A stretch of DNA of 64,000 nt from Dyella jiangningensis (GTDB lineage: Bacteria > Pseudomonadota > Gammaproteobacteria > Xanthomonadales > Rhodanobacteraceae): contig CP007444.1 of the NCBI GenBank assembly GCA_000632805.1, forward strand, positions 2,654,772-2,718,771, given 5' to 3'. The notes beneath the pieces were generated by a model. It was not told the origin of the DNA and did not search any database. It saw only the letters and a program-made list of their open reading frames with translations. Position numbers and translations under genes: made by a program. Within the stretch, counting starts at the first letter, position 1. Each line of letters opens with the position of its first letter. Of this stretch, positions 1 to 64,000 are shown in pieces.

Positions 1-1
1 C

Positions 2-166
2 GTGATCCAACGTGAGAGTGGAACGATGGGCGGCATCAGTCACAGCACTTGCCCCTTGGCGTTGACTGACGGTTCCAAGGGATGGGGCACCACCGATTGC
101 GCCGCCTGCAGGCAACCGGGACCAACGGTAGGCGACTATAAGGTGAAGTTTCCGGGCGCCATGTGA
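2..166 (+). CDS. C-terminal end of an unidentified protein (partial, cut by window edge)
   Basis: An open frame enters from the left edge and stops with TGA at 164-166, giving 54 visible residues. The last part contains a Cys pair (DCAAC) and ends in PGAM. The other two forward frames stop within the first few codons. The end lies 29 bases from the stop of the convergent VOC gene, which fits a real gene end. No family is recognised and the start lies outside the window. A chance open frame in GC-rich DNA remains possible. Confidence 0.35.
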   Translation: MIQRESGTMGGISHSTCPLALTDGSKGWGTTDCAACRQPGPTVGDYKVKFPGAM

Positions 167-195
167 AGGCGATACCGGCAAAGGCGTCGCGGCAA

Positions 196-612
196 TCAGC
201 CGTGCGGCGGCCCCTTCAGTTCCACCATGTTGCCCTGTGGGTCGTACAGGTAGATCGATGGGCCTTCGCCCTTCGCGCCGTAGCGCGAGCCAATCTCGCC
301 GACGCGCACGTCATGGGCTTTCAGATGGCTGACGATGGCCGCTTCGTCATAGTTCTCCACCTGCAGGCACAGGTGATCCATGTTGTGCCCTTCCTTGCCA
401 GGCCCGGTGCCACCCAGCCTGCCGAGCTTGCCGTCCAGCGCGACGAGATCGATCAGCGAGTCGCCGGCCCGCAACTGGACCAGGCCGATCTCGTCCTGCC
501 GACGCTCCTCGCGGCAGCCGAGCACTTCGCAATAGAAGCGCTGCATGGCGGGCAGATCGTGCACGCGCAGCACCACATGGTCGATCCGGGCCAGTTGGAA
601 GGGAGGCGTCAT
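196..612 (-). CDS. VOC (glyoxalase/bleomycin-resistance/dioxygenase) superfamily protein
   Basis: A 138-residue single VOC domain made of two beta-alpha-beta-beta-beta modules. The expected metal-ligand positions are visible: His12 in IDHVVLRV, His80 in NMDHLCLQ and Glu131 in NMVELKG. Members of this superfamily act as lyases, isomerases, dioxygenases or antibiotic-binding proteins, usually as dimers around a divalent metal. The substrate cannot be read from sequence. There is no signal peptide, so it is cytoplasmic. It is transcribed divergently from gcvP, and its neighbours suggest no pathway. Lactoylglutathione lyase-like activity is one possibility only. Confidence 0.85.
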
Positions 613-718
613 GGCGTTAACCGGGTTTGGGGGCGCTCATCTTACCCGGGGTGAGACTCGGACCGCACCGCGACTGAAGCGTCGCCCGGGGAGGGAGGCA
701 AAGCCCGTCCGGGCACCT

Positions 719-724
719 TATAAT
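719..724 (+). promoter_or_regulatory. Predicted -10 box of the gcvP transcript
   Basis: A perfect TATAAT lies 10-15 bases before the first base-paired element of the glycine riboswitch, so transcription would begin close to the aptamer. No good -35 element is visible at the usual distance (AGGCAA at best), so the match rests on the -10 and its position. Confidence 0.5.
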
Positions 725-733
725 CGCCGTTTA

Positions 734-902
734 GCGTGTGGTGGGAGAAGCGGTGCGAACCGCTGCCGAAGGCGCAACGCCCGTAATCGCTCAGGCCCCA
801 TACCATCATCACGCACCAACACTCTGGAGAGACCGGTTGAATCCGGCGCCGAAGGGGCACGAAGCGCAAGCTTCCAAACTCTCAGGCAAAAGGACAGAGG
901 GG
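734..902 (+). ncRNA. Tandem glycine riboswitch
   Basis: Two consecutive aptamers are readable. The first (about 734-796) has GGGAGAAG, then CCGAAGGCGCAA and CTCAGGCC. The second (about 822-902) is close to the textbook pattern: CTCTGGAGAGACC, GCGCCGAAGGGGCACGAAGC, CTCTCAGGCAAAAGGACAGA. A small stem (CGTGC-GGCTT-GCACG, about 909-923) follows and may belong to the expression platform. The RNA lies directly upstream of gcvP, the usual target, and would turn on glycine cleavage when glycine is plentiful. The first aptamer is the more divergent of the two. The identification rests on motif recognition, not a covariance-model score. Confidence 0.88.
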
Positions 903-961
903 CGCTTCACGTGCGGCTTGCACGTCCGGCCGTCATCGGTCATTTCCGGAAGCCCCTGCCA

Positions 962-3853
<2,892 letters not shown>

Positions 3854-3875
3854 GACATCGCGCATAGCCGTGATC

Positions 3876-3906
3876 AAAAAGGGCTCCGTTCGCGGAGCCC
3901 TTTTTT
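3876..3906 (+). terminator. Rho-independent terminator of gcvP
   Basis: GGGCTCCG-TTCG-CGGAGCCC is an 8-bp stem with a TTCG tetraloop, followed by TTTTTT. It starts 23 bases after the gcvP stop. Confidence 0.95.
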
Positions 3907-3942
3907 GTTGTCGACGATAGCGCCCTCTTCCTAGTTCCTTTT

Positions 3943-4023
3943 GTAGGAGCGCACCCAGTGCGCGACCGCAGAGGTTAGGGGCTGTCGCTCCGTAGGCCTT
4001 TGGCGCACTGGGTGCGCTCCTAC
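3943..4023. repeat. REP-like dispersed inverted repeat, copy 1
   Basis: Two perfectly complementary 21-bp arms (3943-3963 and 4003-4023; left arm begins GTAGGAGCGCACCCAGTG) flank a 39-bp centre. Related copies lie at 9604-9684, 28915-28935 (one arm) and in the array at 54954-55445. Such intergenic extragenic palindromes are typical of Xanthomonadales and Pseudomonas genomes. No RAYT transposase is in the window. Confidence 0.85.
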
Positions 4024-4038
4024 AGAAGAGCCAGTGAG

Positions 4039-4050
4039 GACAACGTTGTC
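4039..4050. promoter_or_regulatory. Palindromic operator candidate, distal copy (LacI-family type)
   Basis: The perfect 12-bp palindrome GACAACGTTGTC has a central CG, typical of LacI/GalR-family operators. An identical copy lies exactly 220 bp downstream. The spacing suggests looping by a dimeric or tetrameric repressor. The regulator is not in the window; an N-acetylglucosamine/chitin-responsive LacI-family protein is an inference from the adjacent chitinase. Confidence 0.5.
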
Positions 4051-4258
4051 ACCGAGAGGAAAACGAGCCTTTCAGGCGGCACGCATCACTGATCGCGACG
4101 CACCATCGACTATGCGGCCATTTATCGGTTTACTGTCGGGTTTATCGCTGCAAAGCAGCAGATTACTGCTGCATCGCGGGACATAACCAGACGTCCATAA
4201 GGCCGTGCTGCTTAGCTCGATTTCACGGCACGCGTCACAGTTCCTCCGAGTCATTAAG

Positions 4259-4270
4259 GACAACGTTGTC
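4259..4270. promoter_or_regulatory. Palindromic operator candidate, proximal copy
   Basis: The second perfect GACAACGTTGTC lies 155 bp before the chitinase start codon. It is extended on one side to GTCATT, which resembles known sugar-repressor operators. Confidence 0.5.
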
Positions 4271-4425
4271 ATTCCGGGGACACAGACGACATCGCTCCAG
4301 CATGGCGCTCGCCATGCATGGATACGGACATCTAAACGATCGCACCCGGTTGGCCGGCGGGAAACGGCCAGTCGCCGCAACAGCTCCATCCTGGCATTGC
4401 ACTTTTCACCCAAGGAGAAACCCTT

Positions 4426-5982
4426 ATGCGTGTAAAGCAATCGGTGATGTGGTTTCGCACGGCCCTCCACGCGCTCGGCAGCACCGCCGGCGGCGTGATG
4501 GCCATGAGCCTGATGACGATGGCGCCCGTGCAGACGGCACAGGCGCAGACCACGCCCGCCTGCGCGGCGGCATGGAGCGCCAGCACCGCGTACAACGGTG
4601 GCGCCGTGGTCAGCGAGAACGGTACCAATTACGTCGCCAACTGGTGGACGCAAGGTAACGACCCGGCGACCAACAACGGCGCCAGCGGCTCCGGTCAGCC
4701 TTGGACTTCGCAGGGCGCGTGCGGCGGCTCCGGTTCCGGTGGAGGAACGGGTGGCGGTGGTGGCACGGGCACCGGGGGCACCTGCGCAGCCGCGTGGGTA
4801 TCGAGCCAGGTCTATACCGGTGGTCAGCTCGCCAGCGAAAACGGCATCAATTACGTCGCCAACTGGTGGACCCAGGGCAATGATCCGGCGACGAACAACG
4901 GTCCCACCGGCTCGGCGCAGCCATGGACATCGCAGGGCGCTTGCACGGGCAGCAGCGGTGGCGGCACGGGTGGCGGTGGCACCGGGGGCGGCGGTACGGG
5001 CGGCGGCGGCACGACCAACCCGCCCGGCACTGGTGCCAACCTGTTGTTCAGTCCCTACAAGGACATCACGGTCAATCTCAACTGGAACACCAACGTGATG
5101 CAGACGGCGACGGCCACCGGTTCGCCGATTCCGGTCGTCGGCAGCGGCAGCCTGAAATCAAACTACGTCACCAACCTCAGCGCGATCACCCTCGCCTTCG
5201 CCACCGGCGAATGCGGCAGCGAGAACTGGGGCGGCGTGGCCGGCGCCAGTTTCGCCAGCGCCAACATCAGCGCACTTTCCAATGCCGGCCTGCCCTACGT
5301 GGTGTCCACCGGCGGCCAGGCGGGCACGTTCACCTGCGGCAGCACGGCGAACTTCGCGACGTTCCTTTCGCGCTACATGTCGTCGCAGATGGTGGGCGTC
5401 GACTTCGATATCGAAGGCGGCCAGTCGCAGCAGACCATCAACAACCTCGTCGCCGCGGCGGTGTACGGCCAGTCGCTGTATCCCAACCTGCGCTTCTCGT
5501 TCACGCTGGCCACACTGGGCGCGTCGGACGGGAGCTACGGTGGCGTGAACAGCCTGGGCGACATGGTGATCAGGGCCATCAAGGCGTCGTCGCTCACCAA
5601 CTACACCATCAACCTGATGGTCATGGATTTCGGCGGACCGAGCGCCGGCGTGTGCGTGGTATCCGGCGGCGTGTGCGACATGGGACAGTCGGCCATCCAG
5701 GCCGTGACCAACCTGCAGCACACCTATGGCATTCCCGCCAGCAAGATCGAGCTCACCCCGATGATCGGCGTCAACGACGTATCGAGTGAGAACTTCTCGG
5801 TAGCCAACACCGACACCATCACCAGCTACGCGATAAACAACGGCCTCGCCGGCCTGCATTTCTGGTCGCTCGATCGCGACAACCCGTGCAACCAGACCAC
5901 CGCTTCGCCGACCTGCAACTCGGTGCCATCCAGCACGAACCTGCAGTTCACCAAGCGGTTCCTGAGTGACCTTGGCAGATAA
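4426..5982 (+). CDS. Secreted chitinase, two CBM5/12 domains plus GH18 catalytic domain
   Basis: A 518-residue protein with a long signal peptide ending near AQAQ (about residues 1-40). Two near-identical chitin-binding type-3 (CBM5/12) modules follow at about 45-100 and 120-175; each starts CAAAW and ends QPWTSQGAC, with YVANWWTQGNDPATNNG inside. Gly/Ser/Thr-rich linkers separate them. The GH18 catalytic domain runs from about 205 to 518, with the DxxDxDxE signature ending in VDFDIEGG (Asp326, Asp328, catalytic Glu330). The enzyme should hydrolyse chitin outside the cell. The ATG is chosen from the AAGGAG at 4412-4417. Paired palindromes upstream suggest repression by a sugar-responsive regulator. 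It stands alone, with no chitobiose transport genes nearby. Confidence 0.95.
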   Translation: MRVKQSVMWFRTALHALGSTAGGVMAMSLMTMAPVQTAQAQTTPACAAAWSASTAYNGGAVVSENGTNYVANWWTQGNDPATNNGASGSGQPWTSQGACGGSGSGGGTGGGGGTGTGGTCAAAWVSSQVYTGGQLASENGINYVANWWTQGNDPATNNGPTGSAQPWTSQGACTGSSGGGTGGGGTGGGGTGGGGTTNPPGTGANLLFSPYKDITVNLNWNTNVMQTATATGSPIPVVGSGSLKSNYVTNLSAITLAFATGECGSENWGGVAGASFASANISALSNAGLPYVVSTGGQAGTFTCGSTANFATFLSRYMSSQMVGVDFDIEGGQSQQTINNLVAAAVYGQSLYPNLRFSFTLATLGASDGSYGGVNSLGDMVIRAIKASSLTNYTINLMVMDFGGPSAGVCVVSGGVCDMGQSAIQAVTNLQHTYGIPASKIELTPMIGVNDVSSENFSVANTDTITSYAINNGLAGLHFWSLDRDNPCNQTTASPTCNSVPSSTNLQFTKRFLSDLGR

Positions 5983-5994
5983 GACGAACGCGTC

Positions 5995-6020
5995 GCGGGC
6001 CGGCGCCCATGCCGGCCCGC
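5995..6020. terminator. Strong hairpin between convergent genes
   Basis: A perfect 10-bp GC stem, GCGGGCCGGC-GCCCAT-GCCGGCCCGC, starts 12 bases after the chitinase stop and ends 19 bases from the stop of the convergent gene at 6040. There is no T-tract on either strand, so it may stabilise 3' ends or assist termination rather than act as a classic terminator. Confidence 0.5.
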
Positions 6021-6039
6021 GGATGCAGGAATTCGCACC

Positions 6040-6687
6040 TCAGCGACGGCGATCCTTGCCGAGCGGTGTACCCGGCGACGGATCGCGACTACCGGCCTCG
6101 CTTTTCGGAGATGCCGCCGTACCTTCCTGCATCTTGCGTTGGGCGACCTTCTGCGCGCGATCGACGGCCGTACCACCACTTTGATAAGTGGAGCCTTGCC
6201 CGGCGCCACCGCCGCCCGAGCGCTCGATCACTTCGTTTTCCGTTTCGCGGCCATGATGCGGCCTCGCATCGCCCATACCGCTGACGCTGCCTTGCCCGCC
6301 TTCTGTCGACGTGGATGCGGCGTAGGTACCGATGTCGTCCGTAGGCGGCCGATCGGTCATGTCGCGACTACCGATATTGATGTCCGTGCCCTGTCCGCTG
6401 TCGGGCATCGTGTTGGCGGCTTGCCAAGGCTCGAGATCGCCGGGTTCGGACACCGTGTTCGCGGCCACGTGCGCACCATCGTCGCCGGTGAATCCGGTAT
6501 TCAACTCATCGCCACCTTCATCCAGCGACTGTCCCGGCACCTGCGTGGCGAGATGTCCGCCCTGTCCACCTGAAGCGGGATCGACGTTGCTGCGCGCTTC
6601 TTCCACTTCGTTTCGGCCGATGCCGCCCTGACTCTGCACGTTCTCGCCTGCGGTCTTGCTCGAGTGTGGCTGCTTGGCTTGCTTCAT
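6040..6687 (-). CDS. Hypothetical polar, probably disordered protein
   Basis: 215 residues, rich in Gly, Ser, Thr, Asp, Glu and Gln, with no Cys, no signal peptide and no membrane segment. It looks intrinsically disordered throughout, with a basic end (GTPLGKDRRR). The ATG at 6687 is preceded by CGGAGAAG at a good distance, which favours it over longer in-frame starts that run through a terminator-like palindrome. No family or function is recognised. Composition recalls small stress-induced hydrophilic proteins, but that is only a resemblance. It lies downstream of the M1 peptidase gene, separated by a terminator, and so is probably transcribed from its own promoter. Confidence 0.7.
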   Translation of the reverse strand: MKQAKQPHSSKTAGENVQSQGGIGRNEVEEARSNVDPASGGQGGHLATQVPGQSLDEGGDELNTGFTGDDGAHVAANTVSEPGDLEPWQAANTMPDSGQGTDINIGSRDMTDRPPTDDIGTYAASTSTEGGQGSVSGMGDARPHHGRETENEVIERSGGGGAGQGSTYQSGGTAVDRAQKVAQRKMQEGTAASPKSEAGSRDPSPGTPLGKDRRR

Positions 6688-6772
6688 GATGCTTCTCCGA
6701 AGTTCGCCTGCAGTCTCGACCGCCGCCGGTTGCCTTGCTGTTGCCGCACTGTCGATGAGTTGGCTCACGCGC

Positions 6773-6800
6773 AAAAAAAAGGCCCAGCATGGCTGGGCCT
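6773..6800 (-). terminator. Rho-independent terminator of the M1 aminopeptidase gene
   Basis: On the minus strand, GGCCCAGC-CAT-GCTGGGCC is followed by eight T. It lies 27 bases after the stop codon of the gene at 6827. Confidence 0.92.
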
Positions 6801-6826
6801 CAAGAAGCGCTTGCAATGGCGATGGC

Positions 6827-9475
6827 TTAGCCGCCGTTCTTCGCGAGCCACGCATCTACCGACGGCAGGCGTTCGTTGCGCACCATCATGCGGTACTTGA
6901 TGTTAGCCACGGCCGTCTCGGCATCGCGACGCGAGCTTGGCGCCAGGTACTTGGTCGCATAGGCGTTGATCTTGTCGATCATGGCCTGGTCGAACGCGCT
7001 GCTGCCGAGCGCCGGGTAATAGCGGCTGCGCGAGCTGCCGTCCACCACCTTGTCCACTTGTTCGCGATGTGCGATGGCGAAGTCGAACGCCAGTTCCGGA
7101 TGCAGACGCGACACGATGCGAATCATGCCGGCGCTATTGGTGGCGCCAGGCTCATCGGTCAAGGCGAGGTCGAGCGCTCGCTTGGCGAGCGCTTCGTCTT
7201 CCACCGAAGCGAGCTGCGCGTACAGGCGATCCTTCACCAGCGGCGTCGTCTCTGCCTTCGCCGCGGCATGCATCTTGTCCCAGGTGGCGGCGTCGGCATG
7301 AGCAGCCACGACCGCCAGGATGGTCTTGCGCAATTCCGCCGGCACGGCCTTCGGATCGGTGGCCTGCGCCGCATAACGACGACGTGCCTCGTCGATGACG
7401 GTGCTGTCGCCGAGGCTGGACAGAGTGTTGATCAAGTGGCTGCGCAGGATCGTGGTCGGCACGCTCTCGTTCGGCTTGGCTGCCCAACCTACGCGCGCGA
7501 ACACCGGTGACAAGCGTTTGATCGCGTACGCGCGGAACGTCGCCTGGCGCTTGGCATCGCCGCGGTAGTAGTCGTTGAGCGCTGAGAAACTGCCGGCCAC
7601 TTCGTCCCATATCTGCGGATCGGCATCGACCGGCGTGGCTTTCGCCAGATCCAAGAAATCCGCCACCGGCTGCAGGCCGGCCATGCTCAGCGCCCAGGTA
7701 TCGCTCATCACGCCGAGCTGGTCGATCGGTTCGAGCTTGGTGAAGCTCTCCTTGATCGCCGTGACCTGCGCCGGCGCGTACAGCGTGCGGTAGTAGCCGC
7801 TCTGCCCGGCGTTTACCAGCACCGGACCGCAGCCCGGCACCGCCAGCGTGGCTTCGCCATCGACCAGCGTATGCACCGGCTTGCCACCGATGCTCTGCGC
7901 CGTCACCGGCACATGCCAGCGCAACGGCTTCTTGCCCGGGCGATCCTTGGTGAACTCGCCCTGCGTGAGCTTGAGCGTCACCGCGTTGTTGGCGCATGCG
8001 CCGGCTTCCACGCGAATCAGCGGAATGCCCGGCTGCAGCGTGAATTCGTGCGCGATGGTGGTGACCTGCTTGCCCGGCACGACGGCATCCATGGCATGCC
8101 ACAGATCGTCGGACACCGTGTTGCCGTAGGCATGCGCCTTGATGTAGTTGCGCACGCCGGTGCGCCAGTTGTCGGCGCCCACGTAGTTTTCCAGCATGCG
8201 AATCACCGACTCGCCCTTGGAATAGGTGATCGAGTCGAACGCCTGGCTGGCCTGCTCCACCGTGTCGATGCGCTGCACGACCGGATGCGTGGTGACCACG
8301 GCGTCGCGCGACATGGCGCCTTCACGGGTGCCGACCGCATCGAGCTTGGTGTTCCACTCCGGGTGCAGGCGATCGGTGGTGCGCGAAGCCATCCACGAGG
8401 CGAAGCCTTCGTTGAGCCACAGGTCATCCCACCAGCGCATGGTCACCAGATCACCAAACCACTGGTGCGCCATCTCGTGCGCGGCGGTGCCGAACACGTT
8501 CTGCTTGTCCTGCAGCGTGGAGAAGGACGGATCGAGCAGCAAGGCGTATTCGAAGGTGTAGATCGCGCCCCAGTTCTCCATCGCCGAGAAGAACTGGCTG
8601 CTGCCCGGTGAGGCGACGTTGTCGAGCTTGGGCAGCGGATACGGCACGCCGAAGTAATCGTTGTATTCCTTCAGCACCGCCTTGCCCGATTCCAACGTGA
8701 AGGCGCCCTGCGCGCTCAAACCCTTCTGCGTCACCACGCCGATCTCGACGCCTTCGGAGGTCGTGGTGATGCGATCGAACTCGCCCATGCCGAAGAACAA
8801 CAGGTAGGTCGACATCTTCGGCGACGTCTTGAACGTGATGTGCGAGAGGCCGTTGCCAGCGTCGGTCTTCGAGGCAACCGGCATGTTGCTCACCGCCATG
8901 TCGCCGGCGGGGACGGTCACATCGAGGTCGAACGTGGCCTTGTAGTTCGGCTCATCCCACGACGGGATGAAGCGGCGCGCATCGGAATTTTCGAACTGGG
9001 TGTACAGCGCACGCTTCTTGCCGGCTTTGGTGTCGTAATCGATAGCGAACAGGCCGTTGGCCTGCGTGCCGATCTTGCCGGCGTAGCTCATCGACAGCTG
9101 GTACTTGCCCTTGGCGATGGGCTTGTCGAAGGTGAAGGTCGCGGTCTGCGCATCGTTGTCAGTGCTCACTTTCGGCACCAGCGCGGACGCGCCCTTGCCT
9201 GCCGCGAGCTCCACCTTGCTGAAGCTCATGTCGATGGCATTGAGCGTGATGACGTTGGTCGGCGCGAGCACTTCCACATCCACCATCACCTTGCCGTCGA
9301 ACGTCAGCGTGGATGCGTGCGGCGTGATCGACACGGCGTAGTGCGAAGGACGCACGGCGCGAGGAAGCTGGGTGGTGGTCTGCGCCGCGGGCGCGGCATC
9401 GGCCGCCAGCGAGTCACCGGTGAAAGTCACGCCAGCCAATGCGAGCGCAATGGCGGAAACCAGGCGAGTACGCAT
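6827..9475 (-). CDS. Exported M1-family zinc aminopeptidase
   Basis: An 882-residue gluzincin with a signal peptide (MRTRLVSAIALALAGV to about residue 25), so it is periplasmic or secreted. The zinc site HEMAHQWFGDL gives His333, Glu334 and His337, with the third ligand Glu356 in NEGFASW. The exopeptidase motif appears as SAMENWG, where GAMEN is usual. The C-terminal half is the ERAP1-like helical domain. It removes N-terminal residues from peptides and likely works with the S46 dipeptidyl-peptidase at 17.4 kb in peptide feeding. The ATG at 9475 follows GAGGGG and starts the signal peptide. The longer in-frame start lacks one. It appears monocistronic. Confidence 0.95.
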   Translation of the reverse strand: MRTRLVSAIALALAGVTFTGDSLAADAAPAAQTTTQLPRAVRPSHYAVSITPHASTLTFDGKVMVDVEVLAPTNVITLNAIDMSFSKVELAAGKGASALVPKVSTDNDAQTATFTFDKPIAKGKYQLSMSYAGKIGTQANGLFAIDYDTKAGKKRALYTQFENSDARRFIPSWDEPNYKATFDLDVTVPAGDMAVSNMPVASKTDAGNGLSHITFKTSPKMSTYLLFFGMGEFDRITTTSEGVEIGVVTQKGLSAQGAFTLESGKAVLKEYNDYFGVPYPLPKLDNVASPGSSQFFSAMENWGAIYTFEYALLLDPSFSTLQDKQNVFGTAAHEMAHQWFGDLVTMRWWDDLWLNEGFASWMASRTTDRLHPEWNTKLDAVGTREGAMSRDAVVTTHPVVQRIDTVEQASQAFDSITYSKGESVIRMLENYVGADNWRTGVRNYIKAHAYGNTVSDDLWHAMDAVVPGKQVTTIAHEFTLQPGIPLIRVEAGACANNAVTLKLTQGEFTKDRPGKKPLRWHVPVTAQSIGGKPVHTLVDGEATLAVPGCGPVLVNAGQSGYYRTLYAPAQVTAIKESFTKLEPIDQLGVMSDTWALSMAGLQPVADFLDLAKATPVDADPQIWDEVAGSFSALNDYYRGDAKRQATFRAYAIKRLSPVFARVGWAAKPNESVPTTILRSHLINTLSSLGDSTVIDEARRRYAAQATDPKAVPAELRKTILAVVAAHADAATWDKMHAAAKAETTPLVKDRLYAQLASVEDEALAKRALDLALTDEPGATNSAGMIRIVSRLHPELAFDFAIAHREQVDKVVDGSSRSRYYPALGSSAFDQAMIDKINAYATKYLAPSSRRDAETAVANIKYRMMVRNERLPSVDAWLAKNGG

Positions 9476-9603
9476 GTATATCCCCTCGTAGGTGGGCCAA
9501 GCGAGCGGCCCGGAAATGGTGCAAAACAGGTCGATGGTGCGATATGTGGGCACCAACCAACATGGCCGGAAGTCATGGTGGGTTGAGACGCGCCTCTTCT
9601 TAC

Positions 9604-9684
9604 GTAGGAGCGCACCCAGTGCACGACCGCAGAGTCACGACGTCACTGCTTCGCGGGCTTTTCGCGCACCGGGTGCGCTCCTGC
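9604..9684. repeat. REP-like dispersed inverted repeat, copy 2
   Basis: The left arm begins GTAGGAGCGCACCCAGTGC and the right arm ends GGGTGCGCTCCTGC. Same family as 3943-4023, with a few mismatches between the arms. It lies between the M1 peptidase promoter region and the purA terminator. Confidence 0.8.
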
Positions 9685-9705
9685 AAAAGCGTGTACGTCG
9701 CGCAG

Positions 9706-9735
9706 CAAAAAGCCCCGCAATGCGGGGCTTTTTGG
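9706..9735 (-). terminator. Terminator of the hfq-purA operon
   Basis: AGCCCCGCA-TTG-CGGGGCT with A-tracts on one side and T-tracts on the other, 24 bases after the purA stop. It is symmetrical and could work in both directions. Confidence 0.88.
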
Positions 9736-9758
9736 GGTCTGGCCGCAAGTTCGCTCGA

Positions 9759-11129
<1,371 letters not shown>

Positions 11130-11198
11130 TCACCTCGCCGCAACAACCACGCCCTGCATGTTCACGATGGTTTTGAACGGCCCATCCGCCGCATCACA

Positions 11199-11387
11199 TC
11201 AGTGCATCAACTGCAGCGCGACCAGCCCGATGCCAATGGCCACCGCACCGAACACGCGCAGCGTGCGCGGGCTCAGCTTCACCGCCTCGCGCATGGTGGC
11301 TTGCCAACTGCGCGGCGCAGCGAACAACACCAGCCCTTCGATCACCAGCACCAGGCACAGCGCCGCCAGCAGTTCACGCGACATCAC
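11199..11387 (-). CDS. DUF2065 (YjeT-like) small membrane protein
   Basis: A 62-residue protein with two hydrophobic segments (about 6-23 and 44-60) around a short basic loop. Both its composition and its position between hflC and purA match the YjeT/DUF2065 family. The function is unknown. It begins with GTG at 11387 or the adjacent ATG at 11384, only 10 bases after the hflC stop, so it is translated from the same mRNA. Confidence 0.88.
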   Translation of the reverse strand: MMSRELLAALCLVLVIEGLVLFAAPRSWQATMREAVKLSPRTLRVFGAVAIGIGLVALQLMH

Positions 11388-11397
11388 CGGCTGCCAC

Positions 11398-12267
11398 TCA
11401 GTGCCTGGACGACGTGCCGTCGTTGAAATACTTCAGGAACTCCGAATCCGGCTTCAGCACCAGCACGCCCTTGCCGTCCTGGAACGACTTACGGTACGCC
11501 GCCAGGCTTCGATAAAACGCGAAGAACTCGGGATCCTGCCCGTAGGCCTGCGCATAGATGGCGGCCGCCTGGGCGTCGCCTTCGCCGCGCACCTTGGCGG
11601 CATCGCGCTCAGCCTCGGCCTTGATGATCTGGGCCTGGCGATCGGCGTCGGCCTTGATCGTCTCGGCCGCCTGCTGGCCGGTGTAGCGCAGCTCGTTGGC
11701 GAGCTGGGCGCGCTCGGCGCGCATGCGCTTGTACACCGACTCGCTCACTTCGTCCGGAAGGTCGATGCGCTTGATGCGCACGTCGACCACGGCGATGCCG
11801 AGGTTCTTGCGCGCGGCCACATCGGTCTGCTTGCGCACGCGTTCGGTGACGTCCTTGCGGCCGGCCGAGACCAGTTCCTGCAGGGTGCGGCCGTTGAACT
11901 CGAAACGCAGCGCATCCTTCACGATGGGCGTGAGGCGGTTGGCCGCCTGCAACTCGTCGCCGGCGGTGGCGCGGTAATAGGCAGCGTTGTCGGCAATGCG
12001 CCACTTCACGTAGAAGTCGACGTTGACGCTCTTCTTCTCGGAGGTGAAGTAACGCTCCGGTTGCGCCTCCAACGTGAGGATGCGGTTGTCGAAGGTCATC
12101 ACCTGCTGCACGAACGGCATCTTCACGTGCAGGCCCGGCGCGTCGCCCGTGCGCACGATGCGGCCGAACTGCAGCACCAGGGCGGTCTGCCCTTCATGCA
12201 CCACGAACAGGCTGTTGAAGCCGAGCAGCACCAGCAGCACGGCAATGATGGCGGAAGCAAACTTCAT
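11398..12267 (-). CDS. hflC: HflC, SPFH-domain partner of the FtsH protease
   Basis: A 289-residue protein with an N-terminal membrane anchor (about 5-20) followed by a periplasmic SPFH/band-7 domain. A long Ala/Glu/Arg coiled region (RAERAQLANELRYTGQQAAE) and a C-terminal hydrophilic tail come after it. With HflK it forms the cage around FtsH that modulates degradation of membrane proteins. Its ATG overlaps the hflK stop as ATGA, indicating translational coupling. The longer in-frame extension upstream lies within hflK and is ruled out by the overlap. Confidence 0.96.
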   Translation of the reverse strand: MKFASAIIAVLLVLLGFNSLFVVHEGQTALVLQFGRIVRTGDAPGLHVKMPFVQQVMTFDNRILTLEAQPERYFTSEKKSVNVDFYVKWRIADNAAYYRATAGDELQAANRLTPIVKDALRFEFNGRTLQELVSAGRKDVTERVRKQTDVAARKNLGIAVVDVRIKRIDLPDEVSESVYKRMRAERAQLANELRYTGQQAAETIKADADRQAQIIKAEAERDAAKVRGEGDAQAAAIYAQAYGQDPEFFAFYRSLAAYRKSFQDGKGVLVLKPDSEFLKYFNDGTSSRH

Positions 12268-13424
12268 GGCTGCTTCTCCTTGCCGGCCATCGCATCGCTG
12301 CCTGCGGACTGCATCACCGCGCCCACGCCGGGCACGTCCTTGCCGGTGGCACGATCGAGCGGCAGGTAGATCATGTTGCGGCCGCCGGAACCATCCAGCA
12401 CCTTGGGATTGTTGGACATCACGTCCTCGACCGTTTCCAGCCACAGGCGACGGCGGGTCACGTCCGGCGCACTCTTGTATTCCTTGAGGATCAGGTTGAA
12501 GCGGGCCGCGTCACCGGTGGCGATGGCTACGCGCTGTGCGTTGTAGCCCTGCGCTTCGGCAAGGATGCGCGCCGCGTCGCCGCGCGCTACCGGCACCACC
12601 TGGCTCGCATAGGCGCGGGCATTGTTCTCGGTGCCCTGCTTGTCTTCGCGCGCGGCATTGACGTCGTCGAAGGCGTCTTTCACTTCCTGTGGCGGCGCGA
12701 CGTTCTGGAAGCTCACGTCGGTCACCAGCAGGCCGGCGTCGTATTCGTTCAACGTGGCCTGGAGGATTTCGCGCGTCTGCTGCTGCAAGGTGTCGCGCAC
12801 CGCGGCAGCGGGCGTGGCCGGCACGACAGGCACGGCGACCGTCGGGGCCGTGCTGGCCGTGGCCGGCGTGGCGGCCGTGCCTTGCTCGTTGCCCTGGCTG
12901 GTGAGGACGTTGTCCATGATGTTGGCGCCGACCACCGTGCGCACGGCGGCCTCGGCGGCCTGGCGCAGCGTGTCTTCCGGCGGACCGCTCAGCGAGAACA
13001 GGTACTTGCGTGCATCCGACACCTGGTACTGCACGTTGAAGTCGACCGAGATGATGTTCTCGTCGCTGGTCAGCATGCGCACCTTGTCCGACACCGAACG
13101 GATCTCGGTGGTGCCGACCTTGGTGACGGTTTCGAGCGGGCGCGGAAACTTCAGGTGAAAGCCCGGCTGCAGCGTGCGCGAATACTTGCCGAAGCGCAGC
13201 ACCACGCCGGCCTGGCGGGCATCGACGATGGTGTAGCTGCTCATCACCACCCAGACGATGACGAAGGCCAGCAGGATGACGAAGATGCCGCCGGCACCGC
13301 CGCCCAGCTTGCCGAAGCGGTCGCGCAGTTGCTTGAGGATGTCGTCCAGCCCCGGCTTGTTGCCGGTCGGTCGGTTCTTGCCCCAGGGATCACGTTGCCC
13401 GTTGCCGGGTTCGTTCCAGGCCAT
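12264..13424 (-). CDS. hflK: HflK, SPFH-domain partner of the FtsH protease
   Basis: 386 residues: a cytoplasmic N-terminus rich in Gly/Pro/Asn (MAWNEPGNGQRDPWG, the family start), one membrane span (about 47-62), then a periplasmic SPFH domain and coiled region. It pairs with HflC around FtsH. Unusually, about 33 residues of Thr/Ala/Pro/Val low-complexity sequence (about 177-209, including TAPTVAVPVVPATPAAAV) interrupt the SPFH region between ANIMDNVLTS and LQQQTREILQATLNEYDAGL. As recalled, the E. coli protein has only a short loop there. The ATG at 13424 follows AAGGAGAC. Confidence 0.96.
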   Translation of the reverse strand: MAWNEPGNGQRDPWGKNRPTGNKPGLDDILKQLRDRFGKLGGGAGGIFVILLAFVIVWVVMSSYTIVDARQAGVVLRFGKYSRTLQPGFHLKFPRPLETVTKVGTTEIRSVSDKVRMLTSDENIISVDFNVQYQVSDARKYLFSLSGPPEDTLRQAAEAAVRTVVGANIMDNVLTSQGNEQGTAATPATASTAPTVAVPVVPATPAAAVRDTLQQQTREILQATLNEYDAGLLVTDVSFQNVAPPQEVKDAFDDVNAAREDKQGTENNARAYASQVVPVARGDAARILAEAQGYNAQRVAIATGDAARFNLILKEYKSAPDVTRRRLWLETVEDVMSNNPKVLDGSGGRNMIYLPLDRATGKDVPGVGAVMQSAGSDAMAGKEKQP

Positions 13425-13610
13425 GGTCAGTCTCCTTGAGGCCGCTGGGAGGCCGGCTGCATTGGCCGGGAAACACGTTGAACGGGTTTTGGCATGGTCT
13501 CGGGTGCTTGTCGTGACAAGTGTGCCGCCCGGGCCCGGTTGGCCGCACAAACACCGACCATTCTACCAGAGCCGGACGGGGATTCCTCCCCGTCGCCGGT
13601 ATCAGGCCGG

Positions 13611-14927
13611 CTAAAGGGATTCCTGCTCTTCCACGCTGCCCAGGATCTCGCGCAACAAGGCGGCTTCGGCCGCACTGCCGCCACTGAGCGGGGCGATCAC
13701 GCTGCGCGGGGCATCGATGCTGAGGCGCCAGCCCTGCTCGTCCACTTCTTCGCCGGTGATGGCGCCCGCCGCCTTGAGTCGGGCATGCAGGCGGCCGGCG
13801 GAATGCGGCAGGCGCAGTTCCGATTGCACGCGATCGCCGCCCAGCAGTTCGCCCAGCGCCTGCTTCAACAGGTCCACACCCACGCCCGTGGCAGCCGAGA
13901 GCCAGACGGTGGTCGGCCGGCCTTCCGCGTCGCGATCGATGCGAGGCTCCAGGCCGGCAAGGTCGATCTTGTTCATCACCCGAAGCTGCGGCAGGTCGCC
14001 CGCATCGATTTCCTCGAGCACGCTGTCGACGACCTTGGCGAGGCGCTCACGCTCCTCGTCGGCGGCGTCGCTCACGTGCAGCAAGAGGTCGGCATCCCGC
14101 GCCTCGGCAAGGGTGCCGCGGAACGCGGCGACCAGGTCATGCGGCAGCTCGCGCACGAAACCCACCGTATCGGCCAACACGGCCGGTCCGCAGGACAATC
14201 CATCGAGCTTGCGCACGGTCGGGTCCAGCGTGGCGAACAGCAGGTTGGCGGCAAATACCTCGCCTTGGGTCAACCCGTTGAACAAGGTCGACTTGCCGGC
14301 GTTGGTATAGCCCACCAGCGCCACGCGCGGCACCGTGTTGCGCAGTCGCGCGCGGCGCTGTTGCACGCGCTGGGTCTGCACTTTCTCCAGGCGCTTGGTA
14401 AGCATCTTCACGCGTTCGGCAAGCAGGCGGCGGTCGGTTTCGAGCTGGGTTTCGCCAGGGCCGCGGTTGCCGATGGCGCCGCCGCGCTGGGCGTCCAGGT
14501 GGGTCCAGCCTCGCACCAGGCGCGTGGCCAGGTGCTTGAGCTGCGCCAGCTCCACTTCGAGCTTGCCTTCGTGCGACCGGGCGCGCTGGGCGAAGATATC
14601 CAGGATCAGGCCTGCGCGATCGACCACGCGAATGTTGAGCAGCTTCTCGAGGTTGCGTTCCTGCACCGGCGTGAGGAGATGGTCGACCAGCACCAGGTCG
14701 GCCTCGAGTGCACGCGCCGCCTCGGCGATCTCGTCAGCCTTGCCGGTGCCGATGTAATAGCGCGGATTGGGCACATCGACGCGCGCGCTGATGGTGCCGA
14801 GGATTTCGGCACCCGCGGATTTGGTGAGTTCGGCGAATTCTTCGGCGCGCCGCACTGCATCCCCGTCTCCACGCGAATGCGGGAGGACCAGGAGGGCGCG
14901 CTCGCCTTTCTTTTGACGATCAAACAC
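13611..14927 (-). CDS. hflX: GTPase HflX, ribosome-splitting factor
   Basis: A 438-residue HflX. The N-terminal HflX domain (GTGKADEI and the SHEGKLEVELAQLKHLATRL helices) and the linker GNRGPGETQLETDRR precede the G domain. G1 is GYTNAGKST (206-214), G3 DTVGF and G4 NKID. It binds the 50S subunit and splits stalled ribosomes after stress. The gene starts with GTG (14925-14927). This start gives the conserved MFDRQKKGERALLV N-terminus. It sits between hfq and hflK in the conserved operon. Confidence 0.96.
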   Translation of the reverse strand: MFDRQKKGERALLVLPHSRGDGDAVRRAEEFAELTKSAGAEILGTISARVDVPNPRYYIGTGKADEIAEAARALEADLVLVDHLLTPVQERNLEKLLNIRVVDRAGLILDIFAQRARSHEGKLEVELAQLKHLATRLVRGWTHLDAQRGGAIGNRGPGETQLETDRRLLAERVKMLTKRLEKVQTQRVQQRRARLRNTVPRVALVGYTNAGKSTLFNGLTQGEVFAANLLFATLDPTVRKLDGLSCGPAVLADTVGFVRELPHDLVAAFRGTLAEARDADLLLHVSDAADEERERLAKVVDSVLEEIDAGDLPQLRVMNKIDLAGLEPRIDRDAEGRPTTVWLSAATGVGVDLLKQALGELLGGDRVQSELRLPHSAGRLHARLKAAGAITGEEVDEQGWRLSIDAPRSVIAPLSGGSAAEAALLREILGSVEEQESL

Positions 14928-15077
14928 GGATAGGGACGGACCTGTAGGAAGACGCGGCGCCGCGGGCTAGGCCCACGGCGCCAGGCTGGAATGGAAGTGT
15001 ATGTCGGCGCAACGCCGGACCCTAATGCGGACCCGCACGATGCCCTCTCACTCACATGGGTCGACAGGTCCGCCGAA

Positions 15078-15344
15078 TCAACCTTCGGTATCGGCCGTGG
15101 CCGTAGCGGCCTCGTGACCTTCGTGGCCATTGCCCACACGCACATTGCGGCTGGGCACCACGGTGGAGATCGCGTGCTTGTAGACCATTTGGCTGACCTG
15201 ATTGCGCAGCAGCACGACGAACTGGTCGAAGGATTCGATGGTGCCCTGCAGCTTGATGCCGTTGACCAGGTAGATCGCCACCGGGACGCGCTCACGGCGC
15301 AGTGCGTTCAGAAACGGATCTTGCAATGATTGCCCTTTGGACAT
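15078..15344 (-). CDS. hfq: RNA chaperone Hfq
   Basis: An 88-residue Sm-like protein that forms a hexamer and pairs small RNAs with mRNAs. The Sm1 motif ([23 protein letters not shown], split here across 24-46) and the Sm2 motif with Tyr55-Lys56-His57 ([13 protein letters not shown]) are intact, and Gln8 of the proximal site is present. The C-terminal tail is short, with His/Glu/Ala/Thr. The ATG at 15344 follows GAGGGGAG, which excludes the longer in-frame reading. It lies between miaA and hflX as in most gammaproteobacteria. Confidence 0.98.
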
Positions 15345-15519
15345 TTTTTGTTCTCCCCTCTTGAAACGGACGGGCCGGAGAAAAAGACGCACGCCACGTC
15401 CCGGCCCAAGACTGAGGAATATTAACCACTTTTAAATCGTTGATGAAAGACCAGAAGTGCACGGATGTCATGTGTGAAAAAGACGTTTAGAAAACACCTC
15501 GCAAGATGTGTCCGACGTC
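15345..15519 (-). promoter_or_regulatory. AT-rich miaA-hfq intergenic region, possible internal hfq promoter
   Basis: This 175-base gap is clearly richer in A+T than its surroundings. On the minus strand it contains TTAATATT near 15420, with weak upstream boxes. Internal promoters between miaA and hfq are known in E. coli. Here the assignment is only suggestive. Confidence 0.3.
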
Positions 15520-16458
15520 TCAGAGAAACAGCTCCAATGCCCCCTCCGCCCGTGCCGTAAGACCGGGTTTGTCCGGATCGAGCACCCTGGCGTCCAGTTC
15601 GCTGCGCAGCCAGGTGATCTGGCGCTTGGCAAGCTGGCGCGTGGCGAAGATGCTTTTGTCGCGAAATTCGGTGGCGCTCGTTTGGCCGTCCAGATGCTCC
15701 CAGGCCTGTCGGTAGCCCACGGCGCGTATGGCGGGCAGGTCGGCATGCAGGTCCTTGCGGTCGCGCAGCATGCGCACTTCGTCCAGAAAGCCGCCGGCGA
15801 GCATCGCGTCGAAGCGTTCGGCGATGCGTGCATGCAGCGGCGCCCGGTCGGCAGGCAGCAGCGCCAGCTTCAGCACTCGCCATGGAAACCGCTCGCCACT
15901 GCCGCCCTGTTGCTGTTCTGACAAAGGTCGCCCAGTCAGTTCAATAACCTCCAACGCGCGCTGGATACGCTGGGCATCATTGGGGCCGATGCGCGCTGCC
16001 GCGGTGGCATCGAGGCGCTGCAGCCGCGCATGCATGGACGGCCACCCCGTATCCGCGGCCTCGGCGGCAAGGCGTTCGCGTATCGCCGGATCGGCCTCCG
16101 GCAGCTGGGACAACCCCTGCTGCAGCGCGCGGAAGTACAGCCCCGTGCCGCCGACCAGCAAGGGCACCCTGCCCTTGGCGGTGATGTCGTGCATGGCCGC
16201 CATCGCGTCGCCGCGAAAGTCGGCTGCCGAATAGGGTTCGGCCGGATCGCGGATGTCGATGAGCCGATGGGGATACCTCAACAGCGTCGCCGCATCGGGC
16301 TTGGCGGTACCGATATCCATGCCGCGATAGACCAGGGCCGAATCGACGCTCACCAATTCCACCGGAAATCGTTCGCTCAACGCGCAGGCAAGCGCCGTCT
16401 TGCCCGACGCGGTCGGGCCCATCAGGAATACGGCGAGCGGGCGCTGATCGATCGGCAT
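15520..16458 (-). CDS. miaA: tRNA dimethylallyltransferase
   Basis: A 312-residue MiaA that adds dimethylallyl to N6 of A37 in tRNAs reading UNN codons. The P-loop GPTASGKT (14-21), the [18 protein letters not shown] substrate region and the conserved [11 protein letters not shown] and [11 protein letters not shown] motifs are present. The ATG at 16458 begins [20 protein letters not shown]; an upstream in-frame ATG adds 14 unrelated residues. It is the first gene of the hfq superoperon in this window. Confidence 0.97.
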
Positions 16459-16506
16459 CCAGTCATTGTACGGTGCCGGGCCCGCACGCTTACAGGGCAA
16501 CGCCGC

Positions 16507-17259
16507 TCAGGCGTAGAAGTCGACCTTGCCGCCCACCAGCTGATACATCGAGCCGACGATCTTGATCTTGCCGTCCTTCTCCAGGCCGGCCAGCACATCG
16601 CTGCGACGACGGATTTCATCGATGGTGTGGCGCACGTTGGTCGCTGCCACCGCGTCAACGAAGGCGTCGTTCTTGCTGCTGCGCTCGCCGTCGAACTTGG
16701 TCGCCTCCACCGCCGGCTTGATCTTCTCCAGCAAGCCGGTCAGGTTGCCAAGCTTCGCACCATCGATGGCGCCCTTGATGGCCCCGCACGCGGTGTGCCC
16801 CATGACCAGCACGAGCTTGGCGCCGGCCACTGCGCAGGCAAATTCCATGCTGCCCAGCAAGTCATCGTTGGCGATGTTGCCCGCCACGCGCGCATTGAAC
16901 GTGTCGCCGATGCCTGCATCGCAGATGATTTCGGCGGGGGCTCGCGAGTCGATGCAGCTGAGGATCACCGCCGCCGGGTACTGCCCCGCCGCGCTGGCGC
17001 GCTTTTGCGCGAGGTAGTCGTGCGTATCGAACTTGCCCGCGCGGAAGCGCTCATTGCCCTGCTTGAGCATGGCGATCACCTGGTCGGGCGTCATCGCATC
17101 GCGTTGCGCTTTCGTCAGCGCGGCTGCCTCCGCCAACCCGGGTAGCAACAAAGGCGTGATGCCCATGGCGCCCAGCGCCGCCAGGCCAAGGGTCGACTTG
17201 AGCATCGTGCGTCGACCAAGATGGAAGCCCGCGCGGCAAGCCTCTTCATGCAAGTCCAT
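16507..17259 (-). CDS. Tat-exported beta-class carbonic anhydrase
   Basis: A 250-residue beta-carbonic anhydrase that interconverts CO2 and bicarbonate. Zinc-site residues are Cys102, Asp104 and Arg106 (CIDSR) and His155 and Cys158 (GHTAC). The N-terminus has a twin-arginine signal, LGRRTMLKST (Arg16-Arg17), followed by a hydrophobic stretch and an Ala-rich cleavage region near 45, so the folded enzyme should reach the periplasm. The ATG at 17259 follows GAGGAGGGTG. It lies 48 bases upstream of miaA and on the same strand, so some read-through is possible. Confidence 0.94.
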   Translation of the reverse strand: MDLHEEACRAGFHLGRRTMLKSTLGLAALGAMGITPLLLPGLAEAAALTKAQRDAMTPDQVIAMLKQGNERFRAGKFDTHDYLAQKRASAAGQYPAAVILSCIDSRAPAEIICDAGIGDTFNARVAGNIANDDLLGSMEFACAVAGAKLVLVMGHTACGAIKGAIDGAKLGNLTGLLEKIKPAVEATKFDGERSSKNDAFVDAVAATNVRHTIDEIRRRSDVLAGLEKDGKIKIVGSMYQLVGGKVDFYA

Positions 17260-17398
17260 GACACCCTCCTCCCCGAGGGAACGAACGCTTACTGCACGCC
17301 GAAGGCAATGAAACCGGCGTGAACCGGGCCGGAGCACGATCAGGGGAAGGCGGTGCCGCGACGTTGGCGTGCCCGCAAAGGCACGCCAACTGGATCGA

Positions 17399-19561
17399 TC
17401 AGGGCGCAGCGTGGGCTGGCACACTCAGTTCCTTCAGGAGCTGCGGCGCCGGATACACCTTGTCCATCAGCCAGCGCATGTAGCGCAGGTCGACATGAAT
17501 GGCGCGCTTGTAACGCGGATCGAACATCCAGCTCGCGCTCACCGCTTCCCAGTTGCTATCGAAGTTGAGGCCGACCAGTTCGCCCTTGGCGTTGAGCACG
17601 GGGGAACCGGAGTTGCCGCCGGTGGTGTCGAGGTTGCTGAGGAAATCCACCGGCATGGCGCCGGTCCTGGCATCGGCGTAGCCGGCATTGTCGCCACGCG
17701 CGATCGCATCGAGCAGCGGCTTGGGCGCGTCGAAGGGCTCCACGCCGGTGTTCTTCTCCACGATGCCCGCCGTCGTGGTGAGCGGGTGATAGACCACCGC
17801 ATCGCGCGCTTCCAGCGGCGTGACCTTGCCGTAGCTCACGCGCAGCGTGGAATTGGCATCCGGATACACCGCTCGCCCCTGCTTCTCGCGATAGGCGATC
17901 AGCGCATCCATGTATGCCGGCCGCAGGCGCAGCAGGTCACCTTCCCGCGCCTTGCGTTCTTCCTCGATGCGCAACAGCGCCGGTTGCAGCCTGGCGGCCA
18001 GCACGAGCAACGCGTCGTCGGACTTGGCCAGTTCCATCGGCTCGGCCTTCAGCCAATGCAGGCGCTGCGCTTCGTCGCCGAGTTGCGTGGCCGCATAGAC
18101 CTTGTCCAGCGTGTCCGACAGTTGGGCCGGAGTGCGTCCGAAAGCGGCGTCGAATTCCGGCAAGCGCTGGGCGTCGGGCAGTTTCTGATAGCGCGCCAGC
18201 AGCGATGCCAGCAGTTGCTTCTCCACCTTGGGGTCGTACCGACGTTGCACCTGGCGCAGCATGCCGGCGGTGAGGTCCTCGTCGCGCTGCTGGTAACCGG
18301 TTTCGCGTTGTGCGTCGGGCTTGGCGCGCTCATGCGCAAGCCGCTGCAGGGCCAGCGCCGAACGCATCAGCTGCGTCTGCGTCTGCATCACGGCGACCAG
18401 CAGGTCGCGCTCGCGCGTGGCATTGCCGGCGGCGATCAGCTGCGCCACTTCGTCGATCTGCGGCCGCAGCGTGGCGGCCGATGGCTGCGTCGCCAACCAG
18501 ACCATCATCGCGTCCTCGTCCCTGCGACGGATGGCGACGGCGTCGCTGCGCCTGAGGCCATCCAGCTCGCCGCTGAAGCGCTTGATGCTGTTCTTCAGCG
18601 ACTGCAGCTGCGAGGCATAGCGGATGGTCGCCTGGCGATCGGTGTGGCCGATCTCTTCGATCACTTCCTGCAACTGGCGCAGCACGTCCACCGTGGTCGG
18701 CAGGCGCCATTGCACCTGATCGGCGAACTCGGCGGCGGTGCGATGGCGATAGGTGATGCCCGGATAGCCCGCCAGCATCACGAAGTCGCCCTCACGCACA
18801 CCCTGCGAAGCGATCTGCAAATGCGCGGGCGGGTGATACGGCACGTTGTCCTTGGCGTAGTCCGCCGGCTTGCCATCCGGCCCGACGTAGGCGCGCAGGA
18901 CAGTGAAGTCGCCGGAGTGGCGTGGCCACACGAAGTTGTCCACCTCGTCGCCATAGTTGCCGATCGCGCGCGGCGGCGCGTACACCAACCGCACGTCGCG
19001 TAGCTCCAATTGCTTCACCAGGTAGAAATCGCGGCCATAGAACATGTTGACCACGCTGCAGCGCATGCCGGGTTCGCGTTCGCATTCGGTCACCAGCGCC
19101 TTGCTGGCCGCATCGACGGCGTCGTAATACGCACGGCCAGTCTTGCCCTTGGCCGCGCCCAGCACCTTGTCGGTGACCTTGTCGAAACCGGTGGTGACGC
19201 GCAGGCGGAAATCCGGATTGGCGGGGAGTTCTTCTGCGCGGTCATGCGAGACGAAACCGTTCTGGATGAGGTCGCGCTGCGCGTTGCTGTTGTACTGAAT
19301 GACGCCGAAGGCCACGTGGTGGTTGGTCAGCACCAGGCCATCGCTGCTGACGAAGGAACCGGTGGCACCGCCGACCTTCACCACGGCGCTCAACGGCGCC
19401 TTGGTGAGGTCGGCGAGATCGGCGGGATTGCCCTGGAAGCCCGCAGCCCGCAGCTGCTTGCCGATGCTGGGCAGTTGCGAAGGCATCCACATGCCTTCGT
19501 CAGCGTGGGCCGTCGTCGCAAGCACCATGGCCATGACCCACCCCATCTTTTTCAAACGCAT
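17399..19561 (-). CDS. S46-family serine dipeptidyl-peptidase (DPP7/DPP11 type)
   Basis: A 720-residue exported peptidase with a signal peptide (about 1-20, ending AHA). It has a split trypsin-like fold: the catalytic His lies in LTNHHVAFG (His81/82), Asp in YGDEVDNFVWPRHSGDF and Ser in TTGGNSGSPV near the C-terminus, with a large helical domain between. S46 enzymes remove N-terminal dipeptides in the periplasm of asaccharolytic and Xanthomonad bacteria. The S1-pocket region reads GLNFDSNWEAVS. As recalled, Gly versus Arg near this position separates DPP7 from DPP11, so the Ser here leaves specificity open. The ATG at 19561 follows GAGGAAC. Confidence 0.93.
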   Translation of the reverse strand: MRLKKMGWVMAMVLATTAHADEGMWMPSQLPSIGKQLRAAGFQGNPADLADLTKAPLSAVVKVGGATGSFVSSDGLVLTNHHVAFGVIQYNSNAQRDLIQNGFVSHDRAEELPANPDFRLRVTTGFDKVTDKVLGAAKGKTGRAYYDAVDAASKALVTECEREPGMRCSVVNMFYGRDFYLVKQLELRDVRLVYAPPRAIGNYGDEVDNFVWPRHSGDFTVLRAYVGPDGKPADYAKDNVPYHPPAHLQIASQGVREGDFVMLAGYPGITYRHRTAAEFADQVQWRLPTTVDVLRQLQEVIEEIGHTDRQATIRYASQLQSLKNSIKRFSGELDGLRRSDAVAIRRRDEDAMMVWLATQPSAATLRPQIDEVAQLIAAGNATRERDLLVAVMQTQTQLMRSALALQRLAHERAKPDAQRETGYQQRDEDLTAGMLRQVQRRYDPKVEKQLLASLLARYQKLPDAQRLPEFDAAFGRTPAQLSDTLDKVYAATQLGDEAQRLHWLKAEPMELAKSDDALLVLAARLQPALLRIEEERKAREGDLLRLRPAYMDALIAYREKQGRAVYPDANSTLRVSYGKVTPLEARDAVVYHPLTTTAGIVEKNTGVEPFDAPKPLLDAIARGDNAGYADARTGAMPVDFLSNLDTTGGNSGSPVLNAKGELVGLNFDSNWEAVSASWMFDPRYKRAIHVDLRYMRWLMDKVYPAPQLLKELSVPAHAAP

Positions 19562-19644
19562 GCCTGTTCCTCGGGCGATTCGCAATAACTTGCGACCATA
19601 GAACGAAACGCCCGCGCGGGTAACGCTGCATTGCACACTGCAAT

Positions 19645-19672
19645 CGGCGCCCGCTGCGAAGAACGGGCGCCG
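19645..19672 (-). terminator. Hairpin after the six-hairpin glycosidase gene
   Basis: A 9-bp GC stem, CGGCGCCCG/CGGGCGCCG, with a 10-base loop, 6 bases beyond the stop codon at 19679. It lacks a clear T-tract. Confidence 0.5.
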
Positions 19673-19678
19673 AACCGA

Positions 19679-21790
19679 TCAATGACAGGACAGCCCGGCC
19701 GGTGGCGGCAACGCCAGGAACACCGTGCTCCACAGCTGCGCGGCATTGGATTCGTCTTCGTGCGCGCCTTCCGCACCGAACGGTTCGATGCGGTAATGGC
19801 CGTCGGCGTAGGACCACGACCACAGCTCCGAGGTACGCACCGCCTGTGCCGCGCAGATCGCATGCCACAGCCCCGCCTGTGCCGCTTCGAGATGCTGGCG
19901 TGTCGTCGCCGGCAGATCGCTGCGGGCCAGCTGACGCTTCAGGCCCGCGGCCATGATCGCCTGCTGCCACGCCCAGACCACGGTGCCGTGGTAGGCGTTG
20001 TTGCCAAAACGCGGCCACACGTCGTGATCGGCATAAGCAGGATTGGCGACCACCATGCCCACGTCGGTCATCAGGCCGGCCGGGAACGGCCGCATCAGAT
20101 TGCTGACGTCGCGATCCAGCACGGCGGCTTCCGGCTTGCCGAACAGCAGCTGGAAACCTTCATCGGAATTCAGTACCGGTATCGGTTTGCCCTGCGCGTC
20201 CAGGGCGATGGCGGGAAACTCGACATTGCCGCCGTCCACGGCTTTCAGCGCGGAGGCATCCGACACACCGATCTGCTTCGCGTAATCGCGTACCTGCTGG
20301 CTGGCACGATCGTTCGGGACGCGCACGGTGAACAGCGCACTGGCGTGCTGCTCCCAGTCGTTGGCGCTGGCCGCGGCCGCGCGCAGGCGTTCGCGCTGTG
20401 CGGGCGTGGTGTAGTTTTCCAGCAGGCCGGCGTCGAGGAACTGACCAATGGCGCGCAACGCGGCCGGCATCCATACGGCGTTGACGTCGTAGGGATAGCG
20501 GCCACGGCCGATGCCCTCATTGCTGTCGCGCCATTGCCCCACCTTGGCATTGGGCTTGAGCGCAACCAGGTTCGAATACACCGGCTGGCGCGCGAACGCT
20601 TCGCTGCTGGCGGCGACGAACAGCAGGTTGCGCACCAGCGCATCGCCCTGTCGCTCCGCTCCGAGCTTCGTCGCGAGGAAGGCGCGGGCGCCTTCACGGC
20701 CTCGCGGGTCTTCCAACAGCCATGCGACCGCGACCGGCGGCAGCATGACGTTGCCATCGACCATCGTGTAGTCGTAGATCGGTTCGGCCGACGCCTTGCC
20801 CTGTTCCTTCAGGTGCTGCAGCACGGCGAACTCACCTATGCCTTCCTCGTGCGCGACCTGTCCGTCAGGCGACAGGCGCGCCAGCGCCGAGGCGATACCG
20901 GCGTCGATCGCCGCCGGTTGCAGTACCGGCATCAGCAGGCGCAGCGACATCATCGTGTCGCGGCCAAAATAGGTGTCGAAGCGCCAAGAGCCGGCGAGGA
21001 ACTTCTCGCGGTAGCTGAGGAACTGCAGTGCCTCGCGGCTGCGCTCGTCAGGCTGCGCGCGATCGTTGAGCAGATTCGTGAACGGCGTCAGCGGGGTTTC
21101 GCCCGTGCTCGCCTCGATGTGCAGGTGCATGGCCTCGCCCGCGTGGTCCGGGCGCAGCACGATGTGACCGTCTTCCCTCGTGAATCGGCCGTTGTCCGCG
21201 CTCAACGCAATGGCATAGCCCGGCGCGCCATCCAGTCGCTGGCGCTGCCAGCTCACCGAGCGTCCGCCGAACTGCGGCGTGGCGGCGACCTTCGGCGTCG
21301 CGGCGAGCTGTGCCGCGTAGCCATGGCCCTGCTGGTAATCGCGCAGCATGCGGATGCTGCCGAGCACGGCATCCTTCAGCACCAGACGGTCCGCCGTCAC
21401 GCTGGCGTCGGCGGCGATGCCGTTCCAGGCCTGGCCATCCACCGTGCGGCGCTGGCCGGTCAGCTGGCCCAAGGACCATTGCACCGGCTTGTCGGTCGGC
21501 TCGAACCAGAGACCCGCCCCGCTGTTGCCGGCCGGGAAAGCCACCAGCACGCGCGGCGTCTCCCCTGAACTGAGCAATAGATGGGCGGCGATGCTGCCGT
21601 CCTGGAAGAACGCGTTCTCGATGTTCCCTTCGGCGATGCGGAACTGCAGGGGCGCCTTGGCGCCCTGCTCCGGCGCCGCCCAGGCCGGCGACAGCGCCAG
21701 GCCCAACACCAGTATCAGCGTAGCCGCGACCGGCCACTTTCCAAGCTTCCGCTTTGCCAAGACCGCACTTCCCATCGTGCTCAAACGCAT
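19679..21790 (-). CDS. Exported six-hairpin (alpha/alpha toroid) glycosidase-like protein
   Basis: 703 residues beginning with a signal sequence ([20 protein letters not shown]). The C-terminal two-thirds look like an (alpha/alpha)6 glycosidase fold, with motifs such as [46 protein letters not shown] and [18 protein letters not shown]. The N-terminal third is a beta-rich domain. This architecture occurs in glycogen-debranching and GH15/GH63-like families, but the substrate cannot be named. The start at 21790 follows GCGGGAGA; ATG 21775 is an alternative. It is divergent from tdh, and ACAACGTTG in the shared promoter region (21850-21858) recalls the chitinase operators. Confidence 0.75.
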
Positions 21791-21890
21791 TCTCCCGCTC
21801 CGTTCAGTGACGCACAGTCTCGCGACAGTAAAAGCACGGGGCCGGGACCACAACGTTGCAGTGCATGAAGCCGGCGCCCCGACAGGCTTC

Positions 21891-21896
21891 TATAAT
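21891..21896 (+). promoter_or_regulatory. Predicted -10 box of tdh
   Basis: A perfect TATAAT lies 33 bases before the tdh ATG. The -35 region is not recognisable. Confidence 0.5.
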
Positions 21897-21929
21897 GTCC
21901 GTTTTCCCGTCCTTCCCCACGGAAACCTC

Positions 21930-22964
21930 ATGCCTCAGACGATGAAAGCCCTGGTCAAGCGCAAGCCCGAGCAGGGCATCTGGATGGAAGAAGTGCCCGT
22001 CCCCGAGGTCGGCCCCAACGAGGTGCTGATCAAGATGGAAAAGACCGCGATCTGCGGCACCGACCTGCACATCTACAAGTGGGACGACTGGTCCCAGCGC
22101 ACCATCAAGCCCGGCCTGACCATCGGCCACGAGTTCGTCGGCCGCATCGTGGAAATCGGCCCCGGCGTCACCGGCTACAAGATCGGCGACCGCGTCTCGG
22201 CCGAAGGTCACATCGTGTGCGGCCACTGCCGCAACTGCCGCGCCGGCCGCCAGCACCTGTGCCCGAACACCGTGGGCATCGGCGTGAACCGCAATGGCGC
22301 GTTCGCCGAGTACATGACCATGCCGGCCTCGAACCTGTGGCCGATCCCCGACCAGATTCCGTCCGAGCTGGCCGCCTTCTTCGATCCTTATGGCAACGCC
22401 GCGCACTGCGCGCTGGAATTCGACATGATCGGCGAAGACGTGCTGATCACCGGCGCGGGCCCGATCGGCATCATCGCCGCCGGCATCGCCAAGCACGTGG
22501 GCGCACGCAACGTCGTGGTCACCGACATCAACGACTACCGCCTCAAGCTGGCGGCGGACATGGGCGCCACCCGCGTGGTGAACGTGGCCAACCAGTCGCT
22601 GAAGGACGTGATGAAGGATCTGCACATGGAAGGCTTCGACGTGGGCCTGGAAATGAGCGGCAACCCGCGCGCCTTCAATGACATGCTCGAGTGCATGTAC
22701 CACGGCGGCAAGATCGCCATGCTCGGCATCATGCCGCGCGGCGCGGGCATCGACTGGGACAAGGTGATTTTCAAGGGCCTCACCCTGCAGGGCATCTACG
22801 GCCGTCGCATGTACGAGACCTGGTACAAGATGACCCAGATGGTACTCACCGGCTTCCCGCTGCAGAAGGTGCTCACGCACCAGATCCACATCGACGACTT
22901 CCAGAAAGGTTTCGACCTGATGGATGCGGGCAAGTGCGGCAAGGTCGTGTGCTCCTGGAGCTGA
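21930..22964 (+). CDS. tdh: L-threonine 3-dehydrogenase
   Basis: A 344-residue zinc- and NAD-dependent medium-chain dehydrogenase that oxidises L-threonine to 2-amino-3-ketobutyrate. Catalytic-zinc residues are Cys42, His67 and Glu68 ([13 protein letters not shown]). The structural-zinc lobe is [15 protein letters not shown]. The Rossmann motif GAGPIG and the threonine-dehydrogenase signature [11 protein letters not shown] are present. Length and sequence pattern match E. coli Tdh closely. The in-frame sequence upstream of 21930 crosses the divergent gene and is not coding. The product goes to Kbl, encoded 4.2 kb downstream beyond a DUF748 gene. Confidence 0.97.
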
Positions 22965-23152
22965 GCATCCACGAAACCGTCACATAATCGAACATTCCGC
23001 CGGCACGCCCGGCGGAGAAACCGATGCTTCCATCTCGGCCGCCCTAGTACACTCCTCGCCTAGGGCGCGCCGATGACATGACCGGATGGTGACGTAGCAG
23101 GTCGTCGAGACCTCGCACGGTCGGCTCGCGATGACATCGGAGCATCGTCGGC

Positions 23153-26100
23153 ATGGCTGATCTGTTCAGCAACCCCCGTCTGGCCGCAGGACGCGACCGC
23201 GCCCTCGCCGTCTACCATTCGCACCGCGTCCGCAAGTGGACACTGATCACCGTCATCGCGATCGTGGTCTTCGGGCTGCTCGGCTTCCTTGCTGCGCCCT
23301 ACATCATCCGCAGCCAGATCGAGAAGCGCGCGAGCGCAGCATTGCAGCGCCAGGTCACCCTGGGCGCCGTGCATCTGAATCCTTATACGTTGCGCCTGGA
23401 GCTCGACCAGCTGCATATCGCGGACGGTGAGGGCAAATCGCCGTTCGTGGACATCGACCAGGCGGTCATCAATGCCTCGTGGGGTTCGCTGTTCCGCCTG
23501 AAGCCGGTGCTGGACGAACTCTCCTTGCAACGCCCGCGCATCCGCATCGTGCGCACGGGCGATCAGCGTTTCAATTTCAGCGACATCATCGATCGCTTCA
23601 ACGCCACGCCTTCGGACCCGAACGCACCGCCCACCCGCTTCGCGTTGTCCAACATCAGCGTGCACGGCGGCGACATCCAGTTCCAGGATGACGCACTGAA
23701 AACCAGCCATCACGTCGAGAACCTCGAACTGGGTATCCCGTTCATCGCGAACCTGCCCAGCGATACCGACATCTTCGTGCAGCCGCTGCTCTCGATGAAG
23801 GTGGACGGTAGCCCGTTGCGCATGGATGGCCATACCAAACCTTTCGCGGACAACCGCGAATCGACCATCGACTTCCGCCTCGACCGGCTCGATCTCGCGC
23901 GCTACATCGCCTACGCGCCCACGACGCTGCCCGTCAGGATCCCGAAGGGTCTGCTGAGCGGCGACCTCACCCTGCATTTCGTGCAGGCCAAGCCCGAACC
24001 CCAGCTGCAACTCACCGGCAAGCTGCAGTTGGATGATTTCACGCTCAACAGCAGCGACGGCCAGGCGATCCTGAGTCTTGGCAAGGGCACCGCCGATCTG
24101 TCCGATGTGCAGCCGCTGCAATCGCGCTATGTGATCGGCGCACTCGCGCTCGAGCAGGCGCAGCTCTATTACACCTCGACCGCAGAAGGCCGCAGCAATT
24201 TCGATACGCTGACGGCAGCGCCGGCGAAGCCCGCCAGCGATGCGAAAGCCCAGCCGATGGACCTTCGCATCGCCTCGATGACACTCGCCAACAGCGCCAT
24301 CCATTACGCCAATGCCACCGGCAAGATGGACGTCAACAATCTCCACGGCGGCATCCAGGGGCTGAGCATGCAGGCGGCCCCGGCGGCGAAGCTGGACGTA
24401 ACGGCGCAATTCTTCGGCGGCGAACTATCCATGAAGGGCACGGTGGATCTCGCCAAGAGCAAGTTCGTTGCGGCGCTGAACGCCAAGCAGGTCGACATGG
24501 CGCCGCTGCAGGCAGCCACCTACCAGGGCCTGGCGGCGCGCCTGACCAACGGCAAGCTGGATGCCACCGGCCAGTTGCAGGTCGATTGGGGCAAGCCGTT
24601 CAACGTTCACTTGTCCAACGCCCACACCACCGTCACCGACTTCGCGATGGAGCCGCAATACAAGGGTCACGATTCGCCGGTGGCGTGGAAGGTGCTGGAG
24701 TCGGAGATCACCCAGATCGACCTGGCCACGCAGCAGGCGCAGCTCGGCACTGTCAAGGCCACGGGCCTGAGCCTGGACGTGCAGCGCAACACCAACAAGT
24801 ACATCAGCCTCGTCGACCTGTTCGCCGCCAAGGGCGCGCCAGCGAAGAAGACCGAGGTCAGCAGCACACCGTGGCACTGGAGCATCGCGCACCTTGTGTT
24901 CGACAACGCCGCCGTCGCCTTCACCGACCTGGCAGCCGGCAGCGACAAGCCGGTGAAGATCAAGATCGACTCGCTCAGCGGCGGCATGGACAACCTGAGC
25001 GACAAGCTCAACGAGCCGCGCGAGATGAAGCTGTCGGGCAACATCGACAAGGGCAGTTTCACGGCCAGCGGCAAGGTGCAGCCGATGCCGACGCTCGCCG
25101 ATATCCAGCTGGACACCAAACGCCTGGATATCTCCAGCTTCCAGCCGTACATCAGCGTGCCGCTGAACGTGACCATTTCCAGCGCGCGCATCACCAGCAC
25201 CGGCAAGCTGCATTACGACGGACGCAGTGCCGAGCCCAAGATGACCTACAAGGGCAACGCCGCACTGGAACAGGTGCGCATCCAGGACAAGCTCACGGGC
25301 GATGACTTCCTGCGCTGGCGCACGCTGAGCAGCAACCAGCTTGATGTCTCCTACGGCATCGGCGCACCGCGCATGCACGTGGCGAGCCTGGTGCTCAGTT
25401 CGTTCTATGCGCGCATGATCGTCAACTCCAACGGCACGCTGAACCTGTCCGAGGTGGTGGCGAATCCCGAGTCGGCGCCCGTCTCGGTGACGCGCGGCGA
25501 GAATGAGCAACCCTTGCCGGGAAAGCCGGCACCCGCCGCGTCTGCACCGACGCCACCTCCTGCCCCCGCTGCAACATCGACAGCGAAGAAGGAAGTCGCC
25601 GCCGCAACGCCTGGGCCAGCCTCCACCGCGCCCGCGACGCCGCCCGCCAATATCCGCATCGGTGGCATCACGCTGGTCAACGGCCAGCTGAACTACACCG
25701 ACAACTTCATCAAGCCCAACTACACCGCGAACATGACCAAGCTCACCGGCAAGATCGGTGCTTTTGGCACTACGCCAGGCGATCCGCCGGCGGAGCTGTC
25801 GGTGCAGGCGGCGTTGAATGACGACTCACCCATCGATATCGACGGCACCATCAATCCGCTTCAGCCCGTGGCTTTCCTCGACATCAAGGGCAAGGCCAAC
25901 GAGGTGGAACTGACCGGACTGAGCGCCTACTCCACCAAGTACACGGGCTATCCCATCACCGGCGGCAAGCTGACGATGGACGTCCATTACATGCTGGACC
26001 AGCGCAAGCTCAACGCCGACAACCACATCTTCATCACACAGCTGACCTTCGGCGACCGCGACGAAAGCCCCGGTATCCAGCATCTGCCGGTGAAGCTGGC

Positions 26101-26857
26101 CGTGGCGCTGCTGAAGGACACGCAGGGCAACATCGACGTGAACGTGCCGGTGTCCGGTTCGCTGGACGATCCGCAGTTCAGCATGGGCGGCCTGATCTGG
26201 CGCGCCGTCGGCAACCTGATCGCCAAGGCCGTGACGGCGCCATTCCGCCTGCTGGGCGCGGCCTTTGCCGGTGGCAATCATGAAGATCTTGGCTATGTCG
26301 AGTTCGACCCCGGCTCCGCCGTGCTCGACAAGAATGCACAGGAACGACTGGGCAAGATCGTCGCGATGCTCAACCAGAAGACGTCGCTCAACCTCGATAT
26401 CACCGGCCGCGTCGATCCGTCGAAGGACCAGGATGGGCTGCGCAAATTCACGGTGGACACCATGGTGCGCCGTCAAAAAGCGCTTGATCAGGACGGCAAG
26501 AATGCCGATACCTCCGATGCCGCGCTCGCTGCCGTCAACGTCACGCCGGACGAGTACGAAAAGTACCTTCGACGCGCGTACAAGGACGACGACTTCAAGG
26601 GCAAGCCGAAGAACTTCATCGGTCTGAAGAAGTCGCTCGATCCCGACGAGATGCGCAGCCTGATGGAAACCAATGTTTCGGTGGACGAGTCCGCCATGCG
26701 CGACCTCGCCCAGCGCCGCGCCACCGCGGTGCAGACGTGGCTCAAAGGCAAGCTGGACGACAAGCGCGTGTCGCTCAAACCTGCCGTGCTGGACACCAAG
26801 GGTATCGACGACAAGGGCAAGACCACGCGGGCGGAGTTTGGCTTGCACCAGGGATAG
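23153..26857 (+). CDS. DUF748 (AsmA-like) giant envelope protein
   Basis: 1234 residues with one N-terminal membrane span (about 29-51), then a very long periplasmic region of repeated beta-rich segments. A Pro/Ala/Thr low-complexity linker lies at about 775-830. The C-terminal domain has the family pattern YVEFDPGSAVLDKNAQERL. DUF748 proteins belong to the AsmA-like superfamily, whose members bridge the inner and outer membranes and are linked to phospholipid transport or outer-membrane integrity. This specific function is an inference. The ATG at 23153 follows CGGAG. It lies between tdh and kbl on the same strand, 188 bp after tdh, so co-transcription is possible but unproved. Confidence 0.9.
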   Translation: MADLFSNPRLAAGRDRALAVYHSHRVRKWTLITVIAIVVFGLLGFLAAPYIIRSQIEKRASAALQRQVTLGAVHLNPYTLRLELDQLHIADGEGKSPFVDIDQAVINASWGSLFRLKPVLDELSLQRPRIRIVRTGDQRFNFSDIIDRFNATPSDPNAPPTRFALSNISVHGGDIQFQDDALKTSHHVENLELGIPFIANLPSDTDIFVQPLLSMKVDGSPLRMDGHTKPFADNRESTIDFRLDRLDLARYIAYAPTTLPVRIPKGLLSGDLTLHFVQAKPEPQLQLTGKLQLDDFTLNSSDGQAILSLGKGTADLSDVQPLQSRYVIGALALEQAQLYYTSTAEGRSNFDTLTAAPAKPASDAKAQPMDLRIASMTLANSAIHYANATGKMDVNNLHGGIQGLSMQAAPAAKLDVTAQFFGGELSMKGTVDLAKSKFVAALNAKQVDMAPLQAATYQGLAARLTNGKLDATGQLQVDWGKPFNVHLSNAHTTVTDFAMEPQYKGHDSPVAWKVLESEITQIDLATQQAQLGTVKATGLSLDVQRNTNKYISLVDLFAAKGAPAKKTEVSSTPWHWSIAHLVFDNAAVAFTDLAAGSDKPVKIKIDSLSGGMDNLSDKLNEPREMKLSGNIDKGSFTASGKVQPMPTLADIQLDTKRLDISSFQPYISVPLNVTISSARITSTGKLHYDGRSAEPKMTYKGNAALEQVRIQDKLTGDDFLRWRTLSSNQLDVSYGIGAPRMHVASLVLSSFYARMIVNSNGTLNLSEVVANPESAPVSVTRGENEQPLPGKPAPAASAPTPPPAPAATSTAKKEVAAATPGPASTAPATPPANIRIGGITLVNGQLNYTDNFIKPNYTANMTKLTGKIGAFGTTPGDPPAELSVQAALNDDSPIDIDGTINPLQPVAFLDIKGKANEVELTGLSAYSTKYTGYPITGGKLTMDVHYMLDQRKLNADNHIFITQLTFGDRDESPGIQHLPVKLAVALLKDTQGNIDVNVPVSGSLDDPQFSMGGLIWRAVGNLIAKAVTAPFRLLGAAFAGGNHEDLGYVEFDPGSAVLDKNAQERLGKIVAMLNQKTSLNLDITGRVDPSKDQDGLRKFTVDTMVRRQKALDQDGKNADTSDAALAAVNVTPDEYEKYLRRAYKDDDFKGKPKNFIGLKKSLDPDEMRSLMETNVSVDESAMRDLAQRRATAVQTWLKGKLDDKRVSLKPAVLDTKGIDDKGKTTRAEFGLHQG

Positions 26858-27133
26858 AGCGCAGCGGTCTGCCCGTTCATTGAGCAATCGACAGGCCTTT
26901 GAACGGCTCGCCATACCCGCGCGTACCGGGATGAGCCGCCAGGCGCGGAGCCTGGGGACAAGCGAGGTAACCTTCACGCGAGTGCGCCGGCCATGATGCC
27001 GGCTTCTCGCATCCGCGGCGAAGGAGAGAGGCGGGTCAGCGATGGCCTCACCAGGTGCCTGTTGGCCCGCCGTTCCTTCACAGCCCGCCCGCGAGGGGTC
27101 AAAATAGCGTTTTGCCCCTTCGGGAACGTCCCC

Positions 27134-28330
27134 ATGAGCAGTTACCCCGGCCAGTCGCGCTTCGCCGCCGAACTCGAATCCATCCGTGAGCAGGGCCTGT
27201 TCAAGGCCGAGCGCATCATCGTCTCGCCGCAGTCGGCGAAGATCCGCCTCGACAGCGGCAAGGAAGTGCTCAACTTCTGCGCCAACAACTACCTCGGTCT
27301 TGCCGACCATCCCGACGTGATCCAGGCTGCCAAGGAAGCGCTCGATACGCACGGCTTCGGCATGGCCTCCGTGCGCTTCATCTGCGGCACGCAGGACCTG
27401 CACAAGCAGTTGGAGAAGAAGATCGCCGACTTCTTCGGCACCGAGGACACCATCCTCTACGCTGCCTGCTTCGACGCCAACGGCGGCCTGTTCGAACCAT
27501 TGCTCGGCGAAGAGGACGCCATCATTTCCGATGCGCTCAACCACGCCTCGATCATCGATGGCATCCGCCTGTGCAAGGCCAAGCGTTTCCGCTATGCCAA
27601 CTGCGACATGGCCGACCTCGAAAAGCAGCTGCAGGCTGCCGATGCCGCCGGCGCGCGCACCAAGCTGATCACCACGGACGGTGCGTTCTCGATGGACGGC
27701 TTCATCGCGCCGCTGGATGAAATCACCGCGCTCGCCGAGAAGTACAATGCGCTGGTCCATATCGACGAATGCCATTGCACCGGCTTCCTTGGCGACACCG
27801 GCCGCGGTTCGGCTGAAGTCAAAGGCGTGCTCAACAAGATCAACATCATCACCGGCACGCTGGGCAAGGCGCTCGGTGGCGCGCTGGGTGGCTTCACCAC
27901 CGGCCCGCGCGAAATCATCGAGATGCTGCGCCAGCGCTCGCGTCCGTACCTGTTCTCCAACTCGCTGCCGCCGCACGTCGTCGCTGCCTGCATCAAGGTG
28001 TTCGACATGCTCGCCGCTGCAGGCGATCTGCGCGAACGGGTCAAGGCCAACACCGCCTACTTCCGCGAGCAGATGTCCAAGGCCGGCTTCGACATCAAGC
28101 CGGGCGTTCACCCGATCGTCCCCGTCATGATCTACGACGCCAAGAAGGCGCAGGCCATGGCCACCGAGCTGCTGGACGAAGGCATCTATGTCACCGGCTT
28201 TTTCTACCCGGTGGTGCCCCAGGGACAGGCACGCATTCGCACGCAGATGAGTGCGGCGCATACGCGCGAGCACCTGGACCAGGCGATCGCCGCGTTCACG
28301 GAGGTGGGAAAGAAGCTGGGCGTGATTTAA
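27134..28330 (+). CDS. kbl: Glycine C-acetyltransferase (2-amino-3-ketobutyrate CoA ligase)
   Basis: A 398-residue PLP enzyme of the alpha-oxoamine synthase family, the same length as E. coli Kbl. It splits 2-amino-3-ketobutyrate with CoA into glycine and acetyl-CoA. The PLP lysine is Lys245 in [15 protein letters not shown], and [12 protein letters not shown] holds the Asp that contacts the cofactor ring. The start at 27134 gives the family N-terminus [17 protein letters not shown]. With Tdh it forms the threonine-to-glycine route; the glycine can go to the glycine-inducible GcvP. Confidence 0.97.
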
Positions 28331-28340
28331 GCAAACGCGT

Positions 28341-28373
28341 TGGCGAAGGGGGCGTTACGAACCCTCTTCGCCA
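28341..28373 (+). terminator. Possible terminator of kbl
   Basis: An 8-bp stem, TGGCGAAG/CTTCGCCA, extended by GGG/CCC, begins 10 bases after the kbl stop. No T-tract follows, so it is a weak call. Confidence 0.45.
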
Positions 28374-28981
28374 CTCCCACTCCAAGTCCTCTACGCATCG
28401 CGCGTTGCGCGTGTAGCCGCGCCGCGCGAGGTAGCACGTGACCGATGGCAGGCCTCAGCCGTTATGCCCTATCCCACATATCTCTACGAGCCTTTGCTCT
28501 AAAGGCCATTTTTTTGTGGATTGCTTTTCCTTGACTCCGGCGTTCCACACTCTCCCTCTCCGGGCGGCTTCGCCGTTCGCACGCAGGAAGCGCGCGCAGG
28601 GGCCAGCAAAAGAAAGGGGACTGGATCGCCCACAGGGACTAGCTTCGCGTCGCCGGTAGAAGATCGAAACGCCTCGCGTCCAACAGGAACTCCCCTCGGT
28701 CGCAGGCGGCAACCTTCGCCATTGCGCATCAAGCAAGCCGAATCCGAGTTGACCGGCTTGGGGCGCCGGAATAGCGCTACTGGGCTGCGCAATGATGATG
28801 GATCAGGCGAGAATCGCACCCGCTCCCCGGCCCTCTCCCGGAGGGAGAGGGAGTCACTGGTCGCACAACGCAGGGAGTGACGGCTCTCACGGCCATGGGA
28901 GGCGCGCAGCTATTGCGCACTGGGTACGCTTCTACATTCAGTAGCAATCGGTGGGTACCCCGAAACCTCGCCAGAGAAAAC
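28374..28981. other. Gene-free region with repeat debris
   Basis: No convincing gene is seen. The region contains a hairpin, CCCTCTCCCGGAGGGAGAGGG minus its last base (about 28834-28853), belonging to the common CCCTCTCC/GGAGAGGG dispersed repeat. It also holds a single arm of the GTAGGAGCGCACC-type repeat in inverted orientation at 28915-28935, and a stretch with GGACTGGATCGCCCACAGGG (28619-28638) that looks like another dispersed element. Short open frames here overlap these repeats on both strands and have no credible start or family. Confidence 0.6.
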
Positions 28982-29749
28982 CTACGGCTGGGCCAGTACC
29001 CGCACCTCATCGTCACTGAGGTGACGCCATTGCCCCTTGGCCAACTCGCCAAGCACCAGCGAACCGATCGCCACCCGGATCAACCGCAACACTGAAATTT
29101 CATGTGCTGCCAATAGGCGTCGGATGTGCCGGTTGCGCCCCTCATCCAGCACGATCTCCAGCCACGCATTCTTTTCGCCCTGCCGCAACAGCACCGCACG
29201 ACGAGCGGCAAGACGTTCGCCCTGCTCCACCACACCCTCCACCAAGGCATCAAGCAACGCCTGATCGGGAATGCTGTCGACCTGCACGTGGTACGTCTTG
29301 TCGACATGATGCTTCGGCTCGGTGAGCCCGGCCGCCCACACGCTGTCATTGCTCAACAACAGCAGGCCTTCGCTTGCTTTGTCGAGGCGCCCTACCGGCC
29401 CCAGCCACGGCAATCCCGCGCTCTTCAGCAAGTCATAGACGGTGTCGCGACCGCGCTCATCCGAAGCACTTACCACGATGCCGCGCGGCTTGTTGAGCGC
29501 GATATAGATGCGCTTGCTCGCCGCCACGACCTCGCCGTCCAGCGTAATGCGCTGTCGTTGCGCATCGGCGGGACGTTCGGGATCGAGCACGACCTTGCCG
29601 TCGACACGCACCCTGCCTTCGCGCACCGCCTTCTCGGCTTGGCTGCGCGAGCAGGCGCCCAGTTTGCTGAGTACGCGCGCTAAACCATGGCGCGGTGGCT
29701 GCGAAGCAGGATTTGCCTTGGAAGGGCGTGACGGGCGTGACGGGCGCAT
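28982..29749 (-). CDS. RsuA/RluB-family rRNA pseudouridine synthase
   Basis: 255 residues: a basic Pro/Arg/Ser N-terminus, an S4 RNA-binding domain (about 22-70, RVLSKLGACSRSQAEKAV), then the synthase domain. The catalytic Asp123 lies in GRLDKASEGLLLL, and the family motif DEGRNRHIRRLL lies near the C-terminus. It converts specific uridines in rRNA to pseudouridine. Which site (RsuA-, RluB- or RluF-like) cannot be decided from sequence alone. The ATG at 29749 is the first one before the conserved domain with a fitting N-terminus; there is no strong Shine-Dalgarno sequence. It lies downstream of the two ompA-like genes but beyond a terminator. Confidence 0.92.
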   Translation of the reverse strand: MRPSRPSRPSKANPASQPPRHGLARVLSKLGACSRSQAEKAVREGRVRVDGKVVLDPERPADAQRQRITLDGEVVAASKRIYIALNKPRGIVVSASDERGRDTVYDLLKSAGLPWLGPVGRLDKASEGLLLLSNDSVWAAGLTEPKHHVDKTYHVQVDSIPDQALLDALVEGVVEQGERLAARRAVLLRQGEKNAWLEIVLDEGRNRHIRRLLAAHEISVLRLIRVAIGSLVLGELAKGQWRHLSDDEVRVLAQP

Positions 29750-29822
29750 CGAATGGCAAAGAAGTACGTGGCGAGTATCGCCACATGGTAGGTGATCACG
29801 TGACCGCTGAAATGCCAAAAAG

Positions 29823-29848
29823 AAAAGCCCGGCTTGCGCCGGGCTTTT
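29823..29848 (-). terminator. Terminator of the first OmpA-like gene
   Basis: AAAAGCCCGGC-TTGC-GCCGGGCTTTT is symmetrical, 23 bases after the stop at 29872. It also lies in front of the pseudouridine synthase gene. Confidence 0.92.
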
Positions 29849-29871
29849 CGGTACTGCGTTTACAAGTCCGA

Positions 29872-30969
29872 TTACTGCTGGACCTGCAGCTCCGTACGAC
29901 GGTTCTGGGCGCGGCCAGCATCCGTGTCGTTGCTGCCAATCGGATCGTTCTTGCCATGACCGACCGGGCCTTCCAGACGGCTGGCGGCGATGCCGTGAGC
30001 GGTCAGGTAGTCGTACACGATCTGAGCGCGACGCTCGGACAGATCCTGGTTGTAGGCGTCCTTACCGACCGAGTCGGTGTAGCCGGCAACATTGACCTTG
30101 ACCTGCGGGTAGCGCTGCAGGGTGTCCACAGCCTGGTCGAGGATGGCGATCGAGTCGGTGGTCGGCTCAGCCAGCGCCTTCTTGATGTCCTTCTCGCCCT
30201 TCTTCGGGCGGTCGAACTTGAAGTTGACGCCGCGCAGGTCGATCACGACCTTCTGCGGGCAGCCGTCCGGACCGACGATGGTGCCGGCCGGAGTGTTCGG
30301 GCACTTGTCGTCGCAATCGTTGACGCCGTCACCGTCGCTGTCGAGCTTCGAGCAGTCCGGAGCAGCCGGCGGCGGGGTCGCGGCCACCGGAGCAGCAGCC
30401 GGCTCGCCGAAGCGGGACACGATGCTGAAGCCCAGGAACCAGTCGCCGTAGCCGTTCTTCGCCGGCTGGGTCTTGTCGTCCCAGTCATAGCGGTAGCCGG
30501 CTTCAATGCGGATGTCGGAGCTGTCGGTGACGGTCTTGGACACACCAGCGCCGAGCTCGGCGGCCGGGGACCAGCCGTTGTCGACGGCATTCTGGTGGTA
30601 GCTGCCCATCACGCCGGCCAGCAGGTACGGACGCCATGCGTTCCAGTCGCCGTAATAGAAGCGAGCGGCCACGCCCAGGTTGTTGTTCGCCCAGCGGCCG
30701 CCGGCATCGACGTCGCGCTTGGTGCGATCAAAGAACACGTCGATCGAGGTGTTCGGCGCGATGAAGCGACCGAAGCCCAGGCCGTAATAGACCTGACGGC
30801 TGTTGGTGTTGCGATCGGTGTCGTTGTAGTAGCCGCCCACGGTCGGAGCGATGTACCAACGGCCGTCATAGCTCGGCGTGGTCGCACCGGCAGTGTTGTC
30901 TTGCGCGTGAACGGCACCTACGCCGCCCAGGGCCAGGGCAATCAGGAAATACAAGCCCTTACGATTCAT
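29872..30969 (-). CDS. OmpA-like outer-membrane protein, copy 1
   Basis: 365 residues: a signal peptide ending VHAQ (about 22), an eight-strand-type beta-barrel with DGRWYIAPTVGGYYNDTDR, a Pro/Ala hinge, a TSP3-like calcium-binding motif (LDSDGDGVNDCDDKCPNTP), and a C-terminal OmpA peptidoglycan-binding domain. The last has the motif GYTDSVGKDAYNQDLSERRA and ends NRRTELQVQQ. It should anchor the outer membrane to peptidoglycan. It is highly similar throughout to the next gene upstream (31332-32462), so the pair is a tandem duplication. The Shine-Dalgarno AAGGAGAC precedes ATG 30969. Confidence 0.95.
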   Translation of the reverse strand: MNRKGLYFLIALALGGVGAVHAQDNTAGATTPSYDGRWYIAPTVGGYYNDTDRNTNSRQVYYGLGFGRFIAPNTSIDVFFDRTKRDVDAGGRWANNNLGVAARFYYGDWNAWRPYLLAGVMGSYHQNAVDNGWSPAAELGAGVSKTVTDSSDIRIEAGYRYDWDDKTQPAKNGYGDWFLGFSIVSRFGEPAAAPVAATPPPAAPDCSKLDSDGDGVNDCDDKCPNTPAGTIVGPDGCPQKVVIDLRGVNFKFDRPKKGEKDIKKALAEPTTDSIAILDQAVDTLQRYPQVKVNVAGYTDSVGKDAYNQDLSERRAQIVYDYLTAHGIAASRLEGPVGHGKNDPIGSNDTDAGRAQNRRTELQVQQ

Positions 30970-31114
30970 CAGGTGTCTCCTTGTTTATTGGTATTCGCGT
31001 CCGCTCCACCCCAGACGGAAAACGCGCGTCACTGACTTCTACATCCAGAGGCTTACTTCCGCCTCTTGCTTTGCGTCCCGATCAAATCTGGTGTCAAAGA
31101 TCAAAGCGCGGCGG

Positions 31115-31137
31115 AGTGTAGCAAAATCGTTAAGTGC
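31115..31137 (-). promoter_or_regulatory. Predicted promoter of OmpA-like copy 1
   Basis: On the minus strand, TTAACGATTTTGCTACACT contains an extended -10 (TGC TACACT, complement of 31115-31120). A very similar sequence precedes copy 2, which supports the call. No other gene is seen in 30970-31331, apart from the copy 2 terminator. Confidence 0.45.
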
Positions 31138-31281
31138 ATCGCACGCCCACAGAGACGTCGTTGGTGAAGCGCTGTTCAGACAACGCACATGGGGCGCGGG
31201 CGAGCATGCAAAGCGTGCGACAAGATGTCGCGGCTCATGCGGCCGGCGCGACAGGTCGAGGTCGCATGCGTACGCACAAAA

Positions 31282-31310
31282 GAGAAGCCCGGCTTTCACC
31301 GGGCTTCTCC
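31282..31310 (-). terminator. Terminator of the second OmpA-like gene
   Basis: GAGAAGCCCGG-CTTTCA-CCGGGCTTCTC lies 22 bases after the stop at 31332. The stem resembles the terminator of copy 1, as expected for a duplicated unit. The T-rich tail is short. Confidence 0.8.
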
Positions 31311-31331
31311 GTACATCGTCTGCGGGTCCGA

Positions 31332-32462
31332 TTACTGCTGGACCTGCAGCTCCGTGCGGCGATTGCGCGCACGACCGGCATCCGTGTCGTTGCTATCGAT
31401 AGGATCGTTCTCGCCATGACCAACCGGGCCTTCGAGACGACTTGCGTCGACGCCATGGGCGGTGAGGTAGTCGTACACGATCTTCGCACGACGCTCCGAC
31501 AGACCCTGGTTGTACTGGTCGGTACCCACGCTGTCGGTGTAACCCGCGACCATGACCTTGACCTGCGGATAACGCTGCAGCGTGTCGACAGCCTGGTCGA
31601 GGACAGCGATCGAATCCTTGCTCGGTTCGGCCAGCGCCTTGCTGATGTCCTTCTCGCCCTTCTTCGGACGGTCGAACTTGAAGTTGACACCACGCAGGTC
31701 GATGACGACCTTCTGCGGGCAACCATCCGGACCGACGATCGTGCCGGCTGGCGTGTTCGGGCACTTGTCGTCGCAATCGTTGACGCCATCGCCGTCGCTG
31801 TCGAGCTTCGAGCAATCCGGCGGCGGCGGCGGCGGTGCGACCACCGGTGCGGCGGCAGGCTCGCCAAAGCGCGACACGATGCTGAAGCCCAGGAACCAGT
31901 CGCCGTAACCGCTCTTGTTCGGCTGGGTCTTGTCGTCCCAGTCATAGCGATAGCCCGCTTCGATGCGGACGTCCGAGCTGTCGGTAACGGTCTTGGACAG
32001 ACCCACGCCGACTTCGGCCGCAGGATCCCAACCATTGTCGTTGCTGTTCTGGTGGTAGCTGCCGATCAGGCCGCCCAGCAGATACGGACGCCAGTCGGTC
32101 CAGTCGCGGAAGTAGTAGCGAGCAGCGACGCCCCAATTGTTGTTCGCCCACTTGCCGCCGTTGGTGGTGAGGCCATTGACGTAGGTGTCGCGATCACGCT
32201 TGGTGCGGTCGAAGAACAGATCCAGCGAGAAGTTCGGCGAGAAGAACTTACCGATGCCCAGGCCGTAATAGAACTGGCGGCTGTTCGTGTTGCGATCGGT
32301 ATCGTTGTAGTAACCACCCACGGTCGGGGCGATGTACCAACGGCCGTCATAGCTTGGCGTTGTGGTCGGAGCCGGAGCGGAAGAAGTGTTGTCCTGCGCG
32401 TGAACGGCGCCTGCGCCGCCCAAGGCGAGGGCAATGAGCATGTACAAGCCCTTACGTTTCAT
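31332..32462 (-). CDS. OmpA-like outer-membrane protein, copy 2
   Basis: 376 residues, with the same architecture as the 29872-30969 gene: signal peptide, beta-barrel, TSP3-like motif, OmpA_C domain. Large blocks are identical, for example the barrel start, the TSP3 motif and the ending RRTELQVQQ. Differences are concentrated in a barrel loop (DTYVNGLTTNGGKWANN) and in the Pro-rich hinge. It is separately transcribed, with its own promoter and terminator. The ATG at 32462 follows GAGGAGAC, nearly the same leader as copy 1. Confidence 0.95.
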   Translation of the reverse strand: MKRKGLYMLIALALGGAGAVHAQDNTSSAPAPTTTPSYDGRWYIAPTVGGYYNDTDRNTNSRQFYYGLGIGKFFSPNFSLDLFFDRTKRDRDTYVNGLTTNGGKWANNNWGVAARYYFRDWTDWRPYLLGGLIGSYHQNSNDNGWDPAAEVGVGLSKTVTDSSDVRIEAGYRYDWDDKTQPNKSGYGDWFLGFSIVSRFGEPAAAPVVAPPPPPPDCSKLDSDGDGVNDCDDKCPNTPAGTIVGPDGCPQKVVIDLRGVNFKFDRPKKGEKDISKALAEPSKDSIAVLDQAVDTLQRYPQVKVMVAGYTDSVGTDQYNQGLSERRAKIVYDYLTAHGVDASRLEGPVGHGENDPIDSNDTDAGRARNRRTELQVQQ

Positions 32463-32606
32463 CAGGTGTCTCCTCGTTTATTGGTGTACGCGTCCGTTCA
32501 CCCCAGACGGGAAAAACATCAGTCGTGGATTCGCATTCCTATGTGAAGCCGCCGACCTACTACCTCAGAACTGCGATGCTTGGTTTACCCGAAACGGGCG
32601 CGGAGT

Positions 32607-32633
32607 AGCTTAGCAAAAGTTAAACAATTGCAA
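32607..32633 (-). promoter_or_regulatory. Predicted promoter of OmpA-like copy 2
   Basis: On the minus strand, TTGCAA (32628-32633) and TAAGCT (32607-32612) are separated by 15 bases, within TTTAACTTTTGCTAAGCTAC. The block TTAAC..TTTTGCTA..CTCCGC is shared with the copy 1 promoter. Confidence 0.4.
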
Positions 32634-32674
32634 ATCGACCCCAAACGCCCGTTCATTTTCTGCTAACGCCGTCT

Positions 32675-34126
32675 TTACAGCGTGAAGAGACCCAGGAATT
32701 CCTGGGTCGGTATGGCATCCAGCCTCGTCGGGTTTGCCGTGGCGCCCAGAATGGCCTCGACCCGGTGTGCTGGCAAGTGGCCCCGGAGCGCTGCCTCGAA
32801 CTTGGCCAGCAGGACCGGAATGCCCTCCCCGCGCCGCCGCCGGTGGCCGATCGGGTAGTCGATGGACACCTTTTCGGTACTCGTACCGTCCGTGAAGAAG
32901 ACCTGGACCGAGTTGCCGATGTAGCGCTTGCCGGGGTCGTAATAGTCCTTGGTAAATTGCGGGTTCTCCTTTACCGTCGTCCTTTCGCGCAGGGCATCGA
33001 TGCGCGGGTCGGCCGCGATGCCGTCGCTGTAATCATCGGCGGTGAGACGGCCAAAGATGAGCGGTACGGCCACCATGTATTGAATGCAGTGGTCGCGATC
33101 GGCGTAATTGGCCAGCGGGCCGGTCTTGTCGATGATGCGGGTCGCCGCCTCCTGGGTTTCGATCGCCACCCTGTCGACCTGGTCGAGCCTGTGAGCGACT
33201 TGGCCATGCAGCTTCATGGCGCACTCCACCGCAGTCTGGGCATGGAATTCGGCGGGAAAGCTGATCTTGAACAGTACGTTTTCCATCACGTAGCTGCCGA
33301 ACGGGCGCTCGAACTCGAAGGCTTGGCCCCGAAAGGCCACATCGTAATAGCCCCAGGTCTTGGCCGTCAGCGCCGACGGGTATCCCACCACGCCGCGATA
33401 GACCGCATTGATCGCATGAATGACCGCGCGGCGGCAGGCATCGCCCGCTGCCCAGCTCTTGCGTGGCCCGGTGTTGGGCGCGTGGCGATAGGTGCGCAGC
33501 GAGCCGTTGTCGACCCAGCTATGCGAGATGGCGGTGACGATCTCATCCTTGCCCCCTCCCAGCATTGCGGTTGCGACCGCCGTGGAAGCAAGGCGCACCA
33601 GGATCACATGGTCCTGGCCGACACGATTGAAGCTGTTCCTGAGGGCGTAGCAACCCTGGATCTCGTGAGCCTTGATGGCATAGGTGAGCACGTCACGCAC
33701 GGTCATGGGCGTGCCGCCCTCACGCTCGGCCTTGCGGCTGAGGTAATCGGCAACGGCAAGGATGGTGCCCAGGTTGTCCGAGGGGTGTCCCCACTCCGCG
33801 GCCAGCCAGGTGTCGTTGAAGTCCAGCCAGCGTATCTGCGTGCCGATGGCGAACGCGGCCTGCGCAGGGTCCAATTCGTGGCTGGTGCCCGGCACCCGCG
33901 CACCGCCCGGCAACACAGCGCCGGGGACCAGGGGACCGAGGTGCTTGACGCATTCGGGGAACTTCATCGCCAGCATCGACGTGCCTAGCGAGTCGAGCAA
34001 CATATAACGCGCGGTGTCGTAGGCCTCGGCGGATTCGATCTGGTAGTCGACCACGTAGTCGGCGACGTCGACCATGGGGAGGTCGGGATCGGGACGCTTG
34101 GCGGAACGAAGGTCAGGCTCGTTCAT
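32675..34126 (-). CDS. prpD: 2-methylcitrate dehydratase
   Basis: A 483-residue MmgE/PrpD-family protein, the same length as E. coli PrpD. It dehydrates 2-methylcitrate to 2-methyl-cis-aconitate in propionate catabolism. Typical stretches include DFNDTWLAAEWGHPSDNLG, AHEIQGCYALRNSFNRVG and the C-terminal FTDGTSTEKVSIDYPIGHRRRR. It is encoded about 7.7 kb away from prpC/prpB and separated by unrelated genes. No AcnD/PrpF pair is visible, so this protein probably supplies the step. The ATG at 34126 follows a weak TGGA. Confidence 0.93.
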   Translation of the reverse strand: MNEPDLRSAKRPDPDLPMVDVADYVVDYQIESAEAYDTARYMLLDSLGTSMLAMKFPECVKHLGPLVPGAVLPGGARVPGTSHELDPAQAAFAIGTQIRWLDFNDTWLAAEWGHPSDNLGTILAVADYLSRKAEREGGTPMTVRDVLTYAIKAHEIQGCYALRNSFNRVGQDHVILVRLASTAVATAMLGGGKDEIVTAISHSWVDNGSLRTYRHAPNTGPRKSWAAGDACRRAVIHAINAVYRGVVGYPSALTAKTWGYYDVAFRGQAFEFERPFGSYVMENVLFKISFPAEFHAQTAVECAMKLHGQVAHRLDQVDRVAIETQEAATRIIDKTGPLANYADRDHCIQYMVAVPLIFGRLTADDYSDGIAADPRIDALRERTTVKENPQFTKDYYDPGKRYIGNSVQVFFTDGTSTEKVSIDYPIGHRRRRGEGIPVLLAKFEAALRGHLPAHRVEAILGATANPTRLDAIPTQEFLGLFTL

Positions 34127-34197
34127 CGGTCCATTCCACGGGTGGCCGGTAAACCTTCATCGTAGCCCGGCGATACGCATCGCTTACGTGTTCTCGC

Positions 34198-34227
34198 TTG
34201 ACCGCTCGGCGCTTCCGCAAGGACAAT
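34198..34227 (+). promoter_or_regulatory. Predicted promoter of the riboswitch-terC transcript
   Basis: TTGACC (34198-34203) and GACAAT (34222-34227) with an 18-bp spacer. Transcription would start about 34234, a few bases before the riboswitch. Confidence 0.55.
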
Positions 34228-34241
34228 GCATGGATACTTAT

Positions 34242-34366
34242 CCCAAAAGGGAGTAGTTCCGGACACCCATTCGTTGTGTGTCCTTGCGGTCGTCGTCACC
34301 ACGGGCAGCGCACTGCCCCGGTTACCGCAGCGGCTCTGCCGTGAACGAGACTTTTGCGGTAACGAC
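34242..34366 (+). ncRNA. yybP-ykoY (manganese) riboswitch
   Basis: The leader carries the hallmarks of this class: AAAAGGGAGTAG at the 5' side (34245-34256), GTCGTCAC in the middle, then CCCCGGTTACCGCAGCGGC and ACGAGACTTTTGCGGTAAC (about 34345-34363) at the 3' side. The GGTTACCGCA/TGCGGTAAC pair closes one arm. The class senses Mn2+ and controls metal exporters and TerC-family proteins, and a terC-type gene follows directly. The identification rests on motif and context, without a covariance-model search. Confidence 0.82.
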
Positions 34367-34370
34367 GGGC

Positions 34371-34408
34371 TGCGCGTGTCCGTTGTTGCTGCATTGGTCC
34401 CACGCGCA
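34371..34408 (+). promoter_or_regulatory. Possible expression-platform hairpin before terC
   Basis: TGCGCGTG (34371-34378) can pair with CACGCGCA (34401-34408), ending directly before the Shine-Dalgarno AGAG of terC. No T-tract follows, so control of translation is more likely than of termination. Confidence 0.5.
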
Positions 34409-34419
34409 GAGATACCTGC

Positions 34420-35106
34420 ATGGAACTGACCGGTACCGATTTTCTCTCTGGCCTGCTGGCCATCATCCTTCTTGACCTGGTGCTCGCTGGCGACAACGCC
34501 ATCGTGATCGCCCTGGCTGCACGCAACCTTCCGCGCCAGATCCAGAAGAAGGCCGTGATGTGGGGCACCGTGGGCGCCATCGTGGTGCGCCTGCTGATGA
34601 CGGCCATCGTGGTCTATCTGTTGAAGCTGCCCGGCCTGATGCTCGCCGGCGGCCTGTTGCTGTTGCCGATCGCGTGGAAGCTGCTGCAACCGGAAAAGGA
34701 ATCGGCCCATGAAGTCGACGCCGCCGCCGGCTTCTGGTCGGCGATGCGCACCATCATCGTCGCCGATGCGCTGATGGGCCTGGACAACGTGCTGGCGATT
34801 GCCGGCGCCTCGAAGGGACACATGCTGCTCGTGATCATCGGCCTGGCGATCAGCGTGCCCTTGGTGGTGTGGGGTTCCACGCTGATACTGCGCCTCATCG
34901 AGCGATTCCCCATCGTCGTTTACATCGGCGCCGCTGCCATCGCATGGACGTCGGCGCGCATGATTGCCCACGACCATTGGCTGTCGCCGTGGTTCGATGC
35001 GCATGCCTGGGCCCGTTATGCGCTGGATGCATTGCTGGTCGTCGGCATCTGCCTGGCGGGCTGGTTGATGCAGCGACGACACCGCCGCCTCCATGCGAAG
35101 GCTTGA
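34420..35106 (+). CDS. TerC-family integral membrane protein, probable metal (Mn2+) exporter
   Basis: 228 residues with about seven membrane spans. The two family motifs with conserved Asp are present: LVLAGDNAIVIALAARNLP near the N-terminus and ADALMGLDNVLAIAGASKG in the middle. TerC-family proteins of this size (YjbE/YkoY-like) are linked to Mn2+ export and to metalation of exported enzymes. The adjacent yybP-ykoY riboswitch strongly supports a manganese role. Tellurium resistance, the historical name, is less likely. It is followed 57 bp downstream by the GST gene on the same strand. Confidence 0.9.
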   Translation: MELTGTDFLSGLLAIILLDLVLAGDNAIVIALAARNLPRQIQKKAVMWGTVGAIVVRLLMTAIVVYLLKLPGLMLAGGLLLLPIAWKLLQPEKESAHEVDAAAGFWSAMRTIIVADALMGLDNVLAIAGASKGHMLLVIIGLAISVPLVVWGSTLILRLIERFPIVVYIGAAAIAWTSARMIAHDHWLSPWFDAHAWARYALDALLVVGICLAGWLMQRRHRRLHAKA

Positions 35107-35163
35107 GGCCTGTGCACTTCGCAGGCGACACTGCGCGGTTTCCGCTGACCAAGGATCGACCGC

Positions 35164-35775
35164 ATGAAGTTGTATTACCTGCCCGGCGCCTGTTCGCTGG
35201 CCGACCACATCGTGCTCGAATGGATTGGTCGTCCCTATGAGACGTATCGGGTGGCGCGCGAGGAGCTCGGCACACCGGCCTACCTGCAAATCAATCCGTC
35301 GGGCGCCGTGCCGGCATTGCAGGAAGATGACGGCTGGGTGCTCACCGAAAACGCCGCGATCCTCAACTACCTTGCCGATCTGAATCCGGAAGCGCGACTG
35401 GGTGGCGACGGTTCGGCGCGAGGTCGTGCGGAGGTGAATCGGTGGCTCGCGTTCATCAACTCCGATCTTCATCCGTTGTTCCGGCCGGTGTTCCGTCCAG
35501 AGCGCTTCATCGACGACGAGACCGCCCAGGAGGCATTGCGCGCGAAATCCATCGCGCGGCTGCGCGACTACTACGAACGCCTCGACGCGCAGCTCGAGGG
35601 ACGCGACTGGCTTACGGGCGCGCGTTCGTTCGCTGATCCCTATCTCTTCGTGGTGCTGCGCTGGGCCGTGGCCAAGGGCGTGAAGCTCGACGGGCTGGAC
35701 AATCTCGCGCGCTTCCACCAGCGCATGCTGGCGGATGCGGGCGTCCAGGCGGCCATGCAGCAGGAGGGCCTGTAA
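35164..35775 (+). CDS. Beta-class glutathione S-transferase
   Basis: 203 residues. The N-terminal thioredoxin fold has the beta-class signature MKLYYLPGACSLADHIVLEW with Cys10. The glutathione-binding NPSGAVPAL and TENAAIL (cis-Pro and Glu/Asn-Ala) motifs are present. The helical C-terminal domain has the N-capping-box region SFADPYLFVVLRWA. It conjugates or binds glutathione for detoxification in the cytoplasm. The substrate is unknown. It may be co-transcribed with the terC-type gene. Confidence 0.93.
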   Translation: MKLYYLPGACSLADHIVLEWIGRPYETYRVAREELGTPAYLQINPSGAVPALQEDDGWVLTENAAILNYLADLNPEARLGGDGSARGRAEVNRWLAFINSDLHPLFRPVFRPERFIDDETAQEALRAKSIARLRDYYERLDAQLEGRDWLTGARSFADPYLFVVLRWAVAKGVKLDGLDNLARFHQRMLADAGVQAAMQQEGL

Positions 35776-35793
35776 TCCGCGCATGCGCGGGTG

Positions 35794-37260
35794 CTAGTAC
35801 ATCATCGGCACGCGCACGGTCACCGTCGCGTCCGGTGTGTCGCGTGTCACGCCCACACCGACCGTGAAGTTGAGCGTGCGCTTATCGTTGAATCGCCAGG
35901 AGCCGCCGAGCAGCAGCGTGCCGAGCACGATCTTGGTCGAACCCGGCACGCGCTGCCCGTTCTGCTTGGTCGGGCCGACGAACGCCTGCTCGTAGCCGAT
36001 GCTCATCGATGCCTTTTCATTGAGCGACAGGCCCATGCCAATGCTGAGATCGACGATATCGCCAGGCTTCACCTTGCCCAGTTGCTCGGTACCACCCAAC
36101 AGGATGTGCCGGGTGACGTTGTCACGCGGCACGTTGTAGAGATAGCTCACGTTGCCGAACAGCACGATCGGATCGGTGGGATAGAGCCACGTGACGCCAG
36201 GCTGCAAGGACCAGAAGCCGGTACCCGAAGGCTGATGCAGGGGCAATCCCGTGCCGGTCACCGAAAGCGGGACTTCCGAAAGCACATTCTCGACGCAACG
36301 TTGCACGCAATCGGTGGTGACTTCGAAGGGGTCCTTGCCCGAGTTGGATTTCACCCGGAACCAGCCGACGTAGAACGCCTTGTCCGGGCCGCCGACGTTG
36401 AGCTGATAGCGTATCGTCGCCTCGATATCGCCCAGGCCGTTGCCGCTGGTACCGAAGGCGTTGTCGGTCGCCGTGCCCGTGAAGATTTCGCGGCTCACCG
36501 TGTCCTGATGCGTCCACACGTACGGCACGCGCAGTTCAACTTCCATGCGGTCGGTGATGCCGTAGCGTCCGGTGAGCCAGCCGATCTGCGTGGTGGTCTT
36601 GACCTGGCGCGCATCGATCAGGCCGATCAGGATGGCGGGAATGACCGTGTAGCCGACCAGCGCTACGCGATCGACCGACGAATAGCCAAACTGGTAGGCC
36701 GGCTCGATGACGAACCTGCCCTTGGGCGTGAGCACGCCGGGCTGCTGAAAGATGGGCGCCACTTCCGGAGGACGCGTGTCAGGCTTAGGTGCTTCGCCGA
36801 CCGGTTGCTGCTGCGGTGCCGGAGCGACGGCAGCTACCGAATCGGCGGCCGGCATAGGCAATGCCGAGGCGCCCGCACCACCCGCCGCGATGTTGCCGGC
36901 GCGCTGCTTGTCGAGCACATCGATACCTACCGCGTGACGCAGCGATTGATAGTCCGCCTCCTGCTCGGCCAGTGCGCGCTTCATGGCATCCAGCTGGGCC
37001 ATCTGCGCGCTGATCTGGCTCCGCATCGCCTCGATGCGATCACCCTGCTCCGCTACCTTCTTGCGGATATCCGCGGAATCGGCGGGCGTCTGCGGCGACG
37101 CGGGGACCGACGCAATGGGATTGGATGCCACGGGCGCGGGCGTGACGGCCGCTCCTCCCGCCGGCGCGCCAGCCTGCTGGGCCGCGACCGGAAGGCCCAG
37201 CATGACCAGTCCGGCGCATCCTGCCGTCCATACATATCGCCACGTTGAGTATCGCATCAT
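35794..37260 (-). CDS. Fap-like outer-membrane secretion channel (FapF-like), coiled coil plus beta-barrel
   Basis: 488 residues: a signal peptide (ending about VAAQ, residue 28), a Pro/Ala stretch, a coiled coil (about 62-110, DIRKKVAEQGDRIEAMRSQ onward), a long Ala/Pro/Gln linker (about 120-178), and a C-terminal region of alternating amphipathic strands (about 180-488) ending in MMY. A terminal aromatic is typical of outer-membrane barrels. This is the layout of FapF, the trimeric porin that secretes Fap amyloid subunits. It is the last gene of the five-gene operon. The two start codons, 37260 and 37257, follow GAGGAAGC. Identity as FapF is inferred from layout and context; a general porin is the alternative. 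Confidence 0.75.
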   Translation of the reverse strand: MMRYSTWRYVWTAGCAGLVMLGLPVAAQQAGAPAGGAAVTPAPVASNPIASVPASPQTPADSADIRKKVAEQGDRIEAMRSQISAQMAQLDAMKRALAEQEADYQSLRHAVGIDVLDKQRAGNIAAGGAGASALPMPAADSVAAVAPAPQQQPVGEAPKPDTRPPEVAPIFQQPGVLTPKGRFVIEPAYQFGYSSVDRVALVGYTVIPAILIGLIDARQVKTTTQIGWLTGRYGITDRMEVELRVPYVWTHQDTVSREIFTGTATDNAFGTSGNGLGDIEATIRYQLNVGGPDKAFYVGWFRVKSNSGKDPFEVTTDCVQRCVENVLSEVPLSVTGTGLPLHQPSGTGFWSLQPGVTWLYPTDPIVLFGNVSYLYNVPRDNVTRHILLGGTEQLGKVKPGDIVDLSIGMGLSLNEKASMSIGYEQAFVGPTKQNGQRVPGSTKIVLGTLLLGGSWRFNDKRTLNFTVGVGVTRDTPDATVTVRVPMMY

Positions 37261-37364
37261 GCTTCCTCATGAGCCGGGTTCAAAGGCTTGCGGACGAACG
37301 CCTCGCGACGATCGATCGCGACGGATTCGCGTCTGGAAACGACGGTGTCGAAGCGCGCTTCATG

Positions 37365-37955
37365 TCAGTGCCCGATGGCCTGCAGCTGCGCCTGTTGCAA
37401 CGCGTCCTGGAAGTTCGCCTGGCGGAATACGTTGAGCGAATTGACCGACGTGTTGATCGTGGTGATGCTCTGGATGTGCTGCCCGTTGAGCGTGTTCTGA
37501 ATCACCGTCGCGCCCGCGTTCTGGCCGATCGATGACGGATCGAACGTGTTGTTCGGCCCGATCTGCGTCACGGTCACCGTATTGAGCGCGGACTGCATCG
37601 CCGTCGCCTGGGCCGGCGTCATGTGCGCGATGTCCGGTACGTTGAAACTGGTCGAAGTGACGAGGTTGCCGTTGACATATACGGCGCGATCGATGCCGAA
37701 CGACGCCATCAGTCCATTGCCCAGGTCATAACCGCCGCGGGCATCGTCCAGCGTGTCCTGGCTCACCGGCGTCCAACCTGCCAGGTCGTCCGAGGTGGGT
37801 ATGCCGCTCACGACGTGGGCAAGCGCAGAGGGCTCCGCCGCGGCGGGAACGATCGCGGGTGCCACCATTTCCTGCGCCTGTGCGCCGACCATCCACGGGC
37901 CGCCCGCCAGGAGCAGCGTGCCCAGACCTATCATGCATGCGACGGGTTTCATCAT
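37365..37955 (-). CDS. Small secreted protein with double-glycine motif (FapE-position)
   Basis: 196 residues with a signal peptide ending AQAQ (about 28). The motif VSQDTLDDARGG (Gly74-Gly75) matches the VDNATLADLSGG motif of the gene upstream of the protease and resembles C39 protease recognition sites. The C-terminal half is rich in Asn, Gln, Thr and Ser and contains ATVIQNTLNGQHIQSITTIN, related to the C-termini of the other two secreted proteins of the operon. By gene order it stands where fapE stands in Pseudomonas. It begins 6 bases after the protease stop, with GGGAG as Shine-Dalgarno. No database family is recognised. Confidence 0.8.
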   Translation of the reverse strand: MMKPVACMIGLGTLLLAGGPWMVGAQAQEMVAPAIVPAAAEPSALAHVVSGIPTSDDLAGWTPVSQDTLDDARGGYDLGNGLMASFGIDRAVYVNGNLVTSTSFNVPDIAHMTPAQATAMQSALNTVTVTQIGPNNTFDPSSIGQNAGATVIQNTLNGQHIQSITTINTSVNSLNVFRQANFQDALQQAQLQAIGH

Positions 37956-37961
37956 CGCTCC

Positions 37962-38645
37962 CTAGAGATCGTCCGGCCCTTTCTTGGGCATCACTAAGTT
38001 GTAGAGACCATTGCGATCGATGACCGAGTTGACCGGCGCGCCTGGGGCCACTTTCCAATCGTTCGCACTGTTGAACACCGCCAGGTTGCGGCGGTTGTGG
38101 ATCACGAAGACCAGTCCGTTCTTCCACATCGACATGAACCGCGTTTCCGACAACACGCGCGTACCGCGCGCCGGATCGCCCACCAGCACGCGCCCGTTGC
38201 GCATGCCTTTCACCACGACGAAATGGTGGTAGCCCTTTTCGTCGATCAGCACGATGGCCGGAAGGTTTTCCTGTGCAAGCTTGTCCAGCGGCACCTTGTA
38301 GCCGTCCGCCTGGAAGCCATTGGCTTCGAGAAAGCGCTTGATGTCCAGCAGCGAAAAGCCTTCCCGGTTGATCTTGGCCTGGTCGCCATGCGTGTACATC
38401 TGCTCGAACGCGACCTGCTCATCCACCGGATAGCCATACTGGTAGGTCAGCAACGTGGCCACCGCGGCAGAGCCGCAGCTGAAGTCGTACTTCTGGTGAA
38501 TCGTGGCCTTGTAGCGCGCTTCCTTCACGCTCGTCAGGTGCACCGTGTACAAGCCCGTGCCGCCCGCGACGGCGACCGGCGTCGTGGCATGTCCTTCCAG
38601 CGGCAGCGCCGCGATCAGGATCCACAGCGCCGCCCACTTGCTCAT
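37962..38645 (-). CDS. C39-family cysteine peptidase, periplasmic (FapD-like)
   Basis: A 227-residue stand-alone C39 protease with a signal peptide (about 1-21) and no ABC-transporter part. Catalytic residues are intact: oxyanion Gln51 and Cys57 in HQKYDFSCGSAAVATLL, His141 in GYHHFVVVKG and Asp157 in VGDPARGTRVL. C39 enzymes cut after double-glycine motifs, and both small proteins encoded next to it carry such a motif. It matches FapD in type and gene position. Its ATG overlaps the stop of the upstream gene (ATGA). Cleavage of its neighbours is a prediction. Confidence 0.9.
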   Translation of the reverse strand: MSKWAALWILIAALPLEGHATTPVAVAGGTGLYTVHLTSVKEARYKATIHQKYDFSCGSAAVATLLTYQYGYPVDEQVAFEQMYTHGDQAKINREGFSLLDIKRFLEANGFQADGYKVPLDKLAQENLPAIVLIDEKGYHHFVVVKGMRNGRVLVGDPARGTRVLSETRFMSMWKNGLVFVIHNRRNLAVFNSANDWKVAPGAPVNSVIDRNGLYNLVMPKKGPDDL

Positions 38646-39061
38646 GGCTGGAACTGGACGTTGAGGACAGTGGCGTTCTGGATCAGCACGCTATTGCCGG
38701 AATTCTGGATCACCGTCGGGAAACCGGTGGCCCCGCTCAGCGAATTGCCCATGATCACATTGTCGCCAGTCACCACGTGGTCGACATTGTTGTTGGACAT
38801 CGTTCCGGACAGGTTGGTGTCCTGCCAGATCAGCGTGCCACCGCTGAGGTCTGCCAGGGTAGCGTTGTCCACGCTTGCACCGAGGTCCTCCGCGACGCCC
38901 TGATGATCGACCTGGCTCGCGGCGATATAGACGGCTATGGGTGAATCCGCACCATCGGCGAGGTACGACGAAGGAATCTGCGCGTCTTTCGCGCAAAGCA
39001 TCGCGGGTGACGCAAGAGCGCAGCACGCGGTAAGACCAAGCATCCACTTGAAGGATCGCAC
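38642..39061 (-). CDS. Small secreted protein with double-glycine motif and Asn/Gln-rich C-terminus
   Basis: 139 residues with a signal peptide (about 1-25, MRSFKWMLGLTACCALASPA). It has a double-glycine motif, VDNATLADLSGG (Gly74-Gly75), and a C-terminal part rich in Asn/Ser/Val: NNNVDHVVTGDNVIMGNSLSG, cut here to its core, and TVIQNSGNSVLIQNATVLNVQ. The C-terminal pattern recurs in the other two secreted proteins of the operon. It could be a minor amyloid subunit, nucleator or chaperone; no family is recognised. It is translationally coupled to the C39 protease gene. Confidence 0.8.
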   Translation of the reverse strand: MRSFKWMLGLTACCALASPAMLCAKDAQIPSSYLADGADSPIAVYIAASQVDHQGVAEDLGASVDNATLADLSGGTLIWQDTNLSGTMSNNNVDHVVTGDNVIMGNSLSGATGFPTVIQNSGNSVLIQNATVLNVQFQP

Positions 39062-39146
39062 GGCACAATCTCCCAGGGCGCGCAGGCACCCATTCGATCG
39101 AAGCTCGTATCAATCAGTCGTCCCTGAAGACGGCCGCCTTGCAGCA

Positions 39147-39182
39147 CCACGCACGGTGGAACCGGCGTCCCACCGTGCGTGG
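39147..39182 (-). other. Strong intercistronic hairpin after the first gene of the Fap-like operon
   Basis: A perfect 13-bp stem, CCACGCACGGTGG/CCACCGTGCGTGG, with a 10-base loop lies between the Gly-rich subunit gene (stop 39194) and the next gene (start 39061). No T-tract follows on the minus strand. It could partially terminate or protect the upstream mRNA from decay, raising the first product over the rest. Confidence 0.6.
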
Positions 39183-39193
39183 ACTCCTCACAC

Positions 39194-40177
39194 TTAGTGA
39201 CTGAAGTTCAGGTTGGCCTGAACGTTCACGCTCTGCTGTACCAGCGAGGCTGCGCCGCTGTTCTGGGCAAGAATCGACACGCCCGCCGCAGCGGAGGCCG
39301 AACCGTTCATCTGGTTCGACATGTCGAACGCACCCGTGGTGGCATAAGCCGTGCCGCCTGCACCCGCTGCGCCGCCCGCACCGCCTGCGCCGCCCGTGCC
39401 CGAGCCGCCGGTCCCGCCAGTGCCTGCGCCGCCTGCACCGCCGGCGCCCGCCATGCTCGACGAGCTACCGCTGGTTCCGCCGGTTGCCGAGGCATTGCCG
39501 CTGGTTCCGGTACCGGCGCCTGCCGTGCCGGAGCCACCTGCCCATGAGCCGGTGCCACCGGTCGAGGTGCTGGTGTTGGTGCCAGCGCCGCGAGCGCGTG
39601 CATGAGCGCTGGCGTAGTTGTCACCGTCACTGCTTCCGCCACCCGCAAGTGATGCACCGCCGGCATCGCCGCTCGACGCACCGCTGCCGCCTGCGCGACC
39701 GCTGGCCGAGAGGGCGTCGCCGCCCGATCCGCCACGTCCGCCATTGCCGCCAACGGCCTTGCCGCCGTCGCCGCTTCCGCCACGTCCGCCACTTCCGCCA
39801 CGTCCGCCATTGGCGTTGCCGTTGTTGGTGGCGTAGTTGCCGATGTTGCTTACCGATACGTCACTGACAGTGCCGCTCAGATCGCTGCTGGCAACAGCAG
39901 TGCTGCTGTTGAACGCATCGGAGAACGATGCTGTTGCGGTTCCGCCGTTATTGGCAGCCGCAGTGCCCGCACCGGCAGAAGCCGCGTCGCCCGAGTTGAA
40001 CGCATCCGTGAAAGTCTTGGTATGCGTGCTCGAGTTGGTGTTGGAGTGAGTACTTGAGTTGGTACTGGTACTGGTGATCGCGCCTGAATTGCCTGAGTTG
40101 TCCGTGTTATCCGCGAAGGCGGGAAGTGCCAATCCCAATCCCAGCACGATCGCGGTCGCAATTAGAGTCTTACGCAT
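39194..40177 (-). CDS. Gly/Ser/Asn-rich secreted protein, candidate amyloid subunit of a Fap-like operon
   Basis: 327 residues with a signal peptide (1-22, ending AFA). After a Thr/Ser/Asn-rich stretch come two similar segments, TFTDAFNSGDA (56-66) and SFSDAFNSSTA (84-94). A long low-complexity Gly/Ala/Ser region with Arg-Gly-Gly blocks spans about 120-280. The C-terminus has the motif VSILAQNSGAASLVQQSVNV (300-319). No Cys. The composition and the first position in the operon suit a secreted structural (amyloid or matrix) protein. ATG 40177 is chosen at 9 bases from AGGAG; ATG 40183 is two codons upstream. Codon use is biased by the Gly tract. A role as a FapB/FapC equivalent is inferred, not shown. 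Confidence 0.8.
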   Translation of the reverse strand: MRKTLIATAIVLGLGLALPAFADNTDNSGNSGAITSTSTNSSTHSNTNSSTHTKTFTDAFNSGDAASAGAGTAAANNGGTATASFSDAFNSSTAVASSDLSGTVSDVSVSNIGNYATNNGNANGGRGGSGGRGGSGDGGKAVGGNGGRGGSGGDALSASGRAGGSGASSGDAGGASLAGGGSSDGDNYASAHARARGAGTNTSTSTGGTGSWAGGSGTAGAGTGTSGNASATGGTSGSSSSMAGAGGAGGAGTGGTGGSGTGGAGGAGGAAGAGGTAYATTGAFDMSNQMNGSASAAAGVSILAQNSGAASLVQQSVNVQANLNFSH

Positions 40178-40248
40178 GGTCATTACTCCTGGAACGATGC
40201 GGTGACCCCCTGTATTGCTGGTGTCGCAAAATCCAGCACGCAGTAGAC

Positions 40249-40263
40249 GCAACATGCATGCCA
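40249..40263 (-). promoter_or_regulatory. Predicted sigma54 (RpoN) promoter of the Fap-like operon
   Basis: On the minus strand, TGGCATGCATGTTGC matches the -24/-12 pattern, with GG and GC separated by exactly 10 bases. The expected start is near 40237, leaving a leader of about 60 bases. That leader begins with a small hairpin (TGCTGG/CCAGCA, 40216-40238). Confidence 0.5.
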
Positions 40264-40580
40264 CCACGCCGTTGCGCCCGTTCACGCTCGGCCGTCCTTT
40301 GGAATCAGGGGTTTGAAGAGACTCTTTGGCAGTGAGCCGTGGTTTCAGTCAGGTTCTTCGGCGCAGTGCTGTCTCAGGCTTGTGACACCCGATGAGAAGC
40401 TTGGTATAGAGCGCGATGCCGCGCGCCGCACGCATCAATCGAAGAATCAGCGGCTTGCACCACGTTTTCGTGTGTATTTCGTGGCGCGGCAGAGGCGTAA
40501 CAACCGCGTTACACCCGTGCATACAAAATGATAGCAATGTCGTACAGGGTCCTGAACGGGAACGAAAGTTAAGGAAAAAA
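40264..40580. other. Gene-free region upstream of the Fap-like operon
   Basis: About 320 bases without a credible gene. If the sigma54 site is real, this is where an enhancer-binding protein would bind. No clear paired operator was found by eye. Confidence 0.4.
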
Positions 40581-40582
40581 GA

Positions 40583-40607
40583 AGGGAGCCCTGCGGCTCC
40601 CCTTTTT
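40583..40607 (-). terminator. Terminator of prpC
   Basis: GGGAGCC-GCAG-GGCTCCC on the minus strand, followed by a T-rich run (TTCTTTTTT). It lies 20 bases after the prpC stop. On the plus strand the stem is followed by CTTTTT, so it may work both ways. Confidence 0.88.
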
Positions 40608-40626
40608 ACGCCAAATGGAATGTCGA

Positions 40627-41772
40627 TCAGCGCTTTTCGATCGGAACGTACGCCTGGTCCTCGGGACCGGTGTAGTTGGCGCTCGGACGAATGATCTTGC
40701 CATCGATGCGCTGCTCGATCACGTGCGCGCTCCAGCCGGAGGTGCGTGCGATGACGAACAGCGGAGTGAACATGGCGGTCGGCACACCCATCATGTGATA
40801 CGCGCTGGCCGAGAACCAATCGAGATTCGGGAACATCTTCTTCTGCTCCCACATCAGCTTCTCGATCTTCTCCGACACGTCGAACAGGGTCGGATTGCCG
40901 CCTTCGGTGCAGAGCTTGCGCGAGACTTCCTTGATGATCTCGTTGCGCGGATCGGACACGGTATACACCGGGTGGCCGAAGCCGATGATGATTTCCTTGC
41001 GCTCGACACGGGCGCGAATATCCGCTTCCGCCTCGGCCGCATTGCGGTAGCGCGCGATGATTTCCATCGCCACTTCATTGGCACCGCCATGCTTGGGACC
41101 GCGCAGCGCGCCGATGGCACCCGTGATGGCCGAGTACATGTCCGAGCCGGTGCCGGCGATCACGCGCGCGGTGAACGTGGACGCGTTGAATTCATGCTCG
41201 GCGTAGAGAACAAGCGACTTGTCCAGCGAGTGCGCATGCAGTTCGCTCGGCTTCTTGCCGTGCAGAAGGTGCAGGAAGTGGCCGGCGATGGATTCGTCGT
41301 CCGTCTCCGTCTCGATGCGCTTGCCGTTGTGGCTGAAATGGAACCAGTACAGCAGGATCGAACCGAAGCTGGCCATCAGGCGGTCGGCGATATCACGCGC
41401 ACCGGTGATGTTGTGGTCGTCCTTCTCCGGCAGCACGGTGCCAAGCACAGAGCAGCCCGTGCGCATGACGTCCATCGGATGCGTGGCGGCCGGCAGCAGT
41501 TCCAGCGCGCTCTTCACCGGCGCAGGCAGGCCGCGCAGGCGCTTGAGCTTGGCGCGATAGGCGTTCAACTCCGCCCAGTTCGGCAGCACGCCGTGCACCA
41601 GCAGGTAAGCCACTTCCTCGAAGCAGCCCTTGGCCGCCAAGTCATGGATGTCATAGCCACGATAATGCAGATCGTTGCCGCTGCGGCCCACGGTGCACAG
41701 CGCGGTGTTGCCGGCAGCCACACCCGACAGTGCGACGGATTTCTTGGGCTTGGGAAGGGTTTGTTCGCTCAT
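40627..41772 (-). CDS. prpC: 2-methylcitrate synthase
   Basis: A 381-residue citrate-synthase-fold enzyme that condenses propionyl-CoA with oxaloacetate. Active-site residues are His193 (AEHEFNAST), His228 ([10 protein letters not shown]), His267 (GFGHPVY) and Asp318 ([18 protein letters not shown]). The short length and [16 protein letters not shown] pattern favour 2-methylcitrate over citrate synthase, as does the adjacent prpB. The ATG at 41772 follows GAGGAG at 9 bases; an in-frame ATG nine bases upstream overlaps that sequence. Confidence 0.95.
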
Positions 41773-41845
41773 GGAATACATCTCCTCAATGCATACGATC
41801 TTGCCGGCCGCAGTCGTCGCCAGGGCCCGGCGAATGGTTAGGCCG

Positions 41846-42736
41846 TCAGGATTTTTTCTGGTTGGCGAATAGCGCGTCGAGCTTGTCCTCATAAGCGTGG
41901 TAGCCGAGGAAGTCGTACAGGTCAGCCCGCGTCTGCAGCGTGTCGATGATGTTCTTTTGCGTGCCTTCGCGACGAACCGTCTCGTAGAAGTTGAGCGCGG
42001 CCTTGTTCATGGCGCGATAGGCGCCACAGCAGTACAGCGCGATGTCCACGTTCGCGGTACGCAGCTCATCGGTGGTGAAGAACGGCGTGGAACCGAACTC
42101 GGTCAGGTTGGCAAGGATCGGCACCTTTACCGCGGCGCGGAAGCGACGATAATCGTCCAGCGTCTTCATGGCTTCGGGGAAGATCATGTCCGCGCCGGCC
42201 TCGACGTAGGCACAGGCGCGATCGATCGCCGCATCGATGCCTTCCACGGCGGCCGCATCGGTGCGTGCCATGATCACGAAACCGGCGTCCGTGCGGGCAT
42301 CCACGGCCGCCTTCACGCGGTCGACCATTTCTTCCTTAGCCACCACTTCCTTGCCCGGGCGATGGCCGCAACGCTTCTGGCCGACCTGGTCTTCGATATG
42401 CACTGCCGCCACGCCCACATTGATGAACGAGCGGATGGTGCGACCGATGTTGAAGGCGCCGCCCCAGCCGGTGTCGATGTCGACCAGCAACGGCATCTGC
42501 GTGGCATCGACGATGCGACGGGCATCGGTGAGCACGTCTTCCATGGTAGAGATGCCGAGATCCGGCATGCCCAGCGAGTTGGCGGCAACGCCACCGCCGG
42601 AAAGATAAAGCGCCTTGTAACCCACGCGCTTGGCCATCAGGCCGGCGTAGGCAGTGATGGCACCCATCACCTGGAGCGGACTTTCGGCGGCAACGGCAGC
42701 GCGGAAGCGCGCGCCGGCAGATTCGTTGTGGGACAT
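41846..42736 (-). CDS. prpB: Methylisocitrate lyase
   Basis: A 296-residue enzyme of the isocitrate lyase/PEP mutase superfamily that splits 2-methylisocitrate to pyruvate and succinate. The catalytic loop is KRCGHRPGK with Cys123, and the metal-binding Asp lies in VDIDTGWGG. The length equals E. coli PrpB. It is first in the prpB-prpC operon, with 73 bases between the genes. The ATG at 42736 is preferred over one seven codons upstream because it gives the usual short N-terminus before the [16 protein letters not shown] helix. Confidence 0.96.
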
Positions 42737-42839
42737 GGTGGTTCTCCGAAACCTCATATTCTAGGCGATGCGATGACTACGCCATGTAGCGGCGCAGCAG
42801 GCGCCGAGCGCGGAAGACACTGTGTCATCGGTCGATGTA

Positions 42840-42866
42840 TTGATCAATCTTGATCCAAAGGATCAA
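42840..42866. promoter_or_regulatory. Palindromic operator candidate between prpBC and the HTH-citrate synthase gene
   Basis: TTGATCCAAAGGATCAA (42850-42866) is a perfect 7+3+7 palindrome. A second palindrome, TTGATCAA (42840-42847), lies two bases before it and shares the TTGATC half-site. Placed in the divergent control region, it could serve both transcripts. The HTH domain of the adjacent gene is the obvious candidate binder, by inference. Confidence 0.5.
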
Positions 42867-42875
42867 TATGTCCGC

Positions 42876-44090
42876 ATGCGAGCCGACTATCTCTCCGCCC
42901 AGGAAGCCGCCACACGTCTTGGTGTGAGCCCCGCCACGCTGTATGCCTATGTCAGTCGCGGCAAGATCGATTCCCGGCCCGGCGCCGACGGACGCAGTCG
43001 CGAGTACCTGGCCGACGACATCGAGCGGTTGATCGAACGTCGACAAGCCGGCCGCGGCGCGGCAAAAGCGGCGGCGCGCAGTCTGACCTGGGGTCTGCCG
43101 GTACTTGAGACGCGTATCTCGCTGATCCGGCCCAATGGCCATTACTACCGGGGCGAATCGGCCATCGCGCTGGCGACTGACGGTGCGAGCCTGGAAGACG
43201 TGGCGCGTTTGCTGTGGGGCGGCGATGGCGATCCCTTCGCGACCATGCCGCCGCGCAGCTGGCCTGGCGCAGTAGCCATGCTGATGCGCCGCGACGATGT
43301 TCCGCCACAGGAACGTACCGCGGCGGCGCTGCCACTGATCGCACTCACCTCGCCCTACACGCACAGCTCCGATGCCCAGCAACGGAGGGAATGCGCGGCA
43401 CGCCTGTTGCGCGAGACGGCGGCCTTGCTGTGCGGCATACGTCCCAGTCACCAGCCCATCCATCGCGTGATGGCCGGAAACTGGCATGAAGGGGACGAAG
43501 GCCTCGCCGAGATCGTGCGCAGCACGCTGGTGCTATGTGCCGACCATGAACTCAATGCGTCTGCCTTCGCCACGCGTGTGGCTGCATCCACCGGCGCCAG
43601 CCTTCATTCGGCCGTGAGCGCGGGCTTGGCGGCCCTGTCCGGGCCGCAGCATGGTGGCGCCGCCGCCCGTGCCTATGCACTGATCCAGGAGGCGCAGCGC
43701 GATCGCCGCCCTGCCGACCACGTGCGCGAGCGCCTGCGTCGCGGCGACGAACTGCCCGCTTTCGGGCATCCGCTGTATCCCGATGGCGATCCGCGTGCCG
43801 CGCTGCTGTTGCGCATGCTCGACGATATGCGTCCACGCCTGTCGGGCCTCGTGCGAATCAGGCAGCTGGTCGATGCCGTGCACGACAGTGTCGGCCGCCA
43901 GCCCAGCCTCGACTTTGCGCTGGCCACCATCGCCACGTTGTACGGGCTTGGACCGCATGCTGCGTTGTCGCTGTTCGCGGCGGGGCGCATGGCGGGCTGG
44001 CTCGCACATGCGCTGGAGCAGCAGGATTACGGCGGGTTGATTCGTCCTCGCGCCAACTACGCCGGCACGCCGCCCGGGCGGCGCGACTGA
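42876..44090 (+). CDS. Citrate synthase-fold protein with N-terminal helix-turn-helix domain
   Basis: 404 residues from ATG 42876. An HTH of the excisionase/MerR-like type occupies the first 55 or so residues (YLSAQEAATRLGVSPATLYA, then YVSRGKID). A full citrate-synthase domain follows from about 70. The active-site set is kept: His224 (ADHELNAS), His259 (SGPQHGGA), His298 (FGHPLYP) and Asp346 (PSLDFALA), so catalysis is possible. The gene is divergent from prpBC and convergent with prpE. A GTG at 42822 would extend the protein through the palindromic operator, so the ATG is preferred. It may act as enzyme, as acyl-CoA/2-methylcitrate-sensing regulator, or both; this is undecided. Confidence 0.85.
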   Translation: MRADYLSAQEAATRLGVSPATLYAYVSRGKIDSRPGADGRSREYLADDIERLIERRQAGRGAAKAAARSLTWGLPVLETRISLIRPNGHYYRGESAIALATDGASLEDVARLLWGGDGDPFATMPPRSWPGAVAMLMRRDDVPPQERTAAALPLIALTSPYTHSSDAQQRRECAARLLRETAALLCGIRPSHQPIHRVMAGNWHEGDEGLAEIVRSTLVLCADHELNASAFATRVAASTGASLHSAVSAGLAALSGPQHGGAAARAYALIQEAQRDRRPADHVRERLRRGDELPAFGHPLYPDGDPRAALLLRMLDDMRPRLSGLVRIRQLVDAVHDSVGRQPSLDFALATIATLYGLGPHAALSLFAAGRMAGWLAHALEQQDYGGLIRPRANYAGTPPGRRD

Positions 44091-44105
44091 CCCAAACGCA
44101 ATGCG

Positions 44106-45995
44106 TCAGACGTCGGAGCCCCGCTCCAGCGCGCGCCGCACTTCTTCCAACGCATTGGGATCGTCCAGCGTCGAAAGATCGCCCGGATCGGTGTGCTGCA
44201 CCAGCGCCTGCAGCGAGCGGCGCAGCAGCTTGCCCGAGCGCGTCTTGGGCAAGGCGTTGACCACATACACGCGGGCTGGCTTGGCCACGCCGCCGAGTTG
44301 CTCGACGACGCGCTGCTGCATGGCCTTGGCCACGTCCGCGGATTGCTCGGAAACACCCTGTTTGAGCGTGGCAAACACCACCGGCACCTGCCCCTTCAAT
44401 TCATCCTGCACGCCGACCACGGCGGCTTCCGCGCAGGCCGGATGCGTCGATACCGATTCCTCGATCTCGCGCGTGCCCAGGCGATGGCCGGCCACGTTGA
44501 TCACATCGTCGGTGCGACCGAGGATCGTGGTGTAGCCATTCTCGTCGCGAATGGCCCAATCCAGCGAGCTGTAGAGCAGCTCGTTGAAGTGACTGAAGTA
44601 GCTGTTGACGTAGCGATCGTCGTCGCCCCACACCGTGGTGAGGCAACCGGGCGGTAGCGGTGGCACGAACACGAGCACGCCCTTCTGGTGAGGCGGCAAT
44701 TCTTCGCCGGTGCCTTCGTCGATCACCTTCATGCGATAGCCGGGGCTCGGCAGCCCCGGCGAGCCGAATTTCACCGGCTTGAGGTCGAGGCCCGGCATCA
44801 GCGTGATGGCCGGCCAACCGGTTTCGGTCTGCCAGTAATTGTCGATCACCGGCACGCCGAGACCTTCGGTGATCCAGTGCGCGGTGGGTTCGTCCAGTGG
44901 TTCGCCGGCGAGGAACAGCCACTTCAGCCTGGACAAGTCGTACTTCTTGAGCCAGCTCGCGTCCTGCTTCTTCAGCACGCGGATAGCGGTCGGTGACGAG
45001 AACATGGTGCGCACGCCGTAACGCTCGCACAGCTGCCACCAGATGCCCGGATTGGGCTGCGTCGGCAACCCTTCATAGAGCAACGACGTGGCACCGCCGA
45101 TCAGCGGGCCATACACGTTGTACGAGTGCCCCACCGCCCAGCCCACGTCCGAGGTGGAGAACATCACCTGCCCCGGCGCGATGTCGAACACCGTGCGGAT
45201 CGACAACGCCATCGCCACCGCATAACCGCCCACGTCGCGCTGGATGCCCTTGGGTTTGCCCGTGGTGCCGGAGGTGTAGAGCAGATAGCTGGGCTCGTTC
45301 GACTCCAACCAGGCGACCGGTACTTCGGCGCCCTCGTACGACGCGCGCAAGCTGGCGTAATCGAGATCGCGCCCGGCCACGCGCGTCATCTGCGGATCCA
45401 GCCCGCGATCGACGATCAGTACATGCGGCGGCTTGTTTGCCGCCTCCTCCAGCGCCGCGTCGACGAGCGGCTTGTACGGAATCACCTTTCCACCGCGCAT
45501 ACCTGCATCGGCGGCGATCAGCAACTTCGGTTGCGCGTCATCGATGCGCAACGCCAGGTTGTGCGCCGCGAAACCGCCGAACACCACCGAATGGATCGCG
45601 CCGATGCGCGCGCAGGCGAGCATTGCGAACACCGCTTCGGCGATGTTGGGCATGTAGATCACCACGCGATCGCCCTTGCCAACGCCCAGCGATGCCAGCA
45701 CGGCGGCGAACGTGTTCACCTCGCGATAGAGATCGCGATAGGTCAGCTCGCGCGTGATGTGGGTTTCGGTGGAAATCGCCACCAACGCCAGTTGGCCGCC
45801 GCGTTCTTCCAGATGGCGGTCGATCGCGTTGTAGCAGAGATTGGTGGTGCCACCGACGAACCAGCGGCGGAACGGCAGGCGCGAGGTATCGAGGATCTGC
45901 TCGGGCGGCGTATGCCAATGGATGCGCCTGGCCTGTTCGGCCCAGAAGGCTTCGGGTTCATCCACCGAACGCTGGTAGAAATCCTCGTAGCGCAT
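44106..45995 (-). CDS. prpE: Propionyl-CoA synthetase (propionate-CoA ligase)
   Basis: A 629-residue acyl-adenylate-forming enzyme that activates propionate to propionyl-CoA using ATP and CoA. It starts with the acetyl-CoA-synthetase-type N-domain. The AMP-binding motif LYTSGTTGKPKGIQRD and the core DNYWQTETGWP, TSDVGWAVGHSYNVYGPL and GRTDDVINVAGHRLGTREIE follow. The acetylatable catalytic lysine lies in PKTRSGKLLRR near residue 590. Length and motifs fit PrpE rather than Acs. Together with PrpC, PrpB and PrpD it completes the methylcitrate route. Its stop is 15 bases from the convergent HTH-citrate synthase stop. Confidence 0.95.
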   Translation of the reverse strand: MRYEDFYQRSVDEPEAFWAEQARRIHWHTPPEQILDTSRLPFRRWFVGGTTNLCYNAIDRHLEERGGQLALVAISTETHITRELTYRDLYREVNTFAAVLASLGVGKGDRVVIYMPNIAEAVFAMLACARIGAIHSVVFGGFAAHNLALRIDDAQPKLLIAADAGMRGGKVIPYKPLVDAALEEAANKPPHVLIVDRGLDPQMTRVAGRDLDYASLRASYEGAEVPVAWLESNEPSYLLYTSGTTGKPKGIQRDVGGYAVAMALSIRTVFDIAPGQVMFSTSDVGWAVGHSYNVYGPLIGGATSLLYEGLPTQPNPGIWWQLCERYGVRTMFSSPTAIRVLKKQDASWLKKYDLSRLKWLFLAGEPLDEPTAHWITEGLGVPVIDNYWQTETGWPAITLMPGLDLKPVKFGSPGLPSPGYRMKVIDEGTGEELPPHQKGVLVFVPPLPPGCLTTVWGDDDRYVNSYFSHFNELLYSSLDWAIRDENGYTTILGRTDDVINVAGHRLGTREIEESVSTHPACAEAAVVGVQDELKGQVPVVFATLKQGVSEQSADVAKAMQQRVVEQLGGVAKPARVYVVNALPKTRSGKLLRRSLQALVQHTDPGDLSTLDDPNALEEVRRALERGSDV

Positions 45996-46083
45996 CGCTT
46001 GTACCTCGACTCGGGCTGCTGACCGGATCTAGCCTAGATCAGCGGCGCGGAACGGGCCTTGCGACCTTGGTCGAGTCTTGCCC

Positions 46084-46112
46084 TGCGTGATCGCTTGGCA
46101 AGCGATCACGCA
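46084..46112. other. Perfect 29-base palindrome upstream of prpE
   Basis: TGCGTGATCGCTTG and CAAGCGATCACGCA are perfect 14-base arms around a single central G. It lies 89-117 bases before the prpE start and 10 bases after the stop of the lipoprotein gene. There is no T-tract. It may be an operator for prpE or a terminator hairpin of the lipoprotein mRNA. Confidence 0.55.
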
Positions 46113-46122
46113 GCCTTGTCCA

Positions 46123-46464
46123 TCAGAGGCAGGAGACCGCCGCGTCGCGATAGGCGGAGTTGTAGTCCTTCTTGATGTCCTGGGTTTCGTACATCATCAC
46201 CTGCGCACCCGTGCCATCGGCGGTCACTTCGACCAGCTCATGCGCACCGGCCTTGTCGTTCGCCGATACCGTGCCCGACTGGTCCTTGTGCGAGGCGCTG
46301 GCCTCGGCCGTCTCCGCCCACTTGGCGCGCACGCATTCCAGATAGGTCGGGATGTCCTTGTTGGTGCGGCTGCTCATCTTGGGCGTGGTGTCACGCAGGC
46401 CATGGGTGCCCCCACAGGCTGTCAGCAGGGCGCAGCAGGCGGCGATCGCAAAGAGTTGCTTCAT
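46123..46464 (-). CDS. Small lipoprotein of unknown function
   Basis: 113 residues. The lipobox LLTAC at 14-18 gives a lipidated Cys18 after MKQLFAIAACCA, followed by a short soluble domain (TYLECVRAKWAETAEASASH, ending DAAVSCL) with two further Cys that may form a disulfide. It should be an envelope lipoprotein. The family is not recognised. It is divergent from the MerR-type gene. Confidence 0.85.
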   Translation of the reverse strand: MKQLFAIAACCALLTACGGTHGLRDTTPKMSSRTNKDIPTYLECVRAKWAETAEASASHKDQSGTVSANDKAGAHELVEVTADGTGAQVMMYETQDIKKDYNSAYRDAAVSCL

Positions 46465-46581
46465 GTCGGCATTCCAGTCGAGGATCGTCAGATTTAACCA
46501 TGAAGCGCCATGCTGTGGAGAGGCTTGACCCTCACGTCACGTAAGCCCCCAGAGTGCCCGGCACGCAACGAGGACATCACC

Positions 46582-47604
46582 ATGGAACTGACGGTCGGCG
46601 AATTGGCCAAGCGCAGCGGACTCACCGTCCGCACGCTGCATCACTACGACGCCATCGGCCTGCTGGTGCCCACGCTGCGTTCCGCTGCCGGCTACCGGCT
46701 GTACGACCGGGCCAATATCGAACGCCTGCACCGTATCCAGGCCCTGCGTCAGCTGGGCCTGTCGCTGGCCGACATCGGAACCGCCCTGTCCGGACCGCAG
46801 GCACCGTTGGCCGAGGTGATCGATCGTCAGCTCGCCCAGCTCGACGACGAAATCGCCAACGCCACCCGTTTGCGCAACCAATTGGGACGCCTGCGCGCCC
46901 AACTGGCCACCGGACAAGCCCCCGACCTTGCCGATTGGCTGGAGACCCTGGAAACCATGTCGCTTTACGAGAAGTACTTTTCACCCGAGGAACTGAAGGC
47001 ATTGCCGCTGCACACCGATCCGGATGTGCTGCCGCAATGGAGCGCGCTGGTCACTGCCGTACAGTCCGCGATGGATCGTGGCGCGACTGTCGACGATGCC
47101 GACGTCCATCTGCTCGCCTTGAACTGGATGGCCATGCTTGAACGCGGCACCGGCAACAACCCGGCCTTCCTGCTGCGGCTGCACGCGATCAACGAGCAGG
47201 AGCCGCAGATGCGCGAACTCAGTGGTATTTCCAAGGAGCTTGAACGCTTCGTGGAACAGGCCGTGATATCCGCGAGGTTAGCCATTTTCGCGCGCTACCT
47301 GGACGAACAAGAGATGCAGCGCGTGCGCGCCAACTATGGTCATGAGATGTACAACTGGCCCGCGTTGATCGTTGAGATACGCAAGGCCATGGCGGACCAA
47401 CGTCCGGCCGACGATCCGCACGTGCAGGCGCTGGCGCAGCGCTGGATGACCTTGTTTCGCAGCTATGCCGGCGACGATCCTGCAACGCATGAGCGCATTC
47501 GCGAGGCGTATGCCAGGGAGCCAGACCTGCGCCGAGGCAGCGCGGTGGATGAAGCGCTGATGGGTTATCTGCGCAAGGCATGGGCTCACCCGCCGCAGCC
47601 ATAA
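46582..47604 (+). CDS. MerR-family regulator with duplicated TipAS-like ligand domain
   Basis: 340 residues. An N-terminal MerR winged helix (about 1-70, VGELAKRSGLTVRTLHHYDA then GYRLYDRANIERLHRI) and a dimerisation coiled coil precede two consecutive TipAS-type helical domains. Both have the pattern of a Y.KYF or FARYL start, a tryptophan (LPQWSALV; YNWPALIVEI) and an RW/NWM core (LALNWMAML; LAQRWMTLF). TipAS domains bind thiopeptide antibiotics and other drugs in TipA-like regulators. Doubling the ligand domain is less usual. The ATG at 46582 follows CGAGGA. The ligand is unknown; it may control itself or a neighbour. Confidence 0.88.
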   Translation: MELTVGELAKRSGLTVRTLHHYDAIGLLVPTLRSAAGYRLYDRANIERLHRIQALRQLGLSLADIGTALSGPQAPLAEVIDRQLAQLDDEIANATRLRNQLGRLRAQLATGQAPDLADWLETLETMSLYEKYFSPEELKALPLHTDPDVLPQWSALVTAVQSAMDRGATVDDADVHLLALNWMAMLERGTGNNPAFLLRLHAINEQEPQMRELSGISKELERFVEQAVISARLAIFARYLDEQEMQRVRANYGHEMYNWPALIVEIRKAMADQRPADDPHVQALAQRWMTLFRSYAGDDPATHERIREAYAREPDLRRGSAVDEALMGYLRKAWAHPPQP

Positions 47605-47674
47605 GCATCAGGCGCCGCCCCATTCCATCGACGTGCTAGGTTGGGGCGCGCTTTCATTCACGCGAGGGGACGAC

Positions 47675-48148
47675 ATGCAGAACCGGAAACTTTCACGGCT
47701 GGGCGGATGGATGCTGACGGTGGCGCTGGTCATCGTCGCTCCGATGGCGCGCAGTGCCACGGACGATGCGACGCAGATCCGCCAGATCATGACCGACCAG
47801 CAGACGGCGTGGAATCGCGGCGATATCGACGCCTTCATGCAGCCGTACAAGGACGCGCCGGACACGACCTTCATCGGCTCGAAGATCCGCAAGGGCTATC
47901 GCCCCATCCTCGACAACTACAAGAAGAACTACGCGTCGAAGGAACAGATGGGCACGCTTTCGTACTCGGACATCGAAGTGCGTCTGCTGCCCAGCGCCGA
48001 CGGCCAGGCTGCCTACGCGATGGTCACGGGCCGTTTTCACCTGGACCGCAATGCGCACGGCAGCGCGGCCAAGGATGACGGCGTGTACTCGCTGCTGTGG
48101 GAGCGCACGTCGGCCGGCTGGAAGATCGTGCTCGATCACAGCAGCTGA
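47675..48148 (+). CDS. Secreted NTF2-like (SnoaL/DUF4440-type) protein
   Basis: 157 residues with a signal peptide (about 1-27, LTVALVIVAPMARS). The NTF2-like fold is recognised from TQIRQIMTDQQTAWNRGDID, the central strands, and the ending LLWERTSAGWKIVLDHSS. Proteins of this type are small periplasmic binding or enzyme-like proteins without a common function. The ATG at 47675 follows GAGGGGACG. It follows the MerR-type gene on the same strand by 70 bases and may be co-transcribed. Confidence 0.88.
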   Translation: MQNRKLSRLGGWMLTVALVIVAPMARSATDDATQIRQIMTDQQTAWNRGDIDAFMQPYKDAPDTTFIGSKIRKGYRPILDNYKKNYASKEQMGTLSYSDIEVRLLPSADGQAAYAMVTGRFHLDRNAHGSAAKDDGVYSLLWERTSAGWKIVLDHSS

Positions 48149-48190
48149 ACTCGCCACCTCGTTCGTTGCGGCACGCCGGCAATCACAAAG

Positions 48191-48219
48191 AAAAAGGGCG
48201 GCCGAGGCCGCCCTTTTTC
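48191..48219 (-). terminator. Bidirectional terminator between the NTF2-like gene and mdh
   Basis: AAAAAGGGCGGCC-GAG-GCCGCCCTTTTT has A- and T-tracts on both sides. It lies 42 bases after one stop and 18 after the other. Confidence 0.93.
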
Positions 48220-48237
48220 GTACTTCCGTAAGCCAGC

Positions 48238-49224
48238 TTACTTCTTGGCGAACAGGTGCTCGACGCCGGCACGCTCTTCGCGCAGTTCCTTGTCGGTGGC
48301 GTCCATGCGGGCGCGCGAGAAGTCATTCACTTCCAGGCCCTGCACGATTTCGTACTTGCCGTTCTTCACGGTCACCGGGTAGCCGTAGATCACGCCCGGC
48401 GCGATGCCGTACGAACCGTCCGACGGGATACCCATCGAGACCCAGTCACCTTCCGCGGTGCCCAGCGCCCAGGTGCGCATGTGGTCGACGGCGGCCGACG
48501 CAGCCGACGCAGCCGAGGATGCGCCACGGGCCTTGATGATGGCCGCGCCGCGCTGCTGCACGGTCGGGATGAAATCGCTCTCGTACCAGGCCTGGTCGAC
48601 CAGCGACAGCGCCGGCTTGCCGCCGACGGTGGCGTGGTGCAGGTCCGGGTACTGCGTGGAGCTGTGGTTGCCCCAGATGGTCATCTTCTTGATGTCGGTG
48701 TTGTGCTTGCCGGTCTTCTCGGCGAGCTGCGACAGCGCGCGGTTGTGGTCGAGACGAACCATCGCAGTGAAGCACTTCGGATCGAGGTCAGGGGCGTTCT
48801 GCTGGGCGATCAGCGCATTGGTGTTGGCCGGGTTGCCGACCACCAGCACGCGAACGTCGCGCTTGGCGTGATCGTTCAGCGCCTTGCCCTGCGGGCCGAA
48901 GATGGCGCCGTTGGCTTCGAGCAGGTCCTTGCGCTCCATGCCCGGGCCGCGCGGACGTGCGCCGACCAGCAGTGCGTAGTCCACATCCTTGAAGGCGACG
49001 TTGAGATCGTCGGTGGCGACCACGCCAGCCAGCGTCGGGAACGCGCAGTCGTTGAGTTCCATCACCACGCCCTGCAGCGCGGGCAGCGCCGGGGTGATTT
49101 CCAGCAGGTGCAGGATCACCGGCTGGTCCGGACCCAGCATGTCGCCCGCGGCGATGCGGAACAGCAGGGCGTAACCGATCTGGCCGGCAGCGCCGGTAAC
49201 GGCAACACGAACGGGGGCTTTCAT
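48238..49224 (-). CDS. mdh: Malate dehydrogenase
   Basis: A 328-residue NAD-dependent malate dehydrogenase of the cytosolic/Thermus-like type, catalysing the TCA-cycle step from malate to oxaloacetate. The Rossmann motif [14 protein letters not shown], substrate arginines in [14 protein letters not shown], the Asp of RLDHNRA and catalytic His of [12 protein letters not shown] are present. The ATG at 49224 follows AAGGAG. Oxaloacetate is also the PrpC co-substrate. Confidence 0.97.
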
Positions 49225-49254
49225 CGGGGAAACTCCTTCAACTTGGCTAGGACT

Positions 49255-49291
49255 TACAAAAAGACAAGGCCCGCACGATACCGCGCGGGCC
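49255..49291 (-). terminator. Terminator of the aminotransferase gene
   Basis: On the minus strand, GGCCCGC-GCGGTATCGT-GCGGGCC is followed by TTGTCTTTTTG. It lies 10 bases after the stop at 49301 and before the mdh gene. Confidence 0.8.
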
Positions 49292-49300
49292 CCAAGACCA

Positions 49301-50500
49301 TCAGGTCAGTTCTGCGAAGAACGCCTGGATACGTTCCAACCCGGGCTGCAGTTGTGCGGTCGGGCAGGTATAGGAAATGCGCATGGCACGCTCTTCACCG
49401 AAAGCCGAGCCCGGCACGCAGGCCACGCCCTTCGCTTCGAGCAGCGCGGCGCAAAGCTCGACGTCGTTGTTGATGCGCACACCGTTGTGGCTCTTGCCGA
49501 ACGCCACGGAGATGTCGGGAAACGCGTAGAACGCACCCTGCGGATACGGACAGACCACGCCGGGAATCGCGCGCAACGCATTCACCACGACGTCGCGCTT
49601 GCCGGCGAACTCCTTGCACTTGGCTTCGGGCACGTCCTGCGGACCGGCGAATGCGGCGACCGCGGCGGCGGTGATCACTTCCGGCACGCTGGTGATGTGG
49701 TTGGAATTGAGCGTGGTGATGGCCTTGGCCACGTTCTCGGGGCCGGCGATGAGGCCCACGCGCCAACCCGGCATGCCGTAGGTCTTGGATACCGAGTCGA
49801 CGAAGATCAGGCGGTCTTTCAGCTCCGGCTTCACGTGCACGAAGTTGTGGTAGCCGATACCGTCGAACACCATCGAGTTGTAGATGTCGTCGGTGACGAT
49901 CCAGGTGTCTGGGTATTTCACCAGCACCTCGGCCAGCGCGGCGATTTCATCGCGCGTGTAGACCATGCCCGTCGGGTTGGACGGGTTGTTGAACAAGAAG
50001 ACTTTGGGCTTGCGCGCCAGCGCGGCGTCGAGCTGCGCGGGCGTGAGCTTGTAGTTCTGCTCAGGGCCGCAATGCAGGATGTTGGCCTTGGCACCGAGGA
50101 TGTCGGCGATATCGCGATAGGTGGTCCAGAACGGCGCCGCGAAGGCGATTTCGTCACCTTCGTTCAGCAACGCCTCGCCCAGGTTGTACAGCACCTGCTT
50201 GGCGCCGATGCCGATCGAAAGGTTGGTGCGGCCATAGCCCTTGAAGCCGAGCTTTTCGATATGCACCAGGAACGCGTCGAGCAGCACGTCGGCACCACGG
50301 TTGCTGCCGTACTGGCCTGAGTCGTGCTGGAGCGCTTCGCGTGCGGCGGCATACACGTGCTCGCCAGGAAGGAAGTTCGGAACGCCTATGGAGAAGCTGA
50401 TGATGTCGCGACCGGCAGCCTTGAGCTGCTTGGCCTTCTCCGCGATGACCATGATCGCGCTGGGCTTGGCGCGGCCGACACGCTGGGCGAGCTGGGGCAT
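49301..50500 (-). CDS. Class I/II aminotransferase (aspartate aminotransferase type)
   Basis: A 399-residue fold-type I PLP enzyme. The PLP lysine is Lys239 in [24 protein letters not shown] and the C-terminal Arg ([12 protein letters not shown]) that binds the substrate carboxylate are present. The pattern fits subgroup Ib aspartate/aromatic aminotransferases. The exact amino donor is uncertain. The ATG at 50500 follows GAGGAAG. Confidence 0.93.
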
Positions 50501-50747
50501 GACTTCCTCTGGGTGGGTGAGAAGACAGCAAACCAGCCGATTTTAGCATGCGGCGGCGCGTCATCCCCTTATCCCCTGGTCGGCCCCTATGCCGACCGGA
50601 CACGTGCGTACGCCCGCGGCCGAGCGCATGATGGCCCGGCCGACTGGACCTGGCCGGCATGGCGGGAAAGGGGCAACGGGCAGGCCGGAGGCCGTCCGGC
50701 GGGACAGCTCAGGAAACCTTACGAACACTCACCAAGGACATACGAAT

Positions 50748-51005
50748 ATGCACTGGCTCTGGGTGATCATTGTCGGTCTGGTCGTAGGTGTGATTGCCAA
50801 GGCGCTGACGCCTGGCAAGGAAGCGATGGGGTTCATCATCACCGCCATCCTCGGTATCGCCGGTTCATTCATTTCCACCTACATCGGCGAAAAGCTGGGC
50901 TGGTGGGGCGAGACCGGTTTCGTGCATTTCCTCGGGTCGATCGGCGGCGCGGTGGTGCTGCTGGTCATCTACCACGCATTGTTCAGGCGCAACGCCACCG
51001 CGTGA
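50748..51005 (+). CDS. GlsB/YeaQ/YmgE-family small membrane protein
   Basis: 85 residues with three hydrophobic segments and conserved Gly residues: MHWLWVIIVGLVVGVIAKAL, then FIITAILGIAGSFISTYIGE, and GSIGGAVVLLVIYHALFRR. The family is known as transglycosylase-associated or stress-induced membrane proteins of unclear role. The ATG at 50748 follows AAGGACA. The 250 bases before it hold no other gene. Confidence 0.92.
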   Translation: MHWLWVIIVGLVVGVIAKALTPGKEAMGFIITAILGIAGSFISTYIGEKLGWWGETGFVHFLGSIGGAVVLLVIYHALFRRNATA

Positions 51006-51057
51006 CATGCCTGTCCCCGGCGGCGCCTTGTGCGCCGCCGGGCTTTGAAACCCTTGC

Positions 51058-51486
51058 TCAGGCCGCGCTGCCGCCGAACAGCTTGCCCGCCAGCGAGGCG
51101 AGTGAACTCAGGTCGAAGCCGCCCTGCCCCTGCGCCGGCACCTGGCCGTCCGGGGTGAGATGGTCCACCGCATGCGGCAGTACCTGGGAGAGCTGGCCCA
51201 GCAGCTGGCTCTGGTCCACGCCCAACTTGCCGGCCGCGTCCTGCAGCAGCGAACCCAGCCCGCCGTTCTGCAAGGCCTGGCCCAGCTGGTCGCCGGATAC
51301 GGCCTGGTTGGCGCCGGTGCCCACCCACGACTGCACCGCTTCACCCAACCCATGCTGCTGCAGCATGGCCACCAGGCCCTGGACACCGCCGGCCTTTTCA
51401 ATCAGCTGGCCTGCGATCGACACAAGCGACGAGCCACCGGCCTGGCCGCCCTGGGCACTACCGAGCAGATCATTGAGGAATGACAT
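51058..51486 (-). CDS. YidB-like DUF937 protein
   Basis: 142 residues, rich in Gly, Gln, Leu and Ser, with the DUF937/YidB pattern MSFLNDLLGS, LIEKAGGVQGLVAMLQQHGL, QNGGLGSLLQDAAGKLGV and PHAVDHLTPDGQVP. Cytoplasmic, probably helical. The function is unknown. The ATG at 51486 follows AAGGAG at 8 bases, which is better than the GTG two codons upstream. Confidence 0.9.
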   Translation of the reverse strand: MSFLNDLLGSAQGGQAGGSSLVSIAGQLIEKAGGVQGLVAMLQQHGLGEAVQSWVGTGANQAVSGDQLGQALQNGGLGSLLQDAAGKLGVDQSQLLGQLSQVLPHAVDHLTPDGQVPAQGQGGFDLSSLASLAGKLFGGSAA

Positions 51487-51584
51487 GACCACATCTCCTT
51501 GGGAATGGGATGACGCGCAGCACGCGCTGCTTAAAGCCCTTCGATTCTAGGCTGCTCGTGCCAGCCTCTGCGTGACGGTCGGCG

Positions 51585-51620
51585 TAAAAAAAGCCGCCGT
51601 TCTCGCAAACGGCGGCTTCT
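51585..51620 (-). terminator. Terminator of the cyclophilin gene
   Basis: GCCGCCGTT-TGCGAG-AACGGCGGC followed by TTTTTTT on the minus strand, 24 bases after the stop at 51644. Confidence 0.93.
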
Positions 51621-51643
51621 TCACATCACGCAAACGAAAACGC

Positions 51644-52150
51644 TCAGCGCTGGTCGAGCACCGCGTTCCATTCCTTCACGCGATCGGCCTTGGCCGCGAG
51701 CAGCGCGTCGACGTCGCCTTCCACGGTGACCTTCTCGATGGTGTCGCCCTGGCGGATCGCATCGACCACAGCCTGGTCTTCCGGGCCGACCACTTCGCCG
51801 AACACGCTGTGCTTGCCGTCCAGCCAGGGCGTGGCGCCGTGGGTGATGAAGAACTGGCTGCCGTTGGTACGCGGACCAGCATTGGCCATCGACAGCACGC
51901 CCGGCTTGTCATGACGCAGCGAGGCGTCGAACTCGTCCTCGAAACGGTAGCCCGGGCCACCACGGCCGCTGCCTTCCGGGCAACCGCCCTGGACCATGAA
52001 ATCGGCGATCACGCGGTGGAACGCCAGGCCATCGTAGTAGCCGCGACGAGCCAGGTTGACGAAGCTGGCCACCGTCACCGGGGTCTTGTCGTCGTGCAGA
52101 CGCAGATGGATGGGGCCGCGGTTGGTGGTCATGGTGACGTTGATGGTCAT
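51644..52150 (-). CDS. Cyclophilin-type peptidyl-prolyl cis-trans isomerase (cytoplasmic)
   Basis: 168 residues without a signal peptide. Active-site stretches [17 protein letters not shown] (Phe44, His45, Arg46, Gln54) and [20 protein letters not shown] are intact. It speeds cis-trans isomerisation of Xaa-Pro bonds during folding and resembles PpiB. The ATG at 52150 is next to AAGGAAAC. Confidence 0.95.
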
Positions 52151-52266
52151 CGGGTTTCCTTGTTCACATAGGCAGCGCGCAGGCCGAGGTCAGCCTGCGG
52201 GTTCGCAAGGATACCCCAGCCGGCGTCATCTGCAGGTCACCGCCGGCCTGCGATGAAGACAGCGGT

Positions 52267-54129
52267 TTATTTGGGCCCCAGGGTCCAGGCCGCCGGCATG
52301 CCGAGCGAGGTTGCCGTCAACTCGCCGCTGCCTCGCGGTTGCGGCGTTGGCGCGGGCACCACCGCAGGCCAGGGCGCTCCCTCGTATAGATGGGCCCACA
52401 GGCGATCCAGCGCCGCATACCCATAGGGCAGGAGCGGCACGTGCTTGTCGCCAAAGCCGGGCAATGCGAGGAACGCATCGAAATGCTGCGCGTAGGGCAC
52501 CTTCCAATACAGCGGATGTCCCCCCTTGCTCCGCAGCCAGTCCACGTAAGGCTCGGACGTGAACGCCGTCGGCAAAAGACCGTCGGCAGCGCCATGCACC
52601 ACCCAGACCGGCAGGCTGGCGCGCGCAGGTTTGACGGCTGTGGCCGCCACGCCGTCGCGCAGGGCCTGTGTGCCCGCCTCGTTGTCCTCCCACAGCGCAC
52701 GCAGGCAAAGGACGCCGGGCAGCGTGGCGTCTGCCGAATGATCGGTGCCGCCGAACAAACCCACGCCATTGCCCGGCGGAATACCCGACGCGTCGGCCCA
52801 CCAACCGGCCCTTACCACAGGATCAGCCACGCCCGGCGCGCCTTTCGCACCGATGGCCGAGTAATGGAAGCCGCAAGGCATGTCGTCGGCGCCGCGACGC
52901 ATGTAGGCGGAGGCATAGGCCGCCGTCACGGCGCGCCACACATCGAAGGCCGTGGTCGAAGCCGCCGTGGTCATCGCTTCATCGGTCCAGCCACCGGCGC
53001 GTAGATGTTCGTACGCCTCGCCGGCCTGCGCCACCAAGCGGGTACCGGACACGAGGCCATGCTCATGCAACTGGTGGCAACGCTGTGCCCAGGCCGGCGG
53101 TACCTCGCCCTTTGGCGTGCGCGCCAGCGGCGCGTCATCGAAACGCGGGTCGGCCAGTGCACAGGGCAACCAGAGCGAGGCTTCAGTGGCGTAGTCGAAC
53201 AACGCGCGGCCCTGATCGGACACACGCACGTTCGGCTCCAATGCGACCACGCCCGCCAGCAGGCGGTCATCGTCCAGCCCCGCCGCCTGCAGCACCGCGC
53301 CGCCGCCGTTGGACAAGCCGGTCGCGATGATGCGCGTGTTCTGCGCAGTGAATGGCGCCTGCTCAGGGAACGCGCGATCCAGCATTGCCAAGCCGAAGCG
53401 CGCTGCCTGCAGCACATGGCGACCCCAATCAGCCTCCGGGTTGTCGCCGGAATGCGCGTGCTTCACGGCGATGTTGCCGTGCTGCACGGCGACGGGTTCG
53501 AATTCCAGCGTCGCCGTTCCGCGCTTCGCGCGACCGCCATCGAGCGCGACGCCTGTGTCATCGGCCGGATCGAAATAGCCCGCACCCGTTCCTTTATCCG
53601 TATAGGCCACGGCACAGCCGCGTGGCAGGCCCCAGGCACCGGCGAGCGCGATGGCACCATACACGCCACGTGAACCGGAAGATGCCGTAACCACCAGGCA
53701 GCGGCGTGCACGATCGAAACCATCGGGCACCTGCAACAGCACGCGATGCGGCGACTTCGCGCCCGGAATCCAGGCGAACGCCTGGTACTCGCGTCCCGGC
53801 ACGTTCGGCACGGCGCCATAGATTTTGCCGAAGCCACCGAGCGGCCCGAGATCGGCGATGCCTTTCCAGCTTGTCTGGATCGCGCGCCGGCGCAATTCGG
53901 CAGCGGTCGGCTGCGACAAGGAAGCGAACGTGGACTGGGCGCCGGCCAGGCCACCCAGCCCGAGTCCGGCACTGAGAAGGTCGTCGTCGCCTCGGTGCTC
54001 GGTGACGCGAACCTCGCCGCGAACGAAATCGGGGGCATGCATGCCGGTTTCCTTGGTCATGGGCGCGGACGCACACGATGCCAGCACCGGCGCGAGCAGC
54101 AGCATCCATCGGGGAAGGCGTTTGGTCAT
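52267..54129 (-). CDS. D-(-)-3-hydroxybutyrate oligomer hydrolase, lipoprotein
   Basis: A 620-residue alpha/beta-hydrolase of the 3HB-oligomer hydrolase family. A lipobox (VLASC, Cys19) follows MTKRLPRWMLLLAP, so it should be an envelope lipoprotein. The nucleophile is Ser273 in TGLSNGGGAVLQ. Further family-like stretches are VTASSGSRGVYGAI, YTDKGTGAGYFDP, FGGTDHSADATLPG and VVHGAADGLLPTAF. It should split short 3-hydroxybutyrate oligomers released by PHB depolymerase into monomers. The ATG at 54129 is preferred because it gives the lipoprotein signal. It is divergent from the CrbR-like regulator, 131 bases away, with a shared-promoter motif between them. Confidence 0.88.
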   Translation of the reverse strand: MTKRLPRWMLLLAPVLASCASAPMTKETGMHAPDFVRGEVRVTEHRGDDDLLSAGLGLGGLAGAQSTFASLSQPTAAELRRRAIQTSWKGIADLGPLGGFGKIYGAVPNVPGREYQAFAWIPGAKSPHRVLLQVPDGFDRARRCLVVTASSGSRGVYGAIALAGAWGLPRGCAVAYTDKGTGAGYFDPADDTGVALDGGRAKRGTATLEFEPVAVQHGNIAVKHAHSGDNPEADWGRHVLQAARFGLAMLDRAFPEQAPFTAQNTRIIATGLSNGGGAVLQAAGLDDDRLLAGVVALEPNVRVSDQGRALFDYATEASLWLPCALADPRFDDAPLARTPKGEVPPAWAQRCHQLHEHGLVSGTRLVAQAGEAYEHLRAGGWTDEAMTTAASTTAFDVWRAVTAAYASAYMRRGADDMPCGFHYSAIGAKGAPGVADPVVRAGWWADASGIPPGNGVGLFGGTDHSADATLPGVLCLRALWEDNEAGTQALRDGVAATAVKPARASLPVWVVHGAADGLLPTAFTSEPYVDWLRSKGGHPLYWKVPYAQHFDAFLALPGFGDKHVPLLPYGYAALDRLWAHLYEGAPWPAVVPAPTPQPRGSGELTATSLGMPAAWTLGPK

Positions 54130-54166
54130 GCCGTCCACCATAGCAAGTGATTCCGCCCCTACCATC

Positions 54167-54179
54167 GTACGAAAGTCCA
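54167..54179. promoter_or_regulatory. Motif GTACGAAAGTCCA, candidate response-regulator site
   Basis: This lies in the divergent region between the oligomer hydrolase and the CrbR-like gene. It matches, with two differences in 13, GTACGAAGGTACA in the control region of the TonB-receptor/permease pair (62379-62391, minus strand). Binding by the CrbR-like protein is inferred. Confidence 0.4.
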
Positions 54180-54260
54180 GCACAGCGGCGGTCGCCACCG
54201 GGTGACGACGTGACTTTCTGATCTCGACGCAGGCCTTTGACCCCGCTAACGTCGGCGGCC

Positions 54261-54917
54261 ATGACACGCCTGCTGATCGCCGACGACCATCCTCTGTTTC
54301 GTGCTGCGCTGCGCCAAGCGGCCAACGAAAGCGTCGACGACTGCGTGGTGAGCGAAGCGGCCGATCTGGCCGGCGTGCTCGACGTCCTCGCGGGCGATCC
54401 GGACATCGACCTCGTATTGCTCGACCTGCACATGCCGGGCAGCCAGGGCTTGTCTGGCCTCGCCACCTTGCGCGGGCAGCATCCCGGCGTGGCGGTGCTG
54501 GTCGTCTCCGCGCACGACGAGCCGCGCACCGTGCGCCGCGCGCTCGACCACGGCGCGGCTGGGTTCATCCCCAAGAGCGCCAGCCCGCATGAGATCGCCG
54601 AAGCCATCCGCCATGTGCTCGATTGCGGCAACTGGTTAGCGCCAGGCCTCGCCCAACGCGTCGCCGCCCTGCCCGCCGATCCTGTGGACATCGACCTGGC
54701 TGCACGGCTCGCACGACTCACGGAGCAGCAGTACCGCGTTCTCGCGCTGCTGAGCGAAGGCCTGCTCAACAAACAGATCGCCGACCGGCTGACGATCCAG
54801 GAACGCACCGTGAAAGCACACGTCACCGCCATCTTCGAAAAGCTCGGCGTGCGCAACCGCACGCAAGCTGGCGTGCTGTTGCGATCACTGGATCTGGTGG
54901 ACTCGGTGAGGTTGTAG
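54261..54917 (+). CDS. NarL/LuxR-type response regulator, CrbR-like
   Basis: 218 residues. The receiver domain begins MTRLLIADDHPLFRAALRQA; the phospho-acceptor is Asp55 (VLLDLHMPG), with Lys105 (FIPKSASPHE). A LuxR/GerE helix-turn-helix follows at about 150-205 (LTEQQYRVLALLSEGLLNKQ, then ERTVKAHVTAIFEKLGVRNR). The N-terminal and HTH patterns recall CrbR/ErdR/AgmR regulators, which control acetyl-CoA synthetase and related short-acid genes with a symporter-type kinase. Such a kinase is encoded 0.6 kb away. The ATG at 54261 is the start of the conserved receiver. Confidence 0.88.
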   Translation: MTRLLIADDHPLFRAALRQAANESVDDCVVSEAADLAGVLDVLAGDPDIDLVLLDLHMPGSQGLSGLATLRGQHPGVAVLVVSAHDEPRTVRRALDHGAAGFIPKSASPHEIAEAIRHVLDCGNWLAPGLAQRVAALPADPVDIDLAARLARLTEQQYRVLALLSEGLLNKQIADRLTIQERTVKAHVTAIFEKLGVRNRTQAGVLLRSLDLVDSVRL

Positions 54918-54953
54918 CGAAGGGCGTTTTCGGGGCGTGCGTGCCGGATCTCT

Positions 54954-55445
54954 TGTAGAAGCGCACCCGGTGCGCGATAGGCTTACGAACCGGCGACGCC
55001 GCCACCCTGCGGTCGCCCGCGGGGTGGCACCTACAACAGGGTGAGTCTTTCCCCTTCATTGGCTTTTGTAGGGGCGCGGCCAATGCGCGACAGGCCTACG
55101 GAGCGGCGACGCCATCACCCTGCGGTCGCCCATAGGGTGGGCTCCTACAACAGGGCGAGTCTTTCCCCGTCATTGGCCTTTGTAGGGGCGCAGCCAATGC
55201 GCGACAGACCTACGGAGCAATGACGACGTAGCGCTGCGGTCGCCCACAGGGCGGGCTCCTACAAGAGGGCGAGTCCCTCCCCTTCACTGTCTTTTGTAGG
55301 AGCGCAGCCAGTGCGTGATGAGCCTACGAAGCGATGACGCGCAGCCTCCGTGATTGCACACACAGCAGATGCCTACGAGCCCCCCTGCATCCCGCTTTGT
55401 GGGAGCGCACCCTGTGCGCGACAGCCTATGCAGTGACGCCACCAC
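54954..55445. repeat. Tandem array of REP-like elements between convergent genes
   Basis: Five degenerate units start at 54954, 55067, 55181, 55295 and 55399. The first three steps are 113, 114 and 114 bp and the last is 104 bp. Each unit starts TGTAGGAGCGCA or a variant. The first three also contain CTGCGGTCGCCC and end with CTCCTACAA or CACCTACAA, so each can form a stem-loop. The array fills the gap between the stops of the response-regulator and kinase genes. Open frames inside are repeat artefacts. Bases 55446-55502 show nothing further. Confidence 0.85.
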
Positions 55446-55502
55446 AGCTTGCACGCACGCACACCATGCAGACCGACAGAAACATCAACCATCGCTTAGC
55501 CC

Positions 55503-58500
55503 TCACCGCCGCCCCACCGCCACCCGCTGCAGCACCTGCCTCAGCGCCAGCGGTTTCAGCGGCTTGTACAGCACGCCGATGCCGCGATCGAGCAGGCGTT
55601 GCCGCAGTTCACCGTCACGGTCGGCGGTGAGGATCACAGTGGGGACGTCAAGCGCGTCTTCGCCCAGTTCGTGCAGAACATCCAATCCGGTGCGACCGGC
55701 GTCGAGGTGATAGTCGAAGATGTGCACGTCGGGTCGCCACGGCGCGCATTGCGCCTGCTCCATCGTGCGCGCTGCATGTACCTGCCAGCCCCAGCCCGCC
55801 AGCAACACGCTCAACGCGGAAAGAGCTGCCGGCTCGTTGTCCAGCAGCAAGGCGCGGCCGGCAGGCAGTGGCTGGGCTTCGATCGGCGTTACGGCCTCCC
55901 GAGGCAGCGGATCCGCCCGCGGGACGCGCAGTTCGAACATGCTGCCATGCCCGCTCCATGAACGCAGTCCAATCGGGTGACCCAACAAGGCCGCCATCCG
56001 CTGCGCGATGGACAGCCCAAGGCCGAGGCCCTGTCCACCAGCGGCGCTTCCACGGCGAAATTCCTCGAAGATCGCGCGCTGCTCTTGCGGATCAATGCCC
56101 GGACCGTTGTCCCACACCTGCAAACGCAAGGCATCGCCCTGCATGCGCACACCCAGCAACACGCGCCCCTGCTCGGCGTAGCGCAGCGCATTCGAAAGGA
56201 AGTTCTGCAACACGCGGCGCAGCAGCTGGGGATCGGAATGCACCCACTGCCGACTGCCCACCACGTTGAAGCGGATGCCGCGATCGTGTGCCAGCGCCTG
56301 GAATTCCGCCGCCAGCGGATCGAACACATCCGCCAGCGGGAAGTCGCGCGGCTGCGCCTGCAGACGGCCTGCCTCCAGTCGCGCCATGTCGAGCAGACCG
56401 GCCAACAGGCCTTCAGTGGCAGTGAGCGCTCCGTGGAGATGCCGTACCGTATTCGTATCGTTGCCGCGCTCGGCCAGTGTATGGGCGAACAATTGCGCCG
56501 CATGCAGCGGTTGCATCAGATCGTGGCTCACCGCAGCGAGAAAACGGCTCTTTGCCTCGTTGGCACGCTGGGCATCCGCGGTCGCCTCGGCCAATGCCTG
56601 CGTACGTTCGGTCACCCGCAATTCCAGCGTCTCGTTCGCGCGCTTGAGTGCGTCTTCGGCTTGGCGAAATGCGGTGACGTCGGTGAACGTCGCCACGAAT
56701 CCGCCACCCGGCATCGGGTTGCCGCGAATCTCCACGATCGTCCCGTCGGGAAACCGCCGCTCCGACAGATGCCGCGTGCCTGCGCGCATGTGCGTCAAAC
56801 GACGTTGCACCCGCGACTCGGATTCGCCGGGCCCGATCATGCCGCGATCGACGTTGTGGCGCGTGAGGTCTGCCACGGGGCGACCCACATGCAGCAGTTC
56901 GGTGGGGTAATCGAACAGGCTGGCGTAGCGCCGGTTCCATGCCACCAGGCGAAGCTCGGCATCCACCACGCAGATGCCCTGGCTCATGTTTTCCAGCGCC
57001 GCTTCGAGCACGCGCTGGTTGAAGCGCAGATCCTGCGCGGCCTCGCCCACGATCGCCGCAACGGTGTCGATCTCATCGCGACGTTGCTGTCGCACCACTT
57101 CCAGCAGCAAGCGTGCGGACGACGCGCCGATCACCGCCGCCAGTTCGTGCTCCACCGCGGCGATGCGCGTTCCCCCAGCCACACCTTTTGGCGCCGCATC
57201 GTCGAACAGGTACGCGACGCGCTCCGGCGGAAGGAACCGCGTCGCCAGCGCCCGCAGTTCCGGCAGGCCGATATCGCCCACGCTCACCGAGCGCATGGCG
57301 CGACCGAACCGCGAGCCGGCCACGGCCAGGACCATGGCAACGTTCGCGATCAGGCTCAGCACCACCGCACGTCCCAGGCGGCTCCAGTCGTCCAGGCCGA
57401 ACAGCCCATCCGGTCCGAGCCACGTCAGGCCAAGCGGCCCTTCGTGCCACCACGCCGGGCCGTGCGATTGCATGGTCGGCAGCAGCACATACAGCCAGAC
57501 CAGCGTGCCGACGGCCAAGCCCGCCGCCACGGCGCGTGCCCCCAGTTGCGGGCGATAGACAGCGATGAGCAATGCAGGGGCGAGACCGGCCAACGCAGAG
57601 AAGGAAATCGCACCGATATCCGCCAGCGCATCGTTGCGCGCCAGCACGCGGCTGTAGCCCCAGGCCAGCAGGATCACGGCGAGAATCGCCACGCGACGCT
57701 GGTTGATCACCTCGCCTCGCAGGTCGCCGCGCTCACCGCGTCCCCAACCGGCACGCACACGCAGCGGTGCAATGAAGTGGTTGACGATCATCAGGCTCAG
57801 CGCGAGCGTCGCCACCACCACCATGCTGGTGGCCGCGCTGAGTCCGCCGAGAAACGCCACCAACGCCAGACCGTGCTGCCCGCGCGCAAGCGGCAAAGCC
57901 AGGACGTAGAGATCCGACGGCACGCCGCCGGGACCAAGCCATGCATCGCCCAGCCTCGCCAGCGGCAGGATCGGCAGCGAGATCAGCAGCATGTACAACG
58001 GAAACAGCCAACGGGCAGTGCGCAGGTGCGAACCGTCACGGCACTCGACCACGCCCGCGTGGAACTGGTGCGGCAGCGTGAACATCGCCAGTGCTCCGAG
58101 CAGGATGAGCGCCGGGAATCCCGTGCTGTCGTGCTGCGTGCCTGCATTGGCGATCAGCGTGCGGCTCGCGGGCGACAACACGAGCGTGCAAAGCGCCAGC
58201 ATCGCGCCCAGCTTGAACAGCGACTCGAACGCCATGGCCAGCACCAGGCCGCGGTTGTGCGCCATCACCGATGCGCGCCGCGTGCCGAACAGCATCGCGA
58301 ACAGGGCCATCAGCAAGGCCACGTAGAGCGCGCTGTCCTGCCAGGGGTCGGCTTCGGACAACTGGCCGCGGCTCAGCATGCCGTAGCTCATCGCCACCGC
58401 TTTCAGCTGCAGGGCGATGTACGGGACGATGCCGATCAGCACCACCGCCGTCACCAGGGCCGCAAGACCCGTGTGCCGACCCAGGCGCACGGCGATGAGG

Positions 58501-58805
58501 TCGGCCAGGGAACCCGCGTTGTAATCGCGCGCCAACTGCACGAGCCGTCGCAACACCGCGATGGCGAACACGTACATCAGGATCGCGCCCACGAAGGTTG
58601 GCGGCAGCCACCATCCCGAGCGACTGGCCTGCGTGACCGTGCCGTAGAAGGTCCACGAGGTGCAGTGGATCGCCAATGACAACGCGTAGATCACCGCCCA
58701 GCGGCGCTCGAACAGATGTGGGCGCTTCTCGCCGATCACGGCGACGCCGAACAGCAGGCCAAGCCAGACAAGCGCAGCGAAGGTGATGGTGCTGGCGGTC
58801 AGCAT
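55503..58805 (-). CDS. CrbS-like hybrid sensor: SLC5 symporter domain, PAS, histidine kinase, receiver
   Basis: 1100 residues. The N-terminal half (about 1-500) is a sodium/solute-symporter-like membrane domain with 12-13 spans. Then come a PAS domain (about 595-715, ENMSQGICVVDAELRLVAWN), a coiled coil, HisKA with His761 (AAVSHDLMQPLHAAQLF), HATPase_c (NFLSNALRYAEQGR; WDNGPGIDP; GQGLGLGLSIAQRM), and a C-terminal receiver with Asp1031 (HIFDYHLDAG) and Lys1081 (YKPLK). The architecture is that of CrbS/MxtR, which pairs with CrbR-type regulators in the acetate switch. It is convergent with the regulator gene. The membrane domain may transport or sense short acids. Confidence 0.9.
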   Translation of the reverse strand: MLTASTITFAALVWLGLLFGVAVIGEKRPHLFERRWAVIYALSLAIHCTSWTFYGTVTQASRSGWWLPPTFVGAILMYVFAIAVLRRLVQLARDYNAGSLADLIAVRLGRHTGLAALVTAVVLIGIVPYIALQLKAVAMSYGMLSRGQLSEADPWQDSALYVALLMALFAMLFGTRRASVMAHNRGLVLAMAFESLFKLGAMLALCTLVLSPASRTLIANAGTQHDSTGFPALILLGALAMFTLPHQFHAGVVECRDGSHLRTARWLFPLYMLLISLPILPLARLGDAWLGPGGVPSDLYVLALPLARGQHGLALVAFLGGLSAATSMVVVATLALSLMIVNHFIAPLRVRAGWGRGERGDLRGEVINQRRVAILAVILLAWGYSRVLARNDALADIGAISFSALAGLAPALLIAVYRPQLGARAVAAGLAVGTLVWLYVLLPTMQSHGPAWWHEGPLGLTWLGPDGLFGLDDWSRLGRAVVLSLIANVAMVLAVAGSRFGRAMRSVSVGDIGLPELRALATRFLPPERVAYLFDDAAPKGVAGGTRIAAVEHELAAVIGASSARLLLEVVRQQRRDEIDTVAAIVGEAAQDLRFNQRVLEAALENMSQGICVVDAELRLVAWNRRYASLFDYPTELLHVGRPVADLTRHNVDRGMIGPGESESRVQRRLTHMRAGTRHLSERRFPDGTIVEIRGNPMPGGGFVATFTDVTAFRQAEDALKRANETLELRVTERTQALAEATADAQRANEAKSRFLAAVSHDLMQPLHAAQLFAHTLAERGNDTNTVRHLHGALTATEGLLAGLLDMARLEAGRLQAQPRDFPLADVFDPLAAEFQALAHDRGIRFNVVGSRQWVHSDPQLLRRVLQNFLSNALRYAEQGRVLLGVRMQGDALRLQVWDNGPGIDPQEQRAIFEEFRRGSAAGGQGLGLGLSIAQRMAALLGHPIGLRSWSGHGSMFELRVPRADPLPREAVTPIEAQPLPAGRALLLDNEPAALSALSVLLAGWGWQVHAARTMEQAQCAPWRPDVHIFDYHLDAGRTGLDVLHELGEDALDVPTVILTADRDGELRQRLLDRGIGVLYKPLKPLALRQVLQRVAVGRR

Positions 58806-58815
58806 GGGCGCGTAT

Positions 58816-59031
58816 CACTCCCTCTCCCCTTTGGGGAGCGGCCCGGGGTGAAGAGCCAGCCTTGCGGCACCATTTCGCCCATGCAGCGAGTAAAGCGAGA
58901 GAAAGGAAGCGAGCGCTTCGTGCATCGATACTTCACTGCGAGCACCCGCCCCTCACCCCAACCCTCTCGTCGCTCCTCAGAGTCGAGGCCATCCACGGCC
59001 TCTCCCCGCGTGCCCCCCACGGGAGAGGGAG
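58816..59031. repeat. CCCTCTCC-type dispersed repeat between kinase and PHB depolymerase genes
   Basis: Contains CACTCCCTCTCCCC near the left end, CCCCTCACCCCAACCCTCTC at about 58951-58970, and CACGGGAGAGGGAG near the right end. These can fold back on each other. The same motif occurs at about 28834-28853. The kinase promoter must lie here or overlap it. No gene is seen. Confidence 0.6.
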
Positions 59032-60051
59032 TTACTGGCGAAGTCCCAGCGCCTGGACGGCGCCGATCAGCCAGCGCAATTGCACGCCCTGGCGGCTGTC
59101 GTAGTGTTCCCCCGAATATCCCCACCAGTCCCAGCATGCTTGCGGATTCATGGGCGCGGTGCTCGCGCGGGTTTGAGGATACAGGACGGCCACGTCGTAA
59201 GCGTCCGCCCAGCGATTGAAGCCCGCATCTTTCACGAACGCCTCGCCCACCGCATCGGCGTTCTGCTTGCAGCCATGGAAAGCGACCAGCAGTCCGCAGC
59301 GTTTGCCGGCCATACAGTCCGGCGGCAGGTAGATGTAGCCCTCCGCCGCGAGAAACGCATCGGCACCGTCGGGCCGGTACGCGTCCTGGTTGAATCGCCG
59401 CAGTTCGCCCTTTGAATCATTCGCACCGCGCAGCGCCTTGCCGAACAACCGGGCGAATATTTCTCCCGCGGCGTCGAAGCCGCAGTGGCCGAGGTATGGC
59501 GATACCGATTTGTCGCAATCGTCGCCCGCTGCGGCGACAGGCAGGTTGTGCGCAAAGGCGCGACCGCCATCGTCGGTGACCTGCAAGCTCTCCAAGGCGG
59601 GGTCGCCCTCACGCAGCGCCTCATAGAAGCGCGCGCCTGCCTCTGCCACGACGGGCGACACGAGCGCATCGTCCTTGCCGTGCAGCAGATAGACGCGCCC
59701 GTGCGCCAGATGCTTGAGTGCGCCGATGTCGCCTTTGGCCGAACGTTCCTTCGCCCTGGCGGCCAAGGCGGCCGCGTCCGGTGCGGGCACGCCCTTCATG
59801 CACGTGCTCAGCGCGAGATCGAGGCGACCCGCGGCGCATCCGAACGGCCCGGCAGCGACGATCGCCGCTGCGGGAAACCATTCGGGATACGCCATCTGCA
59901 CCTGGGTGGCCATATAGCCGCCCGAAGACAGTCCGGCGACCGCCACGCGTGCCGGGTCGAGCTTCAACGATGGCAATCGCGGCGCATCGTCAGCGCGGGC
60001 AGCGCCAGTCAGCATCAGCAATGCAGCCATCACGCCTGTGAAGCGACGCAT
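59032..60051 (-). CDS. Extracellular PHB depolymerase, circularly permuted (Penicillium funiculosum type)
   Basis: 339 residues with a signal peptide (1-20, ending ARA). The lipase box is near the N-terminus: Ser42 in AGLSSGGYMATQ. Then come an Asp in LLHGKDDALVSP (127/128) and His168 in RAFAHNLPV. The oxyanion-side segment (LLVAFHGCKQNADAVGEAF; NPQACWDWWGY) lies at the C-terminus, whereas in ordinary PHB depolymerases it comes before the lipase box. This order is the circularly permuted fold described for the P. funiculosum enzyme. It should cut extracellular polyhydroxybutyrate. The ATG at 60051 lies six bases after AAGGAG. It is 18 bases downstream of the TonB-receptor gene, so co-transcribed. 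Confidence 0.88.
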   Translation of the reverse strand: MRRFTGVMAALLMLTGAARADDAPRLPSLKLDPARVAVAGLSSGGYMATQVQMAYPEWFPAAAIVAAGPFGCAAGRLDLALSTCMKGVPAPDAAALAARAKERSAKGDIGALKHLAHGRVYLLHGKDDALVSPVVAEAGARFYEALREGDPALESLQVTDDGGRAFAHNLPVAAAGDDCDKSVSPYLGHCGFDAAGEIFARLFGKALRGANDSKGELRRFNQDAYRPDGADAFLAAEGYIYLPPDCMAGKRCGLLVAFHGCKQNADAVGEAFVKDAGFNRWADAYDVAVLYPQTRASTAPMNPQACWDWWGYSGEHYDSRQGVQLRWLIGAVQALGLRQ

Positions 60052-60069
60052 GCGCATCTCCTTGATCAC

Positions 60070-62298
60070 TCAGAAGGTATATCGAGCGGTCAGCGTCACC
60101 ATGCGCGGTGCGCCATAGAAGCCGGTGACGATGCCCAGCGCCGCAATGTTGTAGCCCGTCGTGCGATAACCCTTGTTCGCAAGATTGGTGCCCTGCAGGC
60201 TCAGCGTCCATGGCTGGTTGATCTGCCACACCACGCCGGCGTTCCACAGTCCGTAGGCCGGCTGCATGATCAGCGGCGAGAGCGTGGTCTCGGGATAGAC
60301 GCTGGTCTGGTAGGTGTAGTTGATGCGACCACTCACGCTGCCACCGTTGTCCAGCGGAATGGTGTGCTCCAGGTTCAGGCCACCCGACCACTTCGGCGCG
60401 TTGGTGAAACGCTGCGTGTCGGCGATGTTCTTGCCGGCGCTCATGAACTCGGTGTACTTGGTATGCAGGTACGCCCAGTTGCCGCTGAAGGTCCAGTTCT
60501 CCGCGGGCTTCCACGCAAACTCTTCTTCCCAACCGTCGATATGGCCCTTGCCGGCGTTGGTGAAGTCGCCGAAGAAGCCCTGCGCGCCGTTGGGCTGCGT
60601 GTAGGAGGTGAAGACGGACAGCTGGATGTCCGAATAGATGTTGTGGAACAGCGCCGTGTTCAGCATCAAGGTATCGTCGAAGAACGACATCTTGCTGCCG
60701 ATTTCATACGAGGTGACCTTCTCGTCGGCGATCGGCCGGCACGATTGCGGGATCGCCACGCAGTTGGCGCGGATGTTGTAGCCGCCCGAATGGAAGCCCT
60801 GGCTGAAGCTGCCATAGAGCTTGATCTGATCGGTGGCCGCATAGTCCAGCGACACCTTGGGCGACAGGTTGTGCGAGGTATGCGCGCCGCTGAAATCGGC
60901 AAGCGTGCCGATGGGCGTGGTGAAGGTGTCATTCGAATAGGCGTAGTTCTGGATGACCGCTGACTTCTTTTCGCTGGTGTAGCGCAAGCCGACGTCCAGG
61001 CTCCATTGCGGATCGATGTCCCAGGTGAAGTCGCCGTAGCCGGCATAGCTCTTGGTGCCGATGCTGCCGCCGGTACCGCCGTATTGCGACAGTCGCGGGT
61101 AGTACGGCGGCGAGCCGAGGAAAATGTTGTGGATGTAGCCCTTGGCCGTGCCATCGAAATAGAACAGGCCGAACACGCCGTGTACCGAGCCGCCGTTGTC
61201 GTAGTTGGCCTGGAATTCCTGGGTGAACTGGTGATCCTTGTAGACCGCGTTGACGTCGGCGATCTTCTCCGGAAGCGTGTCGAAGTCGATGTTGGTGTCG
61301 GTGGACGAACCGCGATACGACGAGATGGACTTCAGTGACCAGTCCTGGCTCACGATCCAGTTGAGCGTCAACGCGGTGCCCCACAGCGTGGTGCTGTTGC
61401 CGGCCGGCATGCCGCTGCGCGTGTCGTAGTCGCTGGACAGCGGCTGGTAGGCCGGGTCGAGCTTGTTGATCGACAGCATCTTGGCGCCGCGCGGATTGGA
61501 ATTGTCGCGCAGGCCATCCACCGAGAGTTGCGCATTGAACGTGGACGACGGAAAGAAGCCCAGCGATGCACGTGCGGCATTGCTGTTCTTGTTGCCGTTG
61601 CGGCTGTCGGTCAGCTGGTTGGTGCCGTAGCCATCGTTGTGCCCGCTGGCGTAGGCAATGCGACCGCGCCACACGCCGTCGTCGGTGGCGCCGCCGATCG
61701 CGCCCTTGATGTCCTTCTCGCCATGCATGCCCAAGGTGCCTTCGATCGAGCCGGTGGTCTGGGTCGGCAGCGGATTGGACACGTACTTGATCGCGCCGCC
61801 GATGGTGTTCTTGCCGTACAGCGTGCCCTGCGGTCCGCGCAGCACTTCGATGCGGTTGGTGTCGAACACGTCGAGCACGGTGCCTTGCGGGCGCGCCATG
61901 TATACGTCATCGAGATAGATGCCCACGCCCGGGTCGAAACCCCAGGTCGGATCGGCCTGGCCGACACCGCGGATGTACGCCGTAAGCGTGGTATTGGAGC
62001 CGCGAGCGGCGTAGATCTGCAGCGATGGAACCTTGCCTTGCAGGTCGGCGAGCGTCTGCACGTTCTGCTTGAACAGCGTCTGCGCGGTGAAGGCACTGAC
62101 CGCGATCGGCACGTCCTGCAGCGTTTCCTCGCGCTTGCGGGCGGTGACCTTCACGCCCTCGAGCTGCTTGGCATCGGACGTCCTGGCCGTGGTGGCCGGT
62201 GCGGCACTGCTTTGCGGAGCCTCCTCGGCCTGTGCCATCCATGGACTGCAAAGCCCCACCGCCAGACCGATCGCCATACTCAGATGCGTGCGTTTCAT
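60070..62298 (-). CDS. TonB-dependent outer-membrane receptor
   Basis: 742 residues: a signal peptide (about 1-25, ending AQAEE), a TonB-box-like segment and a plug domain (VTARKREETLQDVPIAVSAF; GVGIYLDDVYMARPQG; EVLRGPQGTLYGKNTIGGAI), then a 22-strand-type barrel ending in ARYTF. The plug style (RKREETLQDVPIAVS) is that of receptors for organic compounds in Sphingomonad/Xanthomonad bacteria rather than of classical siderophore receptors. It heads the operon with the PHB depolymerase, so uptake of 3-hydroxybutyrate oligomers is a reasonable inference. The ATG at 62298 follows GAGGGGAG. Confidence 0.94.
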   Translation of the reverse strand: MKRTHLSMAIGLAVGLCSPWMAQAEEAPQSSAAPATTARTSDAKQLEGVKVTARKREETLQDVPIAVSAFTAQTLFKQNVQTLADLQGKVPSLQIYAARGSNTTLTAYIRGVGQADPTWGFDPGVGIYLDDVYMARPQGTVLDVFDTNRIEVLRGPQGTLYGKNTIGGAIKYVSNPLPTQTTGSIEGTLGMHGEKDIKGAIGGATDDGVWRGRIAYASGHNDGYGTNQLTDSRNGNKNSNAARASLGFFPSSTFNAQLSVDGLRDNSNPRGAKMLSINKLDPAYQPLSSDYDTRSGMPAGNSTTLWGTALTLNWIVSQDWSLKSISSYRGSSTDTNIDFDTLPEKIADVNAVYKDHQFTQEFQANYDNGGSVHGVFGLFYFDGTAKGYIHNIFLGSPPYYPRLSQYGGTGGSIGTKSYAGYGDFTWDIDPQWSLDVGLRYTSEKKSAVIQNYAYSNDTFTTPIGTLADFSGAHTSHNLSPKVSLDYAATDQIKLYGSFSQGFHSGGYNIRANCVAIPQSCRPIADEKVTSYEIGSKMSFFDDTLMLNTALFHNIYSDIQLSVFTSYTQPNGAQGFFGDFTNAGKGHIDGWEEEFAWKPAENWTFSGNWAYLHTKYTEFMSAGKNIADTQRFTNAPKWSGGLNLEHTIPLDNGGSVSGRINYTYQTSVYPETTLSPLIMQPAYGLWNAGVVWQINQPWTLSLQGTNLANKGYRTTGYNIAALGIVTGFYGAPRMVTLTARYTF

Positions 62299-62378
62299 AG
62301 CTCCCCTCGCTTTGACGCATCCCGGACCCGGAATGCCGAATGTCACGGAGCTTAGGCAGCCACCTTCACGCCCACACT

Positions 62379-62392
62379 TGTACCTTCGTACA
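62379..62392. promoter_or_regulatory. Motif TGTACCTTCGTACA in the TonB-receptor/permease control region
   Basis: Inverted repeat TGTAC-CTTC-GTACA. The minus-strand reading GTACGAAGGTACA resembles the site at 54167-54179. It lies 81 bases before the receptor start and 74 before the permease start. Confidence 0.45.
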
Positions 62393-62465
62393 GTGCCGCG
62401 GACGACATGCCGTCCGGATACTCGCCGCACGACGATGCCCATGAGGGGCATCCGGGGATGGGTCG

Positions 62466-63863
62466 ATGGCATTTCTGATCGTGCTGGCCGCGCTTTGCTT
62501 TCTCATGCTTACGGCCTATCGCGGCTACAGCGTGATCCTGTTCGCGCCCGTCGCGGCGCTGGGCGCGGTGCTGCTCACTGATCCGTCGCTGGTCGCGCCG
62601 ATGTTCACCGGCCTGTTCATGGACAGGATGGTCGGCTTCCTCAAGCTGTACTTCCCGGTGTTCATGCTGGGCGCGCTGTTCGGCAAGGTCATCGAGCTTT
62701 CCGGCTTCTCGCGCTCCATCGTCGCTGCCACCCTCGGACTGCTGGGCCGCGGCCGCGCCATGCTTTCCATCGTGATCGTGTGCGCGTTGCTTACCTACGG
62801 CGGCGTATCACTGTTCGTGGTGGTGTTTGCGGTGTATCCGTTCGCTGCGGAGCTGTTTCGCCAGTCGGATATTCCCAAGCGGCTCATTCCCGGCACCATC
62901 GCGCTCGGTGCGTTTACCTTCACCATGGATTCGCTGCCGGGCACGCCGCAGATCCAGAACATCATTCCCACTTCGTTCTTCGGCACCAACGCCTGGGCCG
63001 CGCCGTGGCTCGGCACGCTGGGCGCGGTATTCATCCTCGTCGTGGGCCTGCTTTATCTGGAATCGCGCCGTCGCAAGGCCGCCGCGGCCGGCGAAGGCTA
63101 TGGCAGCGTGCTCATCAATGAGCCGGTTGCATTCGAGGGCGACAAACTCGCCCACCCCGCCATCGCGCTGCTTCCGCTGGTGCTGGTGGGCGTGCTCAAC
63201 AAGGTGCTTGGCGATGCGATCCCTCGCGTCTACGGCGCCAGCCATGCGTTCGTGCCAGCCGTAATCGGCGATGCGAAACCGGTGGTGCAGGAGATTTCGA
63301 AGATCGCCGCGATCTGGGCCGTGGAAGGCGCCCTGCTGGTCGGCATAGCCTGCGTGCTCGCGTTCGCCTGGCGCCCGGTGACCCAACGCTTCGCCGATGG
63401 CAGCAAGGCCGCGGTGGGTGGCGCGTTGCTGGCCTCCATGAACACGGCGTCGGAATACGGCTTTGGAGCGGTCATCGCGGCGCTGCCCGGCTTCAGGGTG
63501 ATCGCCAGCGCCCTCCACGCGATCCCGCATCCGCTGGTGAACGAAGCCGTGACCGTCACCGCGCTGGCCGGTATCACCGGGTCCGCCTCGGGCGGCATGA
63601 GCATCGCGCTGGCTGCCATGGCCGAGACCTTCATCCACAACGCCCAGGCGGCCGGCATCCCGCTGGAAGTGCTGCATCGCGTGGCCGCCATGGCCTCGGG
63701 CGGCATGGATACCCTGCCCCACAACGGCGCGGTCATCACCTTGCTGGCGGTCACCGGGCTCACCCATCGCCAGTCCTACCGGGACATCTTCGCCATCACG
63801 GTCATCAAGACCCTGGCGGTTTTCGTGGTGATCCTGGCCTACAGCCTCACCGGACTGGTCTGA
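62466..63863 (+). CDS. GntP-family permease, candidate 3-hydroxybutyrate transporter
   Basis: 465 residues, very hydrophobic, with about 12 membrane spans. Family-like stretches include LYFPVFMLGALFGKVIELSG, TYGGVSLFVVVFAVYPFAAE, DSLPGTPQIQNIIPTSFFGT and GITGSASGGMSIALAAMAET. GntP members carry gluconate and other hydroxy acids, and some are annotated as 3-hydroxybutyrate permeases. The divergent PHB depolymerase/receptor operon supports that substrate. The ATG at 62466 follows GGGGATGG. A 3-hydroxybutyrate dehydrogenase gene is not in the window. Confidence 0.88.
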   Translation: MAFLIVLAALCFLMLTAYRGYSVILFAPVAALGAVLLTDPSLVAPMFTGLFMDRMVGFLKLYFPVFMLGALFGKVIELSGFSRSIVAATLGLLGRGRAMLSIVIVCALLTYGGVSLFVVVFAVYPFAAELFRQSDIPKRLIPGTIALGAFTFTMDSLPGTPQIQNIIPTSFFGTNAWAAPWLGTLGAVFILVVGLLYLESRRRKAAAAGEGYGSVLINEPVAFEGDKLAHPAIALLPLVLVGVLNKVLGDAIPRVYGASHAFVPAVIGDAKPVVQEISKIAAIWAVEGALLVGIACVLAFAWRPVTQRFADGSKAAVGGALLASMNTASEYGFGAVIAALPGFRVIASALHAIPHPLVNEAVTVTALAGITGSASGGMSIALAAMAETFIHNAQAAGIPLEVLHRVAAMASGGMDTLPHNGAVITLLAVTGLTHRQSYRDIFAITVIKTLAVFVVILAYSLTGLV

Positions 63864-63900
63864 CCCGCCCGGCGTCTCACGCCTGCTGCAATTTCCCCCT

Positions 63901-63935
63901 CGGCCCGCCCAGCTTCCCTCGGCGGGCCGCTTTTC
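63901..63935 (+). terminator. Terminator of the permease gene
   Basis: CGGCCCGCC/GGCGGGCCG stem with about a 12-base loop, followed by CTTTTCC, 38 bases after the stop codon. Confidence 0.85.
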
Positions 63936-63988
63936 CGTGCCTGAACGGATTTGTTAAGGCGGCACAAGCAAGCTGTCACATAACCCCG

Positions 63989-63994
63989 TATAAT
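63989..63994 (+). promoter_or_regulatory. Predicted -10 box at the right edge
   Basis: A perfect TATAAT, preceded by GCTGTCACATAAC, lies 6 bases before the window end. It probably serves the next gene outside the window. The -35 is not clear. Confidence 0.4.
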
Positions 63995-64000
63995 TCCGGA

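Follow-up and report, generated by a model that had tools for sequence, protein, structure and literature searches.

The closest described system is Fap of Pseudomonas (fapABCDEF), whose hallmark is that FapB and FapC each carry three imperfect repeats. The FapA chaperone is often absent in Fap systems. As far as the accessible text of a 2017 paper goes, the C38A substitution in Pseudomonas FapD abolished FapC secretion, FapE alone lacked peptides from its first ~70 residues, and FapD was stated to be required for secretion, although what it acts on was described as unclear; the Fap proteins were said to lack canonical C39 sequences (PMC5557850). In excerpts of two structural papers on C39 peptidases with leaders, residues -4, -7, and -12 sit in a hydrophobic groove (PMC6363468, PMC6959990). 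The recent Fap surveys consulted (PMC12822426) required FapB/FapC repeats near other fap genes; thus, the branch described here should escape them.

We analyzed a five-gene locus in the window, which is the whole stretch of 64,000 nucleotides of Dyella jiangningensis DNA (table). The sequence-only reading had proposed five same-strand genes in this order, and all five open reading frames were present on the minus strand. X has 328 aa when read from the ATG at 40177, a second in-frame ATG lies at 40183, and the stop codon ends at 39194; Y (139 aa) starts with GTG, and D', E', and F' have 227, 196, and 488 aa. The spacing is 132 bases between X and Y, 6 between D' and E', and 104 between E' and F', and Y and D' overlap by 4 bases. 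Sec-type signal peptides were assigned by eye. Among 32 related loci of other genomes, 31 encoded relatives of each of the five proteins, with the gene order kept and a single strand used (in one of these, L095, the contig ends within the first gene); in the remaining one (L067), the first two genes were fused by an assembly gap. Because the same order recurs in these loci, we concluded that the five-gene arrangement is not due to chance. Searches with Rfam at 35000-41500 (E up to 1) gave no match, and no Pfam family scored above its cut-off for P0001, P0002, P0004, or P0005.

Table. Features of the five-gene locus and its predicted processing sites
Feature	Position	Strand	Basis
Five-gene locus	35794-40183	minus	
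X (P0001), Gly/Ala/Ser-rich secreted protein, probable major subunit	39194..40183	minus	relatives, C-terminal block
Strong hairpin just after the stop codon of X, probably an attenuator or a stabiliser of the 3' end	39143..39185	minus	z -4.0
Y (P0002), small secreted protein, probable minor subunit or nucleator	38642..39061	minus	leader, profile homology
Predicted C39 recognition site in Y, residues 64-75	38837..38872	minus	V(-12) L(-7) L(-4) S G G
D' (P0003), stand-alone periplasmic C39 cysteine protease, FapD relative	37962..38645	minus	Q51, C57, H141, D157
E' (P0004), small secreted protein, remote FapE relative	37365..37955	minus	double-glycine leader, profile comparison
Predicted C39 recognition site in E', residues 64-75	37731..37766	minus	V(-12) L(-7) A(-4) R G G
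F' (P0005), outer-membrane secretion channel, FapF relative	35794..37260	minus	coiled coil 62-110, linker, beta barrel
Weaker leader-like site in F', residues 111-122, at the coiled-coil/linker boundary	36895..36930	minus	V(-12) L(-7) R(-3) A G

As judged by sequence, D' and F' are true relatives of FapD and FapF. The third protein had been read as a stand-alone C39 protease related to FapD, and P0003 indeed consists of C39 only and matched the FapD model with 143.9 bits (E 4e-42), below the equivalog cut-off of 330. The C39 catalytic residues of D' are intact, and all four (Q51, C57, H141, and D157) were kept in 127-128 of 128 branch proteases and 12-13 of 13 canonical ones, a count that left out the Fil row. 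P0005 matched the FapF model with 134.5 bits and did not reach the equivalog cut-off of 700, as likewise holds for the canonical FapF of Xanthomonadales (about 340-400 bits). FapF, and not an unrelated porin, was the best match of F' among solved structures, both by sequence (E 3e-23) and by fold. The coiled coil, linker, and beta-barrel that had been predicted were all seen in the AlphaFold2 model, whose confidence was modest (mean pLDDT 54.7): residues 62-110 form a helix, the barrel strands lie at 183-483, and the linker is of low confidence. A second FapF-model match in the genome was set aside (21.8 bits, covering model positions 11-82 only). Between the two genes, at the place of fapE in the fapD-fapE-fapF order that had been noticed, lies E', a remote FapE relative: the N-terminal part of E' is homologous to FapE by profile, with a score of 41.7 against canonical FapE profiles and a maximum of 19.2 in 40 column-shuffles. 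The key hhalign comparisons were judged against shuffles, of which 1 in 440 failed and was dropped.

The suggestion that the locus stands apart from canonical Fap was borne out, since D' and F' are homologous to FapD and FapF yet far below the cut-offs and the barrels form a separate clade. In the barrel tree, branch and canonical proteins fall on opposite sides of one branch, and we regard the locus as a branch separate from canonical Fap. Of the 299 genomes sampled from its order, the Xanthomonadales, 54 carried this branch; it reaches Burkholderiaceae, with relatives in Alphaproteobacteria and Vibrionaceae.

No counterpart of the canonical cargo was found. At E up to 1, none of the FapA, FapB, FapC, and FapE models present in NCBIfam matched P0001, P0002, or P0004, in agreement with the earlier impression that the presumed subunits look unlike FapB/FapC; the FapA model found no FapA-like gene at the locus, as had also been suspected. 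Genome-wide, the best FapC-model match (E 0.035, 14.6 bits) lay outside the locus, the three-repeat hallmark of Fap was not found here, and neither curlin nor CsgG families occurred among the Pfam or NCBIfam matches of the five proteins. A DUF2574 match to P0001 (E 0.0063, 16.8 bits) was rejected because it was below the cut-off of 27.5. The first protein had been described as Gly/Ser/Asn-rich; its composition (25% Gly, 18% Ala, 16% Ser, 11% Thr, 8% Asn) agrees for Gly and Ser but not for Asn. Similarly, the second protein is small and secreted, as proposed, but hardly Asn/Gln-rich (8% Asn, 6% Gln). Relatives of X were present in 119 of 132 branch loci, and its C-terminus carries a conserved AQNSGxxxLxQQxVxVQANL block. 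Y ends in a VIQNSGxxVLIQNxTxxNVQF block, and profile-profile comparison showed it to be homologous both to E' and to the C-terminus of X (for the latter, score 31.2, shuffle maximum 17.1). A profile search of the genome at E up to 10 found no further copy of Y or E', the sole exception being a 7.9-bit match of the E' profile on Y itself.

The X gene is followed by a hairpin without a T run, probably an attenuator or 3'-end stabiliser. Its z of -4.0 compares with a mean of -3.9 in 31 loci, and z was -2 or lower after 75 of 84 X genes, the other nine being without a strong hairpin. A common dispersed repeat was rejected as its source, the stem pattern occurring at two places in the genome. Because a strong hairpin stands 3' of the X gene, as it does after fapC, we proposed that X is probably the major subunit; Y is probably a minor subunit or nucleator.

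Both E' and Y carry a double-glycine processing signal, with a hydrophobic residue at -12, Leu at -7, and Gly-Gly at -2/-1. Motif residues were counted at fixed profile-alignment columns because score-picked sites favour leaders, and of the 132 loci, those without a match below 1e-6 were omitted, which were six for E' and seven for Y. After dereplication, E' kept L-7 and R-3 in 92/93 and G-2 and G-1 in 93/93, and Y kept L-7 in 90/90, G-2 in 88/89, and G-1 in 80/90. Canonical FapE showed the same register, ending G-[RK] followed by Tyr or Phe (21/21), and the near-canonical C39 sequences of the branch align with the G-R/K of FapE. We proposed this G-R/K as a precise candidate for the FapD site, which bears on a question open in print, the FapD target. 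The peptide gap reported for FapE fits the site only loosely, because in Pseudomonas-type FapE the motif ends near precursor residue 40 and falls short of ~70 residues; the Arg/Lys at -1 of canonical FapE also counts against the site, the C39 cleft being described as narrow in the available part of one structural paper (PMC6959990). The AlphaFold2 model of Y was poor (pTM 0.20, mean pLDDT 55.2), and its helix at residues 66-72, positions -10 to -4, lends weak support to the predicted recognition site. At the leader-like site of F', position -4 is most often Gln (60/132), and the leader pattern was seen in only 1 of 10 canonical FapF proteins. One Acinetobacter fil locus, some Fil genes of which were covered only in part, showed the motif in 0 of 8 plus-strand ORFs >100 aa. 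We counted these three findings against the secretion model proposed below. One canonical FapF from outside the class has, between its coiled coil and its barrel, LAPDDLVTMRGRY. In FapA, a leader-like helix often occurs with no usable pair of residues for cleavage.

On these sequence comparisons, the locus stands as a Fap-like secretion operon and, hypothetically, a functional amyloid system; what it probably encodes is a sister of Fap, a secretion system of the Sec-plus-outer-membrane type dedicated to a cargo of its own. It is possible, though we doubt it, that this cargo is a non-amyloid Gly-rich adhesin or matrix protein, with Y and E' as chaperones or plugs: X is a low-complexity Gly/Ala/Ser protein with no FapB/FapC repeat found, but the C-terminal Gln/Asn block common to X and Y is expected of co-assembling subunits. 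We consider it unlikely that the locus is an ordinary fast-evolving Fap amyloid, in which X would be FapC and Y FapB, diverged past recognition in a Fap-type cross-beta fibre. The identical D-E-F order, the presence in both systems of a hairpin behind the gene for the major subunit, and the scores of Y against wider FapB (24.6, shuffle maximum 19.0) and FapC profiles (21.4, maximum 15.1), weakly above the shuffles, speak for such divergence; however, the hhalign probabilities of these two pairs were only 8.5 and 2.3, X scored at shuffle level against FapB and FapC, the barrels split as described above, and five of the 54 genomes have both the branch barrel and a canonical-type barrel, at separate loci.

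Quite unlikely, too, is that the RGG and SGG sites form a structural turn instead of a protease site. The perfect Gly-Gly was missing in 10 of 90 Y proteins and canonical FapE ends otherwise, which would suit a turn, but the -12/-7/-4 register with a near-invariant G-2 matches known C39 leaders, and of the 1144 remaining proteins encoded in the same loci, 16 had the GG pattern and one had a leader ending RG[GRK]. Neither form was found in X (0/79), an absence that speaks against a turn and that we also counted against our best explanation. It is extremely improbable that F' is a COG4313-type uptake porin merely adjoining unrelated secreted proteins: the COG4313 channel 4rl8 was the next fold match (E 4e-11), but that to FapF was far better (E 3e-17), and the genes remain together in the 32 loci examined.

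For the dedicated secretion system, we proposed that all five proteins would reach the periplasm by Sec, where D' would dock on the leader helices of its substrates E' and Y, cutting after RGG or SGG. Cleavage would license or gate F', a presumably trimeric coiled-coil barrel, which might itself be clipped where the coiled coil meets the linker; X, Y, and E' would then exit through the barrel and assemble at the surface, with X as the bulk subunit, its abundance maintained by the hairpin 3' of its gene, Y as a minor or nucleating subunit sharing the C-terminal block of X, and E' as a FapE-like anchor. More tentatively, as a serious conjecture, Fap and this branch could together make up a superfamily of periplasmic double-glycine secretion systems, each forming one arm, in which a lone C39 protease would read the leader (hydrophobic -12, Leu/Met -7, Gly -2) known from bacteriocin exporters in the cytoplasm and cut E, Y, and, in some lineages, the barrel; the branch cargo would be a Gly-rich surface polymer unrelated to FapC, and FapA could be a protease-binding regulator.

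Compared with known systems, the locus shares with Pseudomonas Fap the periplasmic C39 protease, the FapE-like protein, and the coiled-coil barrel in the order D-E-F, the hairpin after the major cargo gene (in Fap, in the fapC-fapD gaps of Xanthomonadales), and the leader-like site in the E protein. It differs in having no FapA, FapB, or FapC by model, in a Gly-rich and a small cargo protein with single C-terminal blocks where Fap has three repeats, in a double-glycine leader on the second cargo as well, in an E' that ends RGG where FapE ends G-R/K, and in the separate barrel clade. Acinetobacter Fil, a putative pilus system (filA-F), is also similar, FilB matching D' with 131.3 bits and the FapF-like FilC matching F' with 37.9; both scores miss the Fil cut-offs of 475 and 630 by a wide margin, FilB/FilC were rejected as the family, and the neighbouring proteins differ. 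The C39 fold and double-glycine leader register are shared with peptidase-containing ABC transporters and type I bacteriocin secretion, whereas none of the five genes encodes an ABC transporter, D' stands alone and is apparently Sec-exported, and the branch leader lies after a signal peptide. FapD-FapF pairs of five further phyla, presented without cargo or site in the portion of the report available (PMC6173800), are likewise co-located fapD/fapF relatives outside a full fap operon. The branch described here suggests that the FapD/FapF machine serves other cargo too.

The genes for X (P0001, a Gly-rich protein), Y (P0002, small and secreted), D' (P0003, a C39 protease), E' (P0004, small and secreted) and F' (P0005, an outer-membrane barrel) lie between a citrate-synthase-family gene on one side and a convergent glutathione S-transferase gene on the other, in a source genome of one contig (5.4 Mb). 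Gene calls came from a simple script, and signal peptides were assigned by eye only. The spacing of the genes (X-Y gap of 132 bases, Y/D' overlap of 4, D'-E' gap of 6, E'-F' gap of 104) suggests that the five form a single operon. Among the best 80 of 442 relatives, the nearest one with a name came from Dyella sp. EPa41, whose F' is 95% identical. At 42822-44090 lies a gene whose citrate-synthase-family product carries a helix-turn-helix domain at its N-terminus; it points away from two genes, one of the PEP-mutase/ICL family and one for a citrate synthase, and the group is possibly a methylcitrate cluster.

Features of the X-Y-D'-E'-F' locus (window positions)
Feature	Position	Strand	z
Five-gene set X, Y, D', E', F'	40183-35794	minus	
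Strong hairpin directly 3' of the X stop codon	39185-39143	minus	-4.0

The sequence-only reading had taken the protease and the barrel for relatives of FapD and FapF, and this was borne out, as these were the nearest NCBIfam models, though below their cut-offs, and FapF was the best fold match of F'. D' scored 143.9 bits with FapD (cut-off 330) versus 131.3 with FilB (cut-off 475) of Fil, a putative pilus system of Acinetobacter, and F' scored 134.5 bits with FapF (cut-off 700) versus 37.9 with FilC (cut-off 630). Residues 159-486 of F' matched the solved FapF (E 3e-23). The AlphaFold2 model of F' (19 sequences; mean pLDDT 54.7) begins its coiled-coil part with a long helix spanning residues 62-110, after which come a linker of low confidence and the strands of a barrel; all 18 of its best PDB fold matches were FapF (best E 3e-17), followed by the COG4313 channel (E 4e-11). 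A motif that by eye resembles the PTG described for FapF was PTG in 14 of 19 aligned barrel rows and PSG in P0005. With the Fil row left out of the alignment, the catalytic Q51, C57, H141 and D157 were kept in 127-128 of 128 proteases of the X-Y-D'-E'-F' type (hereafter branch), and their equivalents in 12-13 of 13 Fap-type (canonical) proteases.

The same reading described the presumed subunits as unlike FapB and FapC, with no evident FapA-like gene. In agreement, P0001, P0002 and P0004 matched no FapA, FapB, FapC or FapE NCBIfam model at E up to 1; as a control, these models placed all six proteins of the operon L251 above cut-off. Across the whole genome, the top match to the FapC model lay outside the locus, at E 0.035. 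Profiles were then compared with each other after signal-peptide trimming, and every comparison had 40 column-shuffles as its background (39 in one case). On these scores, E' is probably a remote FapE (41.7, with 19.2 as the highest shuffle score; hhalign gave a probability of 83.6 trimmed and 94.5 untrimmed), Y and E' are related to each other (49.3, maximum 20.1), and X and Y have a C-terminal block in common (31.2, maximum 17.1). A link between Y and the FapB/C repeats was only hinted at by weak scores with FapB (24.6, maximum 19.0, probability 8.5) and FapC (21.4, maximum 15.1, probability 2.3). Comparisons of X with FapC (12.8, below the maximum of 17.9) and of its C-terminus with FapB (11.0, below 19.0) gave nothing.

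In C39 structures with leaders, as outlined in two reports, positions -4, -7 and -12 before the cut occupy a hydrophobic groove, with the double glycine at the active site (PMC6363468, PMC6959990). Judged by residue pattern, both small proteins fit this layout, with a predicted leader end at residue 75 in each. With hits required to fall below E 1e-6, 126 of 132 branch loci yielded an E' and 125 a Y; after dereplication at 80% identity (94 E', 92 Y), fixed profile columns of E' showed L-7 and R-3 each in 92/93 and G-2 and G-1 each in 93/93, and those of Y showed L-7 in 90/90, G-2 in 88/89 and G-1 in 80/90. A leader ending in RG[GRK] occurred in 53/82 E'-type, 20/80 Y-type, 6/6 FapE and 8/81 barrel proteins, against a background of 1/1144 other proteins of the loci; for a GG ending the counts were 54/82, 55/80, 0/6 and 7/81, against 16/1144. 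Neither ending was present in X proteins (0/79). The otherwise poor AlphaFold2 model of Y placed a helix at -10 to -4. Canonical FapE had an equal register, with a G-[RK] end and then Tyr/Phe, in 21/21 proteins, two of them from operons with FapF and FapE above curated cut-offs. P0003 residues 53, 59, 67 and 162 cleanly separate branch from canonical proteases, 53 and 59 adjoining the catalytic Cys, and are candidates for the preference of G versus R/K at -1. A canonical-type fap locus (L257) contains a small extra gene upstream (6757-7251, minus strand) with a double-glycine leader of its own (SLDDQVLSRQRGG), possibly a further C39 cargo.

Leader-like sites were also observed at the coiled-coil/linker boundary of the barrel. 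Of 132 branch barrels, 113 have L116 and 114 have R120 (12 gaps at each position); the position after R120 is G or A in 116 barrels, and the next one is G, R or A in 112. This site is weaker than the E' and Y leaders, because the commonest residue at -4 is Gln. Few canonical FapF had clear sites at this boundary (L258, LAPDDLVTMRGRY; L149, TDRELGHLRGKG; L148, PDSELERLAGRG), and in one set of ten the pattern was found in L258 only. Canonical FapA had a leader-like helix without a usable cleavage pair in 9 of 11 examined (e.g., L101, L102 and L103), and on this pattern FapA may bind FapD.

By its recurrence and barrel phylogeny, the five-gene system is a branch and more than a one-off. Of 299 genomes sampled from the order, 89 matched P0005: 54 at at least 475 bits and 36 at canonical distance (49-119 bits), with 5 genomes in both groups, and 4 weak at 28-40 bits. 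When 25 genomes were searched again with the FapF model, the branch group scored about 135-170 bits and the canonical group about 340-400. Eight of the 36 canonical-distance genomes were inspected and had a fap-like A-B-C-D-E-F order (E missed by the gene caller in L100). Of 32 branch loci from other genomes (of the 54), 31 were X-Y-D'-E'-F' by similarity, and in the remaining one (L067) X and Y were fused by an assembly gap. At the class level, 45 of 369 genomes matched the FapF model with E no higher than 1e-5. Counting the source genome, 18 of these had a hit in the branch range of 111-171 bits, and the branch model outscored the canonical model in 15/15 inspected of those 18. At the phylum level, 38 of 398 genomes matched the branch profile at 1e-10, canonical barrels included. 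GTDB contigs yielded 474 stretches with branch peptide patterns, 442 of which encoded a relative; the best 80 were mainly from Dyella, Rhodanobacter and Luteibacter, together with Frateuria, Fulvimonas, Lysobacter, Luteimonas, Cupriavidus, Ralstonia, Paraburkholderia and Burkholderia, among others. The 18 plasmid records with a match added relatives from Alphaproteobacteria and Vibrionaceae; the plasmid record of Croceicoccus marinus has a matching gene layout, whose annotation goes no further than 'C39 family peptidase', 'transporter' and hypothetical proteins. A tree was built from 51 chosen barrels: the 36 branch rows fell to one side of a branch with support 95/75, and the 14 canonical rows to one side of another (support 95/97). 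FilC sat at the end of a very long branch, and the program cautions about long branches that meet. The locus sets used for counts share species. Three other Gammaproteobacteria of the branch (L138, L140, L143) have an additional gene of 137-140 aa between E' and the barrel. In four gammaproteobacterial loci (L132, L134, L136, L145) the barrel is on the strand opposite to Y-D'-E' and is preceded by a 441-481 aa gene with no assigned role.

One Fap study describes FapD as periplasmic, with its Cys38 required for FapC secretion, calls its target unclear, states that Fap proteins are without canonical C39 sequences, and reports no peptides from the first ~70 residues of FapE or the linker of FapF (PMC5557850). 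The fit to these ~70 residues is loose, because the Pseudomonas-type FapE motif ends near precursor residue 40. A 2025 review holds that FapD is thought to process the N-terminus of FapE and the periplasmic region of FapF, and the screens described there demanded FapB/C repeats (PMC12822426); FapE processing is thus an idea already in print and not new here. The literature searched, mostly listings and abstract openings, gave neither the precise leader register, nor the near-canonical form that it takes in the branch, nor the second leader-bearing cargo. Other papers regard FapD and FapF as likely members of larger families (PMC3792158) and record fapD-fapF pairs from five more phyla (PMC6173800).

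The hairpin offers a further comparison with Fap. Across 31 of 33 loci, the one in the window among them (L067 left out; the L090 gap too short), the X-Y gaps had a mean z of -3.9, and the E'-F' gaps of at least 50 bases (n=17) had a mean of -0.04. A second set comprised 88 loci, whose species are partly shared with the first; there z was -2 or lower after 75/84 X genes, 9/88 E' genes and 21/88 F' genes. In the Fap systems of Xanthomonadales a strong hairpin follows fapC (seven canonical fapC-fapD gaps, mean z -3.8), and in the branch its equivalent follows X; this shared position suggests that, in dosage but not in sequence, X is likely to correspond to FapC.
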